From a virus, in the IMG/VR virus record IMGVR_UViG_3300027121_000002, positions 1-64,000 of that record: DNA of 64,000 nucleotides; one strand, 5' to 3'. Each line of letters opens with the position of its first letter. Positions within the stretch are counted from its first letter, which is position 1. Shown piece after piece: positions 1 through 64,000 of this stretch. A program made the translations under genes and the position numbers. A model generated the notes under the pieces. That model saw only the letters and a list, made by a program, of their open reading frames with translations, ran no database searches and was not told the origin of the DNA.

Positions 1-345
1 AAGTTGGAAAGGTCCACCATTGTAAAGCCATTCATCAAGACTTGCTGCTTCCCAGATGGGATAGAAGTGAAGTCCGATTGCATTAGAAGAAGGAATAACA
101 GCACCAGAGATGATGTTGTTTCCGTACATTAGAGAACCAGCAACTGGTTCACGAATACCATCAATGTCTACAGGGGGAGCACCGATGAATGCGATGATGA
201 AACAAGTAGCAGCAGCAAGCAGCGTTGGAATCATCAGAACACCGAACCACCCGACATAAAGACGGTTATCGGTTGAAGTCACCCAGTTACAGAATTGTTC
301 CCAGGTATTTGTTTGTTGTTGACGTGAAGCGATTGTAGCAGTCAT
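1..345 (-). CDS. psbA: Photosystem II D1 protein, N-terminal part (runs off the window)
   Basis: The first 115 codons encode the start of D1, the photosystem II reaction-centre protein of the thylakoid membrane. The N-terminus [18 protein letters not shown], the stretch [19 protein letters not shown] in the first membrane helix, and the lumenal [15 protein letters not shown] are diagnostic. The gene leaves the window at base 1, so the Q-B site and C-terminus are not seen; no intron is present in the visible part. Cyanophage psbA is known to be expressed during infection to replace fast-turnover host D1. A long leader and an early/late promoter lie upstream. Confidence 0.98.
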
Positions 346-517
346 TTGTTTAAAAGGGTAAGTAAAAGTCCAGGGGGAACTGGATGGTTACAGTATATCC
401 CACAACACCCTCCATTGTGGGTATGAGAGACGTTCTTATACACCCATAGGTCTCGGTTAACGGGTGTTTGACAATGTTAAGAATTATGAGGAATCCTTAA
501 CATTTGTTTACCTATTT
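346..517 (-). promoter_or_regulatory. Structured psbA 5' leader
   Basis: No gene fits here. In the psbA sense there are at least two clear stem-loops: arms 462-467/440-445 (ACACCC/GGGTGT) and 415-421/399-405 (CCCACAA/TTGTGGG), plus a smaller CCAG/CTGG one near 370-383. A leader of about 160 nt with stacked hairpins suggests control of mRNA stability or translation; that function is inferred. Confidence 0.6.
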
Positions 518-546
518 ATCATACTACGGTCTGGTTCTGGTGTCAA
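513..546 (-). promoter_or_regulatory. psbA promoter: sigma70-type overlapped by a T4-like late box
   Basis: On the minus strand TTGACA (541-546) is followed after exactly 17 bases by TATGAT (518-523), a near-consensus host-type promoter. The last bases of the -10 run into GATAAATA (513-520), which fits the cyanophage late-promoter pattern NATAAATA. psbA may therefore be read both early and late. Confidence 0.8.
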
Positions 547-551
547 GTCAT

Positions 552-574
552 AAAAAAGTCCCCTTTCGGGGACT
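552..574 (-). terminator. Intrinsic terminator of the 74-aa gene
   Basis: Minus-strand hairpin AGTCCCC-GAAA-GGGGACT (574-557) followed by a T run (556-552), just after the stop codon at 580. Confidence 0.9.
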
Positions 575-579
575 AAACC

Positions 580-804
580 TCATTCTTCTTCCGTTTCAGG
601 TTCTTCTGTTTCTGGAAGTGGAATTTCTTCTGGTTCTGGTTCTGGAAGAGTTACACCAATTTGGGTAAGATACTCAATCGCACCTTGAACCTTCAGAAAA
701 AGTTCTCTTTTTGCTGTAGCCTTAGTTTGCAATCCTTCCAATTCAAGAGATAAGTCTTGTGCTTGCTTTACGAGATTTGCAAGATGTTCCTGTTGTTCAG
801 TCAT
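580..804 (-). CDS. Hypothetical protein, 74 aa, helical with acidic tail
   Basis: Starts MTEQQEHLANLVKQAQDL; an upstream in-frame start at 843 is possible, but a late promoter at 825-832 would lie inside that longer form, so 804 is preferred. The first 50 residues look like a coiled coil and the C-terminus is Pro/Glu-rich (PEPEPEEIPLPETEEPE). I do not recognise a family. Late promoter upstream and terminator downstream make it a single-gene late unit, so a small virion or assembly protein is possible. Confidence 0.7.
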   Translation of the reverse strand: MTEQQEHLANLVKQAQDLSLELEGLQTKATAKRELFLKVQGAIEYLTQIGVTLPEPEPEEIPLPETEEPETEEE

Positions 805-824
805 AAAATTTAATAAATTCGACT

Positions 825-832
825 TATTTATA
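825..832 (-). promoter_or_regulatory. Late promoter TATAAATA
   Basis: Exact T4-type late box on the minus strand, 20 bases before the ATG at 804. Confidence 0.75.
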
Positions 833-868
833 TCATACCACAAGTAGTTAAATATGAAAAATGGTGAC

Positions 869-876
869 GATAAATA
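869..876 (+). promoter_or_regulatory. Late promoter GATAAATA
   Basis: Fits NATAAATA on the plus strand, 24 bases before the ATG at 901; the only visible promoter for the plus-strand operon 901-3038. Confidence 0.65.
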
Positions 877-900
877 CTTTTAGTCCTACAAAATAGAAAA

Positions 901-1362
901 ATGAAGAGACTTCTGTTAGTTTTTTCGTTATTCTTTGCCATTCCTACAAGTGCTGCTGAAATCACATCTAAAATCACTGATTCGGTACAATTAAACGTTC
1001 AAGGGGCAGTGGTCCAATCAGAAAGAATTGGAGCCTCATATGCAGTATCGGGTACAAATATCAATGCAACAACTCTAGGTGGAGTTGGTGGTGCAGGTTC
1101 TTATGCAGTTAATACTGCTGGTCAGGCATTTACTTTTTCAGAAACATCAATTACTGCAGATACTGATGTCACCAGTCAGTCAGCAGCTTCTGGAACAATT
1201 GCTTCCCCCAACCTTTATAGCAACTCCACTACTCAGTTAGGTGGAGATAAAGGATCTCTTGCAGGTACTTTAACTCCTACTGGTGTTGCTACTATCACTG
1301 CCGGTGGTCCTGGAAGCACTGGAACAGCACAAAGATCCGTCGAATTAAGTGTATTTAAATGA
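901..1362 (+). CDS. Exported protein of unknown function, 153 aa
   Basis: Clear Sec signal peptide: MKRLLLVFSLFFAIPTSAAE with an Ala-x-Ala-like cleavage site near residue 19. The mature part is Thr/Ser/Gly/Ala-rich and looks beta-rich. It shares the pattern Y-x-V-x-GTNIN then G-x-x-F-x-FSET with the next protein, so the two are tandem paralogues. Its stop overlaps the next start (ATGA). First gene of a four-gene plus-strand operon of exported or membrane proteins. Function unknown. Confidence 0.8.
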   Translation: MKRLLLVFSLFFAIPTSAAEITSKITDSVQLNVQGAVVQSERIGASYAVSGTNINATTLGGVGGAGSYAVNTAGQAFTFSETSITADTDVTSQSAASGTIASPNLYSNSTTQLGGDKGSLAGTLTPTGVATITAGGPGSTGTAQRSVELSVFK

Positions 1363-1721
1363 GACACATAACTCTCGGACTGGTTGCAGTTCTGGGAGTT
1401 ATAAGTCCCTCATACGCTGGACCAGTAACTCCCAACTTCACTAGTGGGACAATCACATCAGAAACAAAAACACGCACTGAAGTGGTTGAGGTCATCAAAC
1501 AAATAGAATATACGACTGGGACATCTTACACAGTCACTGGCACCAATATTAATATACCAGGAACTCCTGCTCCTGGTATGAAATACACCATTCAAACTCA
1601 AGGTGCTCCATTCCAATTTAGTGAGACTTATCTGACTCCTGGAGTGGCAAAGGAAACATGGATAGACAGAAAAACTACAGAAGATTCCACAACAAATACT
1701 ATATCAGTCTTTACGCAATAA
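1359..1721 (+). CDS. Exported protein, 120 aa, paralogue of the preceding gene
   Basis: Signal peptide MRHITLGLVAVLGVISPSYA followed by a short Thr-rich domain. SYTVTGTNIN and APFQFSETYL align with SYAVSGTNIN and QAFTFSETSI of the upstream protein, which supports duplication. ATGA overlap with the upstream gene implies translational coupling. Its 3' end overlaps the next gene by 64 bases. No known family recognised. Confidence 0.78.
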   Translation: MRHITLGLVAVLGVISPSYAGPVTPNFTSGTITSETKTRTEVVEVIKQIEYTTGTSYTVTGTNINIPGTPAPGMKYTIQTQGAPFQFSETYLTPGVAKETWIDRKTTEDSTTNTISVFTQ

Positions 1722-2242
1722 TATTAATCGGAACTTCTGCTTTTGCACAACAAGCACCAAGCAATACAAATATTGCGGGACCTTCAGCATCTGCAACTGG
1801 TAATGTAACTAACCAGGCAGTTCAGGTGCTTCAAGGTCCTTATGCCTTGAATACATTTGGCAATGGAGTTTCTTGCCAAGGTCCTACAATGAGTATTGCC
1901 CCATTTGCTTTGGGAAGTTTCAATGGAAATCAAGACCCAACATCATATCAATCGCATAGTGGAAACTTTGGAGTGAGTTTGGGTTTTAATTTTCCTCTAG
2001 ATGGTTCATTACAAGAACTTTGTAAGGCACGAGCTCGTGTAGAAATTACAAGGCAGCAAGCAGAAGCAGATAAAGCAAGACTCGATTTTGAACTTGTGAG
2101 ACTTTTAAAGTGTGGTGAGGCAGTGAAGAATGGAATTTCATTTCATCCAGATAGTCCTTATGCAAAAATATGTGCTGATATAGTAGTGAAGTATCCAAGA
2201 ATACAGGATGTGGCAAATGGAAATAAAACCAATAAAAATTAA
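1658..2242 (+). CDS. Exported protein, 194 aa, with helical C-terminus
   Basis: ATG at 1658 lies inside the previous gene in another frame; it is the only ATG that includes the hydrophobic stretch ISLYAIILIGTSAFA with cleavage after AFA-Q, so a signal peptide with a long charged N-region is likely. The middle is Gly/Asn/Ser-rich with two Cys (CQGPT and LCKAR); residues 130-170 form a charged helix (ARVEITRQQAEADKARLDFE). Third exported product of the operon; function unknown. Confidence 0.7.
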   Translation: MDRQKNYRRFHNKYYISLYAIILIGTSAFAQQAPSNTNIAGPSASATGNVTNQAVQVLQGPYALNTFGNGVSCQGPTMSIAPFALGSFNGNQDPTSYQSHSGNFGVSLGFNFPLDGSLQELCKARARVEITRQQAEADKARLDFELVRLLKCGEAVKNGISFHPDSPYAKICADIVVKYPRIQDVANGNKTNKN

Positions 2243-3038
2243 TTCTTCTAGGATTGATGCTCCATCAATTATTCCAACAATAGAACCTCCCGTAATTAGG
2301 AAAGCAGAACGATCTGTGATACCAAGTGTTGATATGCCAATTATTAATATGCCAGATACGACTATCAATTATCCAGTAATTGATGTCCCAACACAAGAAG
2401 AGTTTGATTATGCAGTGAGAGCAGAACAAAAGAAACAAGAAGATCTAAAGGAAGAAAAACCAAGAGGTCTTCCAGATACTACCCCACCTCTTCAACTGAA
2501 TCAGATTACTCAAACTCCTCCTTCCCAAGTGCCGATTGCTGAAATACCAGCAGATACTAAACCTCAACCCACTTTTAGTGTTTATGGAGTCGATATTAAT
2601 TTACCTGACCCTTCTCTTGTTGCTACGGCTGGTGCTGTCGCAGTAGTAACCACTGCCGCCACAATAGCATCTACAACAGTTCTCAATGCTCTCAAAAATG
2701 CAGCAGAACCACTCATCAAAGAAGCAACAAAAAATAAATTTAAAATCAAAATCAAACAAGTTAAACCTGTTCTACATTATGTACTAGCAGAAGAAGGTCA
2801 TATTGATATCTTTGAATATTCTGCAGAAGGAACTCGTCTAGTAGAACAAGTAACTAATATAGAACAATATATTCGTGACCAAGTTGAAATCAATGCTCTC
2901 TATGAGATTGATAATAAAATTATTATTGACGATGTAATAAAAGATAAATTTACAAAAGAGGGCAAAGAAAGATTCAAACCTCTCTTTGCCCCTGCTAAAA
3001 AAATTGCTAAAAAATTAGCAGCTCGACTTTCTTTTTGA
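2208..3038 (+). CDS. Proline-rich protein with one membrane segment, 276 aa
   Basis: The N-terminal half is rich in Pro/Ile repeats (MPIINMPDTTINYPVIDVP), followed near residue 135-160 by the hydrophobic segment VATAGAVAVVTTAATIAS, then a basic C-terminal region (KNKFKIKIKQVKPVL). A second possible start is at 2217. It overlaps the upstream gene by 35 bases and its 3' end overlaps the convergent nuclease gene by 24 bases. Probably anchored in a membrane with the three exported neighbours; function not recognised. Confidence 0.7.
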   Translation: MWQMEIKPIKINSSRIDAPSIIPTIEPPVIRKAERSVIPSVDMPIINMPDTTINYPVIDVPTQEEFDYAVRAEQKKQEDLKEEKPRGLPDTTPPLQLNQITQTPPSQVPIAEIPADTKPQPTFSVYGVDINLPDPSLVATAGAVAVVTTAATIASTTVLNALKNAAEPLIKEATKNKFKIKIKQVKPVLHYVLAEEGHIDIFEYSAEGTRLVEQVTNIEQYIRDQVEINALYEIDNKIIIDDVIKDKFTKEGKERFKPLFAPAKKIAKKLAARLSF

Positions 3039-3425
3039 TTCTAATAAAGCAAAATCTTTTTGCTTTGTACCACCATCATAAGTCCAAGCATATCCTTCAT
3101 CAATCATACGATCATTAAGACATACATCATCAACATATAACCTTCCAAGAATTCTCCCATACTTTTCAGTTGAGTCAGGAAGTTCTGTTTTAATAAGAAT
3201 ATTTTTTTTACCATCTAGTTTTTTCTTTAACCATTCCTTAACTTCTAATCCAAGTGTTTTTTCTTTGAGATCGGTTGTACGACTTTCTGGAGTATCAACA
3301 CCACTAAGGCGTACTCGCTTAGTAAGAGAAATATCGAACCCAAGATCAATGTCCGCATCGATTGTGTCACCATCTACTACTCTCAATACTTGTTTTACTC
3401 TGTAGATATATGGGTCTTTATCCAT
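3015..3425 (-). CDS. Staphylococcal-nuclease-like (thermonuclease) protein
   Basis: 136 aa SNase fold. VDGDTIDADIDLG carries the calcium-binding aspartates, RVRLSGVDTPESR gives the catalytic Arg and Glu, and EKYGRILGRLYV the second catalytic Arg. There is no signal peptide, so it would act inside the cell, perhaps in host DNA breakdown or nucleotide recycling (inferred). Start overlaps the previous stop (TAATG). Small SNase-like proteins are common in cyanophages. Confidence 0.85.
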   Translation of the reverse strand: MDKDPYIYRVKQVLRVVDGDTIDADIDLGFDISLTKRVRLSGVDTPESRTTDLKEKTLGLEVKEWLKKKLDGKKNILIKTELPDSTEKYGRILGRLYVDDVCLNDRMIDEGYAWTYDGGTKQKDFALLESKRKSSC

Positions 3426-3637
3426 TAGAATGGTAATTTAAACTTCTCAGTATTTATCTTGGGAATAGGAAGTTTCTCAAATGCCTTAGTGATTTGCTTC
3501 TCCACAACAGCACCAACAAATTCTTCTGGATTATTCAGAATTTTCTGTGCTTTTTGATAAGTAAGATATGCTCCCACACAAAGAGCACCACTAATGGTGA
3601 GACTTGTGATTGATAGGATCAGACTCAGATGTTTCAT
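3425..3637 (-). CDS. Small membrane-anchored protein, 70 aa
   Basis: N-terminal hydrophobic segment SLILSITSLTISGALCVGAYL followed by a charged tail (QITKAFEKLPIPKIN). Its first 47 bases overlap the end of the upstream 50-aa gene and its stop overlaps the nuclease start. No family recognised; topology suggests a single-pass inner-membrane protein. Confidence 0.6.
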   Translation of the reverse strand: MKHLSLILSITSLTISGALCVGAYLTYQKAQKILNNPEEFVGAVVEKQITKAFEKLPIPKINTEKFKLPF

Positions 3638-3743
3638 CTTTCATCTCCAAATATGCTAACTTTAATATGTAGTAAATGACATATGCGGTAAATATCAAAC
3701 CTGTTCCAAGAATTATAATAACTCCCCAAGGCAAATTACTCAT
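3591..3743 (-). CDS. Single-pass membrane mini-protein, 50 aa
   Basis: ATG at 3743 overlaps the stop of the upstream gene (ATGAGTAA). The product begins MSNLPWGVIIILGTGLIF and continues with TAYVIYYILKLAYLEM, one long hydrophobic helix, then an acidic/His tail ending HKSHH. The coupling and the hydrophobic pattern support a real gene. Function unknown. Confidence 0.6.
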   Translation of the reverse strand: MSNLPWGVIIILGTGLIFTAYVIYYILKLAYLEMKDETSESDPINHKSHH

Positions 3744-3936
3744 TCCATCCCCCCTCTTGTTTGTGTATCCATACTTTTAAATCTTTAACGTACTTTCTGA
3801 GTATTTGTGCTTGTTCTTCGTGCCAAAAATCACCCGTTTCCAAATGAAGACGGGTGTGATTATCTATTGCTTTCAATATGTTGTGGATGGGGGAATTCCA
3901 CGATTCTCTCTTAGGAGTGTTCCATTCTCTTGGCAT
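3736..3936 (-). CDS. Hypothetical protein, 66 aa
   Basis: Starts MPREWNTPKRESWNSPIHN; soluble, helical (NILKAIDNHTRLHLE, AQILRKYVKDLKVWIHK). Coupled to the downstream membrane mini-protein by an ATG/stop overlap and overlapped by the end of the upstream 54-aa reading frame. No recognised family. Confidence 0.65.
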   Translation of the reverse strand: MPREWNTPKRESWNSPIHNILKAIDNHTRLHLETGDFWHEEQAQILRKYVKDLKVWIHKQEGGWNE

Positions 3937-4037
3937 TTGTATTCAACCGTATATAAATGTCCATTGTGTATAAAATCAACTTTACATAAATTGGGTCCAA
4001 TTATAATATTACCAGCAATTAAAATTTCTAGTAACAT
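3873..4037 (-). CDS. Hypothetical protein, 54 aa
   Basis: ATG at 4037 is coupled to the stop of the upstream gene (TAATG). Product starts MLLEILIAGNIIIGPNLCK and contains HLYTVEYKCQENG, resembling a small beta-rich domain. The last 64 bases overlap the next gene in another frame, which lowers confidence. Confidence 0.5.
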   Translation of the reverse strand: MLLEILIAGNIIIGPNLCKVDFIHNGHLYTVEYKCQENGTLLRENRGIPPSTTY

Positions 4038-4150
4038 TATTTTTTCTTACCACCGTTTTTTGCTTTCTTTGATGTAGCATTGCCCTGGTTCTGCTTGGAT
4101 TGTTTTCCTCCAGCAGAACCCTTCTTACCTTTGTTTGCTGATTTTGCCAT
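4037..4150 (-). CDS. Highly basic mini-protein, 37 aa
   Basis: MAKSANKGKKGSAGGKQSKQ then more Lys/Gly/Asn to a KKK C-terminus. Start and stop both overlap neighbours (TAATG). Low-complexity, strongly positive; it could bind nucleic acid or act inside the head, but nothing identifies it. Confidence 0.6.
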   Translation of the reverse strand: MAKSANKGKKGSAGGKQSKQNQGNATSKKAKNGGKKK

Positions 4151-4506
4151 TATGCTCCTGTGCGTGGTTGAACGAATCCTTCACCATCTTCTACTTTAGT
4201 TTCCAGTGCTTCAACTCTTGCTTCAAGAGTTTCTGGTGGTGCTTCAGGGGCAGGTGGTTCTGGTGGAGTTTCTACAAACTCCTCTCTTTTAGGTTCTTGC
4301 TTTTTTTCATCTTCATCATCTCCACCTTTCTTCATTGTATTAATACCAAAAGTAGCAGCAGATGCAGTGAAGACTGTAGCAATAAAAGTTGGGTCCATCT
4401 TAGATAGAGTACCCGCATAACTTGCAGTGAGAAGAGCAGCAGACCAACCCAAGATACATATACGAATTAGTTGTCCCATAGCATTTTCGTTTTTCTTAGT
4501 AGTCAT
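4150..4506 (-). CDS. Holin-like membrane protein, 118 aa
   Basis: Two short hydrophobic segments (LIRICILGWSAALLTASYAG at about residues 13-32 and FIATVFTASAATFGI at 41-55) are followed by a long charged, Pro/Glu-rich cytoplasmic tail. Strong Shine-Dalgarno AAGGA before ATG 4506. It lies directly downstream of the lysozyme gene in the same direction. The topology fits a holin, but no holin family motif is seen, so this is an inference from shape and neighbour. Confidence 0.5.
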   Translation of the reverse strand: MTTKKNENAMGQLIRICILGWSAALLTASYAGTLSKMDPTFIATVFTASAATFGINTMKKGGDDEDEKKQEPKREEFVETPPEPPAPEAPPETLEARVEALETKVEDGEGFVQPRTGA

Positions 4507-4524
4507 TTTCCTTTGTGAATAGGG

Positions 4525-5199
4525 TTAACCTTTTTTCCAAGATTCACCTTCTGCTTTTCTTCTACGAGCAAGACCTGCTTCTACATTTGAACCAGGATTT
4601 CTGTAGAGGTATAAAGCATCGGGAACTAAGTCCCATTCTTTATTCTTCAGTCTCTTAGTGATAGTATTAAAATCACCAGAACCATAAAAACCAGCACCGA
4701 GATTATAAGCAAAAGAAAGTAGGGCACCTCTTTTACCATCAGACATTTCATTCCAGTGTGGAATTTTGCGAAGTGCAGGAAGAAACTCTCTCTTGCATTG
4801 TTCAATCAAAAGTTCATCTGCTTCTGTTTGTGTGAGAGTATCACCCATATGGAATGCAGATCCATCCTTCTTGCGGGTTGAACCCCAACCAATTGTAATT
4901 GGAAGTCCACCAGTGAGAGGATCTGGATATGCCTTCAGATGGCATCCCTCGAACTCTTTGATTAATTTAAGACCCATCATAGGCATATCATCACCGCCAA
5001 CTACAGGAGCGGCAGCAGATGGTGCTGATGATGCTGGTGCCGCATTACCCTTTTTTCCTCTGTAGATCTCCGCCCAATCTACATTATCTTCTAGATACTT
5101 AACTGGTAGGTTATCTTCCAACCATTGAACTGCTTTCACATGATTAGGGTTCTTCTCGTCATAGAACTTGAAGAAGTTATGTAAATCGATTCTTGCCAT
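4525..5199 (-). CDS. GH24 (T4-type) lysozyme with N-terminal 'LHNFF' domain
   Basis: 224 aa. Residues about 1-50 (RIDLHNFFKFYDEKNPNH, then AVQWLEDNLP) match the N-terminus of the C39-like peptidase at 6432-7103. After an Ala/Ser linker comes a GH24 domain: LIKEFEGCHLKAYPDPLTG with the catalytic Glu, TIGWGST, and a C-terminal RNPGSNVEAGLARRRKAE. It hydrolyses peptidoglycan. ATG 5199 has GGAG upstream; an in-frame TTG 12 bases earlier was rejected. Lysis enzyme or virion-borne hydrolase are both possible. Confidence 0.85.
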   Translation of the reverse strand: MARIDLHNFFKFYDEKNPNHVKAVQWLEDNLPVKYLEDNVDWAEIYRGKKGNAAPASSAPSAAAPVVGGDDMPMMGLKLIKEFEGCHLKAYPDPLTGGLPITIGWGSTRKKDGSAFHMGDTLTQTEADELLIEQCKREFLPALRKIPHWNEMSDGKRGALLSFAYNLGAGFYGSGDFNTITKRLKNKEWDLVPDALYLYRNPGSNVEAGLARRRKAEGESWKKG

Positions 5200-5323
5200 T
5201 GTCGTCTCCAAAGTATTTGTTGAAAAGTTTGGAAGCTTCTAAGTGCTTTCCGTGATTTGTAAGATCTTTAATTCTTTGTAAGATCTTTCTCTTGAAATTA
5301 ATCGAGGAGTTTTCATTCTCCAT
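5177..5323 (-). CDS. Hypothetical protein, 48 aa
   Basis: Reads MENENSSINFKRKILQRIKD and then a helical basic stretch (LEASKLFNKYFGDDNGK). Its end overlaps the lysozyme start by 23 bases, the kind of overlap seen among other genes here. Weak Shine-Dalgarno. No family recognised. Confidence 0.45.
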   Translation of the reverse strand: MENENSSINFKRKILQRIKDLTNHGKHLEASKLFNKYFGDDNGKNRFT

Positions 5324-5329
5324 AAGTAT

Positions 5330-5668
5330 TTAACCAATAATACTCTCTCTCCAATCTTCACTCATATTCACCATAATTGCTTCTGCTGCTTCTGGGGTTT
5401 CGGCATATCCTTCATCAAGAAGGTGTGAGAGGATGATGTCGTAGAGGTCTACTTGTTCTTTTTGTTCTTTTTGTTCTTTTTTTTGTTTTACACCTCTTCT
5501 AGCATCGTGTGCGGCAACTCGTCTTTTATCTACATACCTATCACCAACCCATGGTGAATTTTCAACATACTTTTTATTTCTTAAATCTTTCTTTTCAAAT
5601 CTATTCAGTTCTTCCATAACAACTTCCAAATATGCTTCTTGAAGACTACGAAGTTCTTGTGAGTTCAT
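5330..5668 (-). CDS. Cyanophage repeat-domain protein, 112 aa
   Basis: N-terminus MNSQELRSLQEAYLEVV contains LQE-A, a match to the T4 gp21 prohead-protease pattern (L/I)-x-E-(A/G). The C-terminal 37 residues (DLYDIILSHLLDEGYAETPE to MSEDWRESIIG) form a domain repeated in the protein at 48874-49647 and, more distantly, in 29347-30975 and 31610-33202. The middle is Lys/Gln/Glu-rich (KKEQKEQKEQ). Exact late box at 5688-5695. Likely a late virion or core protein; function inferred. Confidence 0.7.
   Translation of the reverse strand: MNSQELRSLQEAYLEVVMEELNRFEKKDLRNKKYVENSPWVGDRYVDKRRVAAHDARRGVKQKKEQKEQKEQVDLYDIILSHLLDEGYAETPEAAEAIMVNMSEDWRESIIG
5346..5443 (-). repeat. 98-bp near-identical repeat, copy 1
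   Basis: Matches 49256-49353 with two mismatches over 98 bases, both copies in the same orientation. Encodes the C-terminal domain of the 112-aa protein. Confidence 0.9.
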
Positions 5669-5687
5669 TTTACAAATACTTTTTAGT

Positions 5688-5695
5688 TATTTATA
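5688..5695 (-). promoter_or_regulatory. Late promoter TATAAATA
   Basis: Exact box on the minus strand, 20 bases before ATG 5668 and overlapping the stop codon of the upstream GIY-YIG gene. Confidence 0.75.
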
Positions 5696-6326
5696 TTTTA
5701 AAAGCAGTCCAACCTTTCTCTTGTTTCCTTTTACCAGAAACCACATCATAAAGATGTTTTAAATTATTTTGTCTTTGGAATTCTTTTAAATTATTGGTAT
5801 TATATTTAACCCCATCTGGTGATATTATGACATAAGTATTTTTACAGACAGATTGAGTTCTTTTATCTACCAACTCTTTTGATAATTTTCTTCCTTTTAG
5901 AGTATTACTTATTTTTCTTTTTGTTTCCTCACTTTTTGGGGAATATATCCTACTCAAAGAACTTTGTCTTATTTTTTCTATTGCTTCTGGTGTGTGTTTC
6001 CACCCACTACATTTCTCTTTAAGAATTACTCTGGTGGAATCTTTGACTACTCTACCAGAAGCACCTTCACCACCAAAAGTTTTATTCAAAAGAATTCCAC
6101 CATCAATCTTTCTGCCGAACACACTTATCATATAAGTTTCGTGTTTAAATGCTTCCTCTTCTATAAGATTTTGTTTGAGAAAGATTATTCTATTTTTATC
6201 TTTTGGAACAGGACAAGGTTTTCCACTACCTTCAAATAATCTATATCTTACTCCCTTACCTATGTAATAAGGAGTTCTATCCTCACGTAAATAGGCATAG
6301 GTATAAAACCTGTTAGGATTTACCAT
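5691..6326 (-). CDS. GIY-YIG homing endonuclease with NUMOD repeats
   Basis: 211 aa. The GIY-YIG domain is at the N-terminus: FYTYAYLREDRTPYYIGKG (the Y-x-Y and YIG strands), with a catalytic-type Glu in HETYMISVFGR. Then NUMOD3-like DNA-binding segments (HTPEAIEKIRQSSLS, SEETKRKISNTLKGRKLS) and a terminal GWTAFKI motif typical of NUMOD1-type ends. Start 6326 is chosen because the ATG follows GAGTAG; a longer form to 6350 has no signal. It sits behind a terminator and a late promoter framed by an inverted repeat, so it is a free-standing mobile gene. Confidence 0.88.
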   Translation of the reverse strand: MVNPNRFYTYAYLREDRTPYYIGKGVRYRLFEGSGKPCPVPKDKNRIIFLKQNLIEEEAFKHETYMISVFGRKIDGGILLNKTFGGEGASGRVVKDSTRVILKEKCSGWKHTPEAIEKIRQSSLSRIYSPKSEETKRKISNTLKGRKLSKELVDKRTQSVCKNTYVIISPDGVKYNTNNLKEFQRQNNLKHLYDVVSGKRKQEKGWTAFKI

Positions 6327-6337
6327 TTCTACTCTTA

Positions 6338-6415
6338 AATTGGTTCGCAATAGTATTTATACAAGAAAAGGAGCATTTCTGCTCCCCCCCTCTACCTTAA
6401 AGATGCGAACCAATT
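6338..6415 (-). promoter_or_regulatory. Late promoter framed by an inverted repeat (endonuclease switch 1)
   Basis: Exact late box TATAAATA at 6354-6361. Perfect 12-bp inverted repeat 6338-6349/6404-6415 (AATTGGTTCGCA and its complement), extended by a few pairs across a one-base bulge. Read-through RNA from upstream can fold so the 3' arm pairs just upstream of ATG 6326; RNA started at the late box lacks the 5' arm. This is the design known for T4 homing-endonuclease genes. Confidence 0.6.
6363..6385 (-). terminator. Terminator of the C39-like peptidase gene
   Basis: Minus-strand hairpin GGAGCA-GAAA-TGCTCC followed by TTTTCTT. It lies inside the loop of the inverted repeat 6338-6415. Confidence 0.85.
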
Positions 6416-6431
6416 AAGGCATTATTATTTA

Positions 6432-7103
6432 TCAATCAAAGATACGACCCCATCCGTCCCCTCCGGTAGGTGCCCAACGGTGCTTAAGAACTGCTTTAGT
6501 ATAAATGGTTTTCTTACCATTCGTTACGGGACCAGTATAATTGTCATTGAGAGAACCATAAGGATCATTAATATAATATCCCTTACCATCTGGAGTCTTA
6601 CCAATGACCACGCACATGTGCCCACCAGTAGGAGAAGTTAGAGAACCACGGTGGAGAATACCAATAACAACAGGTTTTCCTCTATCAAGACTCTTATCAA
6701 TATCAACAAAACTTAAATTATAACTAAAGTGCGATTTAATACCATAACCTTGGAGAACTTTAGTCTGCACTGCATGGTCTGTAGTATCGCCAATCGCAAA
6801 TACCTTTTTAACGTACTCATCATCACCTTTAATGCTTCCTGGTTTAAGGAAAGCAAGACACATTGCACACGATGAAGAGTTGCAAGTTCTTTGTGCATCT
6901 CTATAGTTGTCTACTTGGTTAAAGTATGGAACATCAAGAACTGCTGGAGTTGGTGGTTTTGTTCTAAAAATTCCAATCCATTCAGATTCTGAGTCATCCA
7001 TAAATTGAGCAGGAAGGTTATCCTCTAACCATTGAACTGCAGATACATGATTGTCATTAGTGTCATCATAATATTTAAAAAAGTTATGAAGATCTAAAGT
7101 CAT
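6432..7103 (-). CDS. C39-like cysteine peptidase with N-terminal 'LHNFF' domain
   Basis: 223 aa. Residues 1-48 (MTLDLHNFFKYYDDTNDNH, then AVQWLEDNLP) match the lysozyme N-terminus. The rest is a Peptidase_C39-like domain: DVPYFNQVDNYRDAQRTCNS carries the candidate catalytic Cys, TGGHMCVVIG the His and YYINDPYGS the Asp. Papain-fold cleavage of cell-wall peptides or of a phage protein are both possible. Own late promoter (7127-7134) and terminator. Confidence 0.8.
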   Translation of the reverse strand: MTLDLHNFFKYYDDTNDNHVSAVQWLEDNLPAQFMDDSESEWIGIFRTKPPTPAVLDVPYFNQVDNYRDAQRTCNSSSCAMCLAFLKPGSIKGDDEYVKKVFAIGDTTDHAVQTKVLQGYGIKSHFSYNLSFVDIDKSLDRGKPVVIGILHRGSLTSPTGGHMCVVIGKTPDGKGYYINDPYGSLNDNYTGPVTNGKKTIYTKAVLKHRWAPTGGDGWGRIFD

Positions 7104-7126
7104 TTTTACCTGAAACTCGCCTAAAG

Positions 7127-7134
7127 TATTTATT
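7127..7134 (-). promoter_or_regulatory. Late promoter AATAAATA
   Basis: One-base variant of the late box on the minus strand, 24 bases before ATG 7103. Confidence 0.6.
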
Positions 7135-7297
7135 AATATCGATATTCGTCAATCTTATCTAAAACTTTATTAAGATATTGATTTGCTAACCATTTTGGAT
7201 CATATCCAGATTTATTCATCCATTCTTTATTCAAATCTACTTTTAATTTAAGGACTTCGCATTTTATGACATCCTTCGTCAGTTGTCCTTTTGACAT
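7133..7297 (-). CDS. Hypothetical protein, 54 aa
   Basis: Starts MSKGQLTKDVIKCEVLKLK; ends LNKVLDKIDEYRY. ATG 7297 is chosen because the longer form from 7321 would begin inside the strong terminator hairpin 7304-7338. Charged, helical, no recognised family. Confidence 0.6.
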   Translation of the reverse strand: MSKGQLTKDVIKCEVLKLKVDLNKEWMNKSGYDPKWLANQYLNKVLDKIDEYRY

Positions 7298-7303
7298 AAC
7301 ATA

Positions 7304-7338
7304 TAAAAAAACTCTGCTCATTATTTAGAGCAGAGTTT
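7304..7338 (-). terminator. Strong terminator of the hli-peroxiredoxin operon
   Basis: Minus-strand 11-bp stem AAACTCTGCTC/GAGCAGAGTTT with an 8-base loop, running directly into a T tract. Confidence 0.93.
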
Positions 7339-7357
7339 CAGATTGTATTTTATTGTA

Positions 7358-7885
7358 TCAGACTGGTGTGGTTTCCCTCACAGTTGTCTTCACATATTCA
7401 TAAACCACTTCTGGAGTAGTCGCTTCGTAAGGGTCGGTGTCTGCGTTGTCCCGTTGCCCCACTTCAACGAATAGTTTTTCGATGATTCCATTATCCACGA
7501 CCATAGCATAACGCCAAGAGCGATCTCCGAAACCAAGGTTAGACTTATTGACAAGCATTCCCATAGAACGTGTGAAGTAAGCATTGCCGTCTGGAATGAG
7601 TTTGACTTTCTCAATGTTCTGGTCTTGTGCCCAGGCATTCATCACAAACCCATCATTAACAGAGATGCAGTAAATATCGTCGATGCCGAGACCCAGAAAG
7701 TCGTCATATTTCTCTTCGAATCCAGGTAACTGATAGGCACTGCAAGTAGGAGTGAAAGCACCAGGCAGACTAAAAATGACCACACGTTTTCCATCGAAAA
7801 GATCTGCAGATGTTTTATTTACAAACTCACCAGACTCACGAAATACGAATTCTACTTGAGGAACTTGATATTGTTCTTTACGCAT
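7358..7885 (-). CDS. Peroxiredoxin (Prx5-type)
   Basis: 175 aa thioredoxin-fold peroxidase. SLPGAFTPTCSAYQLPGF holds the peroxidatic Cys in the P-x-x-x-T-x-x-C motif, and the conserved Arg is in FGDRSWRYAMVV. It would reduce hydrogen and organic peroxides in the cytoplasm. ATG 7885 has a perfect GGAGG; earlier in-frame starts lie in the hli gene. Last gene of the light/stress operon, 12 bases after hli, ended by a strong terminator. Phage-carried peroxiredoxin beside hli points to protection of photosynthesis from oxidative damage. Confidence 0.93.
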   Translation of the reverse strand: MRKEQYQVPQVEFVFRESGEFVNKTSADLFDGKRVVIFSLPGAFTPTCSAYQLPGFEEKYDDFLGLGIDDIYCISVNDGFVMNAWAQDQNIEKVKLIPDGNAYFTRSMGMLVNKSNLGFGDRSWRYAMVVDNGIIEKLFVEVGQRDNADTDPYEATTPEVVYEYVKTTVRETTPV

Positions 7886-7896
7886 AGTAACCTCCA

Positions 7897-8016
7897 TCAA
7901 AATACACCTGGAATTACTTGCCCAGTAACAAGATAAGAACCGACAGCAGCAACGAATCCAATCATTGCAAACCAACCATTAATACGTTCCGCTTTTTCAG
8001 TAAAAAGATTTTTCAT
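7897..8016 (-). CDS. hli: High-light-inducible protein, 39 aa
   Basis: MKNLFTEKAERINGWFAMIG followed by FVAAVGSYLVTGQVIPGVF: one chlorophyll-binding helix of the ELIP/Hli family with E-x-x-N-G-x-x-A-M-x-G. The usual Arg after NG is replaced by Trp-Phe here. Shine-Dalgarno AGGAG. The ATG overlaps the stop of the 54-aa gene. The product should sit in the thylakoid and dissipate or scavenge pigment under stress. Confidence 0.93.
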   Translation of the reverse strand: MKNLFTEKAERINGWFAMIGFVAAVGSYLVTGQVIPGVF

Positions 8017-8177
8017 TTTGTTTCTCCTCTTTTAGATGTGTTTTGAATAACAATAAATTTGTCTTTCTTTAGGGTGCCTGCGATACAAACTTTAAGTTCA
8101 TCATCATCAGACCAGGCACCTTCTTCTACAAGTTGTTGAAGGGCAAGACTAAGTTGCCCAAGCATTCCAGCACTCAT
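8013..8177 (-). CDS. Small acidic protein, 54 aa
   Basis: MSAGMLGQLSLALQQLVEEG then a DDDELKVCIAGTLKKDKFIV core. Start overlaps the stop of the 28-aa gene (TGATGA) and its end overlaps the hli start (ATGA). No family recognised; its position between two hli genes ties it to the photosynthesis-support operon. Confidence 0.7.
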   Translation of the reverse strand: MSAGMLGQLSLALQQLVEEGAWSDDDELKVCIAGTLKKDKFIVIQNTSKRGETK

Positions 8178-8263
8178 CAGTAAGTTTCTGCGACTTTCTC
8201 TACAGCATAACCCAAAAGTACGAAAAAGGCAACTGCAGTGAGCGTGAAGATTACTTCAGTCAT
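8177..8263 (-). CDS. 28-aa membrane mini-protein
   Basis: MTEVIFTLTAVAFFVLLGYA then VEKVAETY: one hydrophobic helix, similar in size and shape to low-molecular-weight photosystem or cytochrome b6f subunits, but I cannot match it to a named one. Both ends are coupled (TGATGA) to the flanking genes in the hli operon. Confidence 0.65.
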   Translation of the reverse strand: MTEVIFTLTAVAFFVLLGYAVEKVAETY

Positions 8264-8472
8264 CAGAAGACTCCGAAGAAGAAGTTGCCAGTGCTAGCAT
8301 AAGAAATGATACCAGCAACAAAACCGACCATTGCCCAACGCCCATTCATTTTCTCCGATTTCTCAGCATAAGGTTCGATGCCATAACGATCAAGATCCTC
8401 TTTTGTCATATACATTGAAGGTTCTTTAGCAAACATATTCATTTGCCCGAACTCATTTTTGGTTACAGTCAT
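8263..8472 (-). CDS. hli: High-light-inducible protein, 69 aa
   Basis: A 36-residue soluble extension (including MYMTKEDLDRYGIEPYAEKS) precedes the Hli helix EKMNGRWAMVGFVAGIISYA with the full E-x-x-N-G-R-x-A-M-x-G motif. ATG 8472 is chosen; a longer upstream frame would read through the promoter. First gene of the operon. Confidence 0.93.
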   Translation of the reverse strand: MTVTKNEFGQMNMFAKEPSMYMTKEDLDRYGIEPYAEKSEKMNGRWAMVGFVAGIISYASTGNFFFGVF

Positions 8473-8499
8473 TTTCGTTTTATTACGAATTGTTACAAA

Positions 8500-8528
8500 A
8501 TTATATAGGAAAAAGAATGGGGTGTCAA
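8500..8528 (-). promoter_or_regulatory. Consensus sigma70-type early promoter of the hli operon
   Basis: Minus strand TTGACA (8523-8528), 17-base spacer, TATAAT (8500-8505), a perfect match to the bacterial housekeeping consensus, 28 bases before ATG 8472. Confidence 0.92.
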
Positions 8529-8533
8529 GCACA

Positions 8534-9235
8534 TCATTCTTTTTTTTCAATCCTATAAGCCCTTCCGTGTTCGTCAAATCCATCAATCTCAATATATTCT
8601 GTATCTTTGTTGATATCATCATTTGGAACTAAACAAAGATAAGGACCATGAATTCTATCATTATTACTATAATTTCTAAACCCAGAAAGATGATAGTGTG
8701 CAGAAACAATTTGCTTACCTGGATTTTTTAATTTATATCCTTGTTCTGCCATTAATTTAGCAATCTTATTATCACATCCTGGTATTCCTAAAGTGAATTC
8801 AAATTCTTTGGATGTTACAATTGGAGATTTGAAAACCCAAACATCTTGAGATGATGCATTATCAAATGGTGCAATACACCATTCACCATTTTCACAAAAT
8901 ACTTCCCATCTAGTTAAGGCAAGAAAAACTTTATCTAAATCAGTATCCTTTACAACTGAAATAGTATCATCCAAGATAATATCTGCATTTGCAATTATAC
9001 AAATTTCATCTTTTAAATTCTGGTTACAAAATTCAAAAAGATCATTGTATGTTGGTCTTTTTTCCCTTTGAATTACTTCTATTTTATCCGACTTAAAGTT
9101 CAATTTAGAATCATCAGAAATAAAAACATATATCTTTTTAATATTTTCATTTTCTAAATTTTCATGAATACAAGTAAGATATTCACTATGTCTCTGATAA
9201 TCAGGAGATCTAAAATATTCTATCAATAAATTCAT
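8534..9235 (-). CDS. Putative glycosyltransferase-like protein, 233 aa
   Basis: An N-terminal nucleotide-sugar-binding-like half contains CIIANADIILDDTI, a D-x-D-like acidic motif after a beta strand, as in GT-A folds. The second half has SQDVWVFKSP and GIPGCDNKIAKLMAEQGY and then a conserved-looking HYHLSGFRNYS. The ATG overlaps the stop of the epimerase gene (ATGA). Last gene of the glycan cluster. GT family not assigned. Confidence 0.6.
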   Translation of the reverse strand: MNLLIEYFRSPDYQRHSEYLTCIHENLENENIKKIYVFISDDSKLNFKSDKIEVIQREKRPTYNDLFEFCNQNLKDEICIIANADIILDDTISVVKDTDLDKVFLALTRWEVFCENGEWCIAPFDNASSQDVWVFKSPIVTSKEFEFTLGIPGCDNKIAKLMAEQGYKLKNPGKQIVSAHYHLSGFRNYSNNDRIHGPYLCLVPNDDINKDTEYIEIDGFDEHGRAYRIEKKE

Positions 9236-10125
9236 TGAGTTTTAATCCAATCCATTAAATTAACTTGAGGTCTCCATCCAAAAATGGTTCTCAATTTTCC
9301 ATTATTCGCAAGAGTAGTTCGTGACTCACCAATTCTTGCTGGAATATTTATTTGATTTTCTGAAATAGCATCCGCAATTTCATTGATCGAATAATTAACT
9401 CCATTACCTACATTGTAAAGTTCTCCATAAAAATCATCATCAATATCTTTTGTTGCTGCAAGAATATTTGCTTGAACTACATCAGATACGTGTGTGAAGT
9501 CTCTACGTTGTTCACCATCACCAACAATTGTAAGTGACTCTCCTTTTTTCTTCTGCTCCAAGAATAACCCAATTACTGGGGCATATTGTCCTTTTAAAGG
9601 TTGCCGTTCACCATAAACATTAAAATACCTAAAGGAAATTGTCTTAAGATCAAATAAGTCATTGTACATTTTGCAGAGTTTTTCTCCAGCAACTTTAGAT
9701 ACCGAATATGGATTTAAACAATTATCTTTTTGATTTTCGTGATTTGGAGGTTCATTAAATCCATAACCAGAAGATGTAGAAGAATAAATTACTTTCTTAA
9801 CTCCTGCTTCTCTGGCACATTGAAGAACCGTAACAGTACCCATGCAATTGGTATTAACTGCTTTAATTGGATTCAAAATTGCTAGTTGAATCCTAGCATC
9901 AGCAGCAAGATGAAAGACATAATCAACTCCCTCATAAAGAGGTCTAGTTTTTTCATAATCACAAATATCATACTTATAATTTTGAGATTTGTCATTCCAA
10001 TAAAATTCTTCATTGGATTCTGCACTTTCATTATCAATCACAACTACCTCATGACCTAACTCAATAAGTGCATCAACAAGATTTGAACCAATAAATCCTG
10101 CTCCACCAGTGACTAAACTTTTCAT
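9232..10125 (-). CDS. NAD-dependent sugar epimerase/dehydratase (extended SDR)
   Basis: 297 aa. The Rossmann motif TGGAGFIGSNLVDAL is at the N-terminus, YSSTSSGYG includes the Ser, and NPYSVSKVAGEKL the Tyr-x-x-x-Lys active site. Similar to UDP-glucose 4-epimerase and UDP-glucuronate epimerase/decarboxylase groups; substrate not resolvable by eye. It provides a nucleotide sugar for the cluster. Confidence 0.88.
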   Translation of the reverse strand: MKSLVTGGAGFIGSNLVDALIELGHEVVVIDNESAESNEEFYWNDKSQNYKYDICDYEKTRPLYEGVDYVFHLAADARIQLAILNPIKAVNTNCMGTVTVLQCAREAGVKKVIYSSTSSGYGFNEPPNHENQKDNCLNPYSVSKVAGEKLCKMYNDLFDLKTISFRYFNVYGERQPLKGQYAPVIGLFLEQKKKGESLTIVGDGEQRRDFTHVSDVVQANILAATKDIDDDFYGELYNVGNGVNYSINEIADAISENQINIPARIGESRTTLANNGKLRTIFGWRPQVNLMDWIKTQ

Positions 10126-10136
10126 ATCAATTCACC

Positions 10137-11060
10137 TCAAAATATTCCAACTGCAGAAACTGATTCATATATCTCAGATTTAATATCATCTTCATATATG
10201 AAATTCCAATTTTTTAACTTTGGACAAGTCATCATATCCATAAAAATATTAGAAGAGTCCTCAGATATACATTTTCTTGCTGGTTCTCTCCTTCCATAAG
10301 TATGAAAATGTATTTCAACTTGTTTCATAAGATTTTTATACTGAAGATGATAAGAAATCAATGCAGTGGAATTTTCCAACAAATGCACTTCTTCTGCATT
10401 TTCAATAACTTTAATTATATCAAAATAATTTTGAGCAATATCATTAATATTCAAAATATATAAATCTTTATTTTTTATATATTTCCTATTTAATAAATTA
10501 TTTCCATATTCAGAAATCACAATATATTTTTCTGGTAAATTTAAACTTTCAAAAAAATTATTTTCACTTTCAATATTTCTTTCGTAATAAAAATAATCAA
10601 GTCTATAATTTTTAGGAATACCAGCAGCACAATAAAATGCTGTTGCATTATTTTCTAAAACTGGTTTAGATTCAACAAAAAATTGGCATGGATCCCCTTC
10701 CAATCTAAACCACTTTGGATCTATTTGAATTATGGGCAATCCCAGTTTAAGTCCCAATTGATTAAACATATTATAATGATTTTCCACTGTTGGTGCAGAT
10801 GGATTATCACCTGTTTTTAAATCCAAATAATCATAATCGTTATTATAATTGATATAATCCATCATTTCACTGGATCCAATAACTTTGATCCTGGAATTGT
10901 CTTTATATAAATCGTTAATAAAGTTATAGTTTCCACCATCCCCTATTATATTAACTTCTTCATATTTTGTGGACAAAAATCTAGCCATTCCAGAAACACT
11001 GATCCAGTCACCATATCCACAATATTGATTGATAAAGATTTTTTTATTTAAGTTTTCCAT
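10137..11060 (-). CDS. Putative GT9/GT-B-like glycosyltransferase, 307 aa
   Basis: N-terminus FINQYCGYGDWISVSGMARF resembles the first loop of heptosyltransferase-like (GT9) enzymes. The C-terminal AEEVHLLENSTALISYHLQY is the kind of sugar-nucleotide-side motif they carry. It aligns with the next gene (AEEIHTIETAFLEFIQSI), so the two are tandem paralogues. Very AT-rich. The GT9 link is tentative. Confidence 0.55.
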   Translation of the reverse strand: MENLNKKIFINQYCGYGDWISVSGMARFLSTKYEEVNIIGDGGNYNFINDLYKDNSRIKVIGSSEMMDYINYNNDYDYLDLKTGDNPSAPTVENHYNMFNQLGLKLGLPIIQIDPKWFRLEGDPCQFFVESKPVLENNATAFYCAAGIPKNYRLDYFYYERNIESENNFFESLNLPEKYIVISEYGNNLLNRKYIKNKDLYILNINDIAQNYFDIIKVIENAEEVHLLENSTALISYHLQYKNLMKQVEIHFHTYGRREPARKCISEDSSNIFMDMMTCPKLKNWNFIYEDDIKSEIYESVSAVGIF

Positions 11061-11061
11061 T

Positions 11062-11829
11062 TCAATTTACTCCTTTTGAATTTATAATTAAATAATTATT
11101 ATTATTGCTAGTTGGTTTTTTTTGTAAATAATTTCTCAAGTATGAATGAATATAAATTTTTGGTTTTGATAATTTTATTGATTGGATAAACTCTAAAAAA
11201 GCAGTTTCAATAGTATGAATTTCTTCTGCATTTTCTAATATTTTACAATAATTAAACATTAGAAAATTTTCATCATTATAATTTAATTTTTTATTATATT
11301 TAATAATTTTATATTTTTTTGGTAAATTATTTTCATCGATTATTAAATTGCCCAAATGGTGCTCTGAGTCGTCAATAACAAAAATATATTTTTCGTTATT
11401 TGGATTCAATTTATTATAAACATATTCTTCAGATTGAAGATTTCTTTGGTAATAAAATTCAGAAAATCTTATTTTTGGATTTAAATTGAACATTGTATAA
11501 AATCCTTCATAAAAAGGAATTCCTGGATTTTTTATAGTAAGTTCATATTCCAATCTTTCAAATCCAATTTCTATAATATCATTTTCTATTCCATTTGATG
11601 AAATAAAATTTTTACAAATTCCAACAGATACTGCTGGATCATTTTCTGAATTAATAAAACTTAAATTTTTAATATCTCTAAACATATATTCAATTGATGC
11701 ATGATAAGGATCTGCAGTAAAGTACACAACTTCATCATACATTTTACAAAAATTTCTAACCAATGCATTGCAAATTATAGCATCTCCCAATCCAAAATGA
11801 GGTAAAATATATTTTTTAGTCATATCCAT
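11062..11829 (-). CDS. Putative GT9-like glycosyltransferase, 255 aa
   Basis: Starts MDMTKKYILPHFGLGDAIIC, again the G-x-GD-x-I loop of GT9-like enzymes; FSEFYYQRNLQSEEYVYNKL matches LDYFYYERNIESENNFFESL of the neighbour. ATG 11829 overlaps the previous stop (TAATG). The gene is extremely AT-rich (11281-11340 has 5 G/C in 60), lower than flanking sugar genes, so recent foreign origin is possible. Confidence 0.5.
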   Translation of the reverse strand: MDMTKKYILPHFGLGDAIICNALVRNFCKMYDEVVYFTADPYHASIEYMFRDIKNLSFINSENDPAVSVGICKNFISSNGIENDIIEIGFERLEYELTIKNPGIPFYEGFYTMFNLNPKIRFSEFYYQRNLQSEEYVYNKLNPNNEKYIFVIDDSEHHLGNLIIDENNLPKKYKIIKYNKKLNYNDENFLMFNYCKILENAEEIHTIETAFLEFIQSIKLSKPKIYIHSYLRNYLQKKPTSNNNNYLIINSKGVN

Positions 11830-12266
11830 TACAATTGATAAGGATAATCTGTACAAATACCAAAGACCATAGAAAAATTTTTATATTTTTTAATGTCCAT
11901 ATCATCAATAAGTGGTATAATTACATTTTCATCTATTTTCATGGAAAGATCATGTAACCAAATCTTTCCATTTGAAGTATAAGTAAAGGGATCTTGAGTA
12001 TGACAGAATGCTTGATATATCCAGCATTCTTTTGCTGCTTCAAGATTTTTACAGTGAATCCAAAGGTAATCTTTACGTTTATCTAACCAATTATGATCCA
12101 CTTTATATTGGGGTTCATCATGTCCTAACCACAAATCACCATCAATCAAACGAACATCAATCTCTACATCATATCCATTACCAATAGCACAGTCAATATA
12201 ACTTGGTCGATTTTCCCTATCAAGTACTGGTCCCCGAATGTTTCCACGATGAGAAATAATCTTCAT
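11829..12266 (-). CDS. Glycerophosphodiester phosphodiesterase-like protein, 145 aa
   Basis: MKIISHRGNIRGP has the HRG motif, YDVEIDVRLIDGDLWLGHDE the E-x-D metal-binding strand and second catalytic His, all at GDPD-family positions. It is much shorter than the usual ~240 aa, so the C-terminal part of the TIM barrel is missing. The longer upstream form begins at a TTG and was rejected. It may act on a phosphodiester in the glycan; activity uncertain. Confidence 0.7.
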   Translation of the reverse strand: MKIISHRGNIRGPVLDRENRPSYIDCAIGNGYDVEIDVRLIDGDLWLGHDEPQYKVDHNWLDKRKDYLWIHCKNLEAAKECWIYQAFCHTQDPFTYTSNGKIWLHDLSMKIDENVIIPLIDDMDIKKYKNFSMVFGICTDYPYQL

Positions 12267-12274
12267 AGTATTTT

Positions 12275-12922
12275 CTATTCCCAAGGTACAGCATCAAAAT
12301 ATTTTGAATTATATGAAACAATATTACACCAAGTCCAAGTATCTTGTCTACTCTCAATAGGTACAAGATTAGGACTGCCGTGAAACATATAATAAAAATT
12401 TTCAAATCCATACTTTTCAAGTTCTGTAAGCATATTATCAAGATTATCACCAACTTCTTCTTGACCAGGACCATATTCAAATTGAATAATTTTTACATTA
12501 TTCATTTTTTCACCAAAACCACGAAAAACATATGTTTCCATACATTCCACATCTATTTTTAGAAAATCAACTTCATCAATATTATTTTCTTCCATATAAG
12601 TATCTGCCCTCTTTACAAGACAAAATTCACATTCTTCCCCAGAAGATGAACGTTTAACTAATGAGTAGGTATTTGGATAAAATTCAATAGTATCTTCAAC
12701 ATCACTTAATCCAAATACATTAAAAAATGATTTGCTATTATTATTAGGTTGCAACTTTAATGCATCAATATATGGTTGATATGGGTCAAAATAATGAACT
12801 ACCCCATTAAATTGCGTATATATTGATTCAGTCCATGTTCCAACATCAAACATTACATTAACAAGTTTTGAAATTTTATCAAAAAATTTTTTTTCTGAGT
12901 CGTATCCATTTTCATGTGTCAT
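12275..12922 (-). CDS. FkbM-family methyltransferase
   Basis: 215 aa. MFDVGTWTESIYTQF is the SAM-binding start; FLKIDVECMETYVFRGFGE matches the FkbM motif L-K-I-D-V-E-x-x-E-x-x-V-x-x-G; IIQFEYGPGQEE follows. Likely O-methylates a sugar of the phage-directed glycan. Overlaps the HAD gene by 4 bases. Confidence 0.82.
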   Translation of the reverse strand: MTHENGYDSEKKFFDKISKLVNVMFDVGTWTESIYTQFNGVVHYFDPYQPYIDALKLQPNNNSKSFFNVFGLSDVEDTIEFYPNTYSLVKRSSSGEECEFCLVKRADTYMEENNIDEVDFLKIDVECMETYVFRGFGEKMNNVKIIQFEYGPGQEEVGDNLDNMLTELEKYGFENFYYMFHGSPNLVPIESRQDTWTWCNIVSYNSKYFDAVPWE

Positions 12923-13230
12923 AATTCTTCAATTCGTAGTGATTTATCTTCAATAAAAAGGTCATAAAATGGTTTGTCCACTCTCAATTCATGGTATTTT
13001 GCACCCCAATCATTAAGTTGTTTTTTAGTCAAATCCATCCAATCAATCTGTTTCCTACTTCCACGAGCAGTCCAATAAACTATCGTGTGACCTTGATTAT
13101 ATAGTTTATTAATCTTCTCTATATTTTCTATAATAGGTTTTGCTTTGCTGTAATCATGAGTTGTCCCAAAATCCACAGAAGTTTCTCGATGACAAATAGT
13201 TTCATCAATATCAACATAAATTACTTTCAT
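12919..13230 (-). CDS. HAD-superfamily phosphatase, capsule-type, 103 aa
   Basis: MKVIYVDIDETICHRETSVD gives the D-x-D-x-(T/V) motif, YWTARGSRK the Thr motif, and DLFIEDKSLRIEEL the terminal acidic motif of a short HAD enzyme as found in polysaccharide loci. Probably dephosphorylates a sugar phosphate. Overlaps both neighbours by 4 bases. Confidence 0.8.
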   Translation of the reverse strand: MKVIYVDIDETICHRETSVDFGTTHDYSKAKPIIENIEKINKLYNQGHTIVYWTARGSRKQIDWMDLTKKQLNDWGAKYHELRVDKPFYDLFIEDKSLRIEEL

Positions 13231-13892
13231 TGGTACATATTTCTCCTATAGTTTTCATTTGGACAAGTATCAACATCGGCAACTTCTTGTTTTGTAAGAA
13301 ACTTAACTCCTCCCAATAATTTTGCTCCATTAAAAATATCAGCAGATTTTTCACACATCAAAGTAGAAGCAGAACAATCTTTTTTAGATGTAGATGCTGT
13401 AATTATACCATGATTTTGTAGCAAGATCAACTTTGGAAAAAATCCTTCATGATCAAGAAACTTCGAGACATACTTCTCAACTAACTTAAGAATTGCTTCT
13501 CCTGGTGGAGCATAAGGAACTACACAAGACTTTTTTCCATTTCTAACAATTTGATCAGGAAACCATCTATGTTCAGAAAAGTCGTGAATAGATTCTGAAC
13601 AAAGAATCTTAGTTGTATGTGGAGGATGAGTATGTGCGATAAAATTAATATCAGGAAATGTCTTCATAATCCAAGCATGAAATGAAGTTTCAATACTTGG
13701 TTTCTTGTGGAGAAGTTCTATCTGAGCACCATTTGTATTACATAATGTCAGGTCTTCTTCTGATAGTGTATGAAGACTTGTTCCACTTGCTTTAATGAGG
13801 AATGTATTTTCATCTACTCTTACCGATACATTACCTTCACCACAGATAGTATATTCACTAATTTCTCTTGCTAGTTCTAGTATTTCAGACAT
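13227..13892 (-). CDS. Class II aldolase/adducin-family protein
   Basis: 221 aa. GEGNVSVRVDENTFLIKASG is the N-terminal phosphate-binding motif, FIAHTHPPHTTK supplies the zinc-binding His pair, and LILLQNHGIITA the third His; ETSFHAWI is the acidic helix. Zinc-dependent aldol cleavage or epimerisation of a sugar phosphate. Next to the HAD phosphatase and nucleotidyltransferase, it looks like part of a dedicated sugar-precursor route. Confidence 0.87.
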   Translation of the reverse strand: MSEILELAREISEYTICGEGNVSVRVDENTFLIKASGTSLHTLSEEDLTLCNTNGAQIELLHKKPSIETSFHAWIMKTFPDINFIAHTHPPHTTKILCSESIHDFSEHRWFPDQIVRNGKKSCVVPYAPPGEAILKLVEKYVSKFLDHEGFFPKLILLQNHGIITASTSKKDCSASTLMCEKSADIFNGAKLLGGVKFLTKQEVADVDTCPNENYRRNMYQ

Positions 13893-14988
13893 CTTTAATA
13901 AAAGTTTCTAGGGTATTTAGATTTACTCTCCAAGGAGAGTTTAGACCACCAGAGATAGAAAGAGAACCATTACTTTCTACACTTTCTTTTACTTTCTCTA
14001 CAAACTCAGTATTATTGAAGTGGTGAAGTTGGGTGTGTGCCATTGAATATCCAAAACGAGTATTAACATCAAAGAACAAAGGACTATTAATAGAAATAAC
14101 TTTTGTTTCTGGTGGTGAGAAGATTACATTACACATACCACCACCAATTGGTCCAGCAACATACTTTGCAGAGTTGAATAAACCAATCTTCTCTCTCATC
14201 GTCATATTTTCACAAAAAACTTCTTCATATCCATAAGACTTGAACAGTTCTGCAACTTCATCCTCATTTACACAACGACGACGCTCAGTGTAATTAGTTC
14301 CAATATTTTCTAGATTATTATGCAACCAAGTGCGCCGTGAGATATAAATCTTCTCTGGACCCTGATATTCACCCTTCATACGATTGATAATATCAAATAC
14401 ACCAGGATGTGGTGGACTATTTGAAAGACCATTGTGAGTCAAGGAAGACCCAACTACAACAGTATTATAGAGAGTCTCTGGATTCAAAAATACAACATCT
14501 TTTCTACGAATACCTAGAAGTTCTAATGACTCCCATACAAATGGGTAAAGGTCATATTTGCCTTCTGGTGGACTTACAAGAAGTTTAAGGTCTGGATGTA
14601 TTTCCTTTTCATTAAAATATGAATACAAATAGGGCAAAGTATCATAAATGAAATGATAATAGTTTGCCATATTATACACAAAGTAAAATACAGGAACTGA
14701 GCAGAAGTCCTTAAAATGAAAAGGAAGTTCTACTTCATATTCCATCGTTTCTTCATAAAAAGTTCCCCTACCAAGAGACATAAACATTTCTTTGGTGGGA
14801 AGAGTCAGTCTTCCAGTTTGATGAGAGTAAATTAACGGTTGCGGATAATACTTCGATAAACCTGCAAATTGGCAAGAGAAAAAGTATGCTACTTCAATAT
14901 CTCTTCCATTTTCATCCTTTTCTTTTAGAAGTCTCGTTCTTCCAGAATTCCAGTATTCAATTGGTAAAATAGTCTTTTGAGTAATCAT
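13885..14988 (-). CDS. GT61-type glycosyltransferase (DUF563)
   Basis: 367 aa. NMANYYHFIYDTLPYLYSYF is the N-terminal motif, EKIYISRRTWLHNN the central one and YVAGPIGGGMCNVIFSPPET the C-terminal G-x-x-L-x-N-like motif of GT61 enzymes. ATG 14988 lies inside the end of the upstream gene (overlap 32 bases); a start at 15003 is less likely. Confidence 0.82.
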   Translation of the reverse strand: MITQKTILPIEYWNSGRTRLLKEKDENGRDIEVAYFFSCQFAGLSKYYPQPLIYSHQTGRLTLPTKEMFMSLGRGTFYEETMEYEVELPFHFKDFCSVPVFYFVYNMANYYHFIYDTLPYLYSYFNEKEIHPDLKLLVSPPEGKYDLYPFVWESLELLGIRRKDVVFLNPETLYNTVVVGSSLTHNGLSNSPPHPGVFDIINRMKGEYQGPEKIYISRRTWLHNNLENIGTNYTERRRCVNEDEVAELFKSYGYEEVFCENMTMREKIGLFNSAKYVAGPIGGGMCNVIFSPPETKVISINSPLFFDVNTRFGYSMAHTQLHHFNNTEFVEKVKESVESNGSLSISGGLNSPWRVNLNTLETFIKDV

Positions 14989-16510
14989 AAGGATGCCAAT
15001 CAACTTTATTAAAAAATCTTTGCCAATATTGATAAGTCTTTAAATCATTTGGTGTTCCCCAACAAATATAATTATCAATCTCAAAATTCTTTACTTTATA
15101 TCCAAGATTAATTGCTTCATTTAACATACTATCAACATAAAATTCACCATTGGTTTTATTATCATTATCATATAAAGTTTTTAAAGAACTAAAAAAGATT
15201 TCCCTTGAACGGAAAAACATAGTTCCAGTGATCGCAAACTCTTTTACAGGATCAGTTCCAGTAAATTTTTTAACATCAACTTGACTTACATTCCCATCTT
15301 CATCACATTTAACCCAAGAATATGCCTCTGGTTGCAAATGACTCGTATAGTTGTTTCTATAAGTCCACACTATTATATCATTTTCATCATCTTCGACAAG
15401 TTCTAAAAACTTATCGGCATCATAAAATACTCCATTATCACAAGCAGAAATTAAAACAGAGGAATCTGGATGGCATACATTAACTATTTGTTCAGTTGTA
15501 CATGCTTGACCTTCCAGAACTTCATCAATCCATACAGTATTTTGTCCAGGAGACTGATGACCTTTCAAACAAGCATAAATCACATCGTCTGTTTTAGGTA
15601 GACAACGAACTGCCTGATCTACCATATTCTTACCATTGACTTGAATAAATGGTTTTGATTCAATATATCCTTCTTTTGAGAACCGACTTCCAGCACCTGC
15701 CATTGGAAGAGCAAGAGTGCAATTTTTTAGTTTAACTTCTTTCTGCCCTTCTATTGCTTTACGATAATAGTTTGACCAACTATTATAAACATCAAGATCA
15801 AAAGGAGTTCCCCACTGAAGCATATGGGGAATCTCATACACACGATTATCTAAACCATCACGAATCAAAAGATTATAAACAAGACTTACATAATACTCAC
15901 CATTAATGTTAATATCTTCATCTATCAATTGCTTAAAGTATTTTTTAACATAACTACCTTTTCTAAAATAGTAGTTGCCAGTAGAAGCAAACTCATCCAT
16001 TTTGTTATCTGTAAATGGTTGCTTCTCACGAACCTCTAAAATCCCATTACTATCATCAGTTTTACAGAAAGCATAATTATCACTTCCAAGCATATGAGGA
16101 TGAAATCCAGTGTAGCAAACTACACATCCATCACATTCGGTTGTATCGACAAATTCCTTAAAGTACTTATAATCCCAATACATTGAAAAATCACAATAAT
16201 TAATGACAACCTGTTCATTATCATCAATTAAATTTTCAAATTCAGATACTGAGAATACAGGACCTTTTTTATGTTTAGGTATCGTTACTATTGTTTTTAT
16301 ATCTACTAATTTTTCTAAAACATCTACAATATTTGTTTCTTCTTTATGTTTATCATTAATAATAAAAACAAAGTGAGAGTCTTGCGGATAAAGACGAACA
16401 ATATGTTCTATTACCTTTCTGCCATCAACTTCAATCAAATATTTTGGCAACGTATATCCAGCAGAAGAAAATCTGCTGCTCATACCAGACATTGGAATAA
16501 TTATCTTCAT
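14957..16510 (-). CDS. Tandem two-domain sugar nucleotidyltransferase, 517 aa
   Basis: Two complete NTP_transferase domains in one chain. Domain 1 (about 1-255) starts KIIIPMSGMSSRFSSAGYTL with PKYLIEVDG. Domain 2 (about 265-505) starts LALPMAGAGSRFSKEGYIES with KPFIQVNGK. Both have the G-x-x-x-R-F loop, an acidic metal strand (NYCDFSM; SACDNGV), a late NGEYYV/NGEFYV segment and QWGTP/CWGTP. Each should couple a sugar-1-phosphate to an NTP. Fusion of two such domains is unusual. Confidence 0.85.
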   Translation of the reverse strand: MKIIIPMSGMSSRFSSAGYTLPKYLIEVDGRKVIEHIVRLYPQDSHFVFIINDKHKEETNIVDVLEKLVDIKTIVTIPKHKKGPVFSVSEFENLIDDNEQVVINYCDFSMYWDYKYFKEFVDTTECDGCVVCYTGFHPHMLGSDNYAFCKTDDSNGILEVREKQPFTDNKMDEFASTGNYYFRKGSYVKKYFKQLIDEDININGEYYVSLVYNLLIRDGLDNRVYEIPHMLQWGTPFDLDVYNSWSNYYRKAIEGQKEVKLKNCTLALPMAGAGSRFSKEGYIESKPFIQVNGKNMVDQAVRCLPKTDDVIYACLKGHQSPGQNTVWIDEVLEGQACTTEQIVNVCHPDSSVLISACDNGVFYDADKFLELVEDDENDIIVWTYRNNYTSHLQPEAYSWVKCDEDGNVSQVDVKKFTGTDPVKEFAITGTMFFRSREIFFSSLKTLYDNDNKTNGEFYVDSMLNEAINLGYKVKNFEIDNYICWGTPNDLKTYQYWQRFFNKVDWHPYDYSKDYFTN

Positions 16511-16513
16511 ATC

Positions 16514-17206
16514 TTATATTTTTTTATTCCAATAATTGTTCTCATAATCAATTTGTTGAATATCATTGTGTTTAAAATTATCTTCTTTCAAGATAGTTCT
16601 CACCCAAACATAAGAAGGACCTTCAATATTTATCTCTATTCTACCATTTGTGTCGTGTGACTCTATCTTCATGATATCATCATGCCTGTGAACACTAGCA
16701 ATATAAATTTCAGTATCAGAATAACCGTTTTTTTCAGAATACAATGATAAAAATAATTCGGGAGAAAATTGCCAAAATCCATGCCCACATTGATTATTTG
16801 CTGGCAACGAATGGATAATTTGCCCTCCAGGTTTACACATTAAAGATACATTTTTTAATGCTTGATTTATATTAAATATATGTTCTAAACTTCCACCATC
16901 AAAAATTGTGTCATATTTTTGCATACTATTTTCAATTGGAATGTTCATGTCATGAACTATTGTACACCCTTCATAATCACAATAATCAATAGAATCTACT
17001 TTAGTAGAACCATAATTACTAATAAATACATTCTCACAATAACTTTCACCACATTTAATCCCACTTAGAGAGTTATCTTCTAAAAGATATTTTAATTGTT
17101 CCTCATGTACAAAAATTGTCTGCCTGCCAATCGTTAATGTATCCTTAAAATCACCATATTGATGGCAATGATTTAATAATCTAATATTTTGAATATCAAG
17201 TCCCAT
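16514..17206 (-). CDS. SAM-dependent methyltransferase-like protein, 230 aa
   Basis: KYDTIFDGGSLEHIFNINQA followed by CKPGGQIIHSLP is the motif II/III region of class I methyltransferases, with a diverged motif I near VDSIDYCDYEG. NQCGHGFWQFSPELFLSLYS is typical of sugar-cluster methyltransferases. Small gap to neighbours, same operon. Confidence 0.7.
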   Translation of the reverse strand: MGLDIQNIRLLNHCHQYGDFKDTLTIGRQTIFVHEEQLKYLLEDNSLSGIKCGESYCENVFISNYGSTKVDSIDYCDYEGCTIVHDMNIPIENSMQKYDTIFDGGSLEHIFNINQALKNVSLMCKPGGQIIHSLPANNQCGHGFWQFSPELFLSLYSEKNGYSDTEIYIASVHRHDDIMKIESHDTNGRIEINIEGPSYVWVRTILKEDNFKHNDIQQIDYENNYWNKKI

Positions 17207-17241
17207 TTTAATCTCCAGATTTTTTTTTAATTATCAAAATT

Positions 17242-18030
17242 TCATATTAATTTGTTCTTAGGTTTCCAATCAAATACATTTAATGCTCTACGGGGTTCTA
17301 CATGAAGATAAGATTTAACCTGTTTTTTGGAAAGTTTAAGACTTAAATATCCCGATGAAGTAACTATATCCAAAAGTTGTTTAATGGTCAAGCTTTGAGA
17401 TCCAACTACAAACATATCATGTTTGATATGAAAATTTTTTTCTATACACTTTTCAATTAAATCCACTAAATCATCAACATGTATTATATCTATTCTAGTA
17501 TCAAAATTTGTATATAAATCTATGACATTATTTGTATTTACACTACTAAGAAGTTTATCAACTAAACCATTAATTCTATTTGATGGTAGTGATTTTCCTC
17601 CCCACACATTAGATACTCTTAATGAAAGTGTATTACACTCAACTGTTTTTAAAATATTTTCAACTTGTAATTTAAGATCACCATAAAGGGTATTTGGATT
17701 TACCAATGAATTTTCATCAACTGTTTTTTCATGATTTACATATAAACCACCAGCAGTAGAAATAAAAATAATTTTTCCATTTGGATTTTTCTTTGAATAA
17801 AAATCAAATATTTTTTTACTATTAATTACATCATTTTTTACAAATTTTTCAAATTCATCATAAGTATTTCTTGTAGTTGAAGACCATGCCAAATGAATAA
17901 GACATGAATTTTCATGAGTCTCAAATACATCTTGAGGTTTATCTCGATATGAAACTTTAGTAACAGGTTGTTTACATAACTCTAAAAATCTTTTACCAAT
18001 TAGACCACTACATCCAGTAACGTAAATCAT
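17242..18030 (-). CDS. NAD-dependent epimerase/reductase (extended SDR)
   Basis: 262 aa. MIYVTGCSGLIGKRF is the Rossmann start, FISTAGGLYV includes the Ser, NTLYGDLKLQVEN the Tyr-x-x-x-Lys. Shorter than GalE (~330 aa), closer in size to RmlD/WcaG-type reductases. With GDP-mannose dehydratase in the same cluster, it could be the second step toward GDP-fucose or a related 6-deoxy sugar; that is inference. Confidence 0.8.
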   Translation of the reverse strand: MIYVTGCSGLIGKRFLELCKQPVTKVSYRDKPQDVFETHENSCLIHLAWSSTTRNTYDEFEKFVKNDVINSKKIFDFYSKKNPNGKIIFISTAGGLYVNHEKTVDENSLVNPNTLYGDLKLQVENILKTVECNTLSLRVSNVWGGKSLPSNRINGLVDKLLSSVNTNNVIDLYTNFDTRIDIIHVDDLVDLIEKCIEKNFHIKHDMFVVGSQSLTIKQLLDIVTSSGYLSLKLSKKQVKSYLHVEPRRALNVFDWKPKNKLI

Positions 18031-18039
18031 AAAATGCCT

Positions 18040-18771
18040 CTATCGTATTCTTGTTGCCCATATTGGGTATTCTTTTCCATCAATATTCCAATTTGGATGC
18101 CAATATGTTTCATCCGAAATACAATAAAAATTATATTTTTTGCTTATTAAAGAAAAAATAGATTGATCAAATCTATGCTCTCCATTAAAAGTTTTATGAT
18201 TTGGTATTGATGATTCAGAATCATCAATATAATGATAATTATTTTCTATGCTTATTAATTTACACTCATCGATAATAAATCTATTTTCTTTAGTATTCTT
18301 TAAAAAATATGTGGTTGAACATCTTTGCCCTGTATGAAAATGGGTTTCATCATTTGGAAATATTTTAAAGTATGTATCCGATTTTGTATATTCACTTTCT
18401 TTTAAATGATTCATACAAAAACAAAGAGAACCGTTATTCATTACCATAGAATAATATTCACCCAATCTTAATTTTCCTTCAATATTAAAAGTACATCCAA
18501 TGTCAGCATATAAAATAACATCATCTTCAGGAATTGATTTCATCAACTCTGATATTAAAAAAAATTTCCAAATCCAAAAACCATATGCTCTCGTAGATTC
18601 CATAAATTTTTTATGTTCTAAAAGATCACTACAATAAGAAAAACAATTTTTTTCAGAAAATAAATTAATAGTTTTAAAAACTCCTAGATTTAATGCTTCA
18701 CTGTAAAATCTATTTCTAGTATAAGCATAATTTTGTTCTGGTGAACAAAAAGAAATTAAGTGAAGATTCAT
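18040..18771 (-). CDS. Glycosyltransferase-like protein, 243 aa
   Basis: DDVILYADIGCTFNIEG is a strand followed by D-x-G in place of D-x-D, in a nucleotide-diphospho-sugar transferase context. HRFDQSIFSLISKKYNF and ETYWHPNWNIDG resemble the C-terminal part of small phage and algal glycosyltransferases. Family not assigned. Overlaps the fucosyltransferase-like gene by 4 bases. Confidence 0.6.
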   Translation of the reverse strand: MNLHLISFCSPEQNYAYTRNRFYSEALNLGVFKTINLFSEKNCFSYCSDLLEHKKFMESTRAYGFWIWKFFLISELMKSIPEDDVILYADIGCTFNIEGKLRLGEYYSMVMNNGSLCFCMNHLKESEYTKSDTYFKIFPNDETHFHTGQRCSTTYFLKNTKENRFIIDECKLISIENNYHYIDDSESSIPNHKTFNGEHRFDQSIFSLISKKYNFYCISDETYWHPNWNIDGKEYPIWATRIR

Positions 18772-19622
18772 TTTAAACTACCAATAAAGAATTTTCTAAT
18801 TGGATCTAAGGATACTTTATCCAAAAATAAAGGTTGGTTTTTAAATTCATTGTAAAGTTTATCGTTGTTATCAATTTCAATAACTTTTTCAAGCATTTCT
18901 TCCATAGACATATTTAATGTATTAATGCAACATTTTTCATTAAAATCTTCAGACAATTTCTCATCAGCATAATAAATTGGTATATTTCCAGCAAGTTTTG
19001 CATGAAAAAGTTTTTCGGTAAAATATCCAGGATGTATAGAATGTTCAAAACATATTGAAAATTTATAATCAGAAATCAAATCCATTTTTTGTTTTTCACC
19101 ATCTGGCAATACCATACAATTTTGATACTTTCCATAAACATCTACTTTTTTATAGGTATTCAAAGTATTAATGGCATCAATTCTATTTTGTACTCCTCTC
19201 CCAAATACAATTGAACAGAATTTATTTTTCTCTTTTACTGTAAATTCATTATCACCATACAAATAATTTTCAGGAATTAAATACTCTGGATTACTATATG
19301 TTCCAACATTAAACCAATCAATATGCATCATCCACAAAGGAAATCTAAAATTTTTTCCTCCATATGAATCAAAATCAAATGTCAAAGAATAATCAAAAAC
19401 TTTTAAATTTGGTCTTACATTTTCTCCAGCATATTGAATTCTAATGCAATCCTTGAATCTAGTATAATCAACACCAAACCCCAAAGAAAAAATCACATCA
19501 GCATCTTCTGGATCAGATACACTTACATTTTCAAATATTTGACGTAATAAATGCAAAAAGAAATTATTATGAGGATCAAATGAATTTGGATATTCCCAAT
19601 AATCTAAAAATGCTATTTTCAT
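18768..19622 (-). CDS. GT10-type fucosyltransferase-like protein
   Basis: 284 aa. The GDP-fucose-binding signature of alpha-1,3-fucosyltransferases is clear: YKFSICFEHSIHPGYFTEKL followed by FHAKLAGNIPIYYAD. The N-terminal DADVIFSLGFGVDY and IQYAGENVRPN fit the acceptor half. It would add fucose or a related GDP-deoxyhexose; the gmd gene upstream supplies the precursor path. Confidence 0.85.
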   Translation of the reverse strand: MKIAFLDYWEYPNSFDPHNNFFLHLLRQIFENVSVSDPEDADVIFSLGFGVDYTRFKDCIRIQYAGENVRPNLKVFDYSLTFDFDSYGGKNFRFPLWMMHIDWFNVGTYSNPEYLIPENYLYGDNEFTVKEKNKFCSIVFGRGVQNRIDAINTLNTYKKVDVYGKYQNCMVLPDGEKQKMDLISDYKFSICFEHSIHPGYFTEKLFHAKLAGNIPIYYADEKLSEDFNEKCCINTLNMSMEEMLEKVIEIDNNDKLYNEFKNQPLFLDKVSLDPIRKFFIGSLK

Positions 19623-20263
19623 ATGTTTGGAACCTGAGTATGTACAATGCTAGACTTAAATAAACCAATCTCACTTTTTTGTTTTATTGATGGTTCGACC
19701 CAACCTATTTTTAAATTTTCTTTTTTAATTATCCAATTCAATTTATGATCTATTGGATAATTGATAATGTTTAAATTTTTAACTACTTTTTTTGATGCCT
19801 CTAAATTAAAAACCATTGCATGAGCACATCTTGTCATTTGTCCAATCTCATAATAAACCATTTTATCAGGAAAAACATTTTTTGTCTGAATACCACAACA
19901 ACTTCCTAGCATCATGGCATCGAGTTTAGGTTCATGGTCAATGAACTCTTTCATGCACTTATTTAAATAATCTTCAAAATTATTTGGAAGATCAACATCA
20001 TCTTCCAGTATCAATATGTTCTTGAAGTTATTTTTTACTTGCTGTTCGAAACAATATTGTTGTTTTAAATATATTGAAATCTCAGAATCATTAATACTTC
20101 CAACAACTCTTTTATATTCATATTCAATTTCTTCGGGCAAAAAATTTTCCACCCACTCCACATCAACATTATTATCTAGAAAAAATTTTTGAAGATAAGA
20201 TTTTCTTTCAAGTAAAGGTTTATGGTGGCAAATAAAAATTTTATCAATAATTTTTTTATTCAT
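19619..20263 (-). CDS. GT25-like glycosyltransferase
   Basis: 214 aa. NILILEDDVDLPNNFEDYLN holds the E-D-D motif of LPS-type GT25 enzymes, with KIFICHHKPLLERKSYLQK at the N-terminus and TRCAHAMVFNLEASKKV in the middle. Four-base overlap with the downstream gene and 8-base overlap with the upstream one. Confidence 0.75.
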   Translation of the reverse strand: MNKKIIDKIFICHHKPLLERKSYLQKFFLDNNVDVEWVENFLPEEIEYEYKRVVGSINDSEISIYLKQQYCFEQQVKNNFKNILILEDDVDLPNNFEDYLNKCMKEFIDHEPKLDAMMLGSCCGIQTKNVFPDKMVYYEIGQMTRCAHAMVFNLEASKKVVKNLNIINYPIDHKLNWIIKKENLKIGWVEPSIKQKSEIGLFKSSIVHTQVPNI

Positions 20264-21173
20264 CTTTTTCAGTTAAAACATATTCTACAATATTTTTTGT
20301 AGTAAAGCAATCTATTACTTTTCTATATCCATTTTCTGCTATACGATTTCTTTCATAATCATTATTTAAATAAAATTTTATTTTTTCAAATGCTTCTTCT
20401 TTGGAAGAATAAAATACGATTTCTTCATCTTCTTTAAAAATTTCATCCAATTGTTTATTTGGATTAAGTCTATCAGTAATTACCAATTTTTTACAAGACA
20501 TTCCTTCAAAAATACGTCGAGTGACTTCACCATATCTTGCTTTTTGAAAAACTATTTTTCCATTTCTATAAAGATCAGCATTTTCAATATCTTTTAAATT
20601 ATTTTTAAGATAAAAAGAAGATCCAAGTTTTTCTTGAAGGTAATTGACAACTTCACCTCTTTCTCCATACATTGATGTAACAACATCAAATGGTTCATAT
20701 GAAGTAAAAGATGGATAAAAAATATTCAAATCAGTCCAATGTGAAGTAAATATTACATTATATCCCAAAGACTTATACTGCAAAAAGCATTCAACATCTG
20801 GTGTTAGTGTAAGATCCGCATTTTTAGTTCTTTTTTGATTGTAATGCATAGTTTGTGGTTCATCACCACAATCAACAACTAACTTACTTTTTGGAAAATT
20901 TTTTTTATCAAATAATTCATCAAGTGTAGGAAAAAATCCACATGACATCCAAAAAATAATATCAGGAATAAATTCATTTGAATCATAATATTTTTTCAAT
21001 TCATTAAATCCAAAAGATGGGTCTGAACTAGGGTTTGGATACCACCTAACTTCATCAACTCTTGAATCAGTTTTAAATGCATCATAAATGCCTCTAGGTG
21101 TACTCCAAAATTTCTCTTGTCCATATTCCAAATATTCTTTAATAGAATAATCAGAAAGAATCGCAATTTTCAT
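20256..21173 (-). CDS. CgeB/GT-B-type glycosyltransferase-like protein
   Basis: 305 aa. The C-terminal half has KARYGEVTRRIFEGMSCKKL and VITDRLNPNKQLDEIF and a terminal glycosyl_trans_1_2-like helix (ERNRIAENGYRKVIDCFT). The N-terminal half reads as a Rossmann-like domain (DIIFWMSCGFFPTLDEL). Fits the CgeB group, role in surface glycan synthesis. Confidence 0.7.
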   Translation of the reverse strand: MKIAILSDYSIKEYLEYGQEKFWSTPRGIYDAFKTDSRVDEVRWYPNPSSDPSFGFNELKKYYDSNEFIPDIIFWMSCGFFPTLDELFDKKNFPKSKLVVDCGDEPQTMHYNQKRTKNADLTLTPDVECFLQYKSLGYNVIFTSHWTDLNIFYPSFTSYEPFDVVTSMYGERGEVVNYLQEKLGSSFYLKNNLKDIENADLYRNGKIVFQKARYGEVTRRIFEGMSCKKLVITDRLNPNKQLDEIFKEDEEIVFYSSKEEAFEKIKFYLNNDYERNRIAENGYRKVIDCFTTKNIVEYVLTEKDE

Positions 21174-21174
21174 T

Positions 21175-22038
21175 TCAAATCCTCTTTACAATATTTTTAA
21201 ACATGCCCTCAAGAGTAAAATACTCTTCATACACTTTTCTTCCATTCTCAAGAAGTCTATTATATTCTACATCAGAAATTGATTTTAGTATAGTATCAAT
21301 ATCTTCAATCTCATCTTCATTTACAGGAACACAAAAATCATTCCAATCTAATTCATCCATCCAAGGAAGGTAATGAACATCTGAAATATAAACCGGAACA
21401 GTTCCCAATTGAAGAATTTCATACATTCTAAAACTACTCTTCCCATAACCTCTTGGAGCAAGTCCAAATTTACTAGCGCAGGTTATGTCCAGAAATCTCT
21501 CAAAGTTGTCCATAGGGACTGTCGTAGACCAGTTTCCGGCAGAAATTTCATAACCTTCCTTTCCAGATAAATGATTACACATATCCATACGAATTGGATG
21601 AGTATTTCTAGAACCAACAAAAGAAGCAAAAATTGTTTTCTCTTTTTGTGGAATTAATTCTTTTGGAATAGAACTACAAATCAAAGGAATTGGAATGATA
21701 TTATCACCTTCACGATTACCACCAGCAGAAAAAATTAATGTATCTTCTGGAAATTTCTCAAAAGGACCATCATCAAATTGAGATACTGTAAAATATTTTC
21801 CATCAGATGAAAGAACAGAATTCAATTGATCTTGGACATTTTCATACTGTTGTCCTGCAAACATTGAATTGCAAAAATTATTCGTCCAGAAGACATCAAT
21901 GTATTGCCTATCAGTTTCAATATTTTCTTCGTTCCACCTCTTAAAGAAATATTCTTCAAGATACTCTCCAGTATGATATGGAGGATATGTTGGTGAGATA
22001 GATACAGGTCTTAATGCATCATTTTTTATAAGTACCAT
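21175..22038 (-). CDS. Exostosin-family (GT47-like) glycosyltransferase
   Basis: 287 aa. CASKFGLAPRGYGKSSFRMY then EILQLGTVPVYISDVHYLPW is the exostosin C-terminal motif. FASFVGSRNTHPIRMDMCNH is the preceding strand. Such genes are common in cyanophage and algal virus sugar clusters. Overlaps the next gene by 13 bases. Confidence 0.82.
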   Translation of the reverse strand: MVLIKNDALRPVSISPTYPPYHTGEYLEEYFFKRWNEENIETDRQYIDVFWTNNFCNSMFAGQQYENVQDQLNSVLSSDGKYFTVSQFDDGPFEKFPEDTLIFSAGGNREGDNIIPIPLICSSIPKELIPQKEKTIFASFVGSRNTHPIRMDMCNHLSGKEGYEISAGNWSTTVPMDNFERFLDITCASKFGLAPRGYGKSSFRMYEILQLGTVPVYISDVHYLPWMDELDWNDFCVPVNEDEIEDIDTILKSISDVEYNRLLENGRKVYEEYFTLEGMFKNIVKRI

Positions 22039-22691
22039 AGTTTTTCCTCTTTAAATCTTTTAGTTTTTTCTTCTACACCCACCATCCAATTATTGTGGAC
22101 TATTACAGCATTTTCTTTCTTTCCTTCATTATAGTACACATGTCCATTGGGAAACAAGTCTGGACTCAATATTGCAATATAATCTCTATATTTTTTCAAA
22201 GCAATCTCATTTACAATCAGTTGGTCGTCTTCAATCTCATTTGAACCACACTCATTCACCAAAGATTCACACTCTTTAGTGTCATTAAAAACCATAAACC
22301 CAGAACAAAGAGTGGAACCTGGACTATCTGATTGAAATAAAATTTCTTCATTTCCTTCGATCAATTCAATTGGATTTTTAACAAATACAATATCAGTATC
22401 TACCCAACATAGATTTTTATTTTCTTGATAAATTTTTTTAATAATAGACCATTTATTTTTAACAATATTCCTAAAACCACTTTGACTATCAAATGTCCAA
22501 TCCTGATATTCTGTGATTGGTTGATCTATGTGGAGAAAAGTATTTTTATAGTGCTTTAAGTTTTCATATGCATTTACATCCAAACAAGCAATGTAAAAAT
22601 TATCCATATCAATTCCCACATTTTCTGCAGAAATTAACATATTCTTACAGATGTCTGTACATCCACTATTTAAAAATGTTAAAAATTTCAT
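22026..22691 (-). CDS. Nucleotide-diphospho-sugar transferase (GT77-like), 221 aa
   Basis: CWVDTDIVFVKNPIELIEG is the D-x-D motif of GT77-like enzymes and QSDSPGSTLCSGFMVFND the following conserved loop; IEDDQLIVNEIAL matches the D-Q segment. ATG 22691 overlaps the stop of the upstream gene (ATGA), which decides the start over a longer frame. Confidence 0.72.
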   Translation of the reverse strand: MKFLTFLNSGCTDICKNMLISAENVGIDMDNFYIACLDVNAYENLKHYKNTFLHIDQPITEYQDWTFDSQSGFRNIVKNKWSIIKKIYQENKNLCWVDTDIVFVKNPIELIEGNEEILFQSDSPGSTLCSGFMVFNDTKECESLVNECGSNEIEDDQLIVNEIALKKYRDYIAILSPDLFPNGHVYYNEGKKENAVIVHNNWMVGVEEKTKRFKEEKLWYL

Positions 22692-23458
22692 CTGTCTAAT
22701 ATTTTTTCCAAGGTCAATGTTTTTCCTGTATTTTTCCACCACTCTAAAACATCAATATAAGATTGCAAATGATCCTCTTTGTATTTTTCCTCTAATGATA
22801 TTCCGTAAAAAGTTGAAACAAACTCAATTGATTCGACAAAAAGAGGAAAGGTATAAACATTATATAAAATTTTTTGATCTACAACAGATCTTGGTGAATA
22901 ATAAATTAAGTTTTCTGCCAATGGTGCCCAATAATATTCTTCTGGATATTCTAATGAAAATTTTTCATCAGATGTAAAACTATCTATAATTATTTTAGCA
23001 TACTCTCTAGAAACAAGATACGCACCAACAGACCAATCATCCCAATATCTTCTTCTCAATTTAATTGAGTTTAAATTTTTCCCAATACACATCAATTGAA
23101 TACAATCCCAATTTTCAGGAAGATTGTGTATAAACTCACTCCAAGTAAAATTCCAATATTGAACCGTTTCTAAACTCAGGTCATCTTCACAAAAGAACGC
23201 ATATGGATCATCAGTTTCATCGTACCACTTTTTTATCATTTTTAAATGCGAAACCGTGGCACCAATTGTCCCCAAATCCATTACAAACTTGTATTTTCCA
23301 ATCACACTAGGGTCATTTTCAACTTGTCTTTCAGACAAAAGAAAATTAATTTCTTGAATATTATAATTTAAAAATTCATCTTGAATATTTTTTCTTCTGT
23401 CTTTGCACTCAATTAAACTAGCACAATAAATCTTAGGAAAATTATTCAATTTATTCAT
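22688..23458 (-). CDS. GT25-like glycosyltransferase
   Basis: 256 aa from ATG 23458, 8 bases after the gmd stop; a start at 23494 inside gmd is possible. KIYCASLIECKDRRKNIQDE is the N-terminal GT25 motif, YAFFCEDDLSLETVQYW the E-D-D motif, VGAYLVSREYAKIIIDSF the following one. Second GT25-like gene in the cluster. Confidence 0.75.
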   Translation of the reverse strand: MNKLNNFPKIYCASLIECKDRRKNIQDEFLNYNIQEINFLLSERQVENDPSVIGKYKFVMDLGTIGATVSHLKMIKKWYDETDDPYAFFCEDDLSLETVQYWNFTWSEFIHNLPENWDCIQLMCIGKNLNSIKLRRRYWDDWSVGAYLVSREYAKIIIDSFTSDEKFSLEYPEEYYWAPLAENLIYYSPRSVVDQKILYNVYTFPLFVESIEFVSTFYGISLEEKYKEDHLQSYIDVLEWWKNTGKTLTLEKILDR

Positions 23459-23465
23459 ACCAAAA

Positions 23466-24467
23466 TCACTGTCCATAAATGCACATATCTTCAACTAATT
23501 GTTTAAATGAAATCTTAGGTTCCCAACCTAGTTTTTCCTTTGCCTTAGAGGCATCACCTAATAAAGTCTCTACTTCAGCAGGTCTAAAATATTTAGGATC
23601 AACTCTAATCACTGCTCTATTAGTATTAGAATCAATTCCAACTTCATCCAAACCTTCACCAAACCATACAATATTCATACCAAAATAAGGTGCTGCTTCA
23701 TTTACAAATTCACGAACAGAATACTGTTCTCCAGTAGCAATCACATAATCATCGGGTTCATCCTGTTGAAGCATCAACCACATTGCTTCTACAAAGTCCT
23801 GAGCATGTCCCCAATCCCGTTTAGCATTCAAGTTGCCCAGATACAAACAATCTTGAAGTCCAACAGAAATCTTAGAGAGTGCCTGCGTAATCTTACGAGT
23901 TACAAAAGTCTCACCACGACGAGGAGATTCGTGATTGAAGAGAATACCAGTGCAGGCATACATTCCATATGCCTCACGATAGTTCTTCGTAATCCAATAT
24001 CCATAGAGTTTTGCCACACCATAAGGAGATCGTGGATAGAAGGGTGTATTCTCCTTCTGTGGGGTCTCCTGAACTAATCCGTAGAGTTCACTTGTAGATG
24101 CCTGGTAGATGCGTACACGGTCTTCCATGCCCAGGAGACGCACTGATTCAAGAACCCTAAGAGTTCCTATAGCATCCACATCAGCAGTGTATTCAGGCAT
24201 CTCAAAGGATACTTTGACATGACTCTGAGCACCAAGATTATAAATTTCATCCGGTTGAACTAATTGAATAACTCTAACAAGATTAGTACTATCAGTGAGA
24301 TCTCCATAGTGGAGATGCAATCTATTGTAAATATGATCAATTCTATGGGTATTAATTAAAGAAGATCTCCTAATAATACCATGAACCTGATATCCTTTTT
24401 CCAAAAGAAGTTCTGCAAGATAAGATCCATCTTGTCCCGTAATACCAGTAATTAAAGCAACTTTCAT
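23466..24467 (-). CDS. gmd: GDP-mannose 4,6-dehydratase
   Basis: 333 aa. [20 protein letters not shown] is the NADP-binding motif; [13 protein letters not shown] holds the catalytic Thr/Glu; [20 protein letters not shown] the Tyr-x-x-x-Lys; [17 protein letters not shown] the GDP-binding region; [20 protein letters not shown] follows. Converts GDP-mannose to GDP-4-keto-6-deoxymannose, precursor of fucose, rhamnose and others. First gene of the glycan operon. Its sequence looks less AT-rich than the downstream glycosyltransferases, closer to host-like. Confidence 0.95.
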
Positions 24468-24487
24468 ATGATAAAGTCTTTTGTATC

Positions 24488-24516
24488 ATTATACAAAAAA
24501 AAGAGAGTTTATGCAA
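24488..24516 (-). promoter_or_regulatory. Promoter of the glycan operon, overlapping a terminator
   Basis: Minus strand TATAAT (24488-24493) 17 bases after TTGCAT (24511-24516). The -35 region lies in the hairpin of the terminator just upstream, as at 29287-29323. Perfect -10, poor -35. Confidence 0.55.
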
Positions 24517-24521
24517 CTCTC
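24495..24521 (-). terminator. Terminator after the zinc-ribbon gene
   Basis: Minus-strand stem GAGAGTT-GCATA-AACTCTC followed by eight T. The stretch 24522-24601 between it and the zinc-ribbon stop has nothing else recognisable. Confidence 0.88.
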
Positions 24522-24601
24522 CTATAGATCTTTTGGTCTCGCCACCAATTCTTTAACTGGAAATTGAAACCTATTTGCTACTTACAAATAAAATTAATTA
24601 C

Positions 24602-24856
24602 TTATTTTATTTCAAATTCCATTTTTCTAATTTTCCGATTTCTTCTTGACTCTTGATAAGCAAGATCTTCTCTAGAAAAAATAGAAGAAGAATTATTTTT
24701 TTGATTTGAATTTGATATCAATTCAACCTTTGTCAAATCTATAGCAGTAATAGTTTCGCCTTTTGTGGTTGTCATATTATCACATCCACAACATTTGGTT
24801 TGTGTTGGATGTGATAATAATTCTACATTGCACATTTTACATCTAATCTTTAACAT
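24602..24856 (-). CDS. Zinc-ribbon protein, 84 aa
   Basis: KIRCKMCNVELLSHPTQTKC then CGCD: two Cys pairs (C-x-x-C near residue 5 and C-C-x-C near 22) form a rubredoxin-like zinc knuckle. The C-terminal half is Ser/Asn and then basic (ESRRNRKIRKMEFEIK). Shine-Dalgarno AAGGA. Possibly nucleic-acid binding; no named family. Confidence 0.65.
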   Translation of the reverse strand: MLKIRCKMCNVELLSHPTQTKCCGCDNMTTTKGETITAIDLTKVELISNSNQKNNSSSIFSREDLAYQESRRNRKIRKMEFEIK

Positions 24857-24909
24857 TTTAGTATATTCCTTTAATTTGTCAAGTTTTCATATTATAACAT
24901 TATTTTTTT

Positions 24910-25344
24910 TTATTCAAGAAAAGATCTCAACATCCAAACAAACTTTCCATGTGCTTCGTTCAGATCATCAACAATATTGACAGTTCCTCTTGATTTTTGA
25001 TTTTCTGCTTCTTCAGCAACTTCACCTAACATATCTATAATCTTTTTATGACCTTCAAGCAAATCTTTAATCATTTCCATTTCAGAAATATTAGTTTTTG
25101 CTTCTCCAACACCAGAAACTTCTAAAACTCTAGACAAAGAACTAATTGGTTTAATATTCAAAAATCTCATATGTTCTGAGATACGATCAACTTCTTCTTG
25201 AATTTGTAAATATTGCTCACCGAACAAATCATGAATTTGTTTAAAATCAGGTCCAACAATATGCCAATGATAAACCCATGTTTTTTGAAATAGCAAAAAA
25301 AGTGATGCCTGAGCATCACTTAAAAGTTTAAACAATTTTTCCAT
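24910..25344 (-). CDS. Dps-like ferritin
   Basis: 144 aa four-helix Dps fold. QKTWVYHWHIVGPDFKQIHD then LFGEQYLQIQEEVDRISEHM contains the Dps ferroxidase residues (H-W-H, D, and E-x-x-x-D). The last helix reads NEAHGKFVWMLRSFLE. Oxidises and stores iron and protects DNA from peroxide. Own late promoter. Sits between the zinc-ribbon gene and the porin gene, so an iron/oxidative-stress module is plausible. Confidence 0.9.
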   Translation of the reverse strand: MEKLFKLLSDAQASLFLLFQKTWVYHWHIVGPDFKQIHDLFGEQYLQIQEEVDRISEHMRFLNIKPISSLSRVLEVSGVGEAKTNISEMEMIKDLLEGHKKIIDMLGEVAEEAENQKSRGTVNIVDDLNEAHGKFVWMLRSFLE

Positions 25345-25362
25345 TATACTTCTTTTTTGAAG

Positions 25363-25370
25363 TATTTATA
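25363..25370 (-). promoter_or_regulatory. Late promoter TATAAATA (Dps gene)
   Basis: Exact late box 19 bases before ATG 25344. A 7-bp stem (25346-25352/25359-25365) overlaps it and the ribosome-binding region. Confidence 0.7.
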
Positions 25371-25392
25371 AGAAAGAAAAATTTTTTATCCA

Positions 25393-25419
25393 TAAAAAAA
25401 ATCCCCCATAGGGGGGATT
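25393..25419 (-). terminator. Terminator of the porin gene
   Basis: Minus-strand stem AATCCCCC with GGGGGATT and a three- to four-base loop, then eight T. Confidence 0.9.
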
Positions 25420-25434
25420 GAGATATAAAAAATA

Positions 25435-26919
25435 TCAGAACCTAAACTGGGTCTGAATTACACCACCATAGTTAGAGGAAGCATTCTTGAATCCCTGATT
25501 ATTAGAGACATAGAAGATTGCAGGAGTGATGCTGATATTATCACTCACACGATAGCGATAGAAGGTTTCCCACATCAGGGAATCCTTTTTAAGGGAAGCA
25601 GCGTTGCCAGGAGCACCGATGGCAAAACCAGCAGCATTACCCTTAGCAAACACATCTGCCCACTGGACACCAGCAAACCAAGTCTGAGACTTAGTAGCAG
25701 CACGGGGAGTAGCAGGACCTTCTACAGTGTTCCAACCATAGGCACCAGAGATTGAAGGAACAATGCCTGCCTTCTTAGGTTGCCAATAAGCATTCAATGC
25801 ATAACCATTAGAGGTTTGATTAGCAGCAAGAGTGCCAGCATTACCAGCAACACCGTTGAAGGTACGAACACGAGTACCTTCAGTACCATAACGATAACCA
25901 AATGCAATGCCGTACTGAGGAGCACGATAACCAAACTGTGCCAGAGTATTCAGAGCACCAGATTCATCAAATTCACCTTTGCTAGAATCAGAACCGTTCT
26001 GGGCAACATAGTTTACACCAGCAACGAAACCACCCTTACCTTTCTTGGTAGGTTGTGCCCACTGAGCACCGAAACCAGAACCAGTTGCCTTGTTGTAGAC
26101 ACCGGGAGCACCAGCAACAGCAAAGAAGTCCAGAATGTCAGACTTATAAGCAGTAGGAATCCAAGACATCTCAGTGTTACGAACCAGAGCACCAGCAGTC
26201 AGAGTCACACCTTTAGCAAGTGCAGGGAACTGATAGTACAGACGGTCAAGTTGTACAGCATTGGCAAAACTTTCTGCCTTATCCAGTTTGAACAGAGAAG
26301 AGGAAGAACCAAAGGGTTGACTGGAGAAATTACCAGAACGCAGACGAGTCTTCAGCAAATCCTTACCCGTGAAGGAAGTATCAAAGTTCAGACGAACATC
26401 ATAGTTGAATGCTGTGTTGCCAACGTTAGAATTATTAGCAAGACGAGCGCCTTCTACACCACCAAGAACGAAGGTTGCTTCACCACGCAATTTAGATGTA
26501 GTGGAGAACTGAGTTGCCTGAAGTTGTCCAACTTGTGCTTCGAGTTTATCAACACGACCACGAATAACTAGAAGTTCTTCAGAAAACTCTTTCGAAAGAC
26601 GTTGGAGTTCATCAGTCACTTCGGTTACACGATCAAGGCAAGCATTCAGAAGTGCTGCTGCCTCATAACGGGTCATTGCCTTACCACCACCATAAGTGCC
26701 GTTAGGATAACCAGCAACGCAACCATAACGCTCTACAAGGTTGCTGAGTGCCTGATATGCCCAATCGGAAGGTTGAACATCAGAGAATTGAGTGACGCTT
26801 GTTGCCTGCTCAGAAGAGTATTGATTGACTGCTGCAATATTAAGATCTGCGGCATTCGCAGCAGCAGGAGCAATCATACCAAGGGCAACGGGTGCAAGCA
26901 TCAGTTGTTTGATTTTCAT
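25435..26919 (-). CDS. Outer-membrane porin with SLH domain (cyanobacterial Som/OprB type)
   Basis: 494 aa. Signal peptide KQLMLAPVALGMIAPAAANA; an SLH domain at about 45-100 (FSDVQPSDWAYQALSNLVER, GYPNGTYGGGKAMTRYEAAA); a coiled coil (LQRLSKEFSEELLVIRGRVD); then a long beta-barrel of alternating hydrophobic strands ending in Phe (GGVIQTQFRF), the outer-membrane insertion signal. This is the standard cyanobacterial major porin layout. Composition is visibly more GC-rich than neighbours (26/60 at 25801-25860), which points to host origin. It would change nutrient or ion uptake through the host outer membrane. Confidence 0.95.
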   Translation of the reverse strand: MKIKQLMLAPVALGMIAPAAANAADLNIAAVNQYSSEQATSVTQFSDVQPSDWAYQALSNLVERYGCVAGYPNGTYGGGKAMTRYEAAALLNACLDRVTEVTDELQRLSKEFSEELLVIRGRVDKLEAQVGQLQATQFSTTSKLRGEATFVLGGVEGARLANNSNVGNTAFNYDVRLNFDTSFTGKDLLKTRLRSGNFSSQPFGSSSSLFKLDKAESFANAVQLDRLYYQFPALAKGVTLTAGALVRNTEMSWIPTAYKSDILDFFAVAGAPGVYNKATGSGFGAQWAQPTKKGKGGFVAGVNYVAQNGSDSSKGEFDESGALNTLAQFGYRAPQYGIAFGYRYGTEGTRVRTFNGVAGNAGTLAANQTSNGYALNAYWQPKKAGIVPSISGAYGWNTVEGPATPRAATKSQTWFAGVQWADVFAKGNAAGFAIGAPGNAASLKKDSLMWETFYRYRVSDNISITPAIFYVSNNQGFKNASSNYGGVIQTQFRF

Positions 26920-26950
26920 AAAAATGTTTTTATATACTAAACGATATTGT

Positions 26951-26976
26951 GAAGATTTACAACAAAGTAAATCTTC
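26951..26976 (-). promoter_or_regulatory. Stem-loop in the porin leader
   Basis: Perfect 10-bp stem GAAGATTTAC/GTAAATCTTC with a six-base loop between promoter and start codon. Confidence 0.65.
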
Positions 26977-27015
26977 GTTATTTAGGAGGTCTTAAGCAAA
27001 CCTTAAGACAAAAGT

Positions 27016-27044
27016 ATCTTAGGACACTTTAGGTCTTAAGTCAA
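27016..27044 (-). promoter_or_regulatory. Sigma70-type promoter of the porin gene
   Basis: Minus strand TTGACT (27039-27044), 17 bases, TAAGAT (27016-27021). Two copies of CTTAAGACCT flank or follow the core (near 27030-27040 and 26990-27000), a possible operator. Confidence 0.6.
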
Positions 27045-27046
27045 TT

Positions 27047-27082
27047 AAAATTTTATTAAGGGGGAGATTTACAGAACTCCCC
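27047..27082 (-). terminator. Probable terminator of the tail-lysozyme-like gene
   Basis: Minus-strand stem GGGGAG/CTCCCC (27082-27077/27066-27061) with a 10-base loop, followed by an AT-rich stretch rather than a clean T run. Confidence 0.5.
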
Positions 27083-27099
27083 ACATTTATTCTATTTTA

Positions 27100-27747
27100 T
27101 CAAACTTCTACCGTGATCAGTTTAGAAGCATATTCATGAGCATAAGATGTGCGAGCACCATGAATGCCCCAACCAATCCAACTATACGCATAGTCCATGT
27201 AACGATTGATAGATTTTCCAGGAGTTTTCATCCTGTCAGCAATTCGTTTCCATTGAACCTCAGTCGTTAGATAACCAAGTTGCGTTTGAAAAGATGATGG
27301 ATTTCCACCAAATCTCTTAGCAAAATCACCCAATCCATAATAACGATCGGCAGATGTCCATTGGATCAGACCATAACCACGACCGCAGTGATGGTACTGA
27401 GTCCTACTACCACCTTCACAAATATTAGGGACGAACATAGATTCCTGCTTAATATTGCCCAGGATAGTAGCAAGGGCGTTTCTGTCTTTAATTCCTTGTT
27501 CTTGGAAATAATCCAAGGCAAGTGATTCATGTTCTGAACACCCTTTACAAATTAACCTTTTCTCTTTTGGTTTTTCGGGAGCAACCTCTCGGATTGCTGT
27601 CTTCTTTTCATCTACAAGATTCAATTTGGTTAGTTCTTCCAATGGTGGAGGAGGACCTTGCATCTTGTATTTGACGAATGGCAGTGATGCCGTGCTGGTT
27701 GTAACCGTTGCCAAAAGGGGCAAGGCTACTGTAAAGATTGATTGCAT
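27100..27747 (-). CDS. Exported phage tail-lysozyme-type hydrolase, 215 aa
   Basis: N-terminal hydrophobic signal-like segment (IFTVALPLLATVTTSTASLP), a Pro/Glu linker, then a Phage_lysozyme2-like domain from about residue 75: ALATILGNIKQESMFVPNIC with the catalytic-type Glu, and CGRGYGLIQWTSADRYYGL. Four Cys (CKGC, C in NICEGG, HHCG) could form disulfides. Acts on peptidoglycan, either as a signal-arrest endolysin or as a structural lytic enzyme. Confidence 0.78.
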   Translation of the reverse strand: MQSIFTVALPLLATVTTSTASLPFVKYKMQGPPPPLEELTKLNLVDEKKTAIREVAPEKPKEKRLICKGCSEHESLALDYFQEQGIKDRNALATILGNIKQESMFVPNICEGGSRTQYHHCGRGYGLIQWTSADRYYGLGDFAKRFGGNPSSFQTQLGYLTTEVQWKRIADRMKTPGKSINRYMDYAYSWIGWGIHGARTSYAHEYASKLITVEV

Positions 27748-27769
27748 TTAAAATAATTGAACTCTACAT

Positions 27770-27818
27770 CCGTATAGAAGGGGGGTATACCAACCCTCTC
27801 GGGAGGCACCTTCCACGG
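27770..27818 (-). ncRNA. Structured three-way-junction-like leader
   Basis: GC-rich island in an AT-rich region, 23 bases before ATG 27747. Outer pairing ACGG/CCGT (27815-27818/27770-27773) and CCTTC/GAAGG (27809-27813/27777-27781) encloses a CCTC-TCGG-GAGG hairpin (27795-27806) and a palindromic GGTATACC (27784-27791). It may be a regulatory leader; no known riboswitch consensus recognised. The rest of 27819-27911 shows nothing else. Confidence 0.4.
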
Positions 27819-27911
27819 CTCTAATTGTCACGATCAAAAACTCATAATATTAAAACCTACTCATAATAGGAATCCTTAAGGATTTTTTCATTATATCAGA
27901 TTATTTAGATT

Positions 27912-28109
27912 TTATTCAAAATCTACAAAATAACCACTGATATATTCCAAAGATAATACTTCAAGATTTTCTTTTTGAATTACCCAATCACGAATTTCAC
28001 TATAAACACTTTCGGCATCTTTAATTCTTTTTTCATCACATAAAGAATGCATACGGTCAATATGATTATTAATCACATCATTGCACATTTTCTTGACGTG
28101 AAGTTTCAT
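27912..28109 (-). CDS. Hypothetical protein, 65 aa
   Basis: MKLHVKKMCNDVINNHIDRM then ESVYSEIRDWVIQKENLE; all-helical, charged. Good Shine-Dalgarno GGAAGGA before ATG 28109. No family recognised. The 148 bases upstream (28110-28257) hold only a CAACATA/TATGTTG stem-loop and the late promoter of the next gene. Confidence 0.6.
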   Translation of the reverse strand: MKLHVKKMCNDVINNHIDRMHSLCDEKRIKDAESVYSEIRDWVIQKENLEVLSLEYISGYFVDFE

Positions 28110-28225
28110 TGAAGTAATCCTTCCTAAAGTATCTTGAAAGTATGTTTATATCCTATCACACGTTCAAAATTTTAGCAACATACCCCTTATGTTGTTCTAT
28201 GTTACAAAAGACCAAAAGTATTTTC

Positions 28226-28233
28226 TATAAATA
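28226..28233 (+). promoter_or_regulatory. Late promoter TATAAATA
   Basis: Exact box on the plus strand, 24 bases before ATG 28258. Confidence 0.75.
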
Positions 28234-28257
28234 ATTTTAACGGAAGAAAGTATTTTT

Positions 28258-29115
28258 ATGGAATGGAAATATAACGAAGAAGATTTAATTGAAATCCCAA
28301 AAGAAATGGAAGGGTTTGTATATTTAATTACTAATCTCACGAATAATAAAAAGTATGTTGGTAAGAAACATTTTTGGACTCGTCAAAAAGATAGAAAAAC
28401 TGGAAGAAGAAAAAAGAAAGAAAGTGATTGGAGACATTATTATGGCTCTTGTGATGGATTAAAGGAAGATATTAATTTAATTGGAAAAGAAAATTTCTTG
28501 AGAGAAATACTTTATCTATGTCCTCACAAAAAATCTATGTCTTATTTTGAAACTTATGAACAATTTAAAAGAAATGTGTTAATGACTGACGAATATTATA
28601 ATACAAATATTGAAGGAAGATTTTTTGTAACCGAAAGAGCAGGGATATATGAAGTAGTATTAAAGAATGATAAATTTAGAGAATTGGCAAAAGATAGAAT
28701 GATTGGAGAAAACAATCCAGCAAAAAGACCAGAAGTTAGAGAAAAATTAAGTGAGATGTTTTCTGGTGAAGGAAATCCTATGTATGGTTCAAAACTTACC
28801 GATGAACATAAAGAAAAATTATTTTCGTCAAGAAAAAAAGCAATAACAGATGGAATTAACACTTGGGATAGTGTAATTTCTTATATGAAAGAAAAAGATA
28901 TTCATTGGAACAAGTATATAGAATTAATTGAAAAAAATAAAATATTTTATGTTGATGGGAATCCTATAAATTTAAAAACAATAAAAAATAAAATAAATCA
29001 TAATTTAAAATTATGGGAATGTTTAATCACTGGATATATTTCTACTGCTTCTGGTCTTTCAATATACCAAAAAAATAGAAATATTGATATTTTACAAAGA
29101 AAAGAGTTTAAATAA
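28258..29115 (+). CDS. GIY-YIG-like homing endonuclease with NUMOD motifs, 285 aa
   Basis: MEGFVYLITNLTNNKKYVGK is a GIY-YIG core (VYLI, YVG), followed by a basic region (KDRKTGRRKKKESDWRHYYG) and catalytic-type Glu in FLREILYLC. NUMOD3-like segments follow (GENNPAKRPEVREKLSEMF, GNPMYGSKLTDEHKEKLFS). One of two plus-strand endonuclease genes; its 3' end meets the truncated minus-strand gene at 29125-29223, which has the related N-terminus GFVYLIE. Confidence 0.82.
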   Translation: MEWKYNEEDLIEIPKEMEGFVYLITNLTNNKKYVGKKHFWTRQKDRKTGRRKKKESDWRHYYGSCDGLKEDINLIGKENFLREILYLCPHKKSMSYFETYEQFKRNVLMTDEYYNTNIEGRFFVTERAGIYEVVLKNDKFRELAKDRMIGENNPAKRPEVREKLSEMFSGEGNPMYGSKLTDEHKEKLFSSRKKAITDGINTWDSVISYMKEKDIHWNKYIELIEKNKIFYVDGNPINLKTIKNKINHNLKLWECLITGYISTASGLSIYQKNRNIDILQRKEFK

Positions 29116-29124
29116 TTTATGATT

Positions 29125-29223
29125 CTAAAAAAATTCTATCAAATAAACAAATCCAAAATTCTCTTGAATATCTTCTGTCTCAAAAACTTTTCCTTGATAT
29201 AACCAAGGGTTTTCATAACTCAT
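29125..29223 (-). pseudogene. Truncated GIY-YIG-type gene, 32 codons
   Basis: Reads MSYENPWLYQGKVFETEDIQ then ENFGFVYLIEFF and stops. The N-terminus matches the start of a GIY-YIG-like cyanophage protein family; the reading frame breaks just after the VYLI strand, so the catalytic part is gone. It keeps a full early promoter and a leader. Probably a remnant cut by the adjacent endonuclease gene or by deletion. Confidence 0.55.
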
Positions 29224-29254
29224 CTGGGTCCCTAATAATATTCAAGTTATTTAT

Positions 29255-29298
29255 AGATATAACTTATCTTCAACCCTAACAGAGTGATTATAGTCATA
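29255..29298 (-). repeat. 44-bp promoter/leader repeat, copy 1
   Basis: Matches 63532-63575 on the opposite strand with one mismatch in 44. Covers the -10 box and the first ~30 transcribed bases. Confidence 0.9.
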
Positions 29299-29315
29299 AA
29301 AAAAGCACCTGTCAA
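29287..29315 (-). promoter_or_regulatory. Consensus sigma70-type promoter inside a terminator
   Basis: Minus strand TTGACA (29310-29315), 17 bases, TATAAT (29287-29292). The -35 lies in the loop of the terminator 29299-29323 and the T tract forms part of the spacer. Confidence 0.85.
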
Positions 29316-29323
29316 GAGGTGCT
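29299..29323 (-). terminator. Terminator of the 542-aa protein gene
   Basis: Minus-strand AGCACC-8-base loop-GGTGCT followed by seven T/A-rich bases. Shares its bases with the downstream early promoter. Confidence 0.85.
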
Positions 29324-29346
29324 TGGTGTATTATAATAAAAGTGTT

Positions 29347-30975
29347 TTATCCTTCTATAATTTGGTTGAACCAACCTTCACTCATATTGTTGATAATTGC
29401 ATTTGCATCTTCAACTGTTGATGCAAAATTATTTTCAAGAAGATATGATGCTACAAACTCATATGCTTCATATGACTCTCTATTGAGTTGCTTTTTCTCT
29501 CTAGGGGTCAGAACACCTCTTTGTGCTCCTCTTGCTGCCTGCTTTGCTTTTACGGCAGGGTCATTGGACTGGTGAGCATATCCGTGAAGACCAGGATTTG
29601 AAGAAGTTGTCTTACGGAAATCACCTCTCTGTGTTCTTGCAAATCTATCTCTTGCCGATCCACTACCTCTAAAAGTTTGCCTATCTGCTAATGCAGTTGC
29701 TCTATCAGCAGCCTCTCCTCCACCTGTTGATTTTGCAATCTTATTACGAATTTCGGTTTCATCATGACCTCTCTTAGCCATCGCAGTTGCTTCATCAATC
29801 TCAACTTCTTCATTATATGACTTATTTCTAACTGCTGCGATTGCTTCTGCCTTAGACATTCCAGATGCAATCATTCTTGCAATTCTTACATCTGCAAAGT
29901 CATTATCACCATCTTGGTCTTGGTCTTTTTTCTTTGCTTCGTAGATTGAAGCATAAGCACCTGCAATATCTCTAATTGTTTTTGCAGAAGGCCATTCGTA
30001 AGATTCTGGTTTCATTTGTATTGGTTTAGTCTTTGTATTATTTATAGGTTTTGGTTCAATTCCTTGAGAAGCACCTGCAATCTGTGAAGGTGTAGGTGCT
30101 GGTGCTGGTTTTACTGGTAATGCTTTAGCAGCCGCAGAACCTGCGGGTGCTCTATTCAAATTTTGTACTGTGTTTGCTCGTGCTAGATCTCTACCTATAC
30201 TTCCCAAATCAGGGGTTGCAGAAGTTGGTCCAGTTGTAGGAAGATTGGTCTTCTGTGCTGCTTGAAGTGCCTTTTCTGAATTCTGTTTTGTACTAGTATT
30301 TTCTCCAGCAGATTTTTGTCTTGCTCTTTCTCCTTGTGCTGCTTTAAGTTCAGCAGAAGTTGGTGTTCTTCTTTCAAATGAAGTGTTTCCTAACTTTCCA
30401 ATTGCTGGTGTTGGGGGTTTTGGTGCCGATGATGCAGAATTCCTTGCTGCATTTTGTGCGGCAACACTTGCATAACGGGACTTCTCTGTGGCAGTAAATG
30501 CTCTTGCTTTAAAATTAGCACCAACTCCTGTTCCTTCTACTCCGTCTTTCTTTGAAAGAACTGGAGCAGACGATGCTGGTCTTGGTGGAGGTGTTGAACC
30601 TGAACCTGCTGCTGGTCTTTGTGATTGTGCTGCTTTTGCTTTTTCTGCCTTATCTGCTGCTGCAATAGCAGCATTTTGTGCTCTTGATATTCTTACTTCT
30701 TGTTGTTTTTTATTCAAGTCAGCAGCAAGTTTCTGAGCTCTTAGTTGTTGCCTTTTGCCTGCTTGACTACTGGTCATCCATTCCCAATCGCTAGTCAAAT
30801 TTGGATCGACTTTTCCCGTTGCTACAAATTTACCACCTCTACTTACTACCCCTAATCCAGCACGTTCATTTCTGTATTTAATTTGATCTGGTGTAAGTGG
30901 ACCTTCATTCAACTGCTCCCCACTATAAACACCCAAATACAACTCATTCAAGGCGTCCAAATCTTTTCTATTCAT
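29347..30975 (-). CDS. Large low-complexity late protein, 542 aa, with repeat domain
   Basis: N-terminus DALNELYLGVYSGEQLNEGP contains LNE-G, a gp21-type prohead cleavage pattern. Residues 100-320 are Ala/Lys/Pro/Ser-rich disorder. DQDQDGDNDFADVRIARMIA is an EF-hand-like acidic loop followed by a helix. The C-terminus (YEFVASYLLENNFASTVEDA then NNMSEGWFNQIIEG) is the shared cyanophage repeat domain. Late box at 31011-31018, terminator after. Likely a virion or core protein injected or packaged with DNA; inferred. Confidence 0.72.
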   Translation of the reverse strand: MNRKDLDALNELYLGVYSGEQLNEGPLTPDQIKYRNERAGLGVVSRGGKFVATGKVDPNLTSDWEWMTSSQAGKRQQLRAQKLAADLNKKQQEVRISRAQNAAIAAADKAEKAKAAQSQRPAAGSGSTPPPRPASSAPVLSKKDGVEGTGVGANFKARAFTATEKSRYASVAAQNAARNSASSAPKPPTPAIGKLGNTSFERRTPTSAELKAAQGERARQKSAGENTSTKQNSEKALQAAQKTNLPTTGPTSATPDLGSIGRDLARANTVQNLNRAPAGSAAAKALPVKPAPAPTPSQIAGASQGIEPKPINNTKTKPIQMKPESYEWPSAKTIRDIAGAYASIYEAKKKDQDQDGDNDFADVRIARMIASGMSKAEAIAAVRNKSYNEEVEIDEATAMAKRGHDETEIRNKIAKSTGGGEAADRATALADRQTFRGSGSARDRFARTQRGDFRKTTSSNPGLHGYAHQSNDPAVKAKQAARGAQRGVLTPREKKQLNRESYEAYEFVASYLLENNFASTVEDANAIINNMSEGWFNQIIEG

Positions 30976-31010
30976 CTTCTTAGGAGTAGTAAAAAGTACT
31001 TTTCTATACT

Positions 31011-31018
31011 TATTTATT
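31011..31018 (-). promoter_or_regulatory. Late promoter AATAAATA
   Basis: Minus-strand variant late box 36 bases before ATG 30975, just beyond the end of the upstream gene. Confidence 0.6.
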
Positions 31019-31022
31019 CTTT

Positions 31023-31607
31023 TTATTTACTCGCAGATGGTGAAACCTTAGCATATACCATTCTTTTTCCAAATTCATTTGCTGTAGAGACTGGTGCTAA
31101 ATCTTTTGCTGTTCTCAAACTCAAATCCATCTTAACTTCTTTATTAGTATCTCCTGCTCTTCCAAAATTACCAGTATCTTGAACTGAAGTTTTAACAACC
31201 TTTGTTGCTGTTCCCATAGGTTTTGTTGTGAGGTCCATTTTAGTACCAAAAGGTGTAGATGGAGTACCTTTCCACACTCCTTTTGGTACTTCCTTCTCTT
31301 TGTACTTATAAGGAACAGCAACTAATCTCTGATTATCATCAAATTTGTGCCCACTAGCAGTTTTTGGCCCTGGTGTATCTGCTTTACTATAAGAACTTAC
31401 CTTTACTGGTTTCCATCCATATCTTTGTTGCTCCTCATCACTATGTGTTCTTTGAGTGAATTTACCAGTATCTTTATCCAAAACACCTGATTGATAATTC
31501 TTATAAGCTAAAACTTTATTGGAAGGTTTTGGTTTTGGGGTTTCACCAAACCCAAAAAGTTCTTGTATTTGGTATGCTTCGATACAAAACTGTTTAAATG
31601 TTTTCAT
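31023..31607 (-). CDS. RlpA-like double-psi barrel protein with capsid-targeting-like N-terminus
   Basis: 194 aa from ATG 31607 (the earlier TTG is rejected). MKTFKQFCIEAYQIQELFGF closely resembles the T4 capsid-targeting sequence of internal head proteins. Residues about 70-185 follow the RlpA/3D barrel pattern: KTASGHKFDDNQRLVAVPYK, FGTKMDL, VVKTSVQDTGNFGRAG, DLSLRTAKDLAP. RlpA-type domains bind or cut glycan strands. A cell-wall-acting protein carried in the head would be unusual. Start just after the stop of the upstream gene. Confidence 0.65.
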   Translation of the reverse strand: MKTFKQFCIEAYQIQELFGFGETPKPKPSNKVLAYKNYQSGVLDKDTGKFTQRTHSDEEQQRYGWKPVKVSSYSKADTPGPKTASGHKFDDNQRLVAVPYKYKEKEVPKGVWKGTPSTPFGTKMDLTTKPMGTATKVVKTSVQDTGNFGRAGDTNKEVKMDLSLRTAKDLAPVSTANEFGKRMVYAKVSPSASK

Positions 31608-31609
31608 AA

Positions 31610-33202
31610 TCAATCAACAAACTGTTTCCAGTATTCATAAGAAGACATCTCTTCTCCCATACCTCTTCTTGCTTTTTTACGTGCTCTTTGTGTTTGTTTA
31701 GTAGATTTTGGAGCACCTGAGTTAGCTCTTATTCCTATATTAGTATCTCCTGGTTTATTTTCCTTACCAACTCTTTTTGGAACTATATCTCCAACTTTTC
31801 CTTTTCCTTTTGGTTTTCTTGTAGCAGGTCTTGATTGATATGCTACAACTTTAGCCTGGGGTGCAGCAGCACTTGCGGCAGCAGCCATAGCTCTTGTATT
31901 ACCAAGGTGATCATCTGTTGTTATTTCTTTCCTATCACTTGGGTCTACAATTTTTGAAACTAATTTACCCTTTTTTTTAGGACCAGAAAGACCTTTATTT
32001 GGTCCTTTACTCATTCCACCAGTAAAATGAACATCTTTTCTTTTCAGACCTCTTATTCCAATTCTGTCCCTCAAATCCTTCGCAAATGATCCGGGGTCAT
32101 CCATAGGAGTGCTAGGTTTATTACTTCCAAATGCAGATCCCCCACGAGCAGTAACAACAGATTTTTTTGCGGGTCTTCTTGGACTATCTCCCATTCCAGC
32201 TACTTTTGTTTTTTTAGTAGTTTTTTTGAATTTATCTGTATCTCTAAATTCATCAAATCCATATTCATGTTTGGGTTCAAGTGGGGTATGGGCAAATTCA
32301 CTGGGGGTCATTGCTTTAACGTGTTTATAGGAACCTGAGTCCTTTTTGTGTAAATCAATTTTAGCAGCATCTGGATGTCTTTGGTCTGCGACATTATCAT
32401 CCACATCATGTATAACGTGTGTTTTGCTAACTTTGGGAACAGGTTTTCCTTCTTTATTATATCCTTTCTTTCCAGCATTTTTTGCTCTTCTTTCAGTTCT
32501 TGAACGTTTTGCTTCTTCAATATACTCTTCAAGAATAACTGCTACAAATTCACTACTCATATGTTCGAACATATTTTCAGCAGTTTCATAACTCTCTGCA
32601 TAATCTGCAGCAACCAAAGTTTCAATTACATAGTTGTAAATATTTTCTGTTTCTTCTCTTTGTGCCGCATAATAAGCACCAAGTGCTCTCTTAATTCTTT
32701 GCTTTTTGCTATCACCCTTGAAAGTTTTGCTTTTTGAATGAACGAAATCACTGATTGTCGCACCAGCATCAGCACCCACATCAATCTTTTCATCAAGTTC
32801 AAACTCTTCGTTTCTATCTGCTTTTTGTTTTTTTCTAGTTTCAGCAGCACTAACTACACTCATTTTGTTAAATTTTCTGGTTGCTTCCATTTCAGAATCA
32901 CTGACTGGAGAAGAATCCCCTTTGTCTCTAGCATATAGAGAACCTTTTTTTACTTTTTCTTTTTTTGCTTCTACTTTTTCAAAAGGAAATGGACGTTTTT
33001 CTTCATCAAGTTCAGTTTCTTCTTTCTTTACTGACGCAACAAAACTTGGAAGTTGTGGTCCTGCTTTCTTTGCTCTTGCTGCTCTTCTACGAGCAATTTC
33101 TTTATCTGCTTTACTTGCAAATTCTGGTTGTCCCGCAACGTCTGGATGTTCTGCTGCAACACCCTCACTGTAAATTCTTTTGAACTTAGAAATTCCAGAC
33201 AT
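31610..33202 (-). CDS. Large basic low-complexity late protein, 530 aa
   Basis: Begins MSGISKFKRIYSEGVAAEHP. Contains KIDVGADAGATISDFVHSKS then a basic helix ending ALGAYYAAQRE, and the repeat domain IYNYVIETLVAADYAESYET-(5)-MSSEFVAVILEEYIEE. The second half is Lys/Gly/Pro-rich and ends EEMSSYEYWKQFVD. Exact late box and a terminator lie upstream. Composition (strongly basic, disordered) suggests a DNA-associated internal head protein; inferred. Confidence 0.7.
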   Translation of the reverse strand: MSGISKFKRIYSEGVAAEHPDVAGQPEFASKADKEIARRRAARAKKAGPQLPSFVASVKKEETELDEEKRPFPFEKVEAKKEKVKKGSLYARDKGDSSPVSDSEMEATRKFNKMSVVSAAETRKKQKADRNEEFELDEKIDVGADAGATISDFVHSKSKTFKGDSKKQRIKRALGAYYAAQREETENIYNYVIETLVAADYAESYETAENMFEHMSSEFVAVILEEYIEEAKRSRTERRAKNAGKKGYNKEGKPVPKVSKTHVIHDVDDNVADQRHPDAAKIDLHKKDSGSYKHVKAMTPSEFAHTPLEPKHEYGFDEFRDTDKFKKTTKKTKVAGMGDSPRRPAKKSVVTARGGSAFGSNKPSTPMDDPGSFAKDLRDRIGIRGLKRKDVHFTGGMSKGPNKGLSGPKKKGKLVSKIVDPSDRKEITTDDHLGNTRAMAAAASAAAPQAKVVAYQSRPATRKPKGKGKVGDIVPKRVGKENKPGDTNIGIRANSGAPKSTKQTQRARKKARRGMGEEMSSYEYWKQFVD

Positions 33203-33224
33203 ATGAATAAGTAATACTTTTTTT

Positions 33225-33232
33225 TATTTATA
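33225..33232 (-). promoter_or_regulatory. Late promoter TATAAATA
   Basis: Exact box directly after the T tract of the terminator 33232-33257 and 22 bases before ATG 33202. Confidence 0.78.
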
Positions 33233-33257
33233 AAAAAAAGAGGGGTCGTAACCCCTC
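33232..33257 (-). terminator. Terminator of the 138-aa gene
   Basis: Minus-strand GAGGGGT-TACG-ACCCCTC followed by eight T. Confidence 0.92.
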
Positions 33258-33672
33258 ATATTACATTTAATCCTGGTTTTAATACTTCATATTCTCCATT
33301 GTTAAAAATAACACCAGAATAATAGTCTTTACCATTGAACTCACAAAACATATTATATTCTCTACTATCTTCAAATGGTGTTATATCTATTAAGTTTCCA
33401 TAAGTATTTTTCCAGATGCTATGGTATATCGCACATCCATAATTCTCATCATCAATATCTGTAATTAGATAATATCCACTTATTCTTTCCCCCCCATAAG
33501 TATTTACATACTTATTTACATTATTGTGGCAGTTTGCATCAGAACATAGAGGTTTAACTACCACAGGAACTTTCAATAGAATAGAAGAAAAACTACAATA
33601 CTCTTGAAGTTTTATTACACACTCATCTTCTGGTAGTGATATTCTAAATTTTCTCTTCAATACTCCACCCAT
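33256..33672 (-). CDS. Hypothetical protein, 138 aa, with HSIW/DITP motifs
   Basis: ATG 33672 (MGGVLKRKFRISLPEDE) is preferred; the longer frame to 33711 overlaps the endonuclease more deeply. Features: CSDANCHNNVNKYVNTYGGE with two Cys, GYYLITDIDDENYGCAIYHS then IWKN, and DITPFED. These resemble a family of small proteins of unknown function seen in many viruses and bacteria. Overlaps the end of the GIY-YIG gene by 29 bases. Confidence 0.6.
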   Translation of the reverse strand: MGGVLKRKFRISLPEDECVIKLQEYCSFSSILLKVPVVVKPLCSDANCHNNVNKYVNTYGGERISGYYLITDIDDENYGCAIYHSIWKNTYGNLIDITPFEDSREYNMFCEFNGKDYYSGVIFNNGEYEVLKPGLNVI

Positions 33673-34378
33673 TTCTTCTTGGACCTCTTCTATCATACTT
33701 AATTGCGGCACTCATAGTAGCATATGAGATATTTTGAGATTTACAAAACTCCTTTAATCCACCAACAATAACATATTCTTTATTTTCTGGAGATGTGAGT
33801 TTCCAAATTTTTGCAGATGGTGGTTTAAAACCTGCAGCATATCTTTCCTTTGCCTTTTCACTTATTTTTCTTTTTCTTTCTTCACTACAAGGAATACCAT
33901 AACTTGGATTATTCTCTCCCGCAACCTTTTTACTTATTTTCCTTTTTGTTTCTTCACTATGTTTTTTAGGTCCATATCCACCAACAGAAAGTTGCAAATT
34001 TCTTCTTTTTTCTATTTGGTCTTCCCACTTATCACCATATATTTCTTGGTATGTTTTTCCTCTATGATTTGGTGGTCTTGAGCTTTCACAAATATTTGTT
34101 AATATTCCACCCTCATCATATCGTATTCTTCCATATTTTTGTATTAATGATTCTTCATAAAAATAAGCATCATTTTCATTTTCAAAATATTCAACTATTT
34201 TGACTTCTGGTTCATACCCCTCCTTTCTTATTTTTTGTATTTTATTAAATTTTCTTTCATTATCACTTTTTGCTCTTGTTTTTTCGGACAAATGAAAATA
34301 AACCCGATCATCTTTTCCCTTTCCAACATAAAAAGGCAGATTGACTCTTGGGTCTATTAATTCATAAACATAATACAT
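33644..34378 (-). CDS. GIY-YIG homing endonuclease with NUMOD3 repeats, 244 aa
   Basis: MYYVYELIDPRVNLPFYVGK is the GIY-YIG core (YVYEL, FYVG), with Glu in FYEESLIQKYGR. NUMOD3-like repeats GGYGPKKHSEETKRKISKKV and NPSYGIPCSEERKRKISEKA, a helix-turn-helix-like segment (LKEFCKSQNISYATMSAAI) and a terminal NGWSIEEKI. ATG 34378; the apparent earlier start is a TTG. Lies just downstream of nrdB behind a hairpin-enclosed late promoter. Confidence 0.9.
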   Translation of the reverse strand: MYYVYELIDPRVNLPFYVGKGKDDRVYFHLSEKTRAKSDNERKFNKIQKIRKEGYEPEVKIVEYFENENDAYFYEESLIQKYGRIRYDEGGILTNICESSRPPNHRGKTYQEIYGDKWEDQIEKRRNLQLSVGGYGPKKHSEETKRKISKKVAGENNPSYGIPCSEERKRKISEKAKERYAAGFKPPSAKIWKLTSPENKEYVIVGGLKEFCKSQNISYATMSAAIKYDRRGPRRNGWSIEEKI

Positions 34379-34382
34379 AAAC

Positions 34383-34432
34383 AAGAAACTGAACTCTAAT
34401 ACTATTTATATAATATTATATTTCAGTTTCTT
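34383..34432 (-). promoter_or_regulatory. Late promoter inside an inverted repeat (endonuclease switch 2)
   Basis: Perfect 11-bp arms 34383-34393/34422-34432 (AAGAAACTGAA and complement) enclose the exact late box at 34403-34410. The 3' arm lies at -5 to -15 of ATG 34378, so read-through RNA from nrdB hides the ribosome-binding region while late RNA frees it. Confidence 0.68.
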
Positions 34433-34439
34433 GTATTAG

Positions 34440-35570
34440 TCAAAGTTGAAATCCAGCAAATGTGTTTGCAGCAACATCTTGTTTAATTCCACCAACAATA
34501 TAAGACTGCACCTGCGTTTGTTGTGGGCTGACTTGAAGTCCTTTGGAACTAATCCAATGCTCTGTCCAAGGAAGAGGATTGTTCTTAGCAGAAATATCAT
34601 AAAGTGGTTTAATACCAATAGATTTCATTCGACGATTAGCAATCCACTCAACATAACTCCAAAGGAGTTTGTCGTTCAATCCAATCATTGAACCATCTTT
34701 AAACAAATACTCTGCCCACCTTTTCTCCTCATTTACACAATTATCAAAAGCACTTCTTACCCATTCCTCTTCTTCTTTAGAAATTTGTTGCATTTCTGCA
34801 TCATCTCCTTCACGCCACTTATTGAGGATGTTTTGAGTAATGACAAGGTGCTGATTTTCGTCTCTTGCGATGAGAGAGATAATTTTAGCGGATCCTTCCA
34901 TAAGTTTGAGTTCACCAAACGCAAAGCTGCAAGCGAACGAAACGTAAAACCTGATACCTTCGAGAATATTGACATTTGCGACTGCACGATAGAGTTTTCT
35001 TTTGAGTTCAATACGTTCATCTTTCGCATATCCAGCACCTTCTTGTGCGTGAACCCAAAGATTTGAGTTTCCATAAAGTTGTGCGGAATTAATAAAGTCA
35101 TCATAAGCACCAGTAACTGATGATGCTCTTTCTAAAATCTTTTCATTATTTAAAATGGAATCAAAAACTTCTGTTGGATCAGAATAAACATTCTTAATAA
35201 TGTATGTATAGGAACGACTATGGATCATCTCCATAAACTCCCAAACCTTCATACAGGCTTCCAATTCTGGAAGTGAACAGTAAGGTGCAAATGCCATCCC
35301 TGGACCACGACCTTGAACTGAATCCAAAAGAATTTGATACTTCAAATTAGAAGTAAAGATGTGCTTTTGTTCTGGACGAAGAGTTTGATAATCCGAACGA
35401 TCTTTCTGCAAAGAAACTTCTTCAGGTCTCCAGAAATATCCTAACTGTTGTTGAGTTAATTTATCAAAGACAGGATACTTATAAGAATCATATCTTTGAA
35501 CTCCAAGAGGAGCACCAAAAAACATAGGTTGCTTTTTGGCATCTACCTCTTGAGTATTAAATACGGTCAT
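34440..35570 (-). CDS. nrdB: Ribonucleotide reductase small subunit
   Basis: 376 aa from ATG 35570 (MTVFNTQEVDAKKQPMFFG); starts at 35582 or 35624 cannot be excluded. Class Ia radical subunit: SLQKDRSDYQTLRPEQKHIF holds an iron ligand Asp region, MEMIHSRSYTYIIKN the E-x-x-H with the adjacent Tyr, and IARDENQHLVITQ the second E-x-x-H-like ligands. Supplies the tyrosyl radical for NrdA to make dNTPs. Immediately downstream of the nrdA C-half. Confidence 0.95.
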   Translation of the reverse strand: MTVFNTQEVDAKKQPMFFGAPLGVQRYDSYKYPVFDKLTQQQLGYFWRPEEVSLQKDRSDYQTLRPEQKHIFTSNLKYQILLDSVQGRGPGMAFAPYCSLPELEACMKVWEFMEMIHSRSYTYIIKNVYSDPTEVFDSILNNEKILERASSVTGAYDDFINSAQLYGNSNLWVHAQEGAGYAKDERIELKRKLYRAVANVNILEGIRFYVSFACSFAFGELKLMEGSAKIISLIARDENQHLVITQNILNKWREGDDAEMQQISKEEEEWVRSAFDNCVNEEKRWAEYLFKDGSMIGLNDKLLWSYVEWIANRRMKSIGIKPLYDISAKNNPLPWTEHWISSKGLQVSPQQTQVQSYIVGGIKQDVAANTFAGFQL

Positions 35571-35604
35571 TCCTTCAATCATTTTTTCTTTCTCTGCAGT
35601 GATT

Positions 35605-36699
35605 CTAAATTTTACAGGATTCACAGTCGTCTTCCCCCCCTTCTAAAAGTTCTTTAACCAAATCGTCAATATTAGTTTTTTCCTCCTTAATTTCGTCGGT
35701 CTTATTGTCATATGTATTTTGATAATATGCCGTCTTATGCCCAAGTTTAAAACAAGTAAGCATATCTTGTGCCATTACGCTAACAGGAACTTCATTATTG
35801 GTATAATTTTCTGGATTATACGACCAGTTTCCAGAAATTGCTTGATCGAAGAATTTCTGCATAACTGCAACAATATTAATATAACCACGATTGCTAGGCA
35901 TATCCCAAAGCAACGTATAGTTGTTTTTAAGATGTTGATATTGTGGAACAATTTGTTTGAGAGGACCTTTTTTAGATTTCTTAATTGATAAAAATCCACG
36001 AGGTGGTTCGATGCCGTTTGTGGCATTGGAGACGACAGAACTGGATTCAGATGGCATCTGTGCCGTAAGAGTGGAGTGCCTGAGACCAAACTCTTTGATT
36101 GATTGCCTTAACGCTTCCCAATCGTGCTGAAGAGCAACAGAAGAAACTTCATCCACATCTTTCTTGTAAGTATCAATTGGAAGAATACCTTGCGAATACT
36201 TAGTGCGATTAAAATATTCACAGGCACCCTTTTCTTTAGCAACTTCATTTGATGCTTTTAGAAGGAAATATTGGAACGATTCAGACAATTGATGAACCGC
36301 ATCCCAAGCTTCTTGAGTATCGTAATTAAAACCAAGTTTAGCAAGATAGTGTGCCAAACCAATGTACCCAACACCCAAAGATCTACGTGCTTTGGTTCCA
36401 ATCTCTGCAGCAACTACAGGATAGTTTTGATAATCAATCAATTCTTCCAAACCACGAACAGAAAGATTACAAAGATCTTCAAATTCATCATCAGACTTTA
36501 CTTTGCCAACATTAACAGCAGAAAGAATACAAAGTGCAATCTCCCCATTGGGATCATCAATGTGTTGAAGTGGTTTTGTTGGAAGAGTAATTTCCTGGCA
36601 ATTATGGACTAGAATATCATTTGCGAAGAAATTATGAGTTCCTTCTACTGTAATATCATAAACTGGGATTTCTTCTTCAAGATATTCAATCTTTAGCAT
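35605..36699 (-). CDS. nrdA: Split NrdA, C-terminal half with C-intein
   Basis: 364 aa. The first 33 residues are a C-intein (IPVYDITVEGTHNFFANDIL, ending VHN), followed by C-extein CQEITLPTKPLQHID. The extein continues class Ia NrdA: LGVGYIGLAHYLAKLGF, GLRHSTLTAQMPSESSSVVS (with the ATAPMPT-like substrate loop) and the C-terminal Cys pair CESCKI used for re-reduction by thioredoxin or glutaredoxin. Protein trans-splicing with the product of 37424-39118 should give a ~765-aa NrdA. Start ATG 36699 overlaps the endonuclease stop. Confidence 0.93.
   Translation of the reverse strand: MLKIEYLEEEIPVYDITVEGTHNFFANDILVHNCQEITLPTKPLQHIDDPNGEIALCILSAVNVGKVKSDDEFEDLCNLSVRGLEELIDYQNYPVVAAEIGTKARRSLGVGYIGLAHYLAKLGFNYDTQEAWDAVHQLSESFQYFLLKASNEVAKEKGACEYFNRTKYSQGILPIDTYKKDVDEVSSVALQHDWEALRQSIKEFGLRHSTLTAQMPSESSSVVSNATNGIEPPRGFLSIKKSKKGPLKQIVPQYQHLKNNYTLLWDMPSNRGYINIVAVMQKFFDQAISGNWSYNPENYTNNEVPVSVMAQDMLTCFKLGHKTAYYQNTYDNKTDEIKEEKTNIDDLVKELLEGGEDDCESCKI
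36601..36699 (-). other. C-intein of split NrdA, 33 aa
   Basis: Blocks F and G of a split intein: VYDITVEGTHNFFANDILVH then terminal Asn at 36601-36603. His-Asn at the end and Cys+1 (36598-36600) are the residues needed for branch resolution and splicing. Confidence 0.92.
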
Positions 36700-37364
36700 T
36701 TTTTTCTCCTATTTTGTTCTAAAAGTTGTTTAGCAAGTTTTCTTTGAGTTTCGTCTCTATAATAAGGATTATACACCAATCCAGTTTGTTCTTCAATAGA
36801 TTTATAAAAGTTTTGATGGTTTCCGTCAAATCTATTTTTGGAGAAATGTTTTGGAAACTTAATATTTAATTCACTAAGAGCAAACTCAACTATTCTTTTC
36901 CTTCCACCAATAAATCCATATTTTTTAGCAAACTTTACACCTACTTCTATGAGTTCCTCATCAGTGTATCCAGAATAGTTTGGATTATTGTAACCAATAG
37001 TTCTTATGGAAATACCATTTCTCCACTCTTCCTGAACCTCCTGTGAGCATCTTGGAAGCATCCATCCACCAGTTCCCCCCGAAGTAGCATTATAACCTTT
37101 AGTATCACTTTCAAAGAGTTTAATGAAGTGAGTTTCCTTTTCATTAATAAAGTTTTCATCTTCAGTTTGGTAAGTTTCAATCACAGATAAGTCCCAACAA
37201 TCTTCCCCATATTTTCTAATAGCAGAATGAAATCTAAATTTAGAACCATTTCTTGCTGATGATAAATGACGATTCCAACGATGCTCTAATGGATATTCAG
37301 ATTTTCCTATATAAGACTTTCCGTTTTTCTTATTCGTAATTTTATATACAATATAGGTTTTCAT
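36693..37364 (-). CDS. GIY-YIG homing endonuclease between the nrdA halves, 223 aa
   Basis: MKTYIVYKITNKKNGKSYIG is a textbook GIY-YIG start; NRHLSSARNGSKFRFHSAIR and NEKETHFIKLFES carry the Arg and catalytic Glu. The C-terminal half is an unclassified DNA-binding region. It fills the break in the nrdA gene: stop of the N-half at 37424, start at 37364, end overlapping the C-half start. A late promoter inside a stem-loop precedes it. It may cut intein-free nrdA alleles and so spread the split intein (inferred). Confidence 0.9.
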   Translation of the reverse strand: MKTYIVYKITNKKNGKSYIGKSEYPLEHRWNRHLSSARNGSKFRFHSAIRKYGEDCWDLSVIETYQTEDENFINEKETHFIKLFESDTKGYNATSGGTGGWMLPRCSQEVQEEWRNGISIRTIGYNNPNYSGYTDEELIEVGVKFAKKYGFIGGRKRIVEFALSELNIKFPKHFSKNRFDGNHQNFYKSIEEQTGLVYNPYYRDETQRKLAKQLLEQNRRKKC

Positions 37365-37365
37365 A

Positions 37366-37419
37366 ATAGGAAGTGTAATCTCATAACTATTTATAAAATG
37401 TAGAAATTACACTCCCTAT
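37366..37419 (-). promoter_or_regulatory. Late promoter inside an inverted repeat (endonuclease switch 3)
   Basis: Arms 37366-37379/37406-37419 pair at 13 of 14 positions and enclose the exact late box at 37388-37395. The 3' arm reaches -2 of the ATG at 37364. Same layout as the switches at 6338-6415 and 34383-34432. Confidence 0.65.
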
Positions 37420-37423
37420 CCTA

Positions 37424-39118
37424 TTAGTTAATTACCAACTCATCGGTTTCGGTTAGGTCTTTTGCCACTACATATCCACGATTTTTTGTGAATACTTGAT
37501 GCTCTGGTGTAACTACAATACTCTTACCACTTTCTTCATCAGTAATTTTCATTACCTTTGCTTTTGGTGATGTTTCGGCAAATGCTGTAATAGGTGCCCA
37601 TTCTTGTTGATTAGTTTCTATATTATAAGAAAGAACTTCTATTTGAGGAACATCATCACAAAGACATGCAATTATAGCTATCCTATCAGAAAGGTAAATT
37701 TCTAAATCTTCAATATGAATTTCAATCTCACAAACTCTCCAATCAGATACTTCACCAATATCATTATAAATGGGTTCTGGATATCTAATTTTGATTTTAG
37801 TATCACCAGAAACACAAAGATTACTCATCTCAACCTTATCCATAAAGGATGAGTGAGAATTGCAATGGTCGATATTCATAATGTAAATACGACCAGTTTC
37901 AGCACGTTCTTTCAGGAGGTCCAGAAAGAGTTCTTGAGCTCCGATAGTCTTTCTAGGAATAGACTCATCTCGTTCGTAACGTACATATAACTCGTCAAAA
38001 GCATCAGTTCCAAAAGCATCATACAGACCAGGAACTGCGTGTGGGGAGAAGAGAGAGACCTCTTCATTCTTGATGAATCGTTCATAGAACAGTTTAGAGA
38101 TTTGGATAGAGTAGTCTAACTTACGAACACGGTTGTCTTCGGTTCCTTTGTTATTTTTTAGTACTAGGATATCTTCGATTTCTTGGTGCCAGATTGGGAA
38201 GTGGACAGTTGCTGATCCACCTCTGATGCCATTTTGAGTGCAGCATCGGACAGTTGCTTCAAACTTCTTGAGGAATGGGACAACACCTGTGTGCTGAACT
38301 TCTCCACCTCTGATTTTAGCGTTGATGCCACGGATTCTACCTGCGTTGATGCCGATTCCCGCCCTTTGTGCAACATACCTGCCGATAGCCATATCAGAAC
38401 TAAAGATGCTATCGAGGGTGTCATCAACATCAACAAGAACACAGCTAGCAAATTGTCGAAGTGGAGTTCGCACTCCTGCCATGATAGGTGTGGGAATGTT
38501 GATTTTGTGTTTGGAGATTGCGTCGTAGTATCGTTTGACATAAGAAATTCTAGTTTCTTTTGGATATCTAGCAAAAATAGTCGCAGAAATCATCATATAC
38601 ATGAACTGTGGAGTTTCATATACTTGCCCAGCACTACGGTCTTGAACAAGATACTTATCAACTACTTGACGAAGACCAGCATAAGTAAATAGATAATCAC
38701 GGTTATGATTAATATAACCACCAAGACGATTAAGTTCTTCCTCTGTATAGTTAGTCAAGATTTCTGAATCATATACTCCAGCAAAAACACATTTCTTAAT
38801 ATGATCTACAAAAGTAGGATGATCTTGAACTCTTCCATACAAAGATTTTCTCACCGAAAACAGAAGTAGTCTTGCTGCAACAAATTGATAATTTGGATTT
38901 TCCAAATCAATCAAATCAGATGCAGAACGAATTAAAATTTCCTGAATTTCTGCTGTTGTAATTCCATCATAGAATTGAATACCAGATTGCATCTCGACCT
39001 GTGATGCAGAAACACCAGAGAGGTCCCTACATGCCTCCTCAACCATTAAGTGAAGTTTATTGAGATCAAGAGGTTCATTATCACCACTTCTCTTAATTAC
39101 CTTTGTACCGTTGCTCAT
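37424..39118 (-). CDS. nrdA: Split NrdA, N-terminal half with N-intein
   Basis: 564 aa from ATG 39118, coupled to the primase stop (ATGA); ATG 39130 is also in frame. ATP-cone at the N-terminus (TKVIKRSGDNEPLDLNKLHL), class Ia catalytic-domain motifs (PTPIMAGVRTPLRQFASCVL with an active-site Cys, RAGIGINAGRIRGINAKIRG). The extein ends at MSNL, followed by a 130-aa N-intein starting with Cys. Needs trans-splicing with the C-half. Operon: primase, nrdA-N, endonuclease, nrdA-C, nrdB. Confidence 0.93.
   Translation of the reverse strand: MSNGTKVIKRSGDNEPLDLNKLHLMVEEACRDLSGVSASQVEMQSGIQFYDGITTAEIQEILIRSASDLIDLENPNYQFVAARLLLFSVRKSLYGRVQDHPTFVDHIKKCVFAGVYDSEILTNYTEEELNRLGGYINHNRDYLFTYAGLRQVVDKYLVQDRSAGQVYETPQFMYMMISATIFARYPKETRISYVKRYYDAISKHKINIPTPIMAGVRTPLRQFASCVLVDVDDTLDSIFSSDMAIGRYVAQRAGIGINAGRIRGINAKIRGGEVQHTGVVPFLKKFEATVRCCTQNGIRGGSATVHFPIWHQEIEDILVLKNNKGTEDNRVRKLDYSIQISKLFYERFIKNEEVSLFSPHAVPGLYDAFGTDAFDELYVRYERDESIPRKTIGAQELFLDLLKERAETGRIYIMNIDHCNSHSSFMDKVEMSNLCVSGDTKIKIRYPEPIYNDIGEVSDWRVCEIEIHIEDLEIYLSDRIAIIACLCDDVPQIEVLSYNIETNQQEWAPITAFAETSPKAKVMKITDEESGKSIVVTPEHQVFTKNRGYVVAKDLTETDELVIN
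37427..37816 (-). other. N-intein of split NrdA, 130 aa
   Basis: Block A CVSGDTKIKIRYPEP (Cys1 at 37814-37816) and block B GKSIVVTPEHQVFTKNRGYV with the T-x-x-H (TPEH) motif, ending TETDELVIN. It resembles the NrdA split intein known from ocean metagenomes as NrdA-2. Break point is the canonical one, between blocks B and F. Confidence 0.9.
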
Positions 39119-40116
39119 ACTCGTTTCCATCCAATAAGTTTTGCTTTTGCTTCTAATCCCATATAAGTATTTTCCTTGATGATTTTTGGGGCATCAATTC
39201 CTGAAAGGATCATATCATTAATATCCTTTTCTTTCAAGTCATTCGGCCAAATGACGATTGGAAATCGCATTTGTATTGCTTTTTCCATTCTATCTACGAT
39301 CTGTTTATTTCGTTTTTCATTGTCATACACCATTACAAATTCTGTTGCAAAGTTGGATATGAAAAACATTTTATCGATGTCTGCACCAACCATAGCAATT
39401 GAATTATCCAAAAACATACTATCAATTGGTCCTTCAACAACATAAACAATTTTGTCGTAGTCTGGTTTATCCAAATTGTAAATTTTTGGATGTGTATCAT
39501 CAAGAATAATTGTAATGTATTTCACCTTTGATTTTTTATTTAAACTACGACCTTGAAATCCAAATATTTCTCCTTTATTGATTAAAGGAATAATAATTCG
39601 TGGTTCGTCCCGTTCTACTTTATCAAAGGTGTGTTTTTGCGTGTTGGTCCATTCTTTAAACTTTTCACAGAAATACAATTCACACAGATAGTTGTTAGGT
39701 ATTTTTCTATCTTCTAAGTATTTTCTTGCAGAATGTTCTTTATTTAGTTCTGCGATGGTAGGCAGGTCAAATGCCTTTTTTGAAAAATTTGGTTTCTCAA
39801 ACTTAAACTCTGGGTTCTTTGTTTGAGACCTTTTTCCAGTAGTTCCTTCTTTATATCTTTCCATCACATACTGGTCGTAAAGAACAACATCTAAATCTTT
39901 GAGAAAGTTTGTAAATGTTCTAGAAGTTCCACAATTATGACACTTAAAATTATGGTCGTTCTTTAATTGGTAAATATATCCTCTTGCCTTACTCTTTGTC
40001 CTTTGACTGTCACCGCAGTAAGGGCACCGAAAGTTATAAAGACCTTCTTTTTTCTTAGCAAACTTATCCAGTCGGGAAGATACCAGCCCGATGTATTTGG
40101 AATCAACAAAACTCAT
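39115..40116 (-). CDS. gp61: DNA primase (T4 gp61-like)
   Basis: 333 aa. N-terminal zinc finger FRCPYCGDSQRTKSKARG with FKCHNCGTSR (two C-x-x-C), then a Toprim-type domain: YVVEGPIDSMFLDNSIAMVG with the E-G-x-x-D motif and MVYDNEKRNK with the acidic strand. Makes RNA primers with the gp41 helicase. Own early promoter inside the upstream gene. Confidence 0.92.
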   Translation of the reverse strand: MSFVDSKYIGLVSSRLDKFAKKKEGLYNFRCPYCGDSQRTKSKARGYIYQLKNDHNFKCHNCGTSRTFTNFLKDLDVVLYDQYVMERYKEGTTGKRSQTKNPEFKFEKPNFSKKAFDLPTIAELNKEHSARKYLEDRKIPNNYLCELYFCEKFKEWTNTQKHTFDKVERDEPRIIIPLINKGEIFGFQGRSLNKKSKVKYITIILDDTHPKIYNLDKPDYDKIVYVVEGPIDSMFLDNSIAMVGADIDKMFFISNFATEFVMVYDNEKRNKQIVDRMEKAIQMRFPIVIWPNDLKEKDINDMILSGIDAPKIIKENTYMGLEAKAKLIGWKRV

Positions 40117-40130
40117 TACAAAAAAGAATA

Positions 40131-40553
40131 TTACTTCGTTCTCTCTATGCTACTTGAATTATGATGTGTTGTCAAGAGATTTAATGCGGGTGGGGCAAAT
40201 TTAATGAAGATGGCAAGTACTGCTAAACCACCCAGTACTTGCCATCTAAATTTTGAAATACTTTCTACCTTTTCTTCTACTTTCCCTATTCTTTCACCCA
40301 ACTTTTCACTTATTTGTTCGTGTTGTTCTTTTGATGATACTTTAATATCTTCAATCATCTTTACAATAATATTGTCTGTTCTATTGCACTGCTCAATCTT
40401 TTCATTATGAATGGCAAGCATTTGACTGATATTTTGACTCGTTTCTCCTATCTTCTGAATCGCAGTGTCAATGCGTTCCATCATCTGCTCGTAAACATTA
40501 ATACGTTCTTCAAGTACTGCTATTTTTGTTTCTGTAGATGATGGTGGAAACAT
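40131..40553 (-). CDS. Coiled-coil membrane protein, 140 aa
   Basis: Heptad-rich coiled coil over residues 5-100 (ETKIAVLEERINVYEQMMER and onward), then one membrane helix WQVLGGLAVLAIFIKFAPPA near the C-terminus. Shape resembles small phage spanin- or holin-associated proteins, but nothing is diagnostic. The primase promoter lies inside its 3' end. Confidence 0.6.
   Translation of the reverse strand: MFPPSSTETKIAVLEERINVYEQMMERIDTAIQKIGETSQNISQMLAIHNEKIEQCNRTDNIIVKMIEDIKVSSKEQHEQISEKLGERIGKVEEKVESISKFRWQVLGGLAVLAIFIKFAPPALNLLTTHHNSSSIERTK
40145..40173 (-). promoter_or_regulatory. Sigma70-type promoter of the primase-nrd operon
   Basis: Minus strand TTGACA (40168-40173), 17 bases, TAGCAT (40145-40150), 29 bases before ATG 40116. 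Confidence 0.75.
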
Positions 40554-40561
40554 TTTACTAA

Positions 40562-40792
40562 TTATTGTGGTGGGTTTCGTTTTTGCATCCAGTTCTTACG
40601 AGAACCTTTACCTAAAAATATATTTTTTTTATTTTTCTTAAAAACAGGTGGATTATCTGGTGGAAGTCCTGCTATATTTATTTGACCTGGTGGGTTTGTG
40701 GAATTTGTAGGAACAGCAGATGCTGACATTCCATCTTCAATAATATAATGTCTTACAATTGAAATAATTTTGTCTAGGGTAGATTCTTTCAT
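40562..40792 (-). CDS. Hypothetical protein, 76 aa
   Basis: MKESTLDKIISIVRHYIIED helix, a Pro/Gly/Asn middle (GQINIAGLPPDNPPVFKKNK) and a basic end (GSRKNWMQKRN). The pattern recurs as a small conserved cyanophage protein in my reading, but I cannot give a function. Its start overlaps the stop of the 123-aa gene by one base. Confidence 0.6.
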   Translation of the reverse strand: MKESTLDKIISIVRHYIIEDGMSASAVPTNSTNPPGQINIAGLPPDNPPVFKKNKKNIFLGKGSRKNWMQKRNPPQ

Positions 40793-41163
40793 TAGATTAA
40801 ATTAAGTTGTTCTAAACAGTCTACATCAATTGGAATATTGTGAATTTTAGTTTTTGGAACTTCTGGCAACCTTCCAAGATAAACTATAAAAGTTTTAACA
40901 ACAGTCCAAAATTCACTATCTATTTTATAAAACAATAAAGGTGTTGCTGCATCACCAAAAACATTATAAAGAATAATAAAATGATTAATCAAAAGGTGAG
41001 CATTTAGCTCACCAGTTGTTTTATGTCTCTTCAATAATCTCTTTATCCACTTGAACCTTTTTAGGTCCTCATAAAAATCATCTTTAGTTACAGATTGTGG
41101 ATTATCATAATATTTAATAGCAAATAATAGATAATTATCCTCATTCAATTCATCAAATCTCAT
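40792..41163 (-). CDS. Conserved cyanophage protein, 123 aa
   Basis: MRFDELNEDNYLLFAIKYYD, then FKWIKRLLKRHKTTGELNAH and LLINHFIILYNVFGDAATPL. All-helical, Lys/Leu-rich. A very common small cyanophage gene of unknown function beside structural genes. Starts one base after the stop of the structural gene. Confidence 0.7.
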   Translation of the reverse strand: MRFDELNEDNYLLFAIKYYDNPQSVTKDDFYEDLKRFKWIKRLLKRHKTTGELNAHLLINHFIILYNVFGDAATPLLFYKIDSEFWTVVKTFIVYLGRLPEVPKTKIHNIPIDVDCLEQLNLI

Positions 41164-41164
41164 A

Positions 41165-41932
41165 TCATGCTTTAATCGTTAAAGTAGTTGTCCCAATACC
41201 GACACCAGAAGTAGTTCCTGCACCAGCAATATTTTTAACTAATCCATTAATAACTTTATCTACTGCTGCACCACCAGAGAAATCGGTAATTGTTCCAACT
41301 ACTCCATTTCCAGTAGCAATTCTTAAAACAGTTCCAATTCCAGTTGAAGGTGCAGTAAATGCAAAAGCAACTCTATTGGTTATTTGTCCGTTAAAAGTAA
41401 TTACAGTTTGCCCTACTCCAGGAATATTGAGTGAAACTGGAGCCCCTGCAGAAGCAGCAGTAGCAACAATATTTGAACCAGTAGATGGAGTAATGAGAAC
41501 AGTTGCACCAGCAGAACAATAAACTGCTTCGTTCCAAACTATGTGAACGTATCCAGTAGTCCCAGTTGCAATTCCAGTTGTTCCACCAGCACCAATACTA
41601 ATTGGAGATGCAAGGTTTGGATCCTCAAAGAAAACGGCAATTGGAGTAGCAGTCCCGAGACCAACTGTACTTGTGCCAGAACCAGTGGTATTCAATCCAG
41701 AAACTTGTACGATCAACTCGTCATAATAACTTGTAGAAAGACCAGAATGCATTCTGGTTCCATAATGCCTATAAGTCCATCCAGCATTTGTTGCAAAGCA
41801 ATTATAAGGACTTCTGTTCTTGTCAGTTGCTTCAAATTGAGAATTAATTGCAGAATACTCACCAAAGTATTTGGGAATTGCATAATTATTTGCTGCAGTC
41901 TCTGCGTTTGTTGAAATACCCCAAAGTGCCAT
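41165..41932 (-). CDS. Virion structural protein, 255 aa
   Basis: MALWGISTNAETAANNYAIP then CFATNAGWTYRHYGTRMHSG and LSTSYYDELIVQVSGLNT: an N-terminal pattern widespread in cyanomyovirus structural proteins. The C-terminal half is Gly/Thr/Ala-rich beta structure (IGTVLRIATGNGVVGTITDF). Preceded by a late promoter. Exact place in the particle unknown. Confidence 0.75.
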   Translation of the reverse strand: MALWGISTNAETAANNYAIPKYFGEYSAINSQFEATDKNRSPYNCFATNAGWTYRHYGTRMHSGLSTSYYDELIVQVSGLNTTGSGTSTVGLGTATPIAVFFEDPNLASPISIGAGGTTGIATGTTGYVHIVWNEAVYCSAGATVLITPSTGSNIVATAASAGAPVSLNIPGVGQTVITFNGQITNRVAFAFTAPSTGIGTVLRIATGNGVVGTITDFSGGAAVDKVINGLVKNIAGAGTTSGVGIGTTTLTIKA

Positions 41933-41962
41933 GTGATTTCTCGTTAATTTTTTTCCTAAACT

Positions 41963-41970
41963 TATTTATA
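41963..41970 (-). promoter_or_regulatory. Late promoter TATAAATA
   Basis: Exact box 30 bases before ATG 41932, immediately after the terminator of the upstream gene. Confidence 0.75.
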
Positions 41971-41977
41971 AAAATAT

Positions 41978-41994
41978 GGGAGTATCAAACTCCC
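41978..41994 (-). terminator. Terminator of the DUF6321-like gene
   Basis: Minus-strand GGGAGT-TTGAT-ACTCCC followed by ATATTTTTAT. Confidence 0.75.
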
Positions 41995-42017
41995 CTAATA
42001 TTCATTTATTATATTTA

Positions 42018-43589
42018 TCAGCAGTTCCATTTTCTTAATGAAAGTGCCTTTCTTGTTGGTCTTCCCTTTTCATCCTTCATAGGACCAGGCATCCCACCCA
42101 TACGAGCACAGAAAGACTTTCTACGTTTTGCTGATTTACTATCAGGGTCAAGTTTTGATGGTGGAGTTGTAACTGGTGGTTTTAGATTATGTCCTTGTGC
42201 TTTAGCAGATGCTCTACCTTTAGCATTTAGACCACCTTCAGGATTCTTTCCTTCCTCACGTTGCCAAGCAGCAGTTTTTGCTTCACCAATAATTCCAGAA
42301 TTTAATTGAAAGTTCTTTTTCTTCTTTACGTCCACTGCTTTTTTGATAATCATCATCGCAAGAACTTTTTTTCCATCATCCTCACATCCACATTCTTCTG
42401 AAACAGGTTCAGTTTCACCAGACATATAATCAGCAACACTATCAATATAATCTGCTGCTTTTGAGATTTTGGATTGAACCCAAGCAGGAAGTTGTTGATT
42501 TGGAGATTTTATCTTTTTACGAAGAGTTTTAACTGCTCTTTCCATCGTAGCAAGTTCATTATGAACCATTCCACCTTCCTGGTCCTTCTCCTCTTTCATG
42601 GTTGGATTGATTTCAATTTTATTTTTACCACGCATCACATCAATAATTTTTTTCTTTTCTGTTTTATCAGTTTTATTAGTCTCATCTTCAACTTCAAAAA
42701 GCAATCCCTGCTCAATAAGAAATTCATCTCTCCAATTGGAATATTTTTCTTTAATGTTTGATGTATTTCCTTTGTATGGTCTTTTTACTTTATTTGCTTT
42801 ATCAATTCTTCTGCTAAGAGCATTTTCCCCACCTCGTCCAATAGTAGAAAATTTTCCAGATATAGTTTTACCAGCAAGTGCAATTGATCTAGCTTGATTT
42901 CCAACAGGAAATCCATATATGGTTGGTGCTTTATGTGCAACACGTTTTGTTGGTTTTGCTTCTTGACCCTTTGGTCCAGCAGGAGGTTTTGGTCCATTTG
43001 GTCCAGAAGGAGGAGTTGGACTACCACCAGAAGGAGGAGTTTGCCCTCCACTGGGAGGTCTACCACCTAAAAGTCCACTTTTTCTTGGTTTCTTCTTTGG
43101 TATTTTACTTTCTACATCATTTTTTTCTGCCTCTGCTGCTGCTTTTTTTGCTTTATGTTTTGCTACAGCGTAACCAATCCCTGCTTTCGCAATTCCACCA
43201 GCAAGAGATGAAACATTTCCAACTACCTTTGTATAAGCAGTCGCATCACTATCTCTCTGTGAAATTGATTGTGTTTTAATATCAGAAAGAGCAGCACTTG
43301 CAGCTTGTCTGGGTTTATTTTTAATATCTTCTAATTCTTTATTTTTCCTTGCTTCAGCATTTTTTCTAGCTTGGTCGATAGAGAATTTAAGTTGTTCACC
43401 TTTTCTCTTCTCCCTTTTTTTTGCTAACTTATAGTATTTATTTTTTGATTTTTGTGCTTGTGCTTGTTTTTCCTTTTTATTTTTTGTTTGTTCGTCTTTC
43501 AATGCTGCTTCACCTGCTTTTCTAATTTCAGCAGCAGTCATATTTTTTTTATCTTTTGCTTCAGTGATAATTTCCTTCCAAGGTCTCAT
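42018..43589 (-). CDS. Low-complexity late protein with capsid-targeting-like start and DUF6321-like end
   Basis: 523 aa. MRPWKEIITEAKDKK resembles the T4 capsid-targeting sequence and contains ITE-A, a gp21-type site. Residues 20-260 are Lys/Ala- and Pro/Gly-rich disorder; a coiled region follows (RAVKTLRKKIKSPNQQLPAW). The C-terminal ~80 residues (AAWQREEGKNPEGGLNAKGR, KRRKSFCARMGGMPGPMKDE, then RPTRKALSLRKWNC) match the DUF6321 type common in cyanophages. Late promoter at 43617. Probably a head-internal or virion protein. Confidence 0.75.
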   Translation of the reverse strand: MRPWKEIITEAKDKKNMTAAEIRKAGEAALKDEQTKNKKEKQAQAQKSKNKYYKLAKKREKRKGEQLKFSIDQARKNAEARKNKELEDIKNKPRQAASAALSDIKTQSISQRDSDATAYTKVVGNVSSLAGGIAKAGIGYAVAKHKAKKAAAEAEKNDVESKIPKKKPRKSGLLGGRPPSGGQTPPSGGSPTPPSGPNGPKPPAGPKGQEAKPTKRVAHKAPTIYGFPVGNQARSIALAGKTISGKFSTIGRGGENALSRRIDKANKVKRPYKGNTSNIKEKYSNWRDEFLIEQGLLFEVEDETNKTDKTEKKKIIDVMRGKNKIEINPTMKEEKDQEGGMVHNELATMERAVKTLRKKIKSPNQQLPAWVQSKISKAADYIDSVADYMSGETEPVSEECGCEDDGKKVLAMMIIKKAVDVKKKKNFQLNSGIIGEAKTAAWQREEGKNPEGGLNAKGRASAKAQGHNLKPPVTTPPSKLDPDSKSAKRRKSFCARMGGMPGPMKDEKGRPTRKALSLRKWNC

Positions 43590-43590
43590 T

Positions 43591-44778
43591 TTACTTAGAT
43601 ACTTTTTTCCTACTGGTATTTATATTTTTCTTCATTGTTGGTTTTATTTTAACATCAGTATAAGAATTTACTGGTTGTCCTGGTGTCATCTTTTGTGTAT
43701 GTGCTCTGTATTCACAAGTCCCAACCTCATAAACTTCACGAACATCTTTCAACCAACTCTTAAACATCACACCTTCTTTCGTTACGCAAATTAAATGATT
43801 TGCTCCTCTACGAAGAATTCTTCCAACTAATCCACTATTTAAATTTTCTACCAAAGCACCAACATCAAATAAACCATTCTTTTTATAATTCCATCTCATT
43901 CCCTCATAATCCAATTCCGGAGCAATCTTCCAGATTTCAGTATCTTCACTCACTTTCATTGAACGAGAAACAGTATTAAACATTTCCTGTTTCTCTGCGG
44001 TATCCATATTTGCTGGAAGTCCAGTAGCAAATCTTTCATAATCTCCTGTTGCTGCTGCTGTTCTCATCATCGCAGAAGAACCAGGACTTTCAACATCACT
44101 ATCAGGGTCTTTTATTCCAGATGGGACTACCTCAATATTATTGAACTGATATTGCTGTCCGTCTCCTTTATGAACTAAACTTTGGAATTCACCAAGTCTA
44201 TCTTGTCCCGTTATGATTACAACATCAGTATATCCATCATCATACACAGAACCCAAAACATCAAAAATAGTTTTTGCATTATCACTATCTACAATATACT
44301 CCGCATACTCTGGGAACATCGATTGCATATAAGAAATCTTCAATCCTGGATTGAGTGGATTTGTTGCTCCATCTTCAATACGACTTGGATAAACTCTAAA
44401 CTCAAATCTTCTTCGAGTTGCCTGAGAATATCCTGCTTTCAATAATGCTCCGTGATTTTTGGATGGTGGATTGAATCTTCCAATTACAATAGCAACACCA
44501 TTCACTTGCTCTGGTTCTGCTTGCTGCTGCTGTGCTACTTGTTGTGGTGCTTTCTGTTTCTGTTTTACTGTTGCCTTCTTCTTTTCTCCTTGTTGCTGTT
44601 GTTCGTCAGCACCACCTTGACCGAAATATTTTAACTTTCCACCTACAGTTTTTGCTACAAAATTTCCTTGAGTATCATACCAATCACCATGACCGTTTCC
44701 TTTAAGTCCGCGGTTCTTTGCTTCAGTAGACGCAAGTGTTTCTACTGCTTCTTTAATAAATCTAGCAAAACTTTTCAT
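43591..44778 (-). CDS. Nucleotidyltransferase-domain protein with capsid-targeting-like start
   Basis: 395 aa. MKSFARFIKEAVETLAS resembles the T4 capsid-targeting sequence with IKE-A as a gp21-type site. After a Gln-rich linker comes a cytidylyltransferase-like domain at about 90-260: VAIVIGRFNPPSKNHGALLK (H-x-G-H-type loop, here KNHG), VVIITGQDRLGEFQ, and ESPGSSAMMRTAAATGDYE (the late S-S-x-x-R-like motif). The C-terminal ~130 residues are uncharacterised. An adenylyl- or cytidylyltransferase that may be carried in the particle. Confidence 0.75.
   Translation of the reverse strand: MKSFARFIKEAVETLASTEAKNRGLKGNGHGDWYDTQGNFVAKTVGGKLKYFGQGGADEQQQQGEKKKATVKQKQKAPQQVAQQQQAEPEQVNGVAIVIGRFNPPSKNHGALLKAGYSQATRRRFEFRVYPSRIEDGATNPLNPGLKISYMQSMFPEYAEYIVDSDNAKTIFDVLGSVYDDGYTDVVIITGQDRLGEFQSLVHKGDGQQYQFNNIEVVPSGIKDPDSDVESPGSSAMMRTAAATGDYERFATGLPANMDTAEKQEMFNTVSRSMKVSEDTEIWKIAPELDYEGMRWNYKKNGLFDVGALVENLNSGLVGRILRRGANHLICVTKEGVMFKSWLKDVREVYEVGTCEYRAHTQKMTPGQPVNSYTDVKIKPTMKKNINTSRKKVSK
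43617..43624 (-). promoter_or_regulatory. Late promoter TATAAATA
   Basis: Exact box 27 bases before ATG 43589, inside the end of the nucleotidyltransferase-like gene. Confidence 0.72.
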
Positions 44779-44796
44779 TTATATGGTATTTTTAGT

Positions 44797-44804
44797 TATT
44801 TATT
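44797..44804 (-). promoter_or_regulatory. Late promoter AATAAATA
   Basis: Variant late box 18 bases before ATG 44778. Confidence 0.6.
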
Positions 44805-44806
44805 CA

Positions 44807-45571
44807 CTAGAAACTGTCACGAAGTAATCTCAAATCATTAGCATCATCTAATGAAAAATTACTTCTCGCAACACCTTCACTTTTTAATGTTAATGTTGGT
44901 CTAAATGTTCCATTACTATTACTTGTTTTACCTCTAACAACTAAACTAGCAGATGATGGAGCAAATCTTGGTATATCAATTGGAAGTTTTGAATTTAAAC
45001 CCATTCTATCATTACCAAGAATATAAAATCCTTCATTTTTTATCTGTATATAATTTATACCCTTACTATTATAATAAGATATAATTTTAGAAACAATATC
45101 TGGTCCAGATGCTATTGTTGTTTGTGGAAATGGATTTGCTTTTCCAGTTTTTTCAATTAAAAGTTTTTCATAATATAAAACTTTACCAAGACTATTATTA
45201 TTGATAATATCTCGCAAATCAGTAGCAGTCAATTCATTATTTGGTAGTCCCCAAGTTTGTTGTATTTTTCTATCTACATCATATTGCGAATAAAGATAAT
45301 TATACAAACTAACTATTGATTGTGGTTCTGTTCCATCAAATTTTGCGACCCAAGAAGTTCCATTAAATGTGATTGCCTTTTGCCCAAAGTCAGCCTGTGT
45401 GGTTGTTTTTGCTTCAACTAAAAGTGTCTGTCCTGGATTGTTAACAGAAGGTATAGTTAAGTCTGGACCACTTCCAAATCCAGCATTTTTTGGAATATTT
45501 TTAAAAACTGATTTTAATTTATTTCTAAGAGTAATCTCATATTGTTTTCCTGCTAGTGCTGGATTAGACAT
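44807..45571 (-). CDS. PD-(D/E)XK nuclease-like protein, 254 aa
   Basis: GFGSGPDLTIPSVNNPGQTL then LVEAKTTTQADFGQ reads as a D-(x)n-E-x-K nuclease core, with YEITLRNKLKSVFKNI as the preceding helix. GKQYEI and the overall size fit restriction-like or Holliday-junction-like folds. The second half is unassigned. Sits among late genes, so a packaged or late nuclease is possible. Confidence 0.5.
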   Translation of the reverse strand: MSNPALAGKQYEITLRNKLKSVFKNIPKNAGFGSGPDLTIPSVNNPGQTLLVEAKTTTQADFGQKAITFNGTSWVAKFDGTEPQSIVSLYNYLYSQYDVDRKIQQTWGLPNNELTATDLRDIINNNSLGKVLYYEKLLIEKTGKANPFPQTTIASGPDIVSKIISYYNSKGINYIQIKNEGFYILGNDRMGLNSKLPIDIPRFAPSSASLVVRGKTSNSNGTFRPTLTLKSEGVARSNFSLDDANDLRLLRDSF

Positions 45572-45616
45572 AAAAAATCCCCCCCTTTCTTGTATTTAGA
45601 AAGAGAGAGTTAAAAT

Positions 45617-45790
45617 TTATTCTTTTACTTGTTCTTCGATCTTCTCATCAAGAAGACCAATTACTTCTCGAATTTTATTAATCCTTTCCGTTGGAAACTC
45701 ATAACTATATCCTTTTTGTGCGTCAAAAAGAACTTGCCTCACAGTTGCCGCAGAAATCAAATCAATTTTAATACTTACGTTTTTGCTCAT
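45617..45790 (-). CDS. Hypothetical protein, 57 aa
   Basis: MSKNVSIKIDLISAATVRQV then helical LDEKIEEQVKE. ATG 45790 overlaps the mazG stop (TGATG) and has GGGAG upstream. It ends 45 bases before the next gene. No family recognised; coupled to mazG. Confidence 0.65.
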   Translation of the reverse strand: MSKNVSIKIDLISAATVRQVLFDAQKGYSYEFPTERINKIREVIGLLDEKIEEQVKE

Positions 45791-46200
45791 CAAATGTCTC
45801 CCTCTTCACGATTTTCACTATAATATGCGTCAAAAAATCCATCTGGATAACGCTTCATCAGTTTATCAATATTTGTTTGAACCACTTCATCAAAGGAAAC
45901 ATCAAGAGCAATACAAGCCTGAGCAACATACCATAAAGTATCACCAAGTTCCTTAATTAAGTGCGTGCGAGTCTCATCATTCCAAGACTTACCTTGAAAA
46001 ATAAGTTTCTTTACAATTTCAAGGAATTCACCACCTTCAGCATTAATTCCAACACCAGCAGTTAGGAGTCTTTCGATATTTGCACCCTTTTCATCCAGCT
46101 GAACCATACGGTCAGAAAGAGCAAGAAAATCTTTAGATGCATCACTTGTAACAGCATCTACAAAGTTTTGATATTTGCCAAAATCAATTCGTTGAGTCAT
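45790..46200 (-). CDS. mazG: MazG-like nucleotide pyrophosphohydrolase
   Basis: 136 aa. GINAEGGEFLEIVKKLIFQG gives E-x-x-E-x-x-(E)K, and HLIKELGDTLWYVAQACIAL the E-x-x-D metal site of the MazG fold. Hydrolyses NTPs or dNTPs; in cyanophages it is proposed to act on nucleotide pools. Lies just downstream of the gp41 region. Confidence 0.9.
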   Translation of the reverse strand: MTQRIDFGKYQNFVDAVTSDASKDFLALSDRMVQLDEKGANIERLLTAGVGINAEGGEFLEIVKKLIFQGKSWNDETRTHLIKELGDTLWYVAQACIALDVSFDEVVQTNIDKLMKRYPDGFFDAYYSENREEGDI

Positions 46201-46205
46201 AGTAT

Positions 46206-46919
46206 TTAAAATTTAAATCCTGAAAATTTACTTTTTTTATCTTCTTCATAAGTATACTCTTCTTCTTGTCCTGAGTCAAGTTTTTTTATGCTCCATCCTT
46301 TATAAGTTTTTCTTTCCCCTTTTAAAATTCTAGTAAAATAACTTTGAGAAAAATTATTTTCCCTACAAAATTTTGCTAAATTTTTTATTATCAATACCAT
46401 TCCATTTTTATTTTCCAGTTCATATGTATTTTTACAATGAGACTTTGAAATTTTTTCTTTACAACTTTCAGTCAAGTTTCTTCCAGTTTTATATACAATC
46501 ATTTTATCAACTGTTTCTTTTGAAAGAACTTTTCCTTTATGTGCTTTGCTTAATTTTTGTTTATGTTCTTCACTTAAAGTTTTACCAAGAAGTTTTTGCC
46601 TTCTTTTTTCTATGGAACTTTGTGATTGTTTAAATCCTCTAGAACACTTACCACCTTCTTTGATATTAAATCCATTATTTACAGTATCATAATATTGAAT
46701 CCAATATTTTTCCCTTTCATCTAATAGATTTATATTTTCAACTTCTTCAAGTATACCATAAACAAAATTATATTTACTATATTTTTGTATTGCTCTACTA
46801 ATTTTAGTTTCATTAATTGTTCTAAAATGACGAAGAATTCTTCTCTGTAATTTTTCTACAGTTTGTCCTATGTATTTTTTACCAGTAGTTAAATTATGAA
46901 TACAGTAAATAATTCCCAT
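46206..46919 (-). CDS. GIY-YIG homing endonuclease carrying a gp41 tail, 237 aa
   Basis: MGIIYCIHNLTTGKKYIGQT is the GIY-YIG core; NLLDEREKYWIQYYDTV carries the Glu; NUMOD3-like repeats (FKQSQSSIEKRRQKLLGKTL, LSEEHKQKLSKAHKGKVLS) and a terminal YKGWSIKKL follow. The last ~23 residues (DSGQEEEYTYEEDKKSKFSG, ending FKF) repeat the C-terminus of gp41 upstream (NSGKDEEYES...NKFSGFKF). ATG overlaps the gp41 stop (TAATG). Confidence 0.88.
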   Translation of the reverse strand: MGIIYCIHNLTTGKKYIGQTVEKLQRRILRHFRTINETKISRAIQKYSKYNFVYGILEEVENINLLDEREKYWIQYYDTVNNGFNIKEGGKCSRGFKQSQSSIEKRRQKLLGKTLSEEHKQKLSKAHKGKVLSKETVDKMIVYKTGRNLTESCKEKISKSHCKNTYELENKNGMVLIIKNLAKFCRENNFSQSYFTRILKGERKTYKGWSIKKLDSGQEEEYTYEEDKKSKFSGFKF

Positions 46920-48097
46920 TAGAATTTAAATCCAGAAAATTTATTAGTTTTTGATTCACTATTTCTTTCTGGTGATTCGTATTCCTCATCTTTTCCAGAA
47001 TTAATAATATCTTTTTGTGCAGATTGTTCGCAATCATAGAGACGCATTTTTTCTCTATCAACACCAACAACAAACCTCTTATATTTATCAGTTGAAGAAT
47101 AACGGTTCTTCAATTGTTTCACCATAATCTGTCCCAACCCCTCCAACTCTTCTGTGCTAATAAGGGCAAACATAAGGTCAGCAGTAGCAGGAAGACCAAA
47201 GGATTCACTAGTATCAGTAAGGTCAGGATCGGAGCTAGAAAAACCACTACGAGTAGTCTGGGTAGCGGAAACAATTGGAACATTTGCTTCAACTGCAAGA
47301 CCACGAAGTTCTTCCGCAATTGCTTTGACATAAGAGTAAGAATTGACTGAAAAATTACTCTTATATCTTGAGGACCCACAAATATTAAGGTAGTCAATGA
47401 AAATAATATCAGGTTTAAATGATTTCTTAAGAGAGAGTTCATTAAGAAGTGCTCTAAAATGACCTGCGTGTGCCGAAGCAGTTGGATACTCTTTGATAAT
47501 CAGAGTTCCTTGTGTTTTCTTCGCAATATTATTTACTTTCGTATCAAACATTACTTTTGGCAATGTTTCAATATCTTTGATATTAACATTTAAGAGATTT
47601 GCGTCAATTCGTTCAGCAATTTTCTCCTCTGCCATTTCAAGCGTAATGTACAATACGTTCCGTCCTTGGAGCAACACGGAGCTAGCCACATGGCACATAA
47701 ACAAGGATTTACCTACACCTGTATTGTGAGAAGAAACACCATTAGTATAATACCTATGATTTGGATGATTTACATTAATATCAACAATAGGTATTTGATT
47801 TCCTGTCTTAAAGACACTTCCAAGTTTATAACCATTTTTAGTTATAAAATGATTTGTCTTATATTTTTCATAAAGGTGTGATGCTTTCATCCACCCAAAA
47901 GATGTTTCAAATAAATGGTCAGCATTACATCTCACAGGTTCTCCATCATCAACCTTTAAAACATATTCATCATACATTCCTTTGTTAATGAAGAAATTGA
48001 CTGGAACATATCCATCAGGCGAATCAACTTCTACCTCATATCCATTATCAAGTAATGTTTTGATTTCAGCAATTGTTGTTTCTTTTTCAATCCACAT
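46919..48097 (-). CDS. gp41: Split gp41 replicative helicase, C-terminal part with long C-intein
   Basis: 392 aa. Residues 1-125 are intein, then C-extein TGVGKSLFMCHVASSVLLQG, the rest of the Walker A motif. It continues with IIFIDYLNICGSS (Walker B), SATQTTRSGFSSSDPDLTDT (sensor) and VKQLKNRYSSTDKYKRFVVG with the Arg finger region, as in T4 gp41/DnaB. With the N-part (49673-50308) the spliced helicase would be ~461 aa, normal for gp41. No obvious Shine-Dalgarno before ATG 48097. Confidence 0.93.
   Translation of the reverse strand: MWIEKETTIAEIKTLLDNGYEVEVDSPDGYVPVNFFINKGMYDEYVLKVDDGEPVRCNADHLFETSFGWMKASHLYEKYKTNHFITKNGYKLGSVFKTGNQIPIVDINVNHPNHRYYTNGVSSHNTGVGKSLFMCHVASSVLLQGRNVLYITLEMAEEKIAERIDANLLNVNIKDIETLPKVMFDTKVNNIAKKTQGTLIIKEYPTASAHAGHFRALLNELSLKKSFKPDIIFIDYLNICGSSRYKSNFSVNSYSYVKAIAEELRGLAVEANVPIVSATQTTRSGFSSSDPDLTDTSESFGLPATADLMFALISTEELEGLGQIMVKQLKNRYSSTDKYKRFVVGVDREKMRLYDCEQSAQKDIINSGKDEEYESPERNSESKTNKFSGFKF
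47723..48097 (-). other. C-intein of split gp41, 125 aa (atypical, contains block B)
   Basis: Contains the hydrophobic core strand EVEVDSPDGYVPV, block B (GEPVRCNADHLFETSFGWMK with NADH in place of T-x-x-H), and the end IPIVDINVNHPNHRYYTNGV then SSHN with the penultimate His and last Asn (47723-47725). C+1 residue is Thr. Only blocks before B are missing, so the break is near the N-terminus, as in AceL-TerL-type inteins. Confidence 0.87.
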
Positions 48098-48101
48098 TTT
48101 A

Positions 48102-48109
48102 TATAAATA
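48102..48109 (+). promoter_or_regulatory. Late promoter TATAAATA (HNH gene)
   Basis: Exact box on the plus strand, 28 bases before ATG 48138 and 4 bases from the divergent gp41-C start. Confidence 0.72.
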
Positions 48110-48137
48110 ATAGTATTAGCAGTAGCAGGGACAGGGA

Positions 48138-48800
48138 ATGTTTGATCGTATCTATTCTAACCTATGTGAAGGTAATAAGTCAAGAAGAGAAAACTATAAA
48201 AAATATTCAGGACTACACGAACACCATATTGTTCCTAAACATATGGGAGGAACAGATGATGATTGCAACCTTACATACTTGAATGTTAGAGAACATATCA
48301 TAGCACATTATTTACTTTGGAAGATTTACAAAAATCCAAATGATTTAAGATCTATGAAAATGTTGGGAGCAAACTTATCACCTCAACACAGAAAAATAAT
48401 AGGAGAGTTTTGTAGAGATAATCAACTTGGTTTCTTTTCAACACCAGTAGAAGAAAGAAAAGAATGGATGATTAGAGGAATAGAAACTCAAAAACAAGAA
48501 TATTTAAATGATAAAGTTAAAAATTTTTATTATTGGAGCACAGAAGAAGGCAGAAAGGAAAGAGCATCTCTTGGAGGCAAGAAGAGAGCATCAAAAGAAT
48601 TTAATTACTGGGCATCCAATCAAGGAAGACAAGAAAGAGCATCTCTTGGAGGAAAAGCACACAAAGGTAAGAAGGTAATGCACTTACCAGGAACAAAAGG
48701 ATGGAAAAGAATACTTCCAGAAGATGTTGATATGAAGTCAAACGAGGGTTGGAAATTTGGAACTGGAGAACCAGCACCAAATTCTAAAGTTAAAAAATAA
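48138..48800 (+). CDS. HNH homing endonuclease in the gp41 break, 220 aa
   Basis: YKKYSGLHEHHIVPKHMGGT then DDDCNLTYLNVREHIIAHYL is a clear HNH nuclease (H-H, N, H). The rest has repeats KERASLGGKKRASKEFNYWA and RQERASLGGKAHKGKKV, NUMOD-like DNA-binding blocks. On the opposite strand to gp41, between its two halves; Shine-Dalgarno CAGGGA. Likely mobiliser of the split-intein allele (inferred). Confidence 0.9.
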   Translation: MFDRIYSNLCEGNKSRRENYKKYSGLHEHHIVPKHMGGTDDDCNLTYLNVREHIIAHYLLWKIYKNPNDLRSMKMLGANLSPQHRKIIGEFCRDNQLGFFSTPVEERKEWMIRGIETQKQEYLNDKVKNFYYWSTEEGRKERASLGGKKRASKEFNYWASNQGRQERASLGGKAHKGKKVMHLPGTKGWKRILPEDVDMKSNEGWKFGTGEPAPNSKVKK

Positions 48801-48824
48801 TAGTTAAAATTGATATGAATAAAA

Positions 48825-48847
48825 AACCACTCAATAAGTGAGTGGTT
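48825..48847 (-). terminator. Terminator of the 257-aa late gene
   Basis: Minus-strand AACCACTCA-CTTAT-TGAGTGGTT followed by a T run; lies between the convergent HNH gene and the late gene. Confidence 0.88.
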
Positions 48848-48873
48848 GAAAAAGATTTTATGATTTTATCAAA

Positions 48874-49647
48874 TCATCTTTTATTCCTGTTATAAGTTGC
48901 TCTTACGGCATCAAAAGATACTCTATCCTTTTCCTTCTCATCATCAGGAAGTTGGGAGTATGGAGTATCTGCAAGTTTTGCTCTTTTTGCTTTCTTTTCT
49001 GGTGTTTGGTCTGTGCTTGTTCTCGCAGTTTTTGCCCATCCCTGATGAACTGCATCAGCACCTGCTTCTCTTGAAGTGCCACTTCCACTTCTTAATCCTC
49101 TTCTAATCGCACGAAGAGCAGCAGCAGCAGAGGAACGATTTGCTGCCCTACCAAAAGAACGCTTATCACCAGATGCTCTACCATATCCATATCTTGAATC
49201 TAATGCTGCATCAGATGCTTTTTCATATTCACTATCTTCTTTCTCCATAATATCATCTCTCCAATCTTCACTCATATTCACCATAATTGCTTCTGCTGCT
49301 TCTGGGGTTTCGGCATATCCTTCATCAAGTAAGTGTGAGAGGATGATGTCGTAAATGTCTTCCGTTATACCCATTCTTTTCCTTGCTCTTTCCTTTTCTT
49401 GCTTACTTGCGGCACGAACTCCTGATAATACTTGTCTGTCGTATTTGCGCTTACTTTTTGGTAATCTCTGTGGTCCTCTTACATAAGTAACACCACCAAG
49501 AGTTCCTTGACTACTTCTGCTTTGTGATAATTCTGGAGTTATTAAAGGTCGTCCGTGTCTCTGATTATACTGAAATCTTCCTCCTTCGGCACCTTCAACA
49601 ACTTCCATATATGCTTCTTGAAGGGCACGAATTTCTTGTGAGTTCAT
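48874..49647 (-). CDS. Late repeat-domain protein inside the gp41 break, 257 aa
   Basis: MNSQEIRALQEAYMEVVEGA matches the N-terminus of the 112-aa protein at 5330-5668 and contains LQE-A (gp21-type site). The repeat domain IYDIILSHLLDEGYAETPEA at about 98-140 is almost identical to it at DNA level. Basic Arg/Ser-rich segments surround it (NRSSAAAALRAIRRGLRSGS). Own late promoter and terminator. Probably a head/core protein that moved into the gap of the helicase gene. Confidence 0.75.
   Translation of the reverse strand: MNSQEIRALQEAYMEVVEGAEGGRFQYNQRHGRPLITPELSQSRSSQGTLGGVTYVRGPQRLPKSKRKYDRQVLSGVRAASKQEKERARKRMGITEDIYDIILSHLLDEGYAETPEAAEAIMVNMSEDWRDDIMEKEDSEYEKASDAALDSRYGYGRASGDKRSFGRAANRSSAAAALRAIRRGLRSGSGTSREAGADAVHQGWAKTARTSTDQTPEKKAKRAKLADTPYSQLPDDEKEKDRVSFDAVRATYNRNKR
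49256..49353 (-). repeat. 98-bp near-identical repeat, copy 2
   Basis: Matches 5346-5443 with two mismatches; encodes the shared domain. Confidence 0.9.
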
Positions 49648-49669
49648 CTTTTTTTTTATTTTATAATTT

Positions 49670-49677
49670 TATTTATA
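49670..49677 (-). promoter_or_regulatory. Late promoter TATAAATA
   Basis: Exact box overlapping the stop codon of gp41-N, 22 bases before ATG 49647. Confidence 0.72.
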
Positions 49678-50308
49678 GTTTTAACTTCCTAAACCTAATT
49701 TTAACTTTGGTTTCTGGATGAACACAACCAGCAAGTGCGATATTAAGAGTTTTGTTAGGAAGACCCCCTTTGGTAATTTTGTTAAAATATTCCAAATCAA
49801 ATGGGATTTTGTCTTCTTTTCTGTGATAAGAGTCATATCGTTCTTGGTAATCTTTTAGGTAATCGTGTCCAATGTGGCTATCAAATCCAATAGCAAGTGC
49901 TTCTTGTAAAATTGTTGGAATGGAATCTCTAGATTTCTTTTCATCTTGCCCGTCAGCAATTTTAATACTTTCCATAAGAGCAAGATAAATTGCTCGATCT
50001 TTACACCACTTTTCAGTAGTATCTATCAACCACTGTTTATCTGCTGGTGCATCATCAAGTTTAGAAATATAATCACAAATAATTTTGTAAGTATCTTCTG
50101 TAATATCAGTTCTTTTTTCTGTTTCAATCAAAAGAACTTCTTTTGTTGCTAGTTGTTCATAGGCAACAATGAATTTACAAATCTCTTCAAAAACTACTTT
50201 CTCGTGAAGATTTTCAAAATATTCATTTTTAATAAAAGGTAATACTTTTCTACAATAATCATTATTGAAAAGTAAATTTCTCAAAATAGTAGTTTCGACT
50301 TTTTCCAT
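49673..50308 (-). CDS. gp41: Split gp41 replicative helicase, N-terminal part with 17-aa N-intein
   Basis: 211 aa. The N-terminal domain (TTILRNLLFNNDYCRKVLPF) and linker lead to DLEYFNKITKGGLPNKTLNI-ALAG, which is the start of the Walker A loop; then Cys1 and 16 more intein residues before the stop. The helicase cannot work without joining to 46919-48097. Upstream neighbours are the hydroxylase and uvsX. Confidence 0.93.
   Translation of the reverse strand: MEKVETTILRNLLFNNDYCRKVLPFIKNEYFENLHEKVVFEEICKFIVAYEQLATKEVLLIETEKRTDITEDTYKIICDYISKLDDAPADKQWLIDTTEKWCKDRAIYLALMESIKIADGQDEKKSRDSIPTILQEALAIGFDSHIGHDYLKDYQERYDSYHRKEDKIPFDLEYFNKITKGGLPNKTLNIALAGCVHPETKVKIRFRKLKL
49676..49726 (-). other. 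N-intein of split gp41, 17 aa
   Basis: CVHPETKVKIRFRKLKL and stop. Cys1 codon at 49724-49726; C-V-H-P-E-T-K-V fits intein block A (C-x-x-x-x-T-x-(I/V)). It ends before any block B, which is found instead in the C-intein. Confidence 0.87.
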
Positions 50309-50319
50309 TACTCCTCTAT

Positions 50320-50871
50320 CTATGGATTTCGTTTATGGTGTGGAGCATCAAATACAAAAGTAATTCTGACTTCATCACCAATATTTTCAGCACTATGGGG
50401 AAGTTTATTGTTAAACCAAAAGAAGGTTCCAGGTTCAACAATCACAGTTTCATCCCCCACACTATACCTGTATTTTCCTTGAATGGAAAGGTGATATCTA
50501 TCCTTTGTAAGATAATAAGTTCCCTCATCGATATGAGTTCCAACAATCTCCCCAACAGGTAAAGAGAGAAAAGCACAACGACGTATTTTTTTAAAATATG
50601 TCTTTAAGAATTTAAGAACTTCTGTGTGCTTTTCATATGCTGGTGTTTGAATACAAATTTCAGTATCACCAACATATTGTCCTTCCTTTTCTATTCCACC
50701 AATTATCAACTGAAGAACATCAACTGTAACAGTATATTTTGTTGGGTCAAGTTGTTCTATTTTTTTATCTTTAATATTCTTTTGTGATCCCCAGTCCTCT
50801 GGATATTGTTTTATTTGTTCTAATATTTTAGATACATCAATTCCAGTTTTTATAACTCGAATATTTTCCAT
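50320..50871 (-). CDS. Aspartyl/asparaginyl hydroxylase-like 2-oxoglutarate oxygenase
   Basis: 183 aa. VGTHIDEGTYYLTKDRYHLS (H-x-D then R-x-H), VEPGTFFWFNNKLPHSAENI (second His) and EVRITFVFDA form the jelly-roll iron site of Asp_Arg_Hydrox-type enzymes. Fe(II)/2OG-dependent hydroxylation of a protein or small molecule. Coupled to uvsX by TAATG overlap. Confidence 0.78.
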   Translation of the reverse strand: MENIRVIKTGIDVSKILEQIKQYPEDWGSQKNIKDKKIEQLDPTKYTVTVDVLQLIIGGIEKEGQYVGDTEICIQTPAYEKHTEVLKFLKTYFKKIRRCAFLSLPVGEIVGTHIDEGTYYLTKDRYHLSIQGKYRYSVGDETVIVEPGTFFWFNNKLPHSAENIGDEVRITFVFDAPHHKRNP

Positions 50872-51875
50872 TATCCATAAGAAAATTCCTTTTTTGCTGC
50901 TTCATCAATTGCTTGCATCACTTCTGGTGTGAAATATTTCTCTGGATTTTCATTAATAGTTTTTCCAAATTGAGTTGTGCCATCTCCGACATCATAACGA
51001 GTTCCCACCTTCTTAAAGATTTCATACTTTTCAGCAAGATCAAGAAGACCATAATACTTATCAAGACCACGTTCATCATAATACAAACGCACCTCCACTT
51101 CTTTGTTTTCTTTACTCAAACGAGACTTTTGTGTCTTACATTTGATGATATTGCCAACAACTTCTGTTCCATCCTTTTCTTTTTTCTTAGAAAGATAAAT
51201 GATAGAAGATGCTGCATATTTAAGACCAGAACCACCACTCATTTCTTTCATAGGAACATAAGAACCCACAACATCATAAGTGTGATTAGTCACAATCATT
51301 GGAATGTTTACTTGACCCAGTTTAAGAGTAAGCATACGGAAAGCACCTTTCACCAATTGGGATTTAGTCATATCCCTTACCTGCTTGTCATTCAAACTAT
51401 CTTCAATTTCTTTCGTTGTAGAAAGCATACCAAGACTATCAAGAACAAACATACAAGGTTTACGTTCTTCTGGTTTTTTCTTTTGATATAAATCAACTGC
51501 TTTGAGTGCCTTTGATCTAAACTCCTCAATTGTAACTACATTAATAACTACAATTCTAGAAACATCAAGTCCTCTACTTTCGAGCATTGATTTTGTTACT
51601 GCAGCCTCAGTATCAAAGTAGAGACAATAACCATCGGAGTGAGTATCAAGAAAATTCTTAACCACAGCGAGAGAGAAGAAAGTTTTTCCAGTAGAAGACT
51701 CTCCAGCAATAGCAGTAATTTTATTCCCAGATACACCACCAAATATGCTACCTGAAACCAGTGCATTAAAAATATACGAACCCGTGTCAACATAAGTCTC
51801 AGTTTCATCAATATCCGAGGCAAGAGATGCATATTCTCCGCCAATTTCTTTTACAATATCTTTTAAAAAATCCAT
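50871..51875 (-). CDS. uvsX: UvsX recombinase (RecA family)
   Basis: 334 aa. [20 protein letters not shown] is Walker [21 protein letters not shown] follows, [18 protein letters not shown] is Walker B, and [20 protein letters not shown] the loop region. Strand exchange in recombination-dependent replication and repair. Overlaps its neighbours (TAATG) on both sides. Confidence 0.95.
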
Positions 51876-54370
51876 TAGTTAAAAAACGATTCTAAGTTTA
51901 CAGTTTTTTCCACTTTCCAGTTAATTGCATCCAAAATGACTTTCATCGGTTCCAAAAATGCTTTACTGAATTGTAGGTCATAATCAATATATTTGTCTAG
52001 TCCAAATTCCTTTGGAAATTCTTGAATATAAGAAATTACGTTTTCGTGAATTGGATTTGGAAGTTTCAAATAACAAAATTTAATCTTTTCCCCATTTTGA
52101 ATTTTCGCATACTTCTTATCCAACTTCTTTTCTTTAATTAGATGATTATAAAGAATTGCTCCCCTTGCGTGAATTGGAGTTCCTTTACTATAAAGAGTCG
52201 ATGAAGATTTATGTTTATTCACATCATTAATTGAACGTGGAAATGAAATTTCTTCTGGAGGAAGTTGATTAAATGTTTTACGAAAATTATCTATAAAGGA
52301 AATCAGTTCGTCTTCTGTTTTAGTCATCACAATTTTAAGAGCATCTTTAATCTTTTGACGACAAGGAGCAGGAGTAGAAGATTTAACTGCTTCCAATCCC
52401 ATAATCTTTAATTTAGGTTCATCATAACGAACACCTTCACTATCCCAAACATTCAAGATATAACGCTTTTTGGCAGTCCAGATTCCACGGTCAGCAATAT
52501 TTTCCCGTTTCATCTGCATCTTCTGGTCGTAAGCATTCACATAGTCCGCCAATTCTTGGTAAGAACTCTCAATATATTTTTCAAATTCCATCTTACAGAC
52601 CTTATCAAGGAACCCAACAATTTCCTCAGTAGTTTTTTCTCTTCCTTTGTATACAGTCTCAACAAAAGGACCCATATTAAGATAGATAGAATCAGTATCT
52701 GAAGCAATAACATAATCAACATCATTTGTTTTAAGAATTTTGTTTAAGTATGAGTTCATTTTACCTTCAATCCAACGAATGGAAACTTGTCCAGACATTG
52801 TGATTGCTTCGGCATTTGCTAGTTTATAATACCTGAAATACTGATTTCCAATAGCACCGTAAGCACTATTAAGAGAAATCTTTTTTGCCATTTGGATGTT
52901 GTTGCATCTTGCAATCTCCTTTTCCAATTCTTTTGTCTTGGTTTTTTCATATTGCTGTTTCGCAACCAACATCTTTTTCTTGAAGATTACACGGTCGTTA
53001 TACATTTTCTCCATTAGTTCTGGAAGAAACCCACGAACATCTTTACGATACATTGCACCATTCGGGCATATCGCATATTCATTATAATTATCAAATTTGA
53101 CTTGACGATTTAATATCCTTTCAACAGTTGCGCTGGGATGTCTTTCTTCCAAGAGTGTCTCTGGTGAGATATTGTACTGCATAATAAGGTGAGGATAAAG
53201 AGAATTAAGGTCAAAAGAAACAACCCAATCATACTTTCCTGGAATCGGTTCCTTGACATATGCCCCCGCAAATTTATCACTCTTTTCTGAACGGTCCTTA
53301 GGAGGAATAACAATATTCCTTTTCTTTAAGTAGTTATAAATGATTGCATCCCAAGTTCTTACCTGAAAGAACACATCATTGAAATTGACCTTAGCATCAT
53401 ATGCCATCGTAAAACATAGTTCGATGAGTTTCATCTTGTCTTCCAATTGGTCTACAAGTTCTACGTCTCGAATGTTGTAATCAATAAACTTTTGCCAATC
53501 TTTTGTATAAAAATCTTTAAAAGTCTCAAACTCAGAGTGATCCAATTTCTTTTGACCTAGTTCAACATTAGCAATATGGTCTAGACGATAAGATTCCTGT
53601 GCCTTATAAGTAAATTTCTTATAAAGGTCAAGATAATCAATAACAGAAACCCCAGCAACTTCATAAGAGATTTGTTCTCTTCCTTTAATTACAAGTTCTT
53701 TTCTTCGAATATTCCCCCAAGGAGAAAGACGACGTGCTTCCTTTTCACCGAGAATTCTATCAATTCTTCCAGCAATATAAGGAATATCATACAACTCACA
53801 GTTCCAACCTGTAATTACATCAGGAGTTTCCTTTTCCCAAAATGCGAGAAAGTGTTGAATCAAATCAATTTCATCCCTACATTCAACATACATAACATCC
53901 TTACGAGTATTAATATAAGGACGAGAAGCAAAGCAAATAATATGCTTTGTTGCGTAATTTTGTAAGGTAATTGCTAGAAGTTCTTCCGCACAATCAAATA
54001 CATTTGGGAATCCATTTTCAGAAGCAACCTCAATGTCGATTGTTGCAAGACGAATTTTCTTAATATCAAACTTAATTTCATCTTCTGGATAAGTTTCAGA
54101 AATATATTGTGCTTTGTAATTATCATTACCGTAAACAGTAAATCCTTCTACATTTTCATATTTCTTCAAAAAATCCTTGCAGTCAGAAATCTTTCCAGGT
54201 TGAATTGGTTCAACACTCAACCCATCAAGAGTCTTATACTCACTTTGTTTTTTGGAAGTCACATAGAGAGTTGGTTGGAACTCTTCTTCTGATTGAAAAT
54301 ACCTACCGTCTTCATAACCACGAACCAACATTTTATTAAATTTTTCATAGACGTTGGTATAAAATCTCAT
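51875..54370 (-). CDS. gp43: DNA polymerase (T4 gp43-like, family B)
   Basis: 831 aa. Exonuclease motifs [29 protein letters not shown] and [14 protein letters not shown]; polymerase motifs [40 protein letters not shown] and [14 protein letters not shown]. The C-terminal end ([11 protein letters not shown]) fits a clamp-binding tail. Slightly shorter than T4 gp43 (898 aa), usual for cyanophages. No intein. Confidence 0.97.
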
Positions 54371-54672
54371 TTTACAAGTTCAGTGTATTCATCAAGTAAT
54401 TTTCCAGTCGGTTCAACAAGAGTTAAAATCTTGTCTGAACTCATCATAATTTCTTCGTCATTTGTAATTCCCTTTAACCAAGGAGAAAGACTTCCATCAT
54501 CAGAAATCAAATATGGTTTTATTAACCTACAATTTGGTTCTCCAAAATCAACCAATACTTCTTGAATTTCAGTGATTAAATTCAACTGATTCATTAAGAT
54601 TAGAACTTGAACTGTCGGGTCTGACATCACTTGTTGTTTCATTGGTTCCCCCATCATTTGGTCCATTGACAT
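54367..54672 (-). CDS. Sm-like-fold protein, 101 aa
   Basis: MSMDQMMGEPMKQQVMSDPT then VQVLILMNQLNLITEIQEVL and ILTLVEPTGKLLDEYTEL. Strand order and LSPWLKG...ILTLVEP match ISVYPWM...VVTIVEP of the next gene, so it looks like a paralogue. ATG 54672 has AGGA at the right spacing. It overlaps the upstream paralogue by 104 bases and gp43 by 4. Confidence 0.65.
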   Translation of the reverse strand: MSMDQMMGEPMKQQVMSDPTVQVLILMNQLNLITEIQEVLVDFGEPNCRLIKPYLISDDGSLSPWLKGITNDEEIMMSSDKILTLVEPTGKLLDEYTELVK

Positions 54673-54994
54673 TGTGATTTCCTCTTCCATTCATTCTATC
54701 CTCATAAGATTTCTTTAAAGTTGCTGCTGGTTCTACAATTGTAACCACCCAATCTGGATTAATTGCGATATCAGTATCATCGGACAAGGGCATCCAAGGA
54801 TATACTGAGATATTATATGCTCTGGTTTCTAACTGTTCTGAATCTTCCATCAAAACTTGTGGCCGAGTCAGTTTTACGACATAAGGGTCAGAAAAAATAT
54901 AAGAAACAGTTTTATTTGTTTCTTCTGAAATTGCTTCTCTAATATCTGCGATTACATCTTCGCCAGATTTCAATAGTGCGAGTTTTACAGTCAT
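54569..54994 (-). CDS. Sm-like-fold protein with disordered tail, 141 aa
   Basis: MTVKLALLKSGEDVIADIRE is an Sm/LSm-like first strand pair; NISVYPWMPLSDDTDIAINP and DWVVTIVEPAATLKKSYEDR complete it. Residues ~100-141 are Asn/Gly/Ser-rich disorder, encoded where the next gene overlaps. A similar protein is encoded at 63576-63965. Possibly RNA binding, inferred from fold only. ATG 54994 chosen over GTG 55003. Confidence 0.68.
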   Translation of the reverse strand: MTVKLALLKSGEDVIADIREAISEETNKTVSYIFSDPYVVKLTRPQVLMEDSEQLETRAYNISVYPWMPLSDDTDIAINPDWVVTIVEPAATLKKSYEDRMNGRGNHNVNGPNDGGTNETTSDVRPDSSSSNLNESVEFNH

Positions 54995-55015
54995 TTTATT
55001 CACATACCTGTTGTA

Positions 55016-55044
55016 ATTTTAACAAAAAAATGGGGAGGCGTCAA
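55016..55044 (-). promoter_or_regulatory. Sigma70-type early promoter (gp43-uvsX-gp41 operon)
   Basis: Minus strand TTGACG (55039-55044), 17 bases, TAAAAT (55016-55021), 22 bases before ATG 54994. Confidence 0.75.
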
Positions 55045-55634
55045 GTTTCTTCTCTCTTTTTTGCTTCTCTCTTTTTTGCTTCTCTTATCTTAGCTGCCTC
55101 ACTCATTTTTCTTTTTGTTTCTTCGCTCATTTGCTTTTTTGCTTTACTCATTTTTCTTTTTGTTTCTTCACTTTTTGGTTTTCCACATAAAGATTTACTC
55201 AACTTTTCCTTAGTTTTATCGGAAAGTTTTCTACCCTTATATAAGTTAGAAAGGTAAAGTTTAGCATCTTCTGGAAATATTCTACCTTTACTTTTCTCAC
55301 CTATCTTTTTTTTAGTTTCTTCACTATGTTTTCTATTACGCATTTTTTGTTTAGTTTCTTCTGTATGAGAAACAAATACAGGAGGAGCATCACCCCCATC
55401 AGTCTTATTTTCTAATATTCCAGTTTTTTTATTTTTTCTCCCCAATATACTTATTATATAAACTTCGTGTCTATATGCTTCATTTTCACTTAAATTTTTC
55501 TTTAATAAAATAATTTTATCGTTGGTGGGCACCCTAACTGAATGATTTTTATCCCAGGCTCTATTGCCCTTTCCCTTACCAATATAATAAGGAATATTAT
55601 TTTCATCAAAATAAGCATAGGTATAATAATTCAT
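55041..55634 (-). CDS. GIY-YIG homing endonuclease with NUMOD3 repeats, 197 aa
   Basis: MNYYTYAYFDENNIPYYIGK is the GIY-YIG core; HEVYIISILGR the Glu; five NUMOD3-like repeats follow (SHTEETKQKMRNRKHSEETK, LSKSLCGKPKSEETKRKMSK and so on), ending in KREAKKREET. Similar in layout to the gene at 5691-6326 (FYTYAYLREDRTPYYIGKG), so a close relative. It sits in the gap between Hsp20 region and the gp43 operon with its own late box. Confidence 0.88.
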   Translation of the reverse strand: MNYYTYAYFDENNIPYYIGKGKGNRAWDKNHSVRVPTNDKIILLKKNLSENEAYRHEVYIISILGRKNKKTGILENKTDGGDAPPVFVSHTEETKQKMRNRKHSEETKKKIGEKSKGRIFPEDAKLYLSNLYKGRKLSDKTKEKLSKSLCGKPKSEETKRKMSKAKKQMSEETKRKMSEAAKIREAKKREAKKREET

Positions 55635-55658
55635 TTAAACATTCCTACCTTTTATTGG

Positions 55659-55666
55659 TATTTATA
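55659..55666 (-). promoter_or_regulatory. Late promoter TATAAATA
   Basis: Exact box directly after the terminator 55670-55708 and 25 bases before ATG 55634. A second exact box lies at 55730-55737. Confidence 0.72.
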
Positions 55667-55669
55667 AAC

Positions 55670-55708
55670 AAAAAAGGGAGGATTGCTGGATTTTGCCAGT
55701 TGCCTCCC
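55670..55708 (-). terminator. Terminator of the hsp20 unit
   Basis: Minus-strand GGGAGG/CCTCCC outer stem with an inner CTGG/CCAG stem, followed by six T. Confidence 0.85.
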
Positions 55709-55732
55709 TGCGACGACGATATTCAATTGTAT

Positions 55733-55921
55733 TTATAAACCACCACTATCACCACTTGCACCACCAGAACCAGTATCAGTTCCCTTAGAACACACCCTTT
55801 TTTTTAATCTTTTATAGAATACTGTATTTCCATAACATTTTTCTTTTGGGTGATATGGTTTAGTTCCAAAGTCACCTTTCACTTCCTGAATTATCTCCAC
55901 GAACTCCCGAAATGATTTCAT
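55733..55921 (-). CDS. Small protein with capsid-targeting-like start, 62 aa
   Basis: MKSFREFVEIIQEVKGD resembles the T4 capsid-targeting sequence; then a basic Cys-containing stretch (CYGNTVFYKRLKKRVCSKG) and a Gly/Ser tail. Its start overlaps the end of the hsp20 gene by 50 bases in another frame. Possibly a small internal head protein. Confidence 0.6.
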   Translation of the reverse strand: MKSFREFVEIIQEVKGDFGTKPYHPKEKCYGNTVFYKRLKKRVCSKGTDTGSGGASGDSGGL

Positions 55922-56351
55922 AAACCTTCTTCTTTTGATGCTCTGGAATAACTCTATTTAGTTTGACAGTTAGCAATCCATCAACATAAGAAACATCACC
56001 GACAACCACATCATCCGATAAAGTCCAGGTGCGAGTAAATGCTCTCTTTGCCAATCCCTGATGTAGATATTCATCACAAGTATCACCAGTTTTCTTTGCT
56101 TCTACAAAGAGTTTATTCCATTCCGTAGTAACTTCAATATCTTCTCGTTTATATCCAGCAAGTGCGATTTCTAGCCTAAAATCAACACTACTTTCTTTAA
56201 CTAGATTGTATGGTGGATAGTTAGTATGCGTATCAAACGCAGTATCAAACCTTTTAAACCACTCATCCATTCCAATACTATTTTTTTGAATTTCTAATAG
56301 ATACTTAGCAGTTTCTGGTACTGAATAAGTAATCGAACTTGTTCCGAACAT
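55872..56351 (-). CDS. hsp20: Small heat-shock protein Hsp20
   Basis: 159 aa alpha-crystallin domain: VDFRLEIALAGYKREDIEVT, LFVEAKKTG, YLHQGLAKRAFTRTWTLSDD and VSYVDGLLTVKLNRVIPEHQ with the G-x-L-x-(V/I) strand. A near-universal cyanomyovirus gene, thought to aid particle or host protein folding. Strong AAGGAGG before the ATG. Confidence 0.95.
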   Translation of the reverse strand: MFGTSSITYSVPETAKYLLEIQKNSIGMDEWFKRFDTAFDTHTNYPPYNLVKESSVDFRLEIALAGYKREDIEVTTEWNKLFVEAKKTGDTCDEYLHQGLAKRAFTRTWTLSDDVVVGDVSYVDGLLTVKLNRVIPEHQKKKVYEIISGVRGDNSGSER

Positions 56352-56426
56352 AATAGACCTCCTTAAAGCGTCTGTAAGTGAATAATGTCCCCGAAGGCAA
56401 CATCATTAGTATATATTCAAAAATAT

Positions 56427-56451
56427 AAAAAAGGGGAGTGATGAACTCCCC
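56427..56451 (-). terminator. Terminator of the replication operon after regA
   Basis: Minus-strand GGGGAG-TTCATCA-CTCCCC followed by six T. No clear promoter for hsp20 is seen between here and 56351. Confidence 0.9.
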
Positions 56452-56457
56452 ACTTTC

Positions 56458-56901
56458 TTATTCGGTTTCCTCTTCCGTGCGTTTCTTTTTGGCACCAATA
56501 TTGTATTTGGTCTCTAAAATCCAATCTGCCTTATCCTTATAGGCAAGGACTTTGATTTGATTGAGTGGAGCAATATCAGTAATCTTTTCTGGTTTGACGA
56601 TTGTAATCAATCCCCAATCAGCAAGAAGTTGAATAATGCGATTGCGACGTTGTACGTCATTCGCAGTTAGATTTGCGTGTTTGCCGTCAAGAGCAAACAA
56701 TTCCTTAAAGTGTACGAGGTAATACTTACCTTGCTTATGAAGAATATGGCAAGATTGATAAATTTTCTTTTCTTTACGTGATGCGACACCAATACGAGTG
56801 AGTGTTTCACGAACCTTCAAAAAATCATCAGGTTCATTCAAAATCACTTCAACCATTTGGTCTTGTGCCCAAATCACAATAGGTTCATTTACAACACTCA
56901 T
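56458..56901 (-). CDS. regA: RegA translational repressor
   Basis: 147 aa. MVEVILNEPDDFLKVRETLT then RIGVASRKEKKIYQSCHILH, KQGKYYLVHFKELFALDGK and RRNRIIQLLADWGLITIV match T4 RegA, which binds early mRNAs near their start codons. Slight N- and C-terminal extensions. ATGA overlap with gp62. Confidence 0.95.
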   Translation of the reverse strand: MSVVNEPIVIWAQDQMVEVILNEPDDFLKVRETLTRIGVASRKEKKIYQSCHILHKQGKYYLVHFKELFALDGKHANLTANDVQRRNRIIQLLADWGLITIVKPEKITDIAPLNQIKVLAYKDKADWILETKYNIGAKKKRTEEETE

Positions 56902-57284
56902 TTTGTTCCTCCAGTTTCAAGTTTTGATTTTATAAAATCGAGTTGTTCTTTTGTAAGAATATCCAAAGCTTGCTTTGCTTTCTCATTACTATATCCATAG
57001 TAAGATTTAACTAATTCAAGGTCTTTGATCTTTTCTTGTTTTAACCAAGGAGAGAATCTCTTCTTTTTCCTGATAATATTTATAAAAAAATCATATTGAA
57101 GTTTTTTATCTAATGAGGAGAACTTATTCATCTCATTAGCATACATCAAACAATCAATATGACCCGACAAACATCTGTTAATAATATAAGGTGCGTAATC
57201 GGTTTTGGAGGAAGGGTCTTCATCCATAATATTCTTTTTGGTTTGATTGATTGAGTTCAACCAATCCTTCAATTCAATCTTCAT
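56898..57284 (-). CDS. gp62: Clamp-loader small subunit (T4 gp62-like)
   Basis: 128 aa from MKIELKDWLNSINQTKKNIM, with YAPYIINRCLSGHIDCLMYA, LQYDFFINIIRKKKRFSPWL and YYGYSNEKAKQALDILT as in cyanophage gp62. Works with gp44 to load gp45. Start 57284 is taken over a longer frame that would overlap the small upstream gene entirely. Confidence 0.92.
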   Translation of the reverse strand: MKIELKDWLNSINQTKKNIMDEDPSSKTDYAPYIINRCLSGHIDCLMYANEMNKFSSLDKKLQYDFFINIIRKKKRFSPWLKQEKIKDLELVKSYYGYSNEKAKQALDILTKEQLDFIKSKLETGGTK

Positions 57285-57432
57285 TCTTATAAGTTGCTGG
57301 ATGAAAATTACAATACTCATTAAATACAATCTTACATTCTTTGTGAGTAAGATTGCAATGCTGTGCTGCTTTTGGGAGATTCCATTTAGCAACAAAAAGC
57401 ATTTCCATTGCTTCTCTTGTTTCTGGTTTCAT
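57274..57432 (-). CDS. Small conserved helical protein, 52 aa, between gp44 and gp62
   Basis: MKPETREAMEMLFVAKWNLP then KAAQHCNLTHKECKIVFNEY and FHPATYKNED. Start overlaps the gp44 stop (ATGA), end overlaps gp62 by 11 bases. The KWNLPKAAQHCNLTHKE stretch looks like a helix-turn-helix. It may bind DNA or the clamp loader; function unknown. Confidence 0.72.
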   Translation of the reverse strand: MKPETREAMEMLFVAKWNLPKAAQHCNLTHKECKIVFNEYCNFHPATYKNED

Positions 57433-58379
57433 TTAAAACTACACTCACACATAATTTCGGTTAATGCTGCTAAAAGGTTAATCTCCTGGTCAGCCACGAA
57501 CGCAATTTGATATTGGTACTTAGCAACAATAAGAACGGCAGCGGGGATAGACTGGGGTGAAAGGCAATCATAACAGGAGTCATAAATCCTGCGAAGAATG
57601 ACACCAGGGTCGTTGTCCAGGTTGGAGACCACCCACTTTCGGACTTCTGGAAAGTTTTTATTTTTGAGATAATTGATAAGGTCATTTACGGCAACGTCAG
57701 AAAAGGATGCAAGAATTCCACTATCTATTTCACCACCAACAGAGTATCTTTGGCATTCATTGAGAACTCTCCTCCAATCGGGAAAATGCTTATTGATTAG
57801 TTCGGCAAGAACTTTCGGATTATATTTGATACTCTCTTCATCCAAGATGTTTTGCAAACGCTTGAAGAAGGATCCTGCCAACTGGGCTTTTTCTTTTCCT
57901 TTGATTGAGAACTCAACGACAGCACATCGAGAATGGAGGGGTTCGATGATTTTGTTTTTGTAATTACAGGTAAAGATGAATCGACAGTTGTTATAAAATG
58001 CCTCAATATTTGCCCGTAGTAAGAGTTGAACGTCGTTGCCCGTGTTATCAGCCTCATCGATGATGATGACTTTGTGTTTACCAGTTCCTTGAAGTGAGAC
58101 GGTCGAAGCAAAGTTCTTTGCTTGGTTCCGTACAGTATCCAGGAAACGTCCTTCGTCGGATCCGTTAATGACATAAAAATCTACCCCCATCTCATTACAT
58201 AATGCCTTTGCTACTGTGGTTTTCCCCACTCCAGGAGGACCAGCAAGAAGCAAATTTGGAATCTCACCCTTATTAAGAAAATCAGTAAATGTTTTCTTAA
58301 TACTCTCTGGGAGAATACAATCTTCAATAGTCTTTGGGCGATATCGTTCCACCCACAAAAAATCTTCACGCATATTCAT
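57429..58379 (-). CDS. gp44: Clamp-loader ATPase (T4 gp44-like)
   Basis: 316 aa AAA+ ATPase. LLLAGPPGVGKTTVAKALCN is Walker A, HKVIIIDEADNTGNDVQLLL Walker B, RFIFTCNYKNKIIEPLHSRC sensor 1 with the S-R-C finger, FPDWRRVLNECQRYSVGG sensor 2. Loads the gp45 clamp. Overlaps the upstream gene by 14 bases. Confidence 0.96.
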   Translation of the reverse strand: MNMREDFLWVERYRPKTIEDCILPESIKKTFTDFLNKGEIPNLLLAGPPGVGKTTVAKALCNEMGVDFYVINGSDEGRFLDTVRNQAKNFASTVSLQGTGKHKVIIIDEADNTGNDVQLLLRANIEAFYNNCRFIFTCNYKNKIIEPLHSRCAVVEFSIKGKEKAQLAGSFFKRLQNILDEESIKYNPKVLAELINKHFPDWRRVLNECQRYSVGGEIDSGILASFSDVAVNDLINYLKNKNFPEVRKWVVSNLDNDPGVILRRIYDSCYDCLSPQSIPAAVLIVAKYQYQIAFVADQEINLLAALTEIMCECSFK

Positions 58380-58905
58380 AAATCCAATTTGGCATTCTAT
58401 CAGGAATTTTTAGGTAATTGTCCTTTACCCAAGGTTTAGACGCAACATACTTTTGATATGCTGTTGGAGTATCAATACTTGCATCATATTTGAACTCATC
58501 GGGCATTGCCCTTGCGAATTCTATCACATTCTTATAGATGGAAATCTCCTTTTCACTTTTAGTAGCAAAGATATTCTCTGCTACTTCAAGTCCTTTCATA
58601 CAAGCGTGTTCTTTACCATAACGATGCCGATATTCATTACAAAGAGCATAACCGTGCCGAATTAACCAAGCAAGATTCTCATAATTCTCTGCTGCCCACA
58701 CAGTACAAGGATGATTACGAAAAGCACCCTTCTCAGTACTATAAGGGGTTCCATCCTTTTTGGGAATAGTACCCCAATCATAATACCACTTGGAGTAAAT
58801 AACGGAAATCATCTGACAGGTCTCCAGGGGCATTTTAACAATATGCTTATCTGGGAGGGACACAGCAGAAAGCACTGGACACACATCAGTCACAAAAATA
58901 TTCAT
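58366..58905 (-). CDS. Conserved phage protein of unknown function, 179 aa
   Basis: MNIFVTDVCPVLSAVSLPDK then HIVKMPLETCQMISVIYSKW, FRNHPCTVWAAENYENLAWL and EYRHRYGKEHACMKGLEVAE. This pattern (KH-x-VKM-x-LE, NHP-x-x-x-W, YRYGK-x-H) is widespread in phages between replication genes. A DNA-repair or nucleotide role has been guessed for relatives, but nothing here proves it. Confidence 0.7.
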   Translation of the reverse strand: MNIFVTDVCPVLSAVSLPDKHIVKMPLETCQMISVIYSKWYYDWGTIPKKDGTPYSTEKGAFRNHPCTVWAAENYENLAWLIRHGYALCNEYRHRYGKEHACMKGLEVAENIFATKSEKEISIYKNVIEFARAMPDEFKYDASIDTPTAYQKYVASKPWVKDNYLKIPDRMPNWIYEYA

Positions 58906-58921
58906 AATATAAAATTAAAAA

Positions 58922-59587
58922 TCAAGAAAAATTAGAGTCAGGCTCCAAAGCAATATAATAAGTCAAATTATAACGTTCATTGGTGAATTTAGACAGAAGT
59001 TTTTCTGACACAACCACGTCATAAGAACCAGGAATAATTTTGATGTTCTCAACCTTGAAATTGAAAGTAAATTCCTTATCAGTCTCACCAACCACAATGG
59101 AGTATTCGTTAGAAGTATCATTTTTCTTATCACGAACAACCAGACGAATTACGCCTGCTTCACCAACAGCAGAAAGGTCAGGAAGTTGATAAACTGCTGC
59201 TGCTTTGATGAGTTTATCAAGTTGCGAATGCTCTAGTTGAAAACAAACATCACTGGAGGGAAGTGTGATTTCTTTATCTGGTGGTGATACAATCACTTCT
59301 GGGTCAGCAAAGAAATACTTCACACGACGTTTTCCTTCACGAATAATAACGTGCGAGTCATTCCCAAAATCAAGGTCGGGATCCTGGTGCAATCCCAATC
59401 CATTTAGAAATTGATTAAGGTCATAAATTGCAAAATCCTTTGTAAATTCTTCATTAATTTCTGCTTCTGCTAGAATATTTTTCATAACAGAAATTGTACG
59501 AAGTTTTGAACCCGACTTAACCAAAATGGACTGATTAATTGAAGAAAAGTTTTTTAGAATAGTAATAGTAGATTCAGAAAGTTTCAT
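58922..59587 (-). CDS. gp45: Sliding clamp (T4 gp45-like)
   Basis: 221 aa from MKLSESTITILKNFSSINQS; contains AIYDLNQFLNGLGLHQDPDL, KRRVKYFFADPEVIVSPPDK and EFTFNFKVENIKIIPGSYDV, as in T4 gp45. Trimeric ring that holds gp43 and, with gp55, activates late transcription. ATG 59587; a GTG at 59608 is less likely. Confidence 0.95.
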   Translation of the reverse strand: MKLSESTITILKNFSSINQSILVKSGSKLRTISVMKNILAEAEINEEFTKDFAIYDLNQFLNGLGLHQDPDLDFGNDSHVIIREGKRRVKYFFADPEVIVSPPDKEITLPSSDVCFQLEHSQLDKLIKAAAVYQLPDLSAVGEAGVIRLVVRDKKNDTSNEYSIVVGETDKEFTFNFKVENIKIIPGSYDVVVSEKLLSKFTNERYNLTYYIALEPDSNFS

Positions 59588-59604
59588 AGTTTGGAGGTTA
59601 AGAT

Positions 59605-59904
59605 TCACTTATTTTCAACGAGATTCAGATGATTAATCAAAAGAATAGTATAGTGCAATACTTTGAACAAGTCGGCACGAGGAGTTCCTTTAGTATCATA
59701 ACGGTCAGTGTACTTAGTAATGTTGCCAGCACAGAAACCTTCACGACGATTATGTTTGATTTTATCCAGTGTCTGTTCTGTTCCACCAGCAGTCCTATCA
59801 ACATAATGCTGATTATAAGTACCAGCAATATATTCTTCAAGTTGTTTCAGGATTTTGTCTTCATTGTATTTCCAGAAACCATTAGTATTTGTGTTTTCAG
59901 TCAT
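59605..59904 (-). CDS. Conserved cyanophage protein, DUF3310-like, 99 aa
   Basis: MTENTNTNGFWKYNEDKILK, then YNQHYVDRTAGGTEQTLDKI and GFCAGNITKYTDRYDTKGTP before ADLFKVLHYTILLINHL. The HY ... N-x-x-KY-x-x-R ... D-L-x-K-x-x-x-Y order resembles DUF3310/SaV-like small phage proteins. Starts at 59931 or 59940 are also possible. Own early promoter. Confidence 0.65.
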   Translation of the reverse strand: MTENTNTNGFWKYNEDKILKQLEEYIAGTYNQHYVDRTAGGTEQTLDKIKHNRREGFCAGNITKYTDRYDTKGTPRADLFKVLHYTILLINHLNLVENK

Positions 59905-59952
59905 AGTAATAGTAAAAGTTGTGTAGGTCATAAGGCACATTTACCTTCACCA

Positions 59953-59981
59953 ATCATACCAAAAAACCAAAGGTCAGTCAA
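59953..59981 (-). promoter_or_regulatory. Sigma70-type early promoter (gp45-gp44-gp62-regA operon)
   Basis: Minus strand TTGACT (59976-59981), 17 bases, TATGAT (59953-59958), inside the last codons of gp46. Confidence 0.8.
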
Positions 59982-61692
59982 CCATTTTACTAAATCCTTT
60001 AATTTTATCAAACTTTATAACTCTATCAAACTTATCAATCAATTCGTCTGTCTTATGTGAAATCACAAATATATTAGTATCTTTTATAACATACTTAATA
60101 ATTTTTGTAAAATAGTCTGTTCCCATAAAATCCAAAGAACTATCAAACACTTCATCCAAAATAAGAAGATTGGTATTGACTGAATTTTTCATTCTTGCAA
60201 TTTCTCTCCAAGTAAAAAGAATCGCAAGATTAATTCTCATCTTCTCTCCTTCACTAAAACTTTCATATGTGAAGTCCTCGTGAATAGGAGATTTGATTTT
60301 TTCATTAAACTCTTCATCGAGAGTAAAATTAATAAAGAAGTCCATCATTTGCAGATACTTATTAATCTGCTGATTCATAAGAGGAAGATACTTCTTAATA
60401 ATTTTTCCTTTGATTCCACCATCTTTCATTAATGAATGTGTAAAATCAAAGTAAGAAATATCTTCTTTATTTTTTGCCTTTTCAGTTTGAATTAAATCTA
60501 AAGTTTTTTCTAATTCAGTTAATACTTTTCTTTCAGTATTTCTATTTTTAATTTTTTTGGTAATGTCTTGAATTTCCTGGTCCAGGTCTCTTGATTGTTT
60601 ATTAAGTTGGGAAATTTTAACATTGTTGTTAGAAATTTCATTATTTAAAGACCCAATCTCTTTTGAAACGACATTGAATTCACGTTCTCTTTGTTCCTCC
60701 TGTTGAATTGCTTCTTTCAATTCATTATAACCTTGCTGAAGTTCCTTTGCTTTGGTTTCAGATTCACTAACTTTATTTAACCTGAATTCTTCTTCGATAG
60801 TTTGGGTGCAAGTAGGGCATACCGAATTATTATTAAAAAACTTATGCTGTTCTGTAATACTTGATACTTTCTCGGAAATCTTACCCTTTAAATTAGAAAG
60901 TTGTTTCAGTTTCTTAGATGCATCCAGAAGGTTCTCTAACTGGGGTTGAAGAGTATTTGATACTTCTTCTACCTTCTGCACGTTCTCTGCCGTTAACTGG
61001 TCAATATAAGTGGTAATAGAAGTGATTTTATCTTTTTTCTTTTCTATATTTTCTTTACCACTTTTCTCAATGCTTTCAATAAACTCTTTTTGCATCTCGA
61101 CCTTTTCTTCGGTCATCGATTGCTTCAAAGAAAGTTCTTTGATTTTATCATTTGTATTTTTAATCCTATCTTTAATTACCGCATTCATTGCAGAAAAGAT
61201 TTTAATATCCAATAAATCTTCTACAACTTCCCTGCGATGTGCCGTAGATAATTGCATAAAAGGCACAAAAGAAGCACTCCCCAAAATTACAATTTGAGTA
61301 AATGATTTGTAGTTTAATTTTAAGATACTATCTTCTAGTTGTTTTTGTTGGTCTGCCGATGCTGCTGCTTGATTTTGTAGAGAACCATCAATCCAAATTT
61401 CAAAAATATTTGGTTTAATTCCTCGTTTAACTTTATATTCTTTTGTTCCAATACTAAAATCAATCTCAACCAAACATTCTTTTTCGTTGGTTGAATTGAT
61501 TAATTGACCTTTTGTAATTTTACGAAATGCTTTATTGAATAATCCAAAACAAAGAGCATCAAGCATTGTGCTCTTGCCAGAACCATTAGCACCGACAATT
61601 AAAGTAGTTTGCGTATCTGTAAATTTTATTTCTGTTGGTTGATTTCCAGAAGAAAGAAAATTACGATATGCGATTCGTTTGAATAGTATCAT
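59974..61692 (-). CDS. gp46: Recombination nuclease subunit (T4 gp46/SbcC-like)
   Basis: 572 aa. TTLIVGANGSGKSTMLDALC Walker A, long coiled coil with central hook VCPTCTQTI (C-x-x-C zinc hook), SFSEGEKMRINLAILFTWRE signature, LLILDEVFDSSLDFMG Walker B. With gp47 it resects DNA ends and helps degrade host DNA. Start overlaps the DUF3110-like gene by 32 bases. Confidence 0.96.
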   Translation of the reverse strand: MILFKRIAYRNFLSSGNQPTEIKFTDTQTTLIVGANGSGKSTMLDALCFGLFNKAFRKITKGQLINSTNEKECLVEIDFSIGTKEYKVKRGIKPNIFEIWIDGSLQNQAAASADQQKQLEDSILKLNYKSFTQIVILGSASFVPFMQLSTAHRREVVEDLLDIKIFSAMNAVIKDRIKNTNDKIKELSLKQSMTEEKVEMQKEFIESIEKSGKENIEKKKDKITSITTYIDQLTAENVQKVEEVSNTLQPQLENLLDASKKLKQLSNLKGKISEKVSSITEQHKFFNNNSVCPTCTQTIEEEFRLNKVSESETKAKELQQGYNELKEAIQQEEQREREFNVVSKEIGSLNNEISNNNVKISQLNKQSRDLDQEIQDITKKIKNRNTERKVLTELEKTLDLIQTEKAKNKEDISYFDFTHSLMKDGGIKGKIIKKYLPLMNQQINKYLQMMDFFINFTLDEEFNEKIKSPIHEDFTYESFSEGEKMRINLAILFTWREIARMKNSVNTNLLILDEVFDSSLDFMGTDYFTKIIKYVIKDTNIFVISHKTDELIDKFDRVIKFDKIKGFSKMVD

Positions 61693-61948
61693 AATCTCTT
61701 GGTGGTATCACAAATTCATTTGGGGTAATTATAACATAATTATATCCATACATCTCACAAGTCTTTATTCCCATTTCATCGTCTACTTCTACCACAGTCA
61801 TTTCTGGGTAATCTTCCGCCATTAGAAGACCAGCATACCTTTCAGCATCATCCTCTTCTTCGAAAAAATATAATGCCTTTTCACCATTAGAATCGGTTAC
61901 TGCATATGCCCCTTCTTCTTCTTTTTCTGCGATAGTGAGTAAAAACAT
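61661..61948 (-). CDS. DUF3110-like small protein between gp46 and gp47, 95 aa
   Basis: GAYAVTDSNGEKALYFFEEE then DDAERYAGLLMAEDYPEMTV and VVEVDDEMGIKTCEMYGY. This F-E-x-E-D-D-A-x-R-Y-A-x-L-L pattern is that of DUF3110, a family known mainly from cyanobacteria. Its place between the two nuclease subunits is typical of cyanophages. Function unknown. Confidence 0.75.
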   Translation of the reverse strand: MFLLTIAEKEEEGAYAVTDSNGEKALYFFEEEDDAERYAGLLMAEDYPEMTVVEVDDEMGIKTCEMYGYNYVIITPNEFVIPPRDYDTIQTNRIS

Positions 61949-62991
61949 TATTCTACTTCCAATGCTTCTTTATAAAATTCCCGTAAGAGTTTTTTGATTA
62001 TGTTTTTGTCTAATTCAAATTCAGACTCTTCCACATATTTATCTAAAATACTCAATGTATCCTCTGTGGGTATTTCATCACAATTCACATTTTCATCATA
62101 GACATCAACGTTCTCAATAATTTTAAGTTCTAATGGATTCACTTTAACTATCGAATCTACAAACTTATCAAACATCTTATAGTCATCCCTTTGACGAACA
62201 ACGATTTTAACCATTTTGTCAGTCAAATAAGATGCGTCAAAATCTTTTGGATTATTATTTTCATAATAAACTCTCTCAAACATCGTGTAAGGATTTTGAT
62301 AATAGTCTAGTTTATAATCATCCGTATCAAAAATATGAAATCCTCTTTTGTCATTTACATCACTCCAAAACATTTGATATGGATTTCCAAGATAAAAGAT
62401 TCTTTCATCATCACTACGAGTATGATAATGTCCTGAATAAACTCTATCAAACTTTTCAAATACTTTTTTGTCTAATCCTTCTTCGTGAACGTGTCCTGGA
62501 TAAACCGCAAATCCATTTAGTTCAAGGTGACCGAAAACTATCTTTGCTTCTGTTTCTTCAAGAAGTTCAAAAGTTTCTTTTTCATTATCAGCACATATCC
62601 AAGGAAGAAGGACTGTTTTCATTCCTTCGATAATATATTCTGTTGGTTTAGAAACTCTAACTACATTATAATATTGCTGAAGAAGTGTATCTATCGCATT
62701 GATTTCATTACTGTTTTTATAATAAGCATCGTGATTTCCCACAATATTATAAACAGTAATTCCTAAATCTTGAAATCTATCATAAACATTTTCTTTTGCC
62801 CAATCAAGAGCCCAGTAATCAATACCCTTACGACTATCAAAAGCATCACCCAAGTGAATAACTGTTTTGATTTTGTTTTTCTTTAATGATGGAAAAAATA
62901 TTTCATCATAAAATTTAGCAAAGTATTCGTGAAATGGCTTATTTGCTTTACGAAACCCATAGTGAGTATCTGTTATCAATCCAATCTTCAT
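61948..62991 (-). CDS. gp47: Recombination nuclease subunit (T4 gp47/SbcD/Mre11-like)
   Basis: 347 aa calcineurin-like phosphoesterase: IGLITDTHYGFRKAN (D-x-H), VIHLGDAFDSRKG (GD), NIVGNHDAYYKNS (GNHD), VFGHLELNG and VYSGHYHTRSDDE (G-H-x-H). Partner of gp46. Overlaps the gp55 gene by 4 bases. Confidence 0.96.
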   Translation of the reverse strand: MKIGLITDTHYGFRKANKPFHEYFAKFYDEIFFPSLKKNKIKTVIHLGDAFDSRKGIDYWALDWAKENVYDRFQDLGITVYNIVGNHDAYYKNSNEINAIDTLLQQYYNVVRVSKPTEYIIEGMKTVLLPWICADNEKETFELLEETEAKIVFGHLELNGFAVYPGHVHEEGLDKKVFEKFDRVYSGHYHTRSDDERIFYLGNPYQMFWSDVNDKRGFHIFDTDDYKLDYYQNPYTMFERVYYENNNPKDFDASYLTDKMVKIVVRQRDDYKMFDKFVDSIVKVNPLELKIIENVDVYDENVNCDEIPTEDTLSILDKYVEESEFELDKNIIKKLLREFYKEALEVE

Positions 62992-63473
62992 TGATATTGT
63001 TTCATTTGAATGTTTTCTTTAATTGTATTGTAGTCAGAAGAACTAAAGGCATCACCATCAACAGAAAAGACCTGATCGAAACCACTTTTTTCGAGAATCT
63101 TTTCTTTGATTTCCATCTGTCTTTTTTCCTTCTGAATACGACGCAAGAAAGCATAATAAACGATTTGCGTAAAATAAGCAAAGGGATTTGTGCGTTCTAC
63201 ATCAAAGTTATTAATATATTGAACACAATTTTCAACACCATCAGAAATCATATCTTCACGAAACATATAATTTACAAAGTTTGGACGATATGATAAATGT
63301 GTAGCAATTTTCAAAAAACAATCACCGAGATAATTTGGAATCACTGGATTGGGAAGACCCTTTTCTTTTGCAGAATTTACTTTAATTTTATAATTTATCA
63401 GTGCATCGTGAAAATCTTTATTATTTACATAATGTGGATTTTTCTTTACTTTATTCATTTTTGAAATTGGCAT
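62988..63473 (-). CDS. gp55: Late-transcription sigma factor (T4 gp55-like)
   Basis: 161 aa. NYMFREDMISDGVENCVQYI then NNFDVERTNPFAYFTQIVYY and AFLRRIQKEKRQMEIKEKIL is the sigma region 2 of gp55-type factors. It should direct host RNA polymerase to the TATAAATA boxes seen across the window, together with gp45. Preceded by an early promoter. Confidence 0.94.
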   Translation of the reverse strand: MPISKMNKVKKNPHYVNNKDFHDALINYKIKVNSAKEKGLPNPVIPNYLGDCFLKIATHLSYRPNFVNYMFREDMISDGVENCVQYINNFDVERTNPFAYFTQIVYYAFLRRIQKEKRQMEIKEKILEKSGFDQVFSVDGDAFSSSDYNTIKENIQMKQYQ

Positions 63474-63491
63474 AACTGATTACTTTTCCTT

Positions 63492-63521
63492 ATTATAACA
63501 CACAATAGCAATAGTTGACAA
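63492..63521 (-). promoter_or_regulatory. Sigma70-type promoter of the gp55-gp47-gp46 operon
   Basis: Minus strand TATAAT (63492-63497) 18 bases after TTGTCA (63516-63521), 19 bases before ATG 63473. Shares its -35 bases with the plus-strand promoter 63515-63543. Confidence 0.75.
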
Positions 63522-63543
63522 CTATAAACAATATGACTATAAT
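63515..63543 (+). promoter_or_regulatory. Consensus sigma70-type promoter pointing against the Sm-like gene
   Basis: Plus strand TTGACA (63515-63520), 17 bases, TATAAT (63538-63543). No plus-strand gene follows; transcription would run antisense into 63576-63965. Confidence 0.8.
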
Positions 63544-63575
63544 CACTCTGTTAGGGTTGAAGATAAATTATATCT
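63532..63575 (+). repeat. 44-bp promoter/leader repeat, copy 2
   Basis: One mismatch in 44 to the complement of 29255-29298; includes the -10 box and the leader start. Confidence 0.9.
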
Positions 63576-63965
63576 TTAATTGGATTTATAAATCTTCTCT
63601 AAGGATTTTCTGGCATCAGATATAGAAGATAAGTATCCCATTTTAGAAGTAAGTTCACTTTTATTGGACTTTTTATTTTTCTCTCTAACAAATTTTTGAT
63701 GTATTTTAATTAAATCTTCATCAGTTATTTCTGTCATTGTTATTACTTTTTCCATATCCATCACAAACATACTGTCATCGGCAAACTTTATCCACGGACT
63801 TACTTTGATAGTTGATATTCCAAGTTTACGGATTGTTATGGATTCCATAGTGATAGGATTATCTAAAATTAATATAATCCTATTTTCTTCATCACAAGGA
63901 CAAACTTTAGAAAGTATTTCCTCACCTGATATTAATTTAATGATAGCATAAAAATCTTCTTCCAT
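63576..63965 (-). CDS. Sm-like-fold protein, 129 aa
   Basis: MEEDFYAIIKLISGEEILSK then DNPITMESITIRKLGISTIK, VSPWIKFADDSMFVMDMEKV and ITMTEITDEDLIKIHQKF; same strand order and the (Y/S)PW motif as the proteins at 54569-54994 and 54367-54672. Located beside the gp55 gene, as in other cyanophages. Possible RNA-binding regulator; inferred from fold. Confidence 0.7.
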   Translation of the reverse strand: MEEDFYAIIKLISGEEILSKVCPCDEENRIILILDNPITMESITIRKLGISTIKVSPWIKFADDSMFVMDMEKVITMTEITDEDLIKIHQKFVREKNKKSNKSELTSKMGYLSSISDARKSLEKIYKSN

Positions 63966-64000
63966 TTATTTCTTAAAGTCTAGTTGTATAATTTCATAAT
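63966..64000 (-). CDS. Last codons of an upstream gene (by synteny perhaps uvsW)
   Basis: Minus strand reads YEIIQLDFKK and TAA, one base before the ATG of the Sm-like gene. T4-like cyanophages usually have uvsW here upstream of gp55, but ten residues cannot prove it. Confidence 0.4.
   Translation of the reverse strand, partial: YEIIQLDFKK

Follow-up and report, generated by a model that had tools for sequence, protein, structure and literature searches.

Divergent or overlapping promoters with elements in common form a general class in bacteria, and the locus described here resembles them in that two sigma-70 promoters on opposite strands hold core bases in common, with the prediction that their occupancy should be exclusive; it departs from the general class in that the -35 element is shared, that the pair stands at one and the same locus, upstream of a late sigma gene, in most of the loci compared, and that a conserved block of bases covers one of the two start sites. 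To our knowledge, cyanomyoviruses are without the MotA/AsiA control of middle genes deployed by T4, and the pair together with its recurring block offers a short, well-defined piece of DNA as bait for a missing regulator in common aquatic viruses.

The PeSL cassettes of T4-like phages, which unite promoter and terminator (Arbiol 2010 and Comeau 2014, both as cited in PMC4503421), find a counterpart in a second copy of the element within the DNA studied, which is a perfect early-type promoter with its -35 in a terminator stem-loop, but the copy at gp55 has no stem-loop terminator, and a start-site block forms no part of the PeSL accounts in the available portion of PMC4503421. An antisense RNA, CfrI, at psbA of cyanophage S-PM2, and pairs of sigma-70 and gp55 motifs upstream of cyanophage psbA, are both reported in the accessible part of PMC5931967; as with CfrI, a phage promoter here lies antisense to a phage gene, although no conserved antisense body was found at the gp55 locus. 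According to the available part of Sullivan 2010 (PMC3037559), BPROM promoter predictions were kept there if intergenic or no more than 10 bp from the end of an ORF. Neither the pair nor the block is described in the accessible portions of PMC5931967, PMC5082946, PMC3037559, PMC4503421 or PMC9964418. No title or abstract describing the block was found in the literature, which is weak evidence, most subscription papers lying outside the scope of the search. The transcriptome of phage Syn9 by Doron (2016) is reportedly the likeliest source of start-site data.

The promoter pair upstream of gp55

The window, that is the whole stretch of DNA analysed, comprised 64,000 of the 66,119 bases of IMG/VR virus record IMGVR_UViG_3300027121_000002, and displayed on its minus strand the gene order of a T4-like cyanophage, namely uvsW, an Sm-like gene, gp55, gp47, a small gene and gp46, as judged by comparison with P-SSM2, S-SM2, P-TIM68 and others, the name uvsW being assigned by synteny. 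The identity of gp55 as a late sigma factor, assumed in the preliminary description, was upheld both by its PHROG match (Table 1) and by synteny with the annotated gp55 genes of P-SSM2, S-SM2, S-PM2 and others. The Sm-like gene lies upstream of gp55 in the same direction, and between its stop at 63576 and the gp55 start at 63473 stands the heptamer TTGACAA (63515-63521), which serves promoters on both strands. At Rfam gathering thresholds, the sole match in the whole window was a PhotoRC-II RNA motif at 385-479 on the minus strand, and no tRNA genes were found across the window, so that the promoter element is not a catalogued RNA.

Read on the plus strand, the heptamer opens a 12/12 sigma-70 promoter with an N17 spacer (63515-63543), hereafter the opposing promoter, which was the top-scoring of 30 promoter-like sites between 60 and 64 kb; read on the minus strand, it opens a gp55-directed 11/12 promoter with an N18 spacer (63521-63492) and TG ahead of its -10, the two -35 hexamers overlapping by five bases. 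An exact pair of this kind occurred once in the 64 kb window and in none of 60 first-order Markov shuffles, and 12/12 promoters numbered three in the window (63515 +, 29315 - and 8528 -) against a shuffle mean of 0.10 and a maximum of one. These figures bear out the preliminary description, which had reported two divergent early promoters upstream of gp55 that draw on the same -35 bases, with TATAAT 17 and 18 bases away.

Table 1. Coordinates of the promoter elements, block copies and associated genes in the window.
Feature	Position	Strand	Evidence or remark
gp55, late-transcription sigma factor, 161 aa	62988..63473	-	PHROG 234 'late sigma transcription factor', E 3.4e-63
-10 TATAAT of gp55-directed promoter, TGT before it (extended -10)	63492..63497	-	5/6 or better, spacing 16-18, in 73/86 loci
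-35 TTGACA of opposing promoter, bases shared	63515..63520	+	TTGACA in 85/86 loci
-35 TTGTCA of gp55-directed promoter, bases shared	63516..63521	-	TTGTCA in 81/86 loci
-10 TATAAT of opposing promoter	63538..63543	+	T1, A2 and T6 kept in 85/86 loci
Conserved start-site block CACTCTGTTAGGGTTGAAG	63544..63562	+	Matrix and column information; second copy at 29286-29268; recurs in phages and host islands
Sm-like ('methylamine utilization') gene	63576..63965	-	Pfam Sm_like 1.3e-08; PHROG 471 2.1e-37
SegE/GIY-YIG (PHROG 447) gene behind second copy, 5' part	29125..29223	-	First 32 codons
Late box of gp55 type, TATAAATA, shortly after second copy	29248..29255	-	
Second block copy CACTCTGTTAGGGTTGAAG	29268..29286	-	Identical
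Second promoter copy, 12/12	29287..29315	-	TTGACA 29315-29310, N17, TATAAT 29292-29287

Transcription from the gp55-directed promoter is predicted to start near 63485, which, provided that the gp55 start has been annotated correctly, leaves roughly 12 nt of leader, and that from the opposing promoter near 63550 (G63550), from where it would enter the Sm-like gene at its 3' end. Since it leads there, the opposing transcript would be antisense to the Sm-like gene and to uvsW and not to gp55, and in this respect the earlier suggestion of antisense transcription against the late sigma gene is not supported in the form in which it was put. The other part of that suggestion, competition between the two promoters at gp55, is plausible, because to judge by the size of the polymerase footprint two RNA polymerases could not fit together on the pair, which would make occupancy of both promoters at once impossible, and the arrangement is widely conserved. 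Only one plus-strand ORF of at least 40 aa lies behind the opposing promoter in the window, a 48-aa reading frame that begins with TTG and lies within the Sm-like gene.

Conservation was assessed over 89 loci consisting of 80 gp55 loci from IMG/VR (the 80 best matches among at least 600), eight isolates and the window, of which 86 were usable once three incomplete loci (L104, L145 and L170) had been dropped. The opposing promoter was kept in 85 of the 86 and the divergent pair in 73, against means of 0.38 and 0 respectively in 100 rounds of shuffled loci, while the seventh base A, which makes the TTGTCA of the gp55 side, was kept in 81. The best promoter within about 110 nt was chosen at each locus, a procedure that inflates the TTGACA counts, and it was exact TTGACA counted likewise in the shuffles that gave 0.38 of 86. 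Reduction of the 85, which do not include contig L135, at 80% identity left 43 non-redundant loci, 34 of them with the pair. Conservation of the pair is not due to chance.

In 13 of the 86 loci, those of Syn33 and P-SSM4 included, the gp55 side had no good promoter with normal spacing, and contig L135 and S-CRM01 were without the element. P-HM2 and S-T4, which gave no convincing pattern match and were inspected directly, kept the opposing promoter with a strongly altered block, and the blocks of P-SSM4 and S-SRM01 were poor. Upstream of gp55 in P-HM2 (L315), a GC-rich hairpin, CCCTGCTGTCAAGCGGGG, was located in the gp55-side spacer, where it adjoins the shared -35, and a terminator-promoter composite may therefore exist at gp55 in that phage.

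The start-site block and its recurrence in phage genomes

A block of about 17 nt, which the preliminary description did not mention, any more than its other genomic copies or its occurrence in host islands, lies over the predicted start site of the opposing promoter and, measured from the predicted gp55 start, some 66 bp upstream. It resembles an imperfect dyad of the type AACTC-TGTTA-GGGTT, the TG at its centre coinciding with the expected start site. Over the 43 non-redundant loci, its columns mostly carried about 1 bit (range 0.19-2.10), and 16 of the 17 columns directly upstream of the -10 carried no more than 0.60 bit, the column adjoining the -10 reaching 1.10; the columns were anchored on the -35 and -10 as found, so that the information of those two hexamers is inflated. 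An IMG/VR scan with 17 block bases, a pattern that required neither a -35 nor a -10, returned 98 stretches, all of which had a TTGACA-like -35 and a -10 upstream with the exception of L007, L009, L022, L048, L087, L092, L094 and L099. Symmetry of the block, such as the operator of a dimeric regulator would show, is weakly supported, the results being mixed: a register-flexible test of the arms favoured it (1/2000), but co-variation in a fixed register was not significant, 728 of 5000 column shuffles reaching the observed 160/205 pairs. An RNA hairpin at the 5' end of the opposing transcript was considered and dropped in favour of a DNA site, because the predicted +1 would leave the 5' arm untranscribed.

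A search of the gp55 region against its own record yielded a 48-bp, 96% copy at 29251-29298 on the minus strand. A terminator-like hairpin with arms at 29303-29310 and 29317-29324, followed by a T run on the minus strand, holds in its loop five of the six -35 bases of this second promoter. The GIY-YIG (PHROG 447) gene behind it, spanning 28081-29223, is interrupted, its first 29 codons occupying 29223-29137 and its final 22 codons 28146-28081, with the middle replaced by a SegE/NUMOD3 homing endonuclease on the plus strand (28258-29115); the gene is cut at or near the same codon in several relatives and is intact in others. The third 12/12 sigma-70 promoter of the window (8500-8528, minus strand) has its -35 flanked on either side by what looks like one arm of an inverted repeat (AAAGAATG / CATTCTTT) and, judged by eye, is without the start-site block.

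A matrix built on the -10 plus the block, run over the whole sequences of the window, Syn33 and DSL-LC02, identified two, three and two sites respectively at scores of 24.5-29.8, the next matches scoring 11.2-14.9 and three shuffles per genome peaking at 12.1-18.7. The remaining 17 isolates were searched by pattern, matches being kept only with a -35 and then scored by the matrix; over the 20 records, the pattern at up to three mismatches gave 146 matches against 135 in a reverse-read control, and because this hardly exceeds the control, the extra sites rest on hand choice with a -35 plus the matrix. Sites beyond gp55 scoring at least 20 were present in eight of the 20 records (the window, Syn33, DSL-LC02, Syn9, S-H35, S-CAM9, S-PRM1 and S-SKS1) and weaker ones, at 15.4-17.9 and thus below the top shuffle score of 18.7, in S-PM2, S-SM2 and Bellamy, with none in the other nine. 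Some of the extra sites have an imperfect -35 (TTGACC, TTGCCA, TTGACG or TTGCCT). Behind them lie GIY-YIG/'NAD synthetase' (PHROG 447) genes or their neighbours in relatives of the window, S-H35 and S-CAM9, clusters of small genes ahead of a baseplate wedge gene in Syn33, Syn9 and S-H35, and cpeT or its neighbourhood in Syn33 and S-PM2. Like the motif pairs reported at psbA, an early promoter stands near a late-type box (within 60 nt) at five of the 16 block-bearing sites away from gp55, where 0.47 would be expected; unlike them, the opposing side of the gp55 locus carried no such box in any of the 42 non-redundant loci counted.

The relationship between block copies was evaluated with 27 hand-picked sites from 11 genomes with at least two sites each, falling into eight clades, and with the promoter spacer as a control. 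Blocks away from gp55 differed from the gp55 block at 0.158 of positions within genomes and at 0.357 between clades, only one of 5000 clade-level permutations being as low as the value observed, while the corresponding spacer distances were 0.586 and 0.634 (the S-SM2 gp55 spacer was entered one base too long, which affects the spacer control alone). The extra sites of S-SM2 and Bellamy were unlike their gp55 sites (0.553), so that this clade departs from the pattern. Block types included AACACTG in both Syn9 and S-H35, ACCTTTG twice in S-SKS1, and AACCTTG twice plus AACCATG once in Syn33. Because blocks from one genome resemble each other much more closely than blocks from different genomes do, which is not true of the spacers, the data point to recognition of the block by a putative phage-encoded regulator; that such a factor would be encoded by the phage and not by the host is further argued by the WH7803 phages Syn33, S-PM2, S-SKS1 and S-PRM1, which carry at least three block types between them on one host strain.

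Possible roles of the arrangement

We tentatively lean towards a timing switch for gp55, in which the opposing promoter would occlude the gp55 promoter until a phage factor acts at the block. Early in infection, host RNA polymerase would be expected to favour the perfect 12/12 promoter, and a polymerase seated there would bar another from the gp55 promoter; with no gene to express at this locus, opposing transcription may act mainly through occupancy, and might perhaps also disturb transcription that reads on from uvsW and the Sm-like gene. A protein of the phage could later recognise the block and silence the opposing promoter, thereby freeing the gp55 promoter or else activating it from about -66, and the same protein may put the other block-bearing promoters on one schedule. 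A position some 66 bp upstream is a distance used by upstream activators.

A cis-antisense RNA that issues from the opposing promoter and pairs with Sm-like/uvsW mRNA, or with read-through of the gp55 operon, thereby tuning stability, seems an unlikely explanation, even though a perfect antisense promoter with no evident plus-strand gene behind it is kept in 85 of the 86 loci and the available part of PMC5931967 reports that CfrI is expressed at S-PM2 psbA. Synonymous codon identity along the overlapped Sm-like gene was flat, at 0.58, 0.55 and 0.58 by thirds and 0.58 over the final 15 codons, and thus without any rise near the promoter, in 67 sequences made up of the window and 66 of the 80 IMG/VR loci (14 IMG/VR loci and the eight isolates being left out); this profile leaves antisense RNA unsupported as the main function, and its indication of no extra synonymous constraint makes polymerase occlusion the likelier of the two. 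Pairing RNAs, for their part, need no extra synonymous constraint. Also unfavourable to an antisense RNA are the want of any terminator-like site between 60 and 64 kb, and hence of a stem-loop terminator at the gp55 copy, and the fact that elsewhere the same type of promoter precedes sense genes. A rather doubtful alternative takes the element to be a mobile early-promoter cassette of the PeSL type, the gp55 copy being a fixed relic and the block a downstream element for host RNA polymerase. The -35 of the copy at 29287-29315 does lie in a terminator loop, similar composites were seen by eye before the extra site of DSL-LC02 and before a block-less promoter of P-TIM68, and the window's two copies stay alike past the block, which suggests recent copying in its lineage; however, recent copying is no general explanation of the matched blocks, because spacers are hardly more alike within genomes than between them, and the gp55 copy is without a terminator in the window and syntenic in the isolates viewed.

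That the block is instead bound by a host cyanobacterial regulator or polymerase-associated factor, with the phages tapping a host circuit, is distinctly improbable. Exact promoter-plus-block matches do occur in Synechococcus genomes, but at up to three mismatches a match was found in only 14 of the 400 genomes of the family concerned, against 10 in the reverse-read control; in eight of the nine host loci retained, the match lies together with an integrase, a resolvase or a near relative of these enzymes and not at a conserved host gene, and the block differs among phages of a single host strain. It is very improbable that the arrangement has no regulatory meaning at all, in which case a strong, AT-rich early promoter next to gp55 would owe its mirrored -35 to the fact that TTGACAA is nearly palindromic. 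The reversed heptamer already supplies five of six -35 bases, and mirrored promoters arising from sequence symmetry are known in bacteria; yet the seventh base is A in 81 of the 86 loci, the mirrored -10 stands at the right spacing in 73 of them with none in shuffles, and two of the nine host islands, which are related to each other, also have a mirrored promoter, there ahead of a different gene.

Block-bearing promoters in host islands

An exact scan for promoter plus block over a genome collection of 84,980 species returned four matches, two of them in Synechococcus records, the first of which gave no phage match and the second phage matches to tRNA only, among the five listed of ten phage records. 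The other two were set aside, L287 being cyanophage-like DNA in a Lewinella bin and L288 a weak or chance match without a -35. The 400 genomes referred to above belong to the family of the first Synechococcus record, which we take to be Cyanobiaceae, and the 14 with a match held it at 15 places: five perfect (two of them already known), one with one mismatch and three with two. The six places with three mismatches were at the level of the control and were not used, and nine host loci with 0-2 mismatches (L306-L314) were taken.

Tycheposons and phage satellites are mobile elements of picocyanobacteria, and the host loci resemble them as islands with tyrosine integrases (two adjoining tRNA-Ser, in L307 and L311) or serine resolvases. 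A Pfam integrase or resolvase above cut-off was detected in six of the nine (L306, L307, L309, L311, L313 and L314) and close relatives by BLASTP in L308 and L310, a Cys-rich ORF being the sole feature that L312 has in common with the other islands. None of the proteins tested in these candidate satellites, which covered part of each island, matched a structural gene. A restriction-helicase protein is present in L307 and one 75% identical to it in L311. The late box TATAAATA lies within 60 nt behind the block in L313 and L314, that is in two of the eight loci examined (all but L310), where 0.30 would be expected. The mirrored promoter is perfect (TTGTCA-N17-TATAAT) in L306 and L311, where it faces a Cys-rich ORF, and no mirrored -10 was present in the other seven loci.

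We propose that some of these islands may eavesdrop on infecting phages. In its wider form this proposal is possible, if more doubtful than the timing switch: an undescribed early regulator encoded by T4-like cyanophages would recognise the block at between two and four promoters of each genome and set the timing of the late sigma factor by way of the pair, and islands of Synechococcus-type hosts with promoter and block, some with a late box or mirrored promoter, would sense the phage programme and act as satellites or as defence elements that it sets off. If it is true that the islands use the block as an infection sensor, the block would provide a handle on the response of picocyanobacterial mobile elements to phage.

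The Cys-rich ORFs of L306 (8612-8965, minus strand) and L311 (2628-2969, minus strand) encode proteins of 113-117 aa containing ACPFCRD that are 83% identical, and neither had a Pfam match above cut-off. One or two compact hairpins, with z of -2.5 to -3.5, were predicted in leaders of L306 (about 9172-9232), L311 (about 3175-3238), L307 (about 9457-9509) and L308 (minus strand), and these leaders precede small ORFs (about 60 aa), those of L306, L308 and L311 being relatives of one another.
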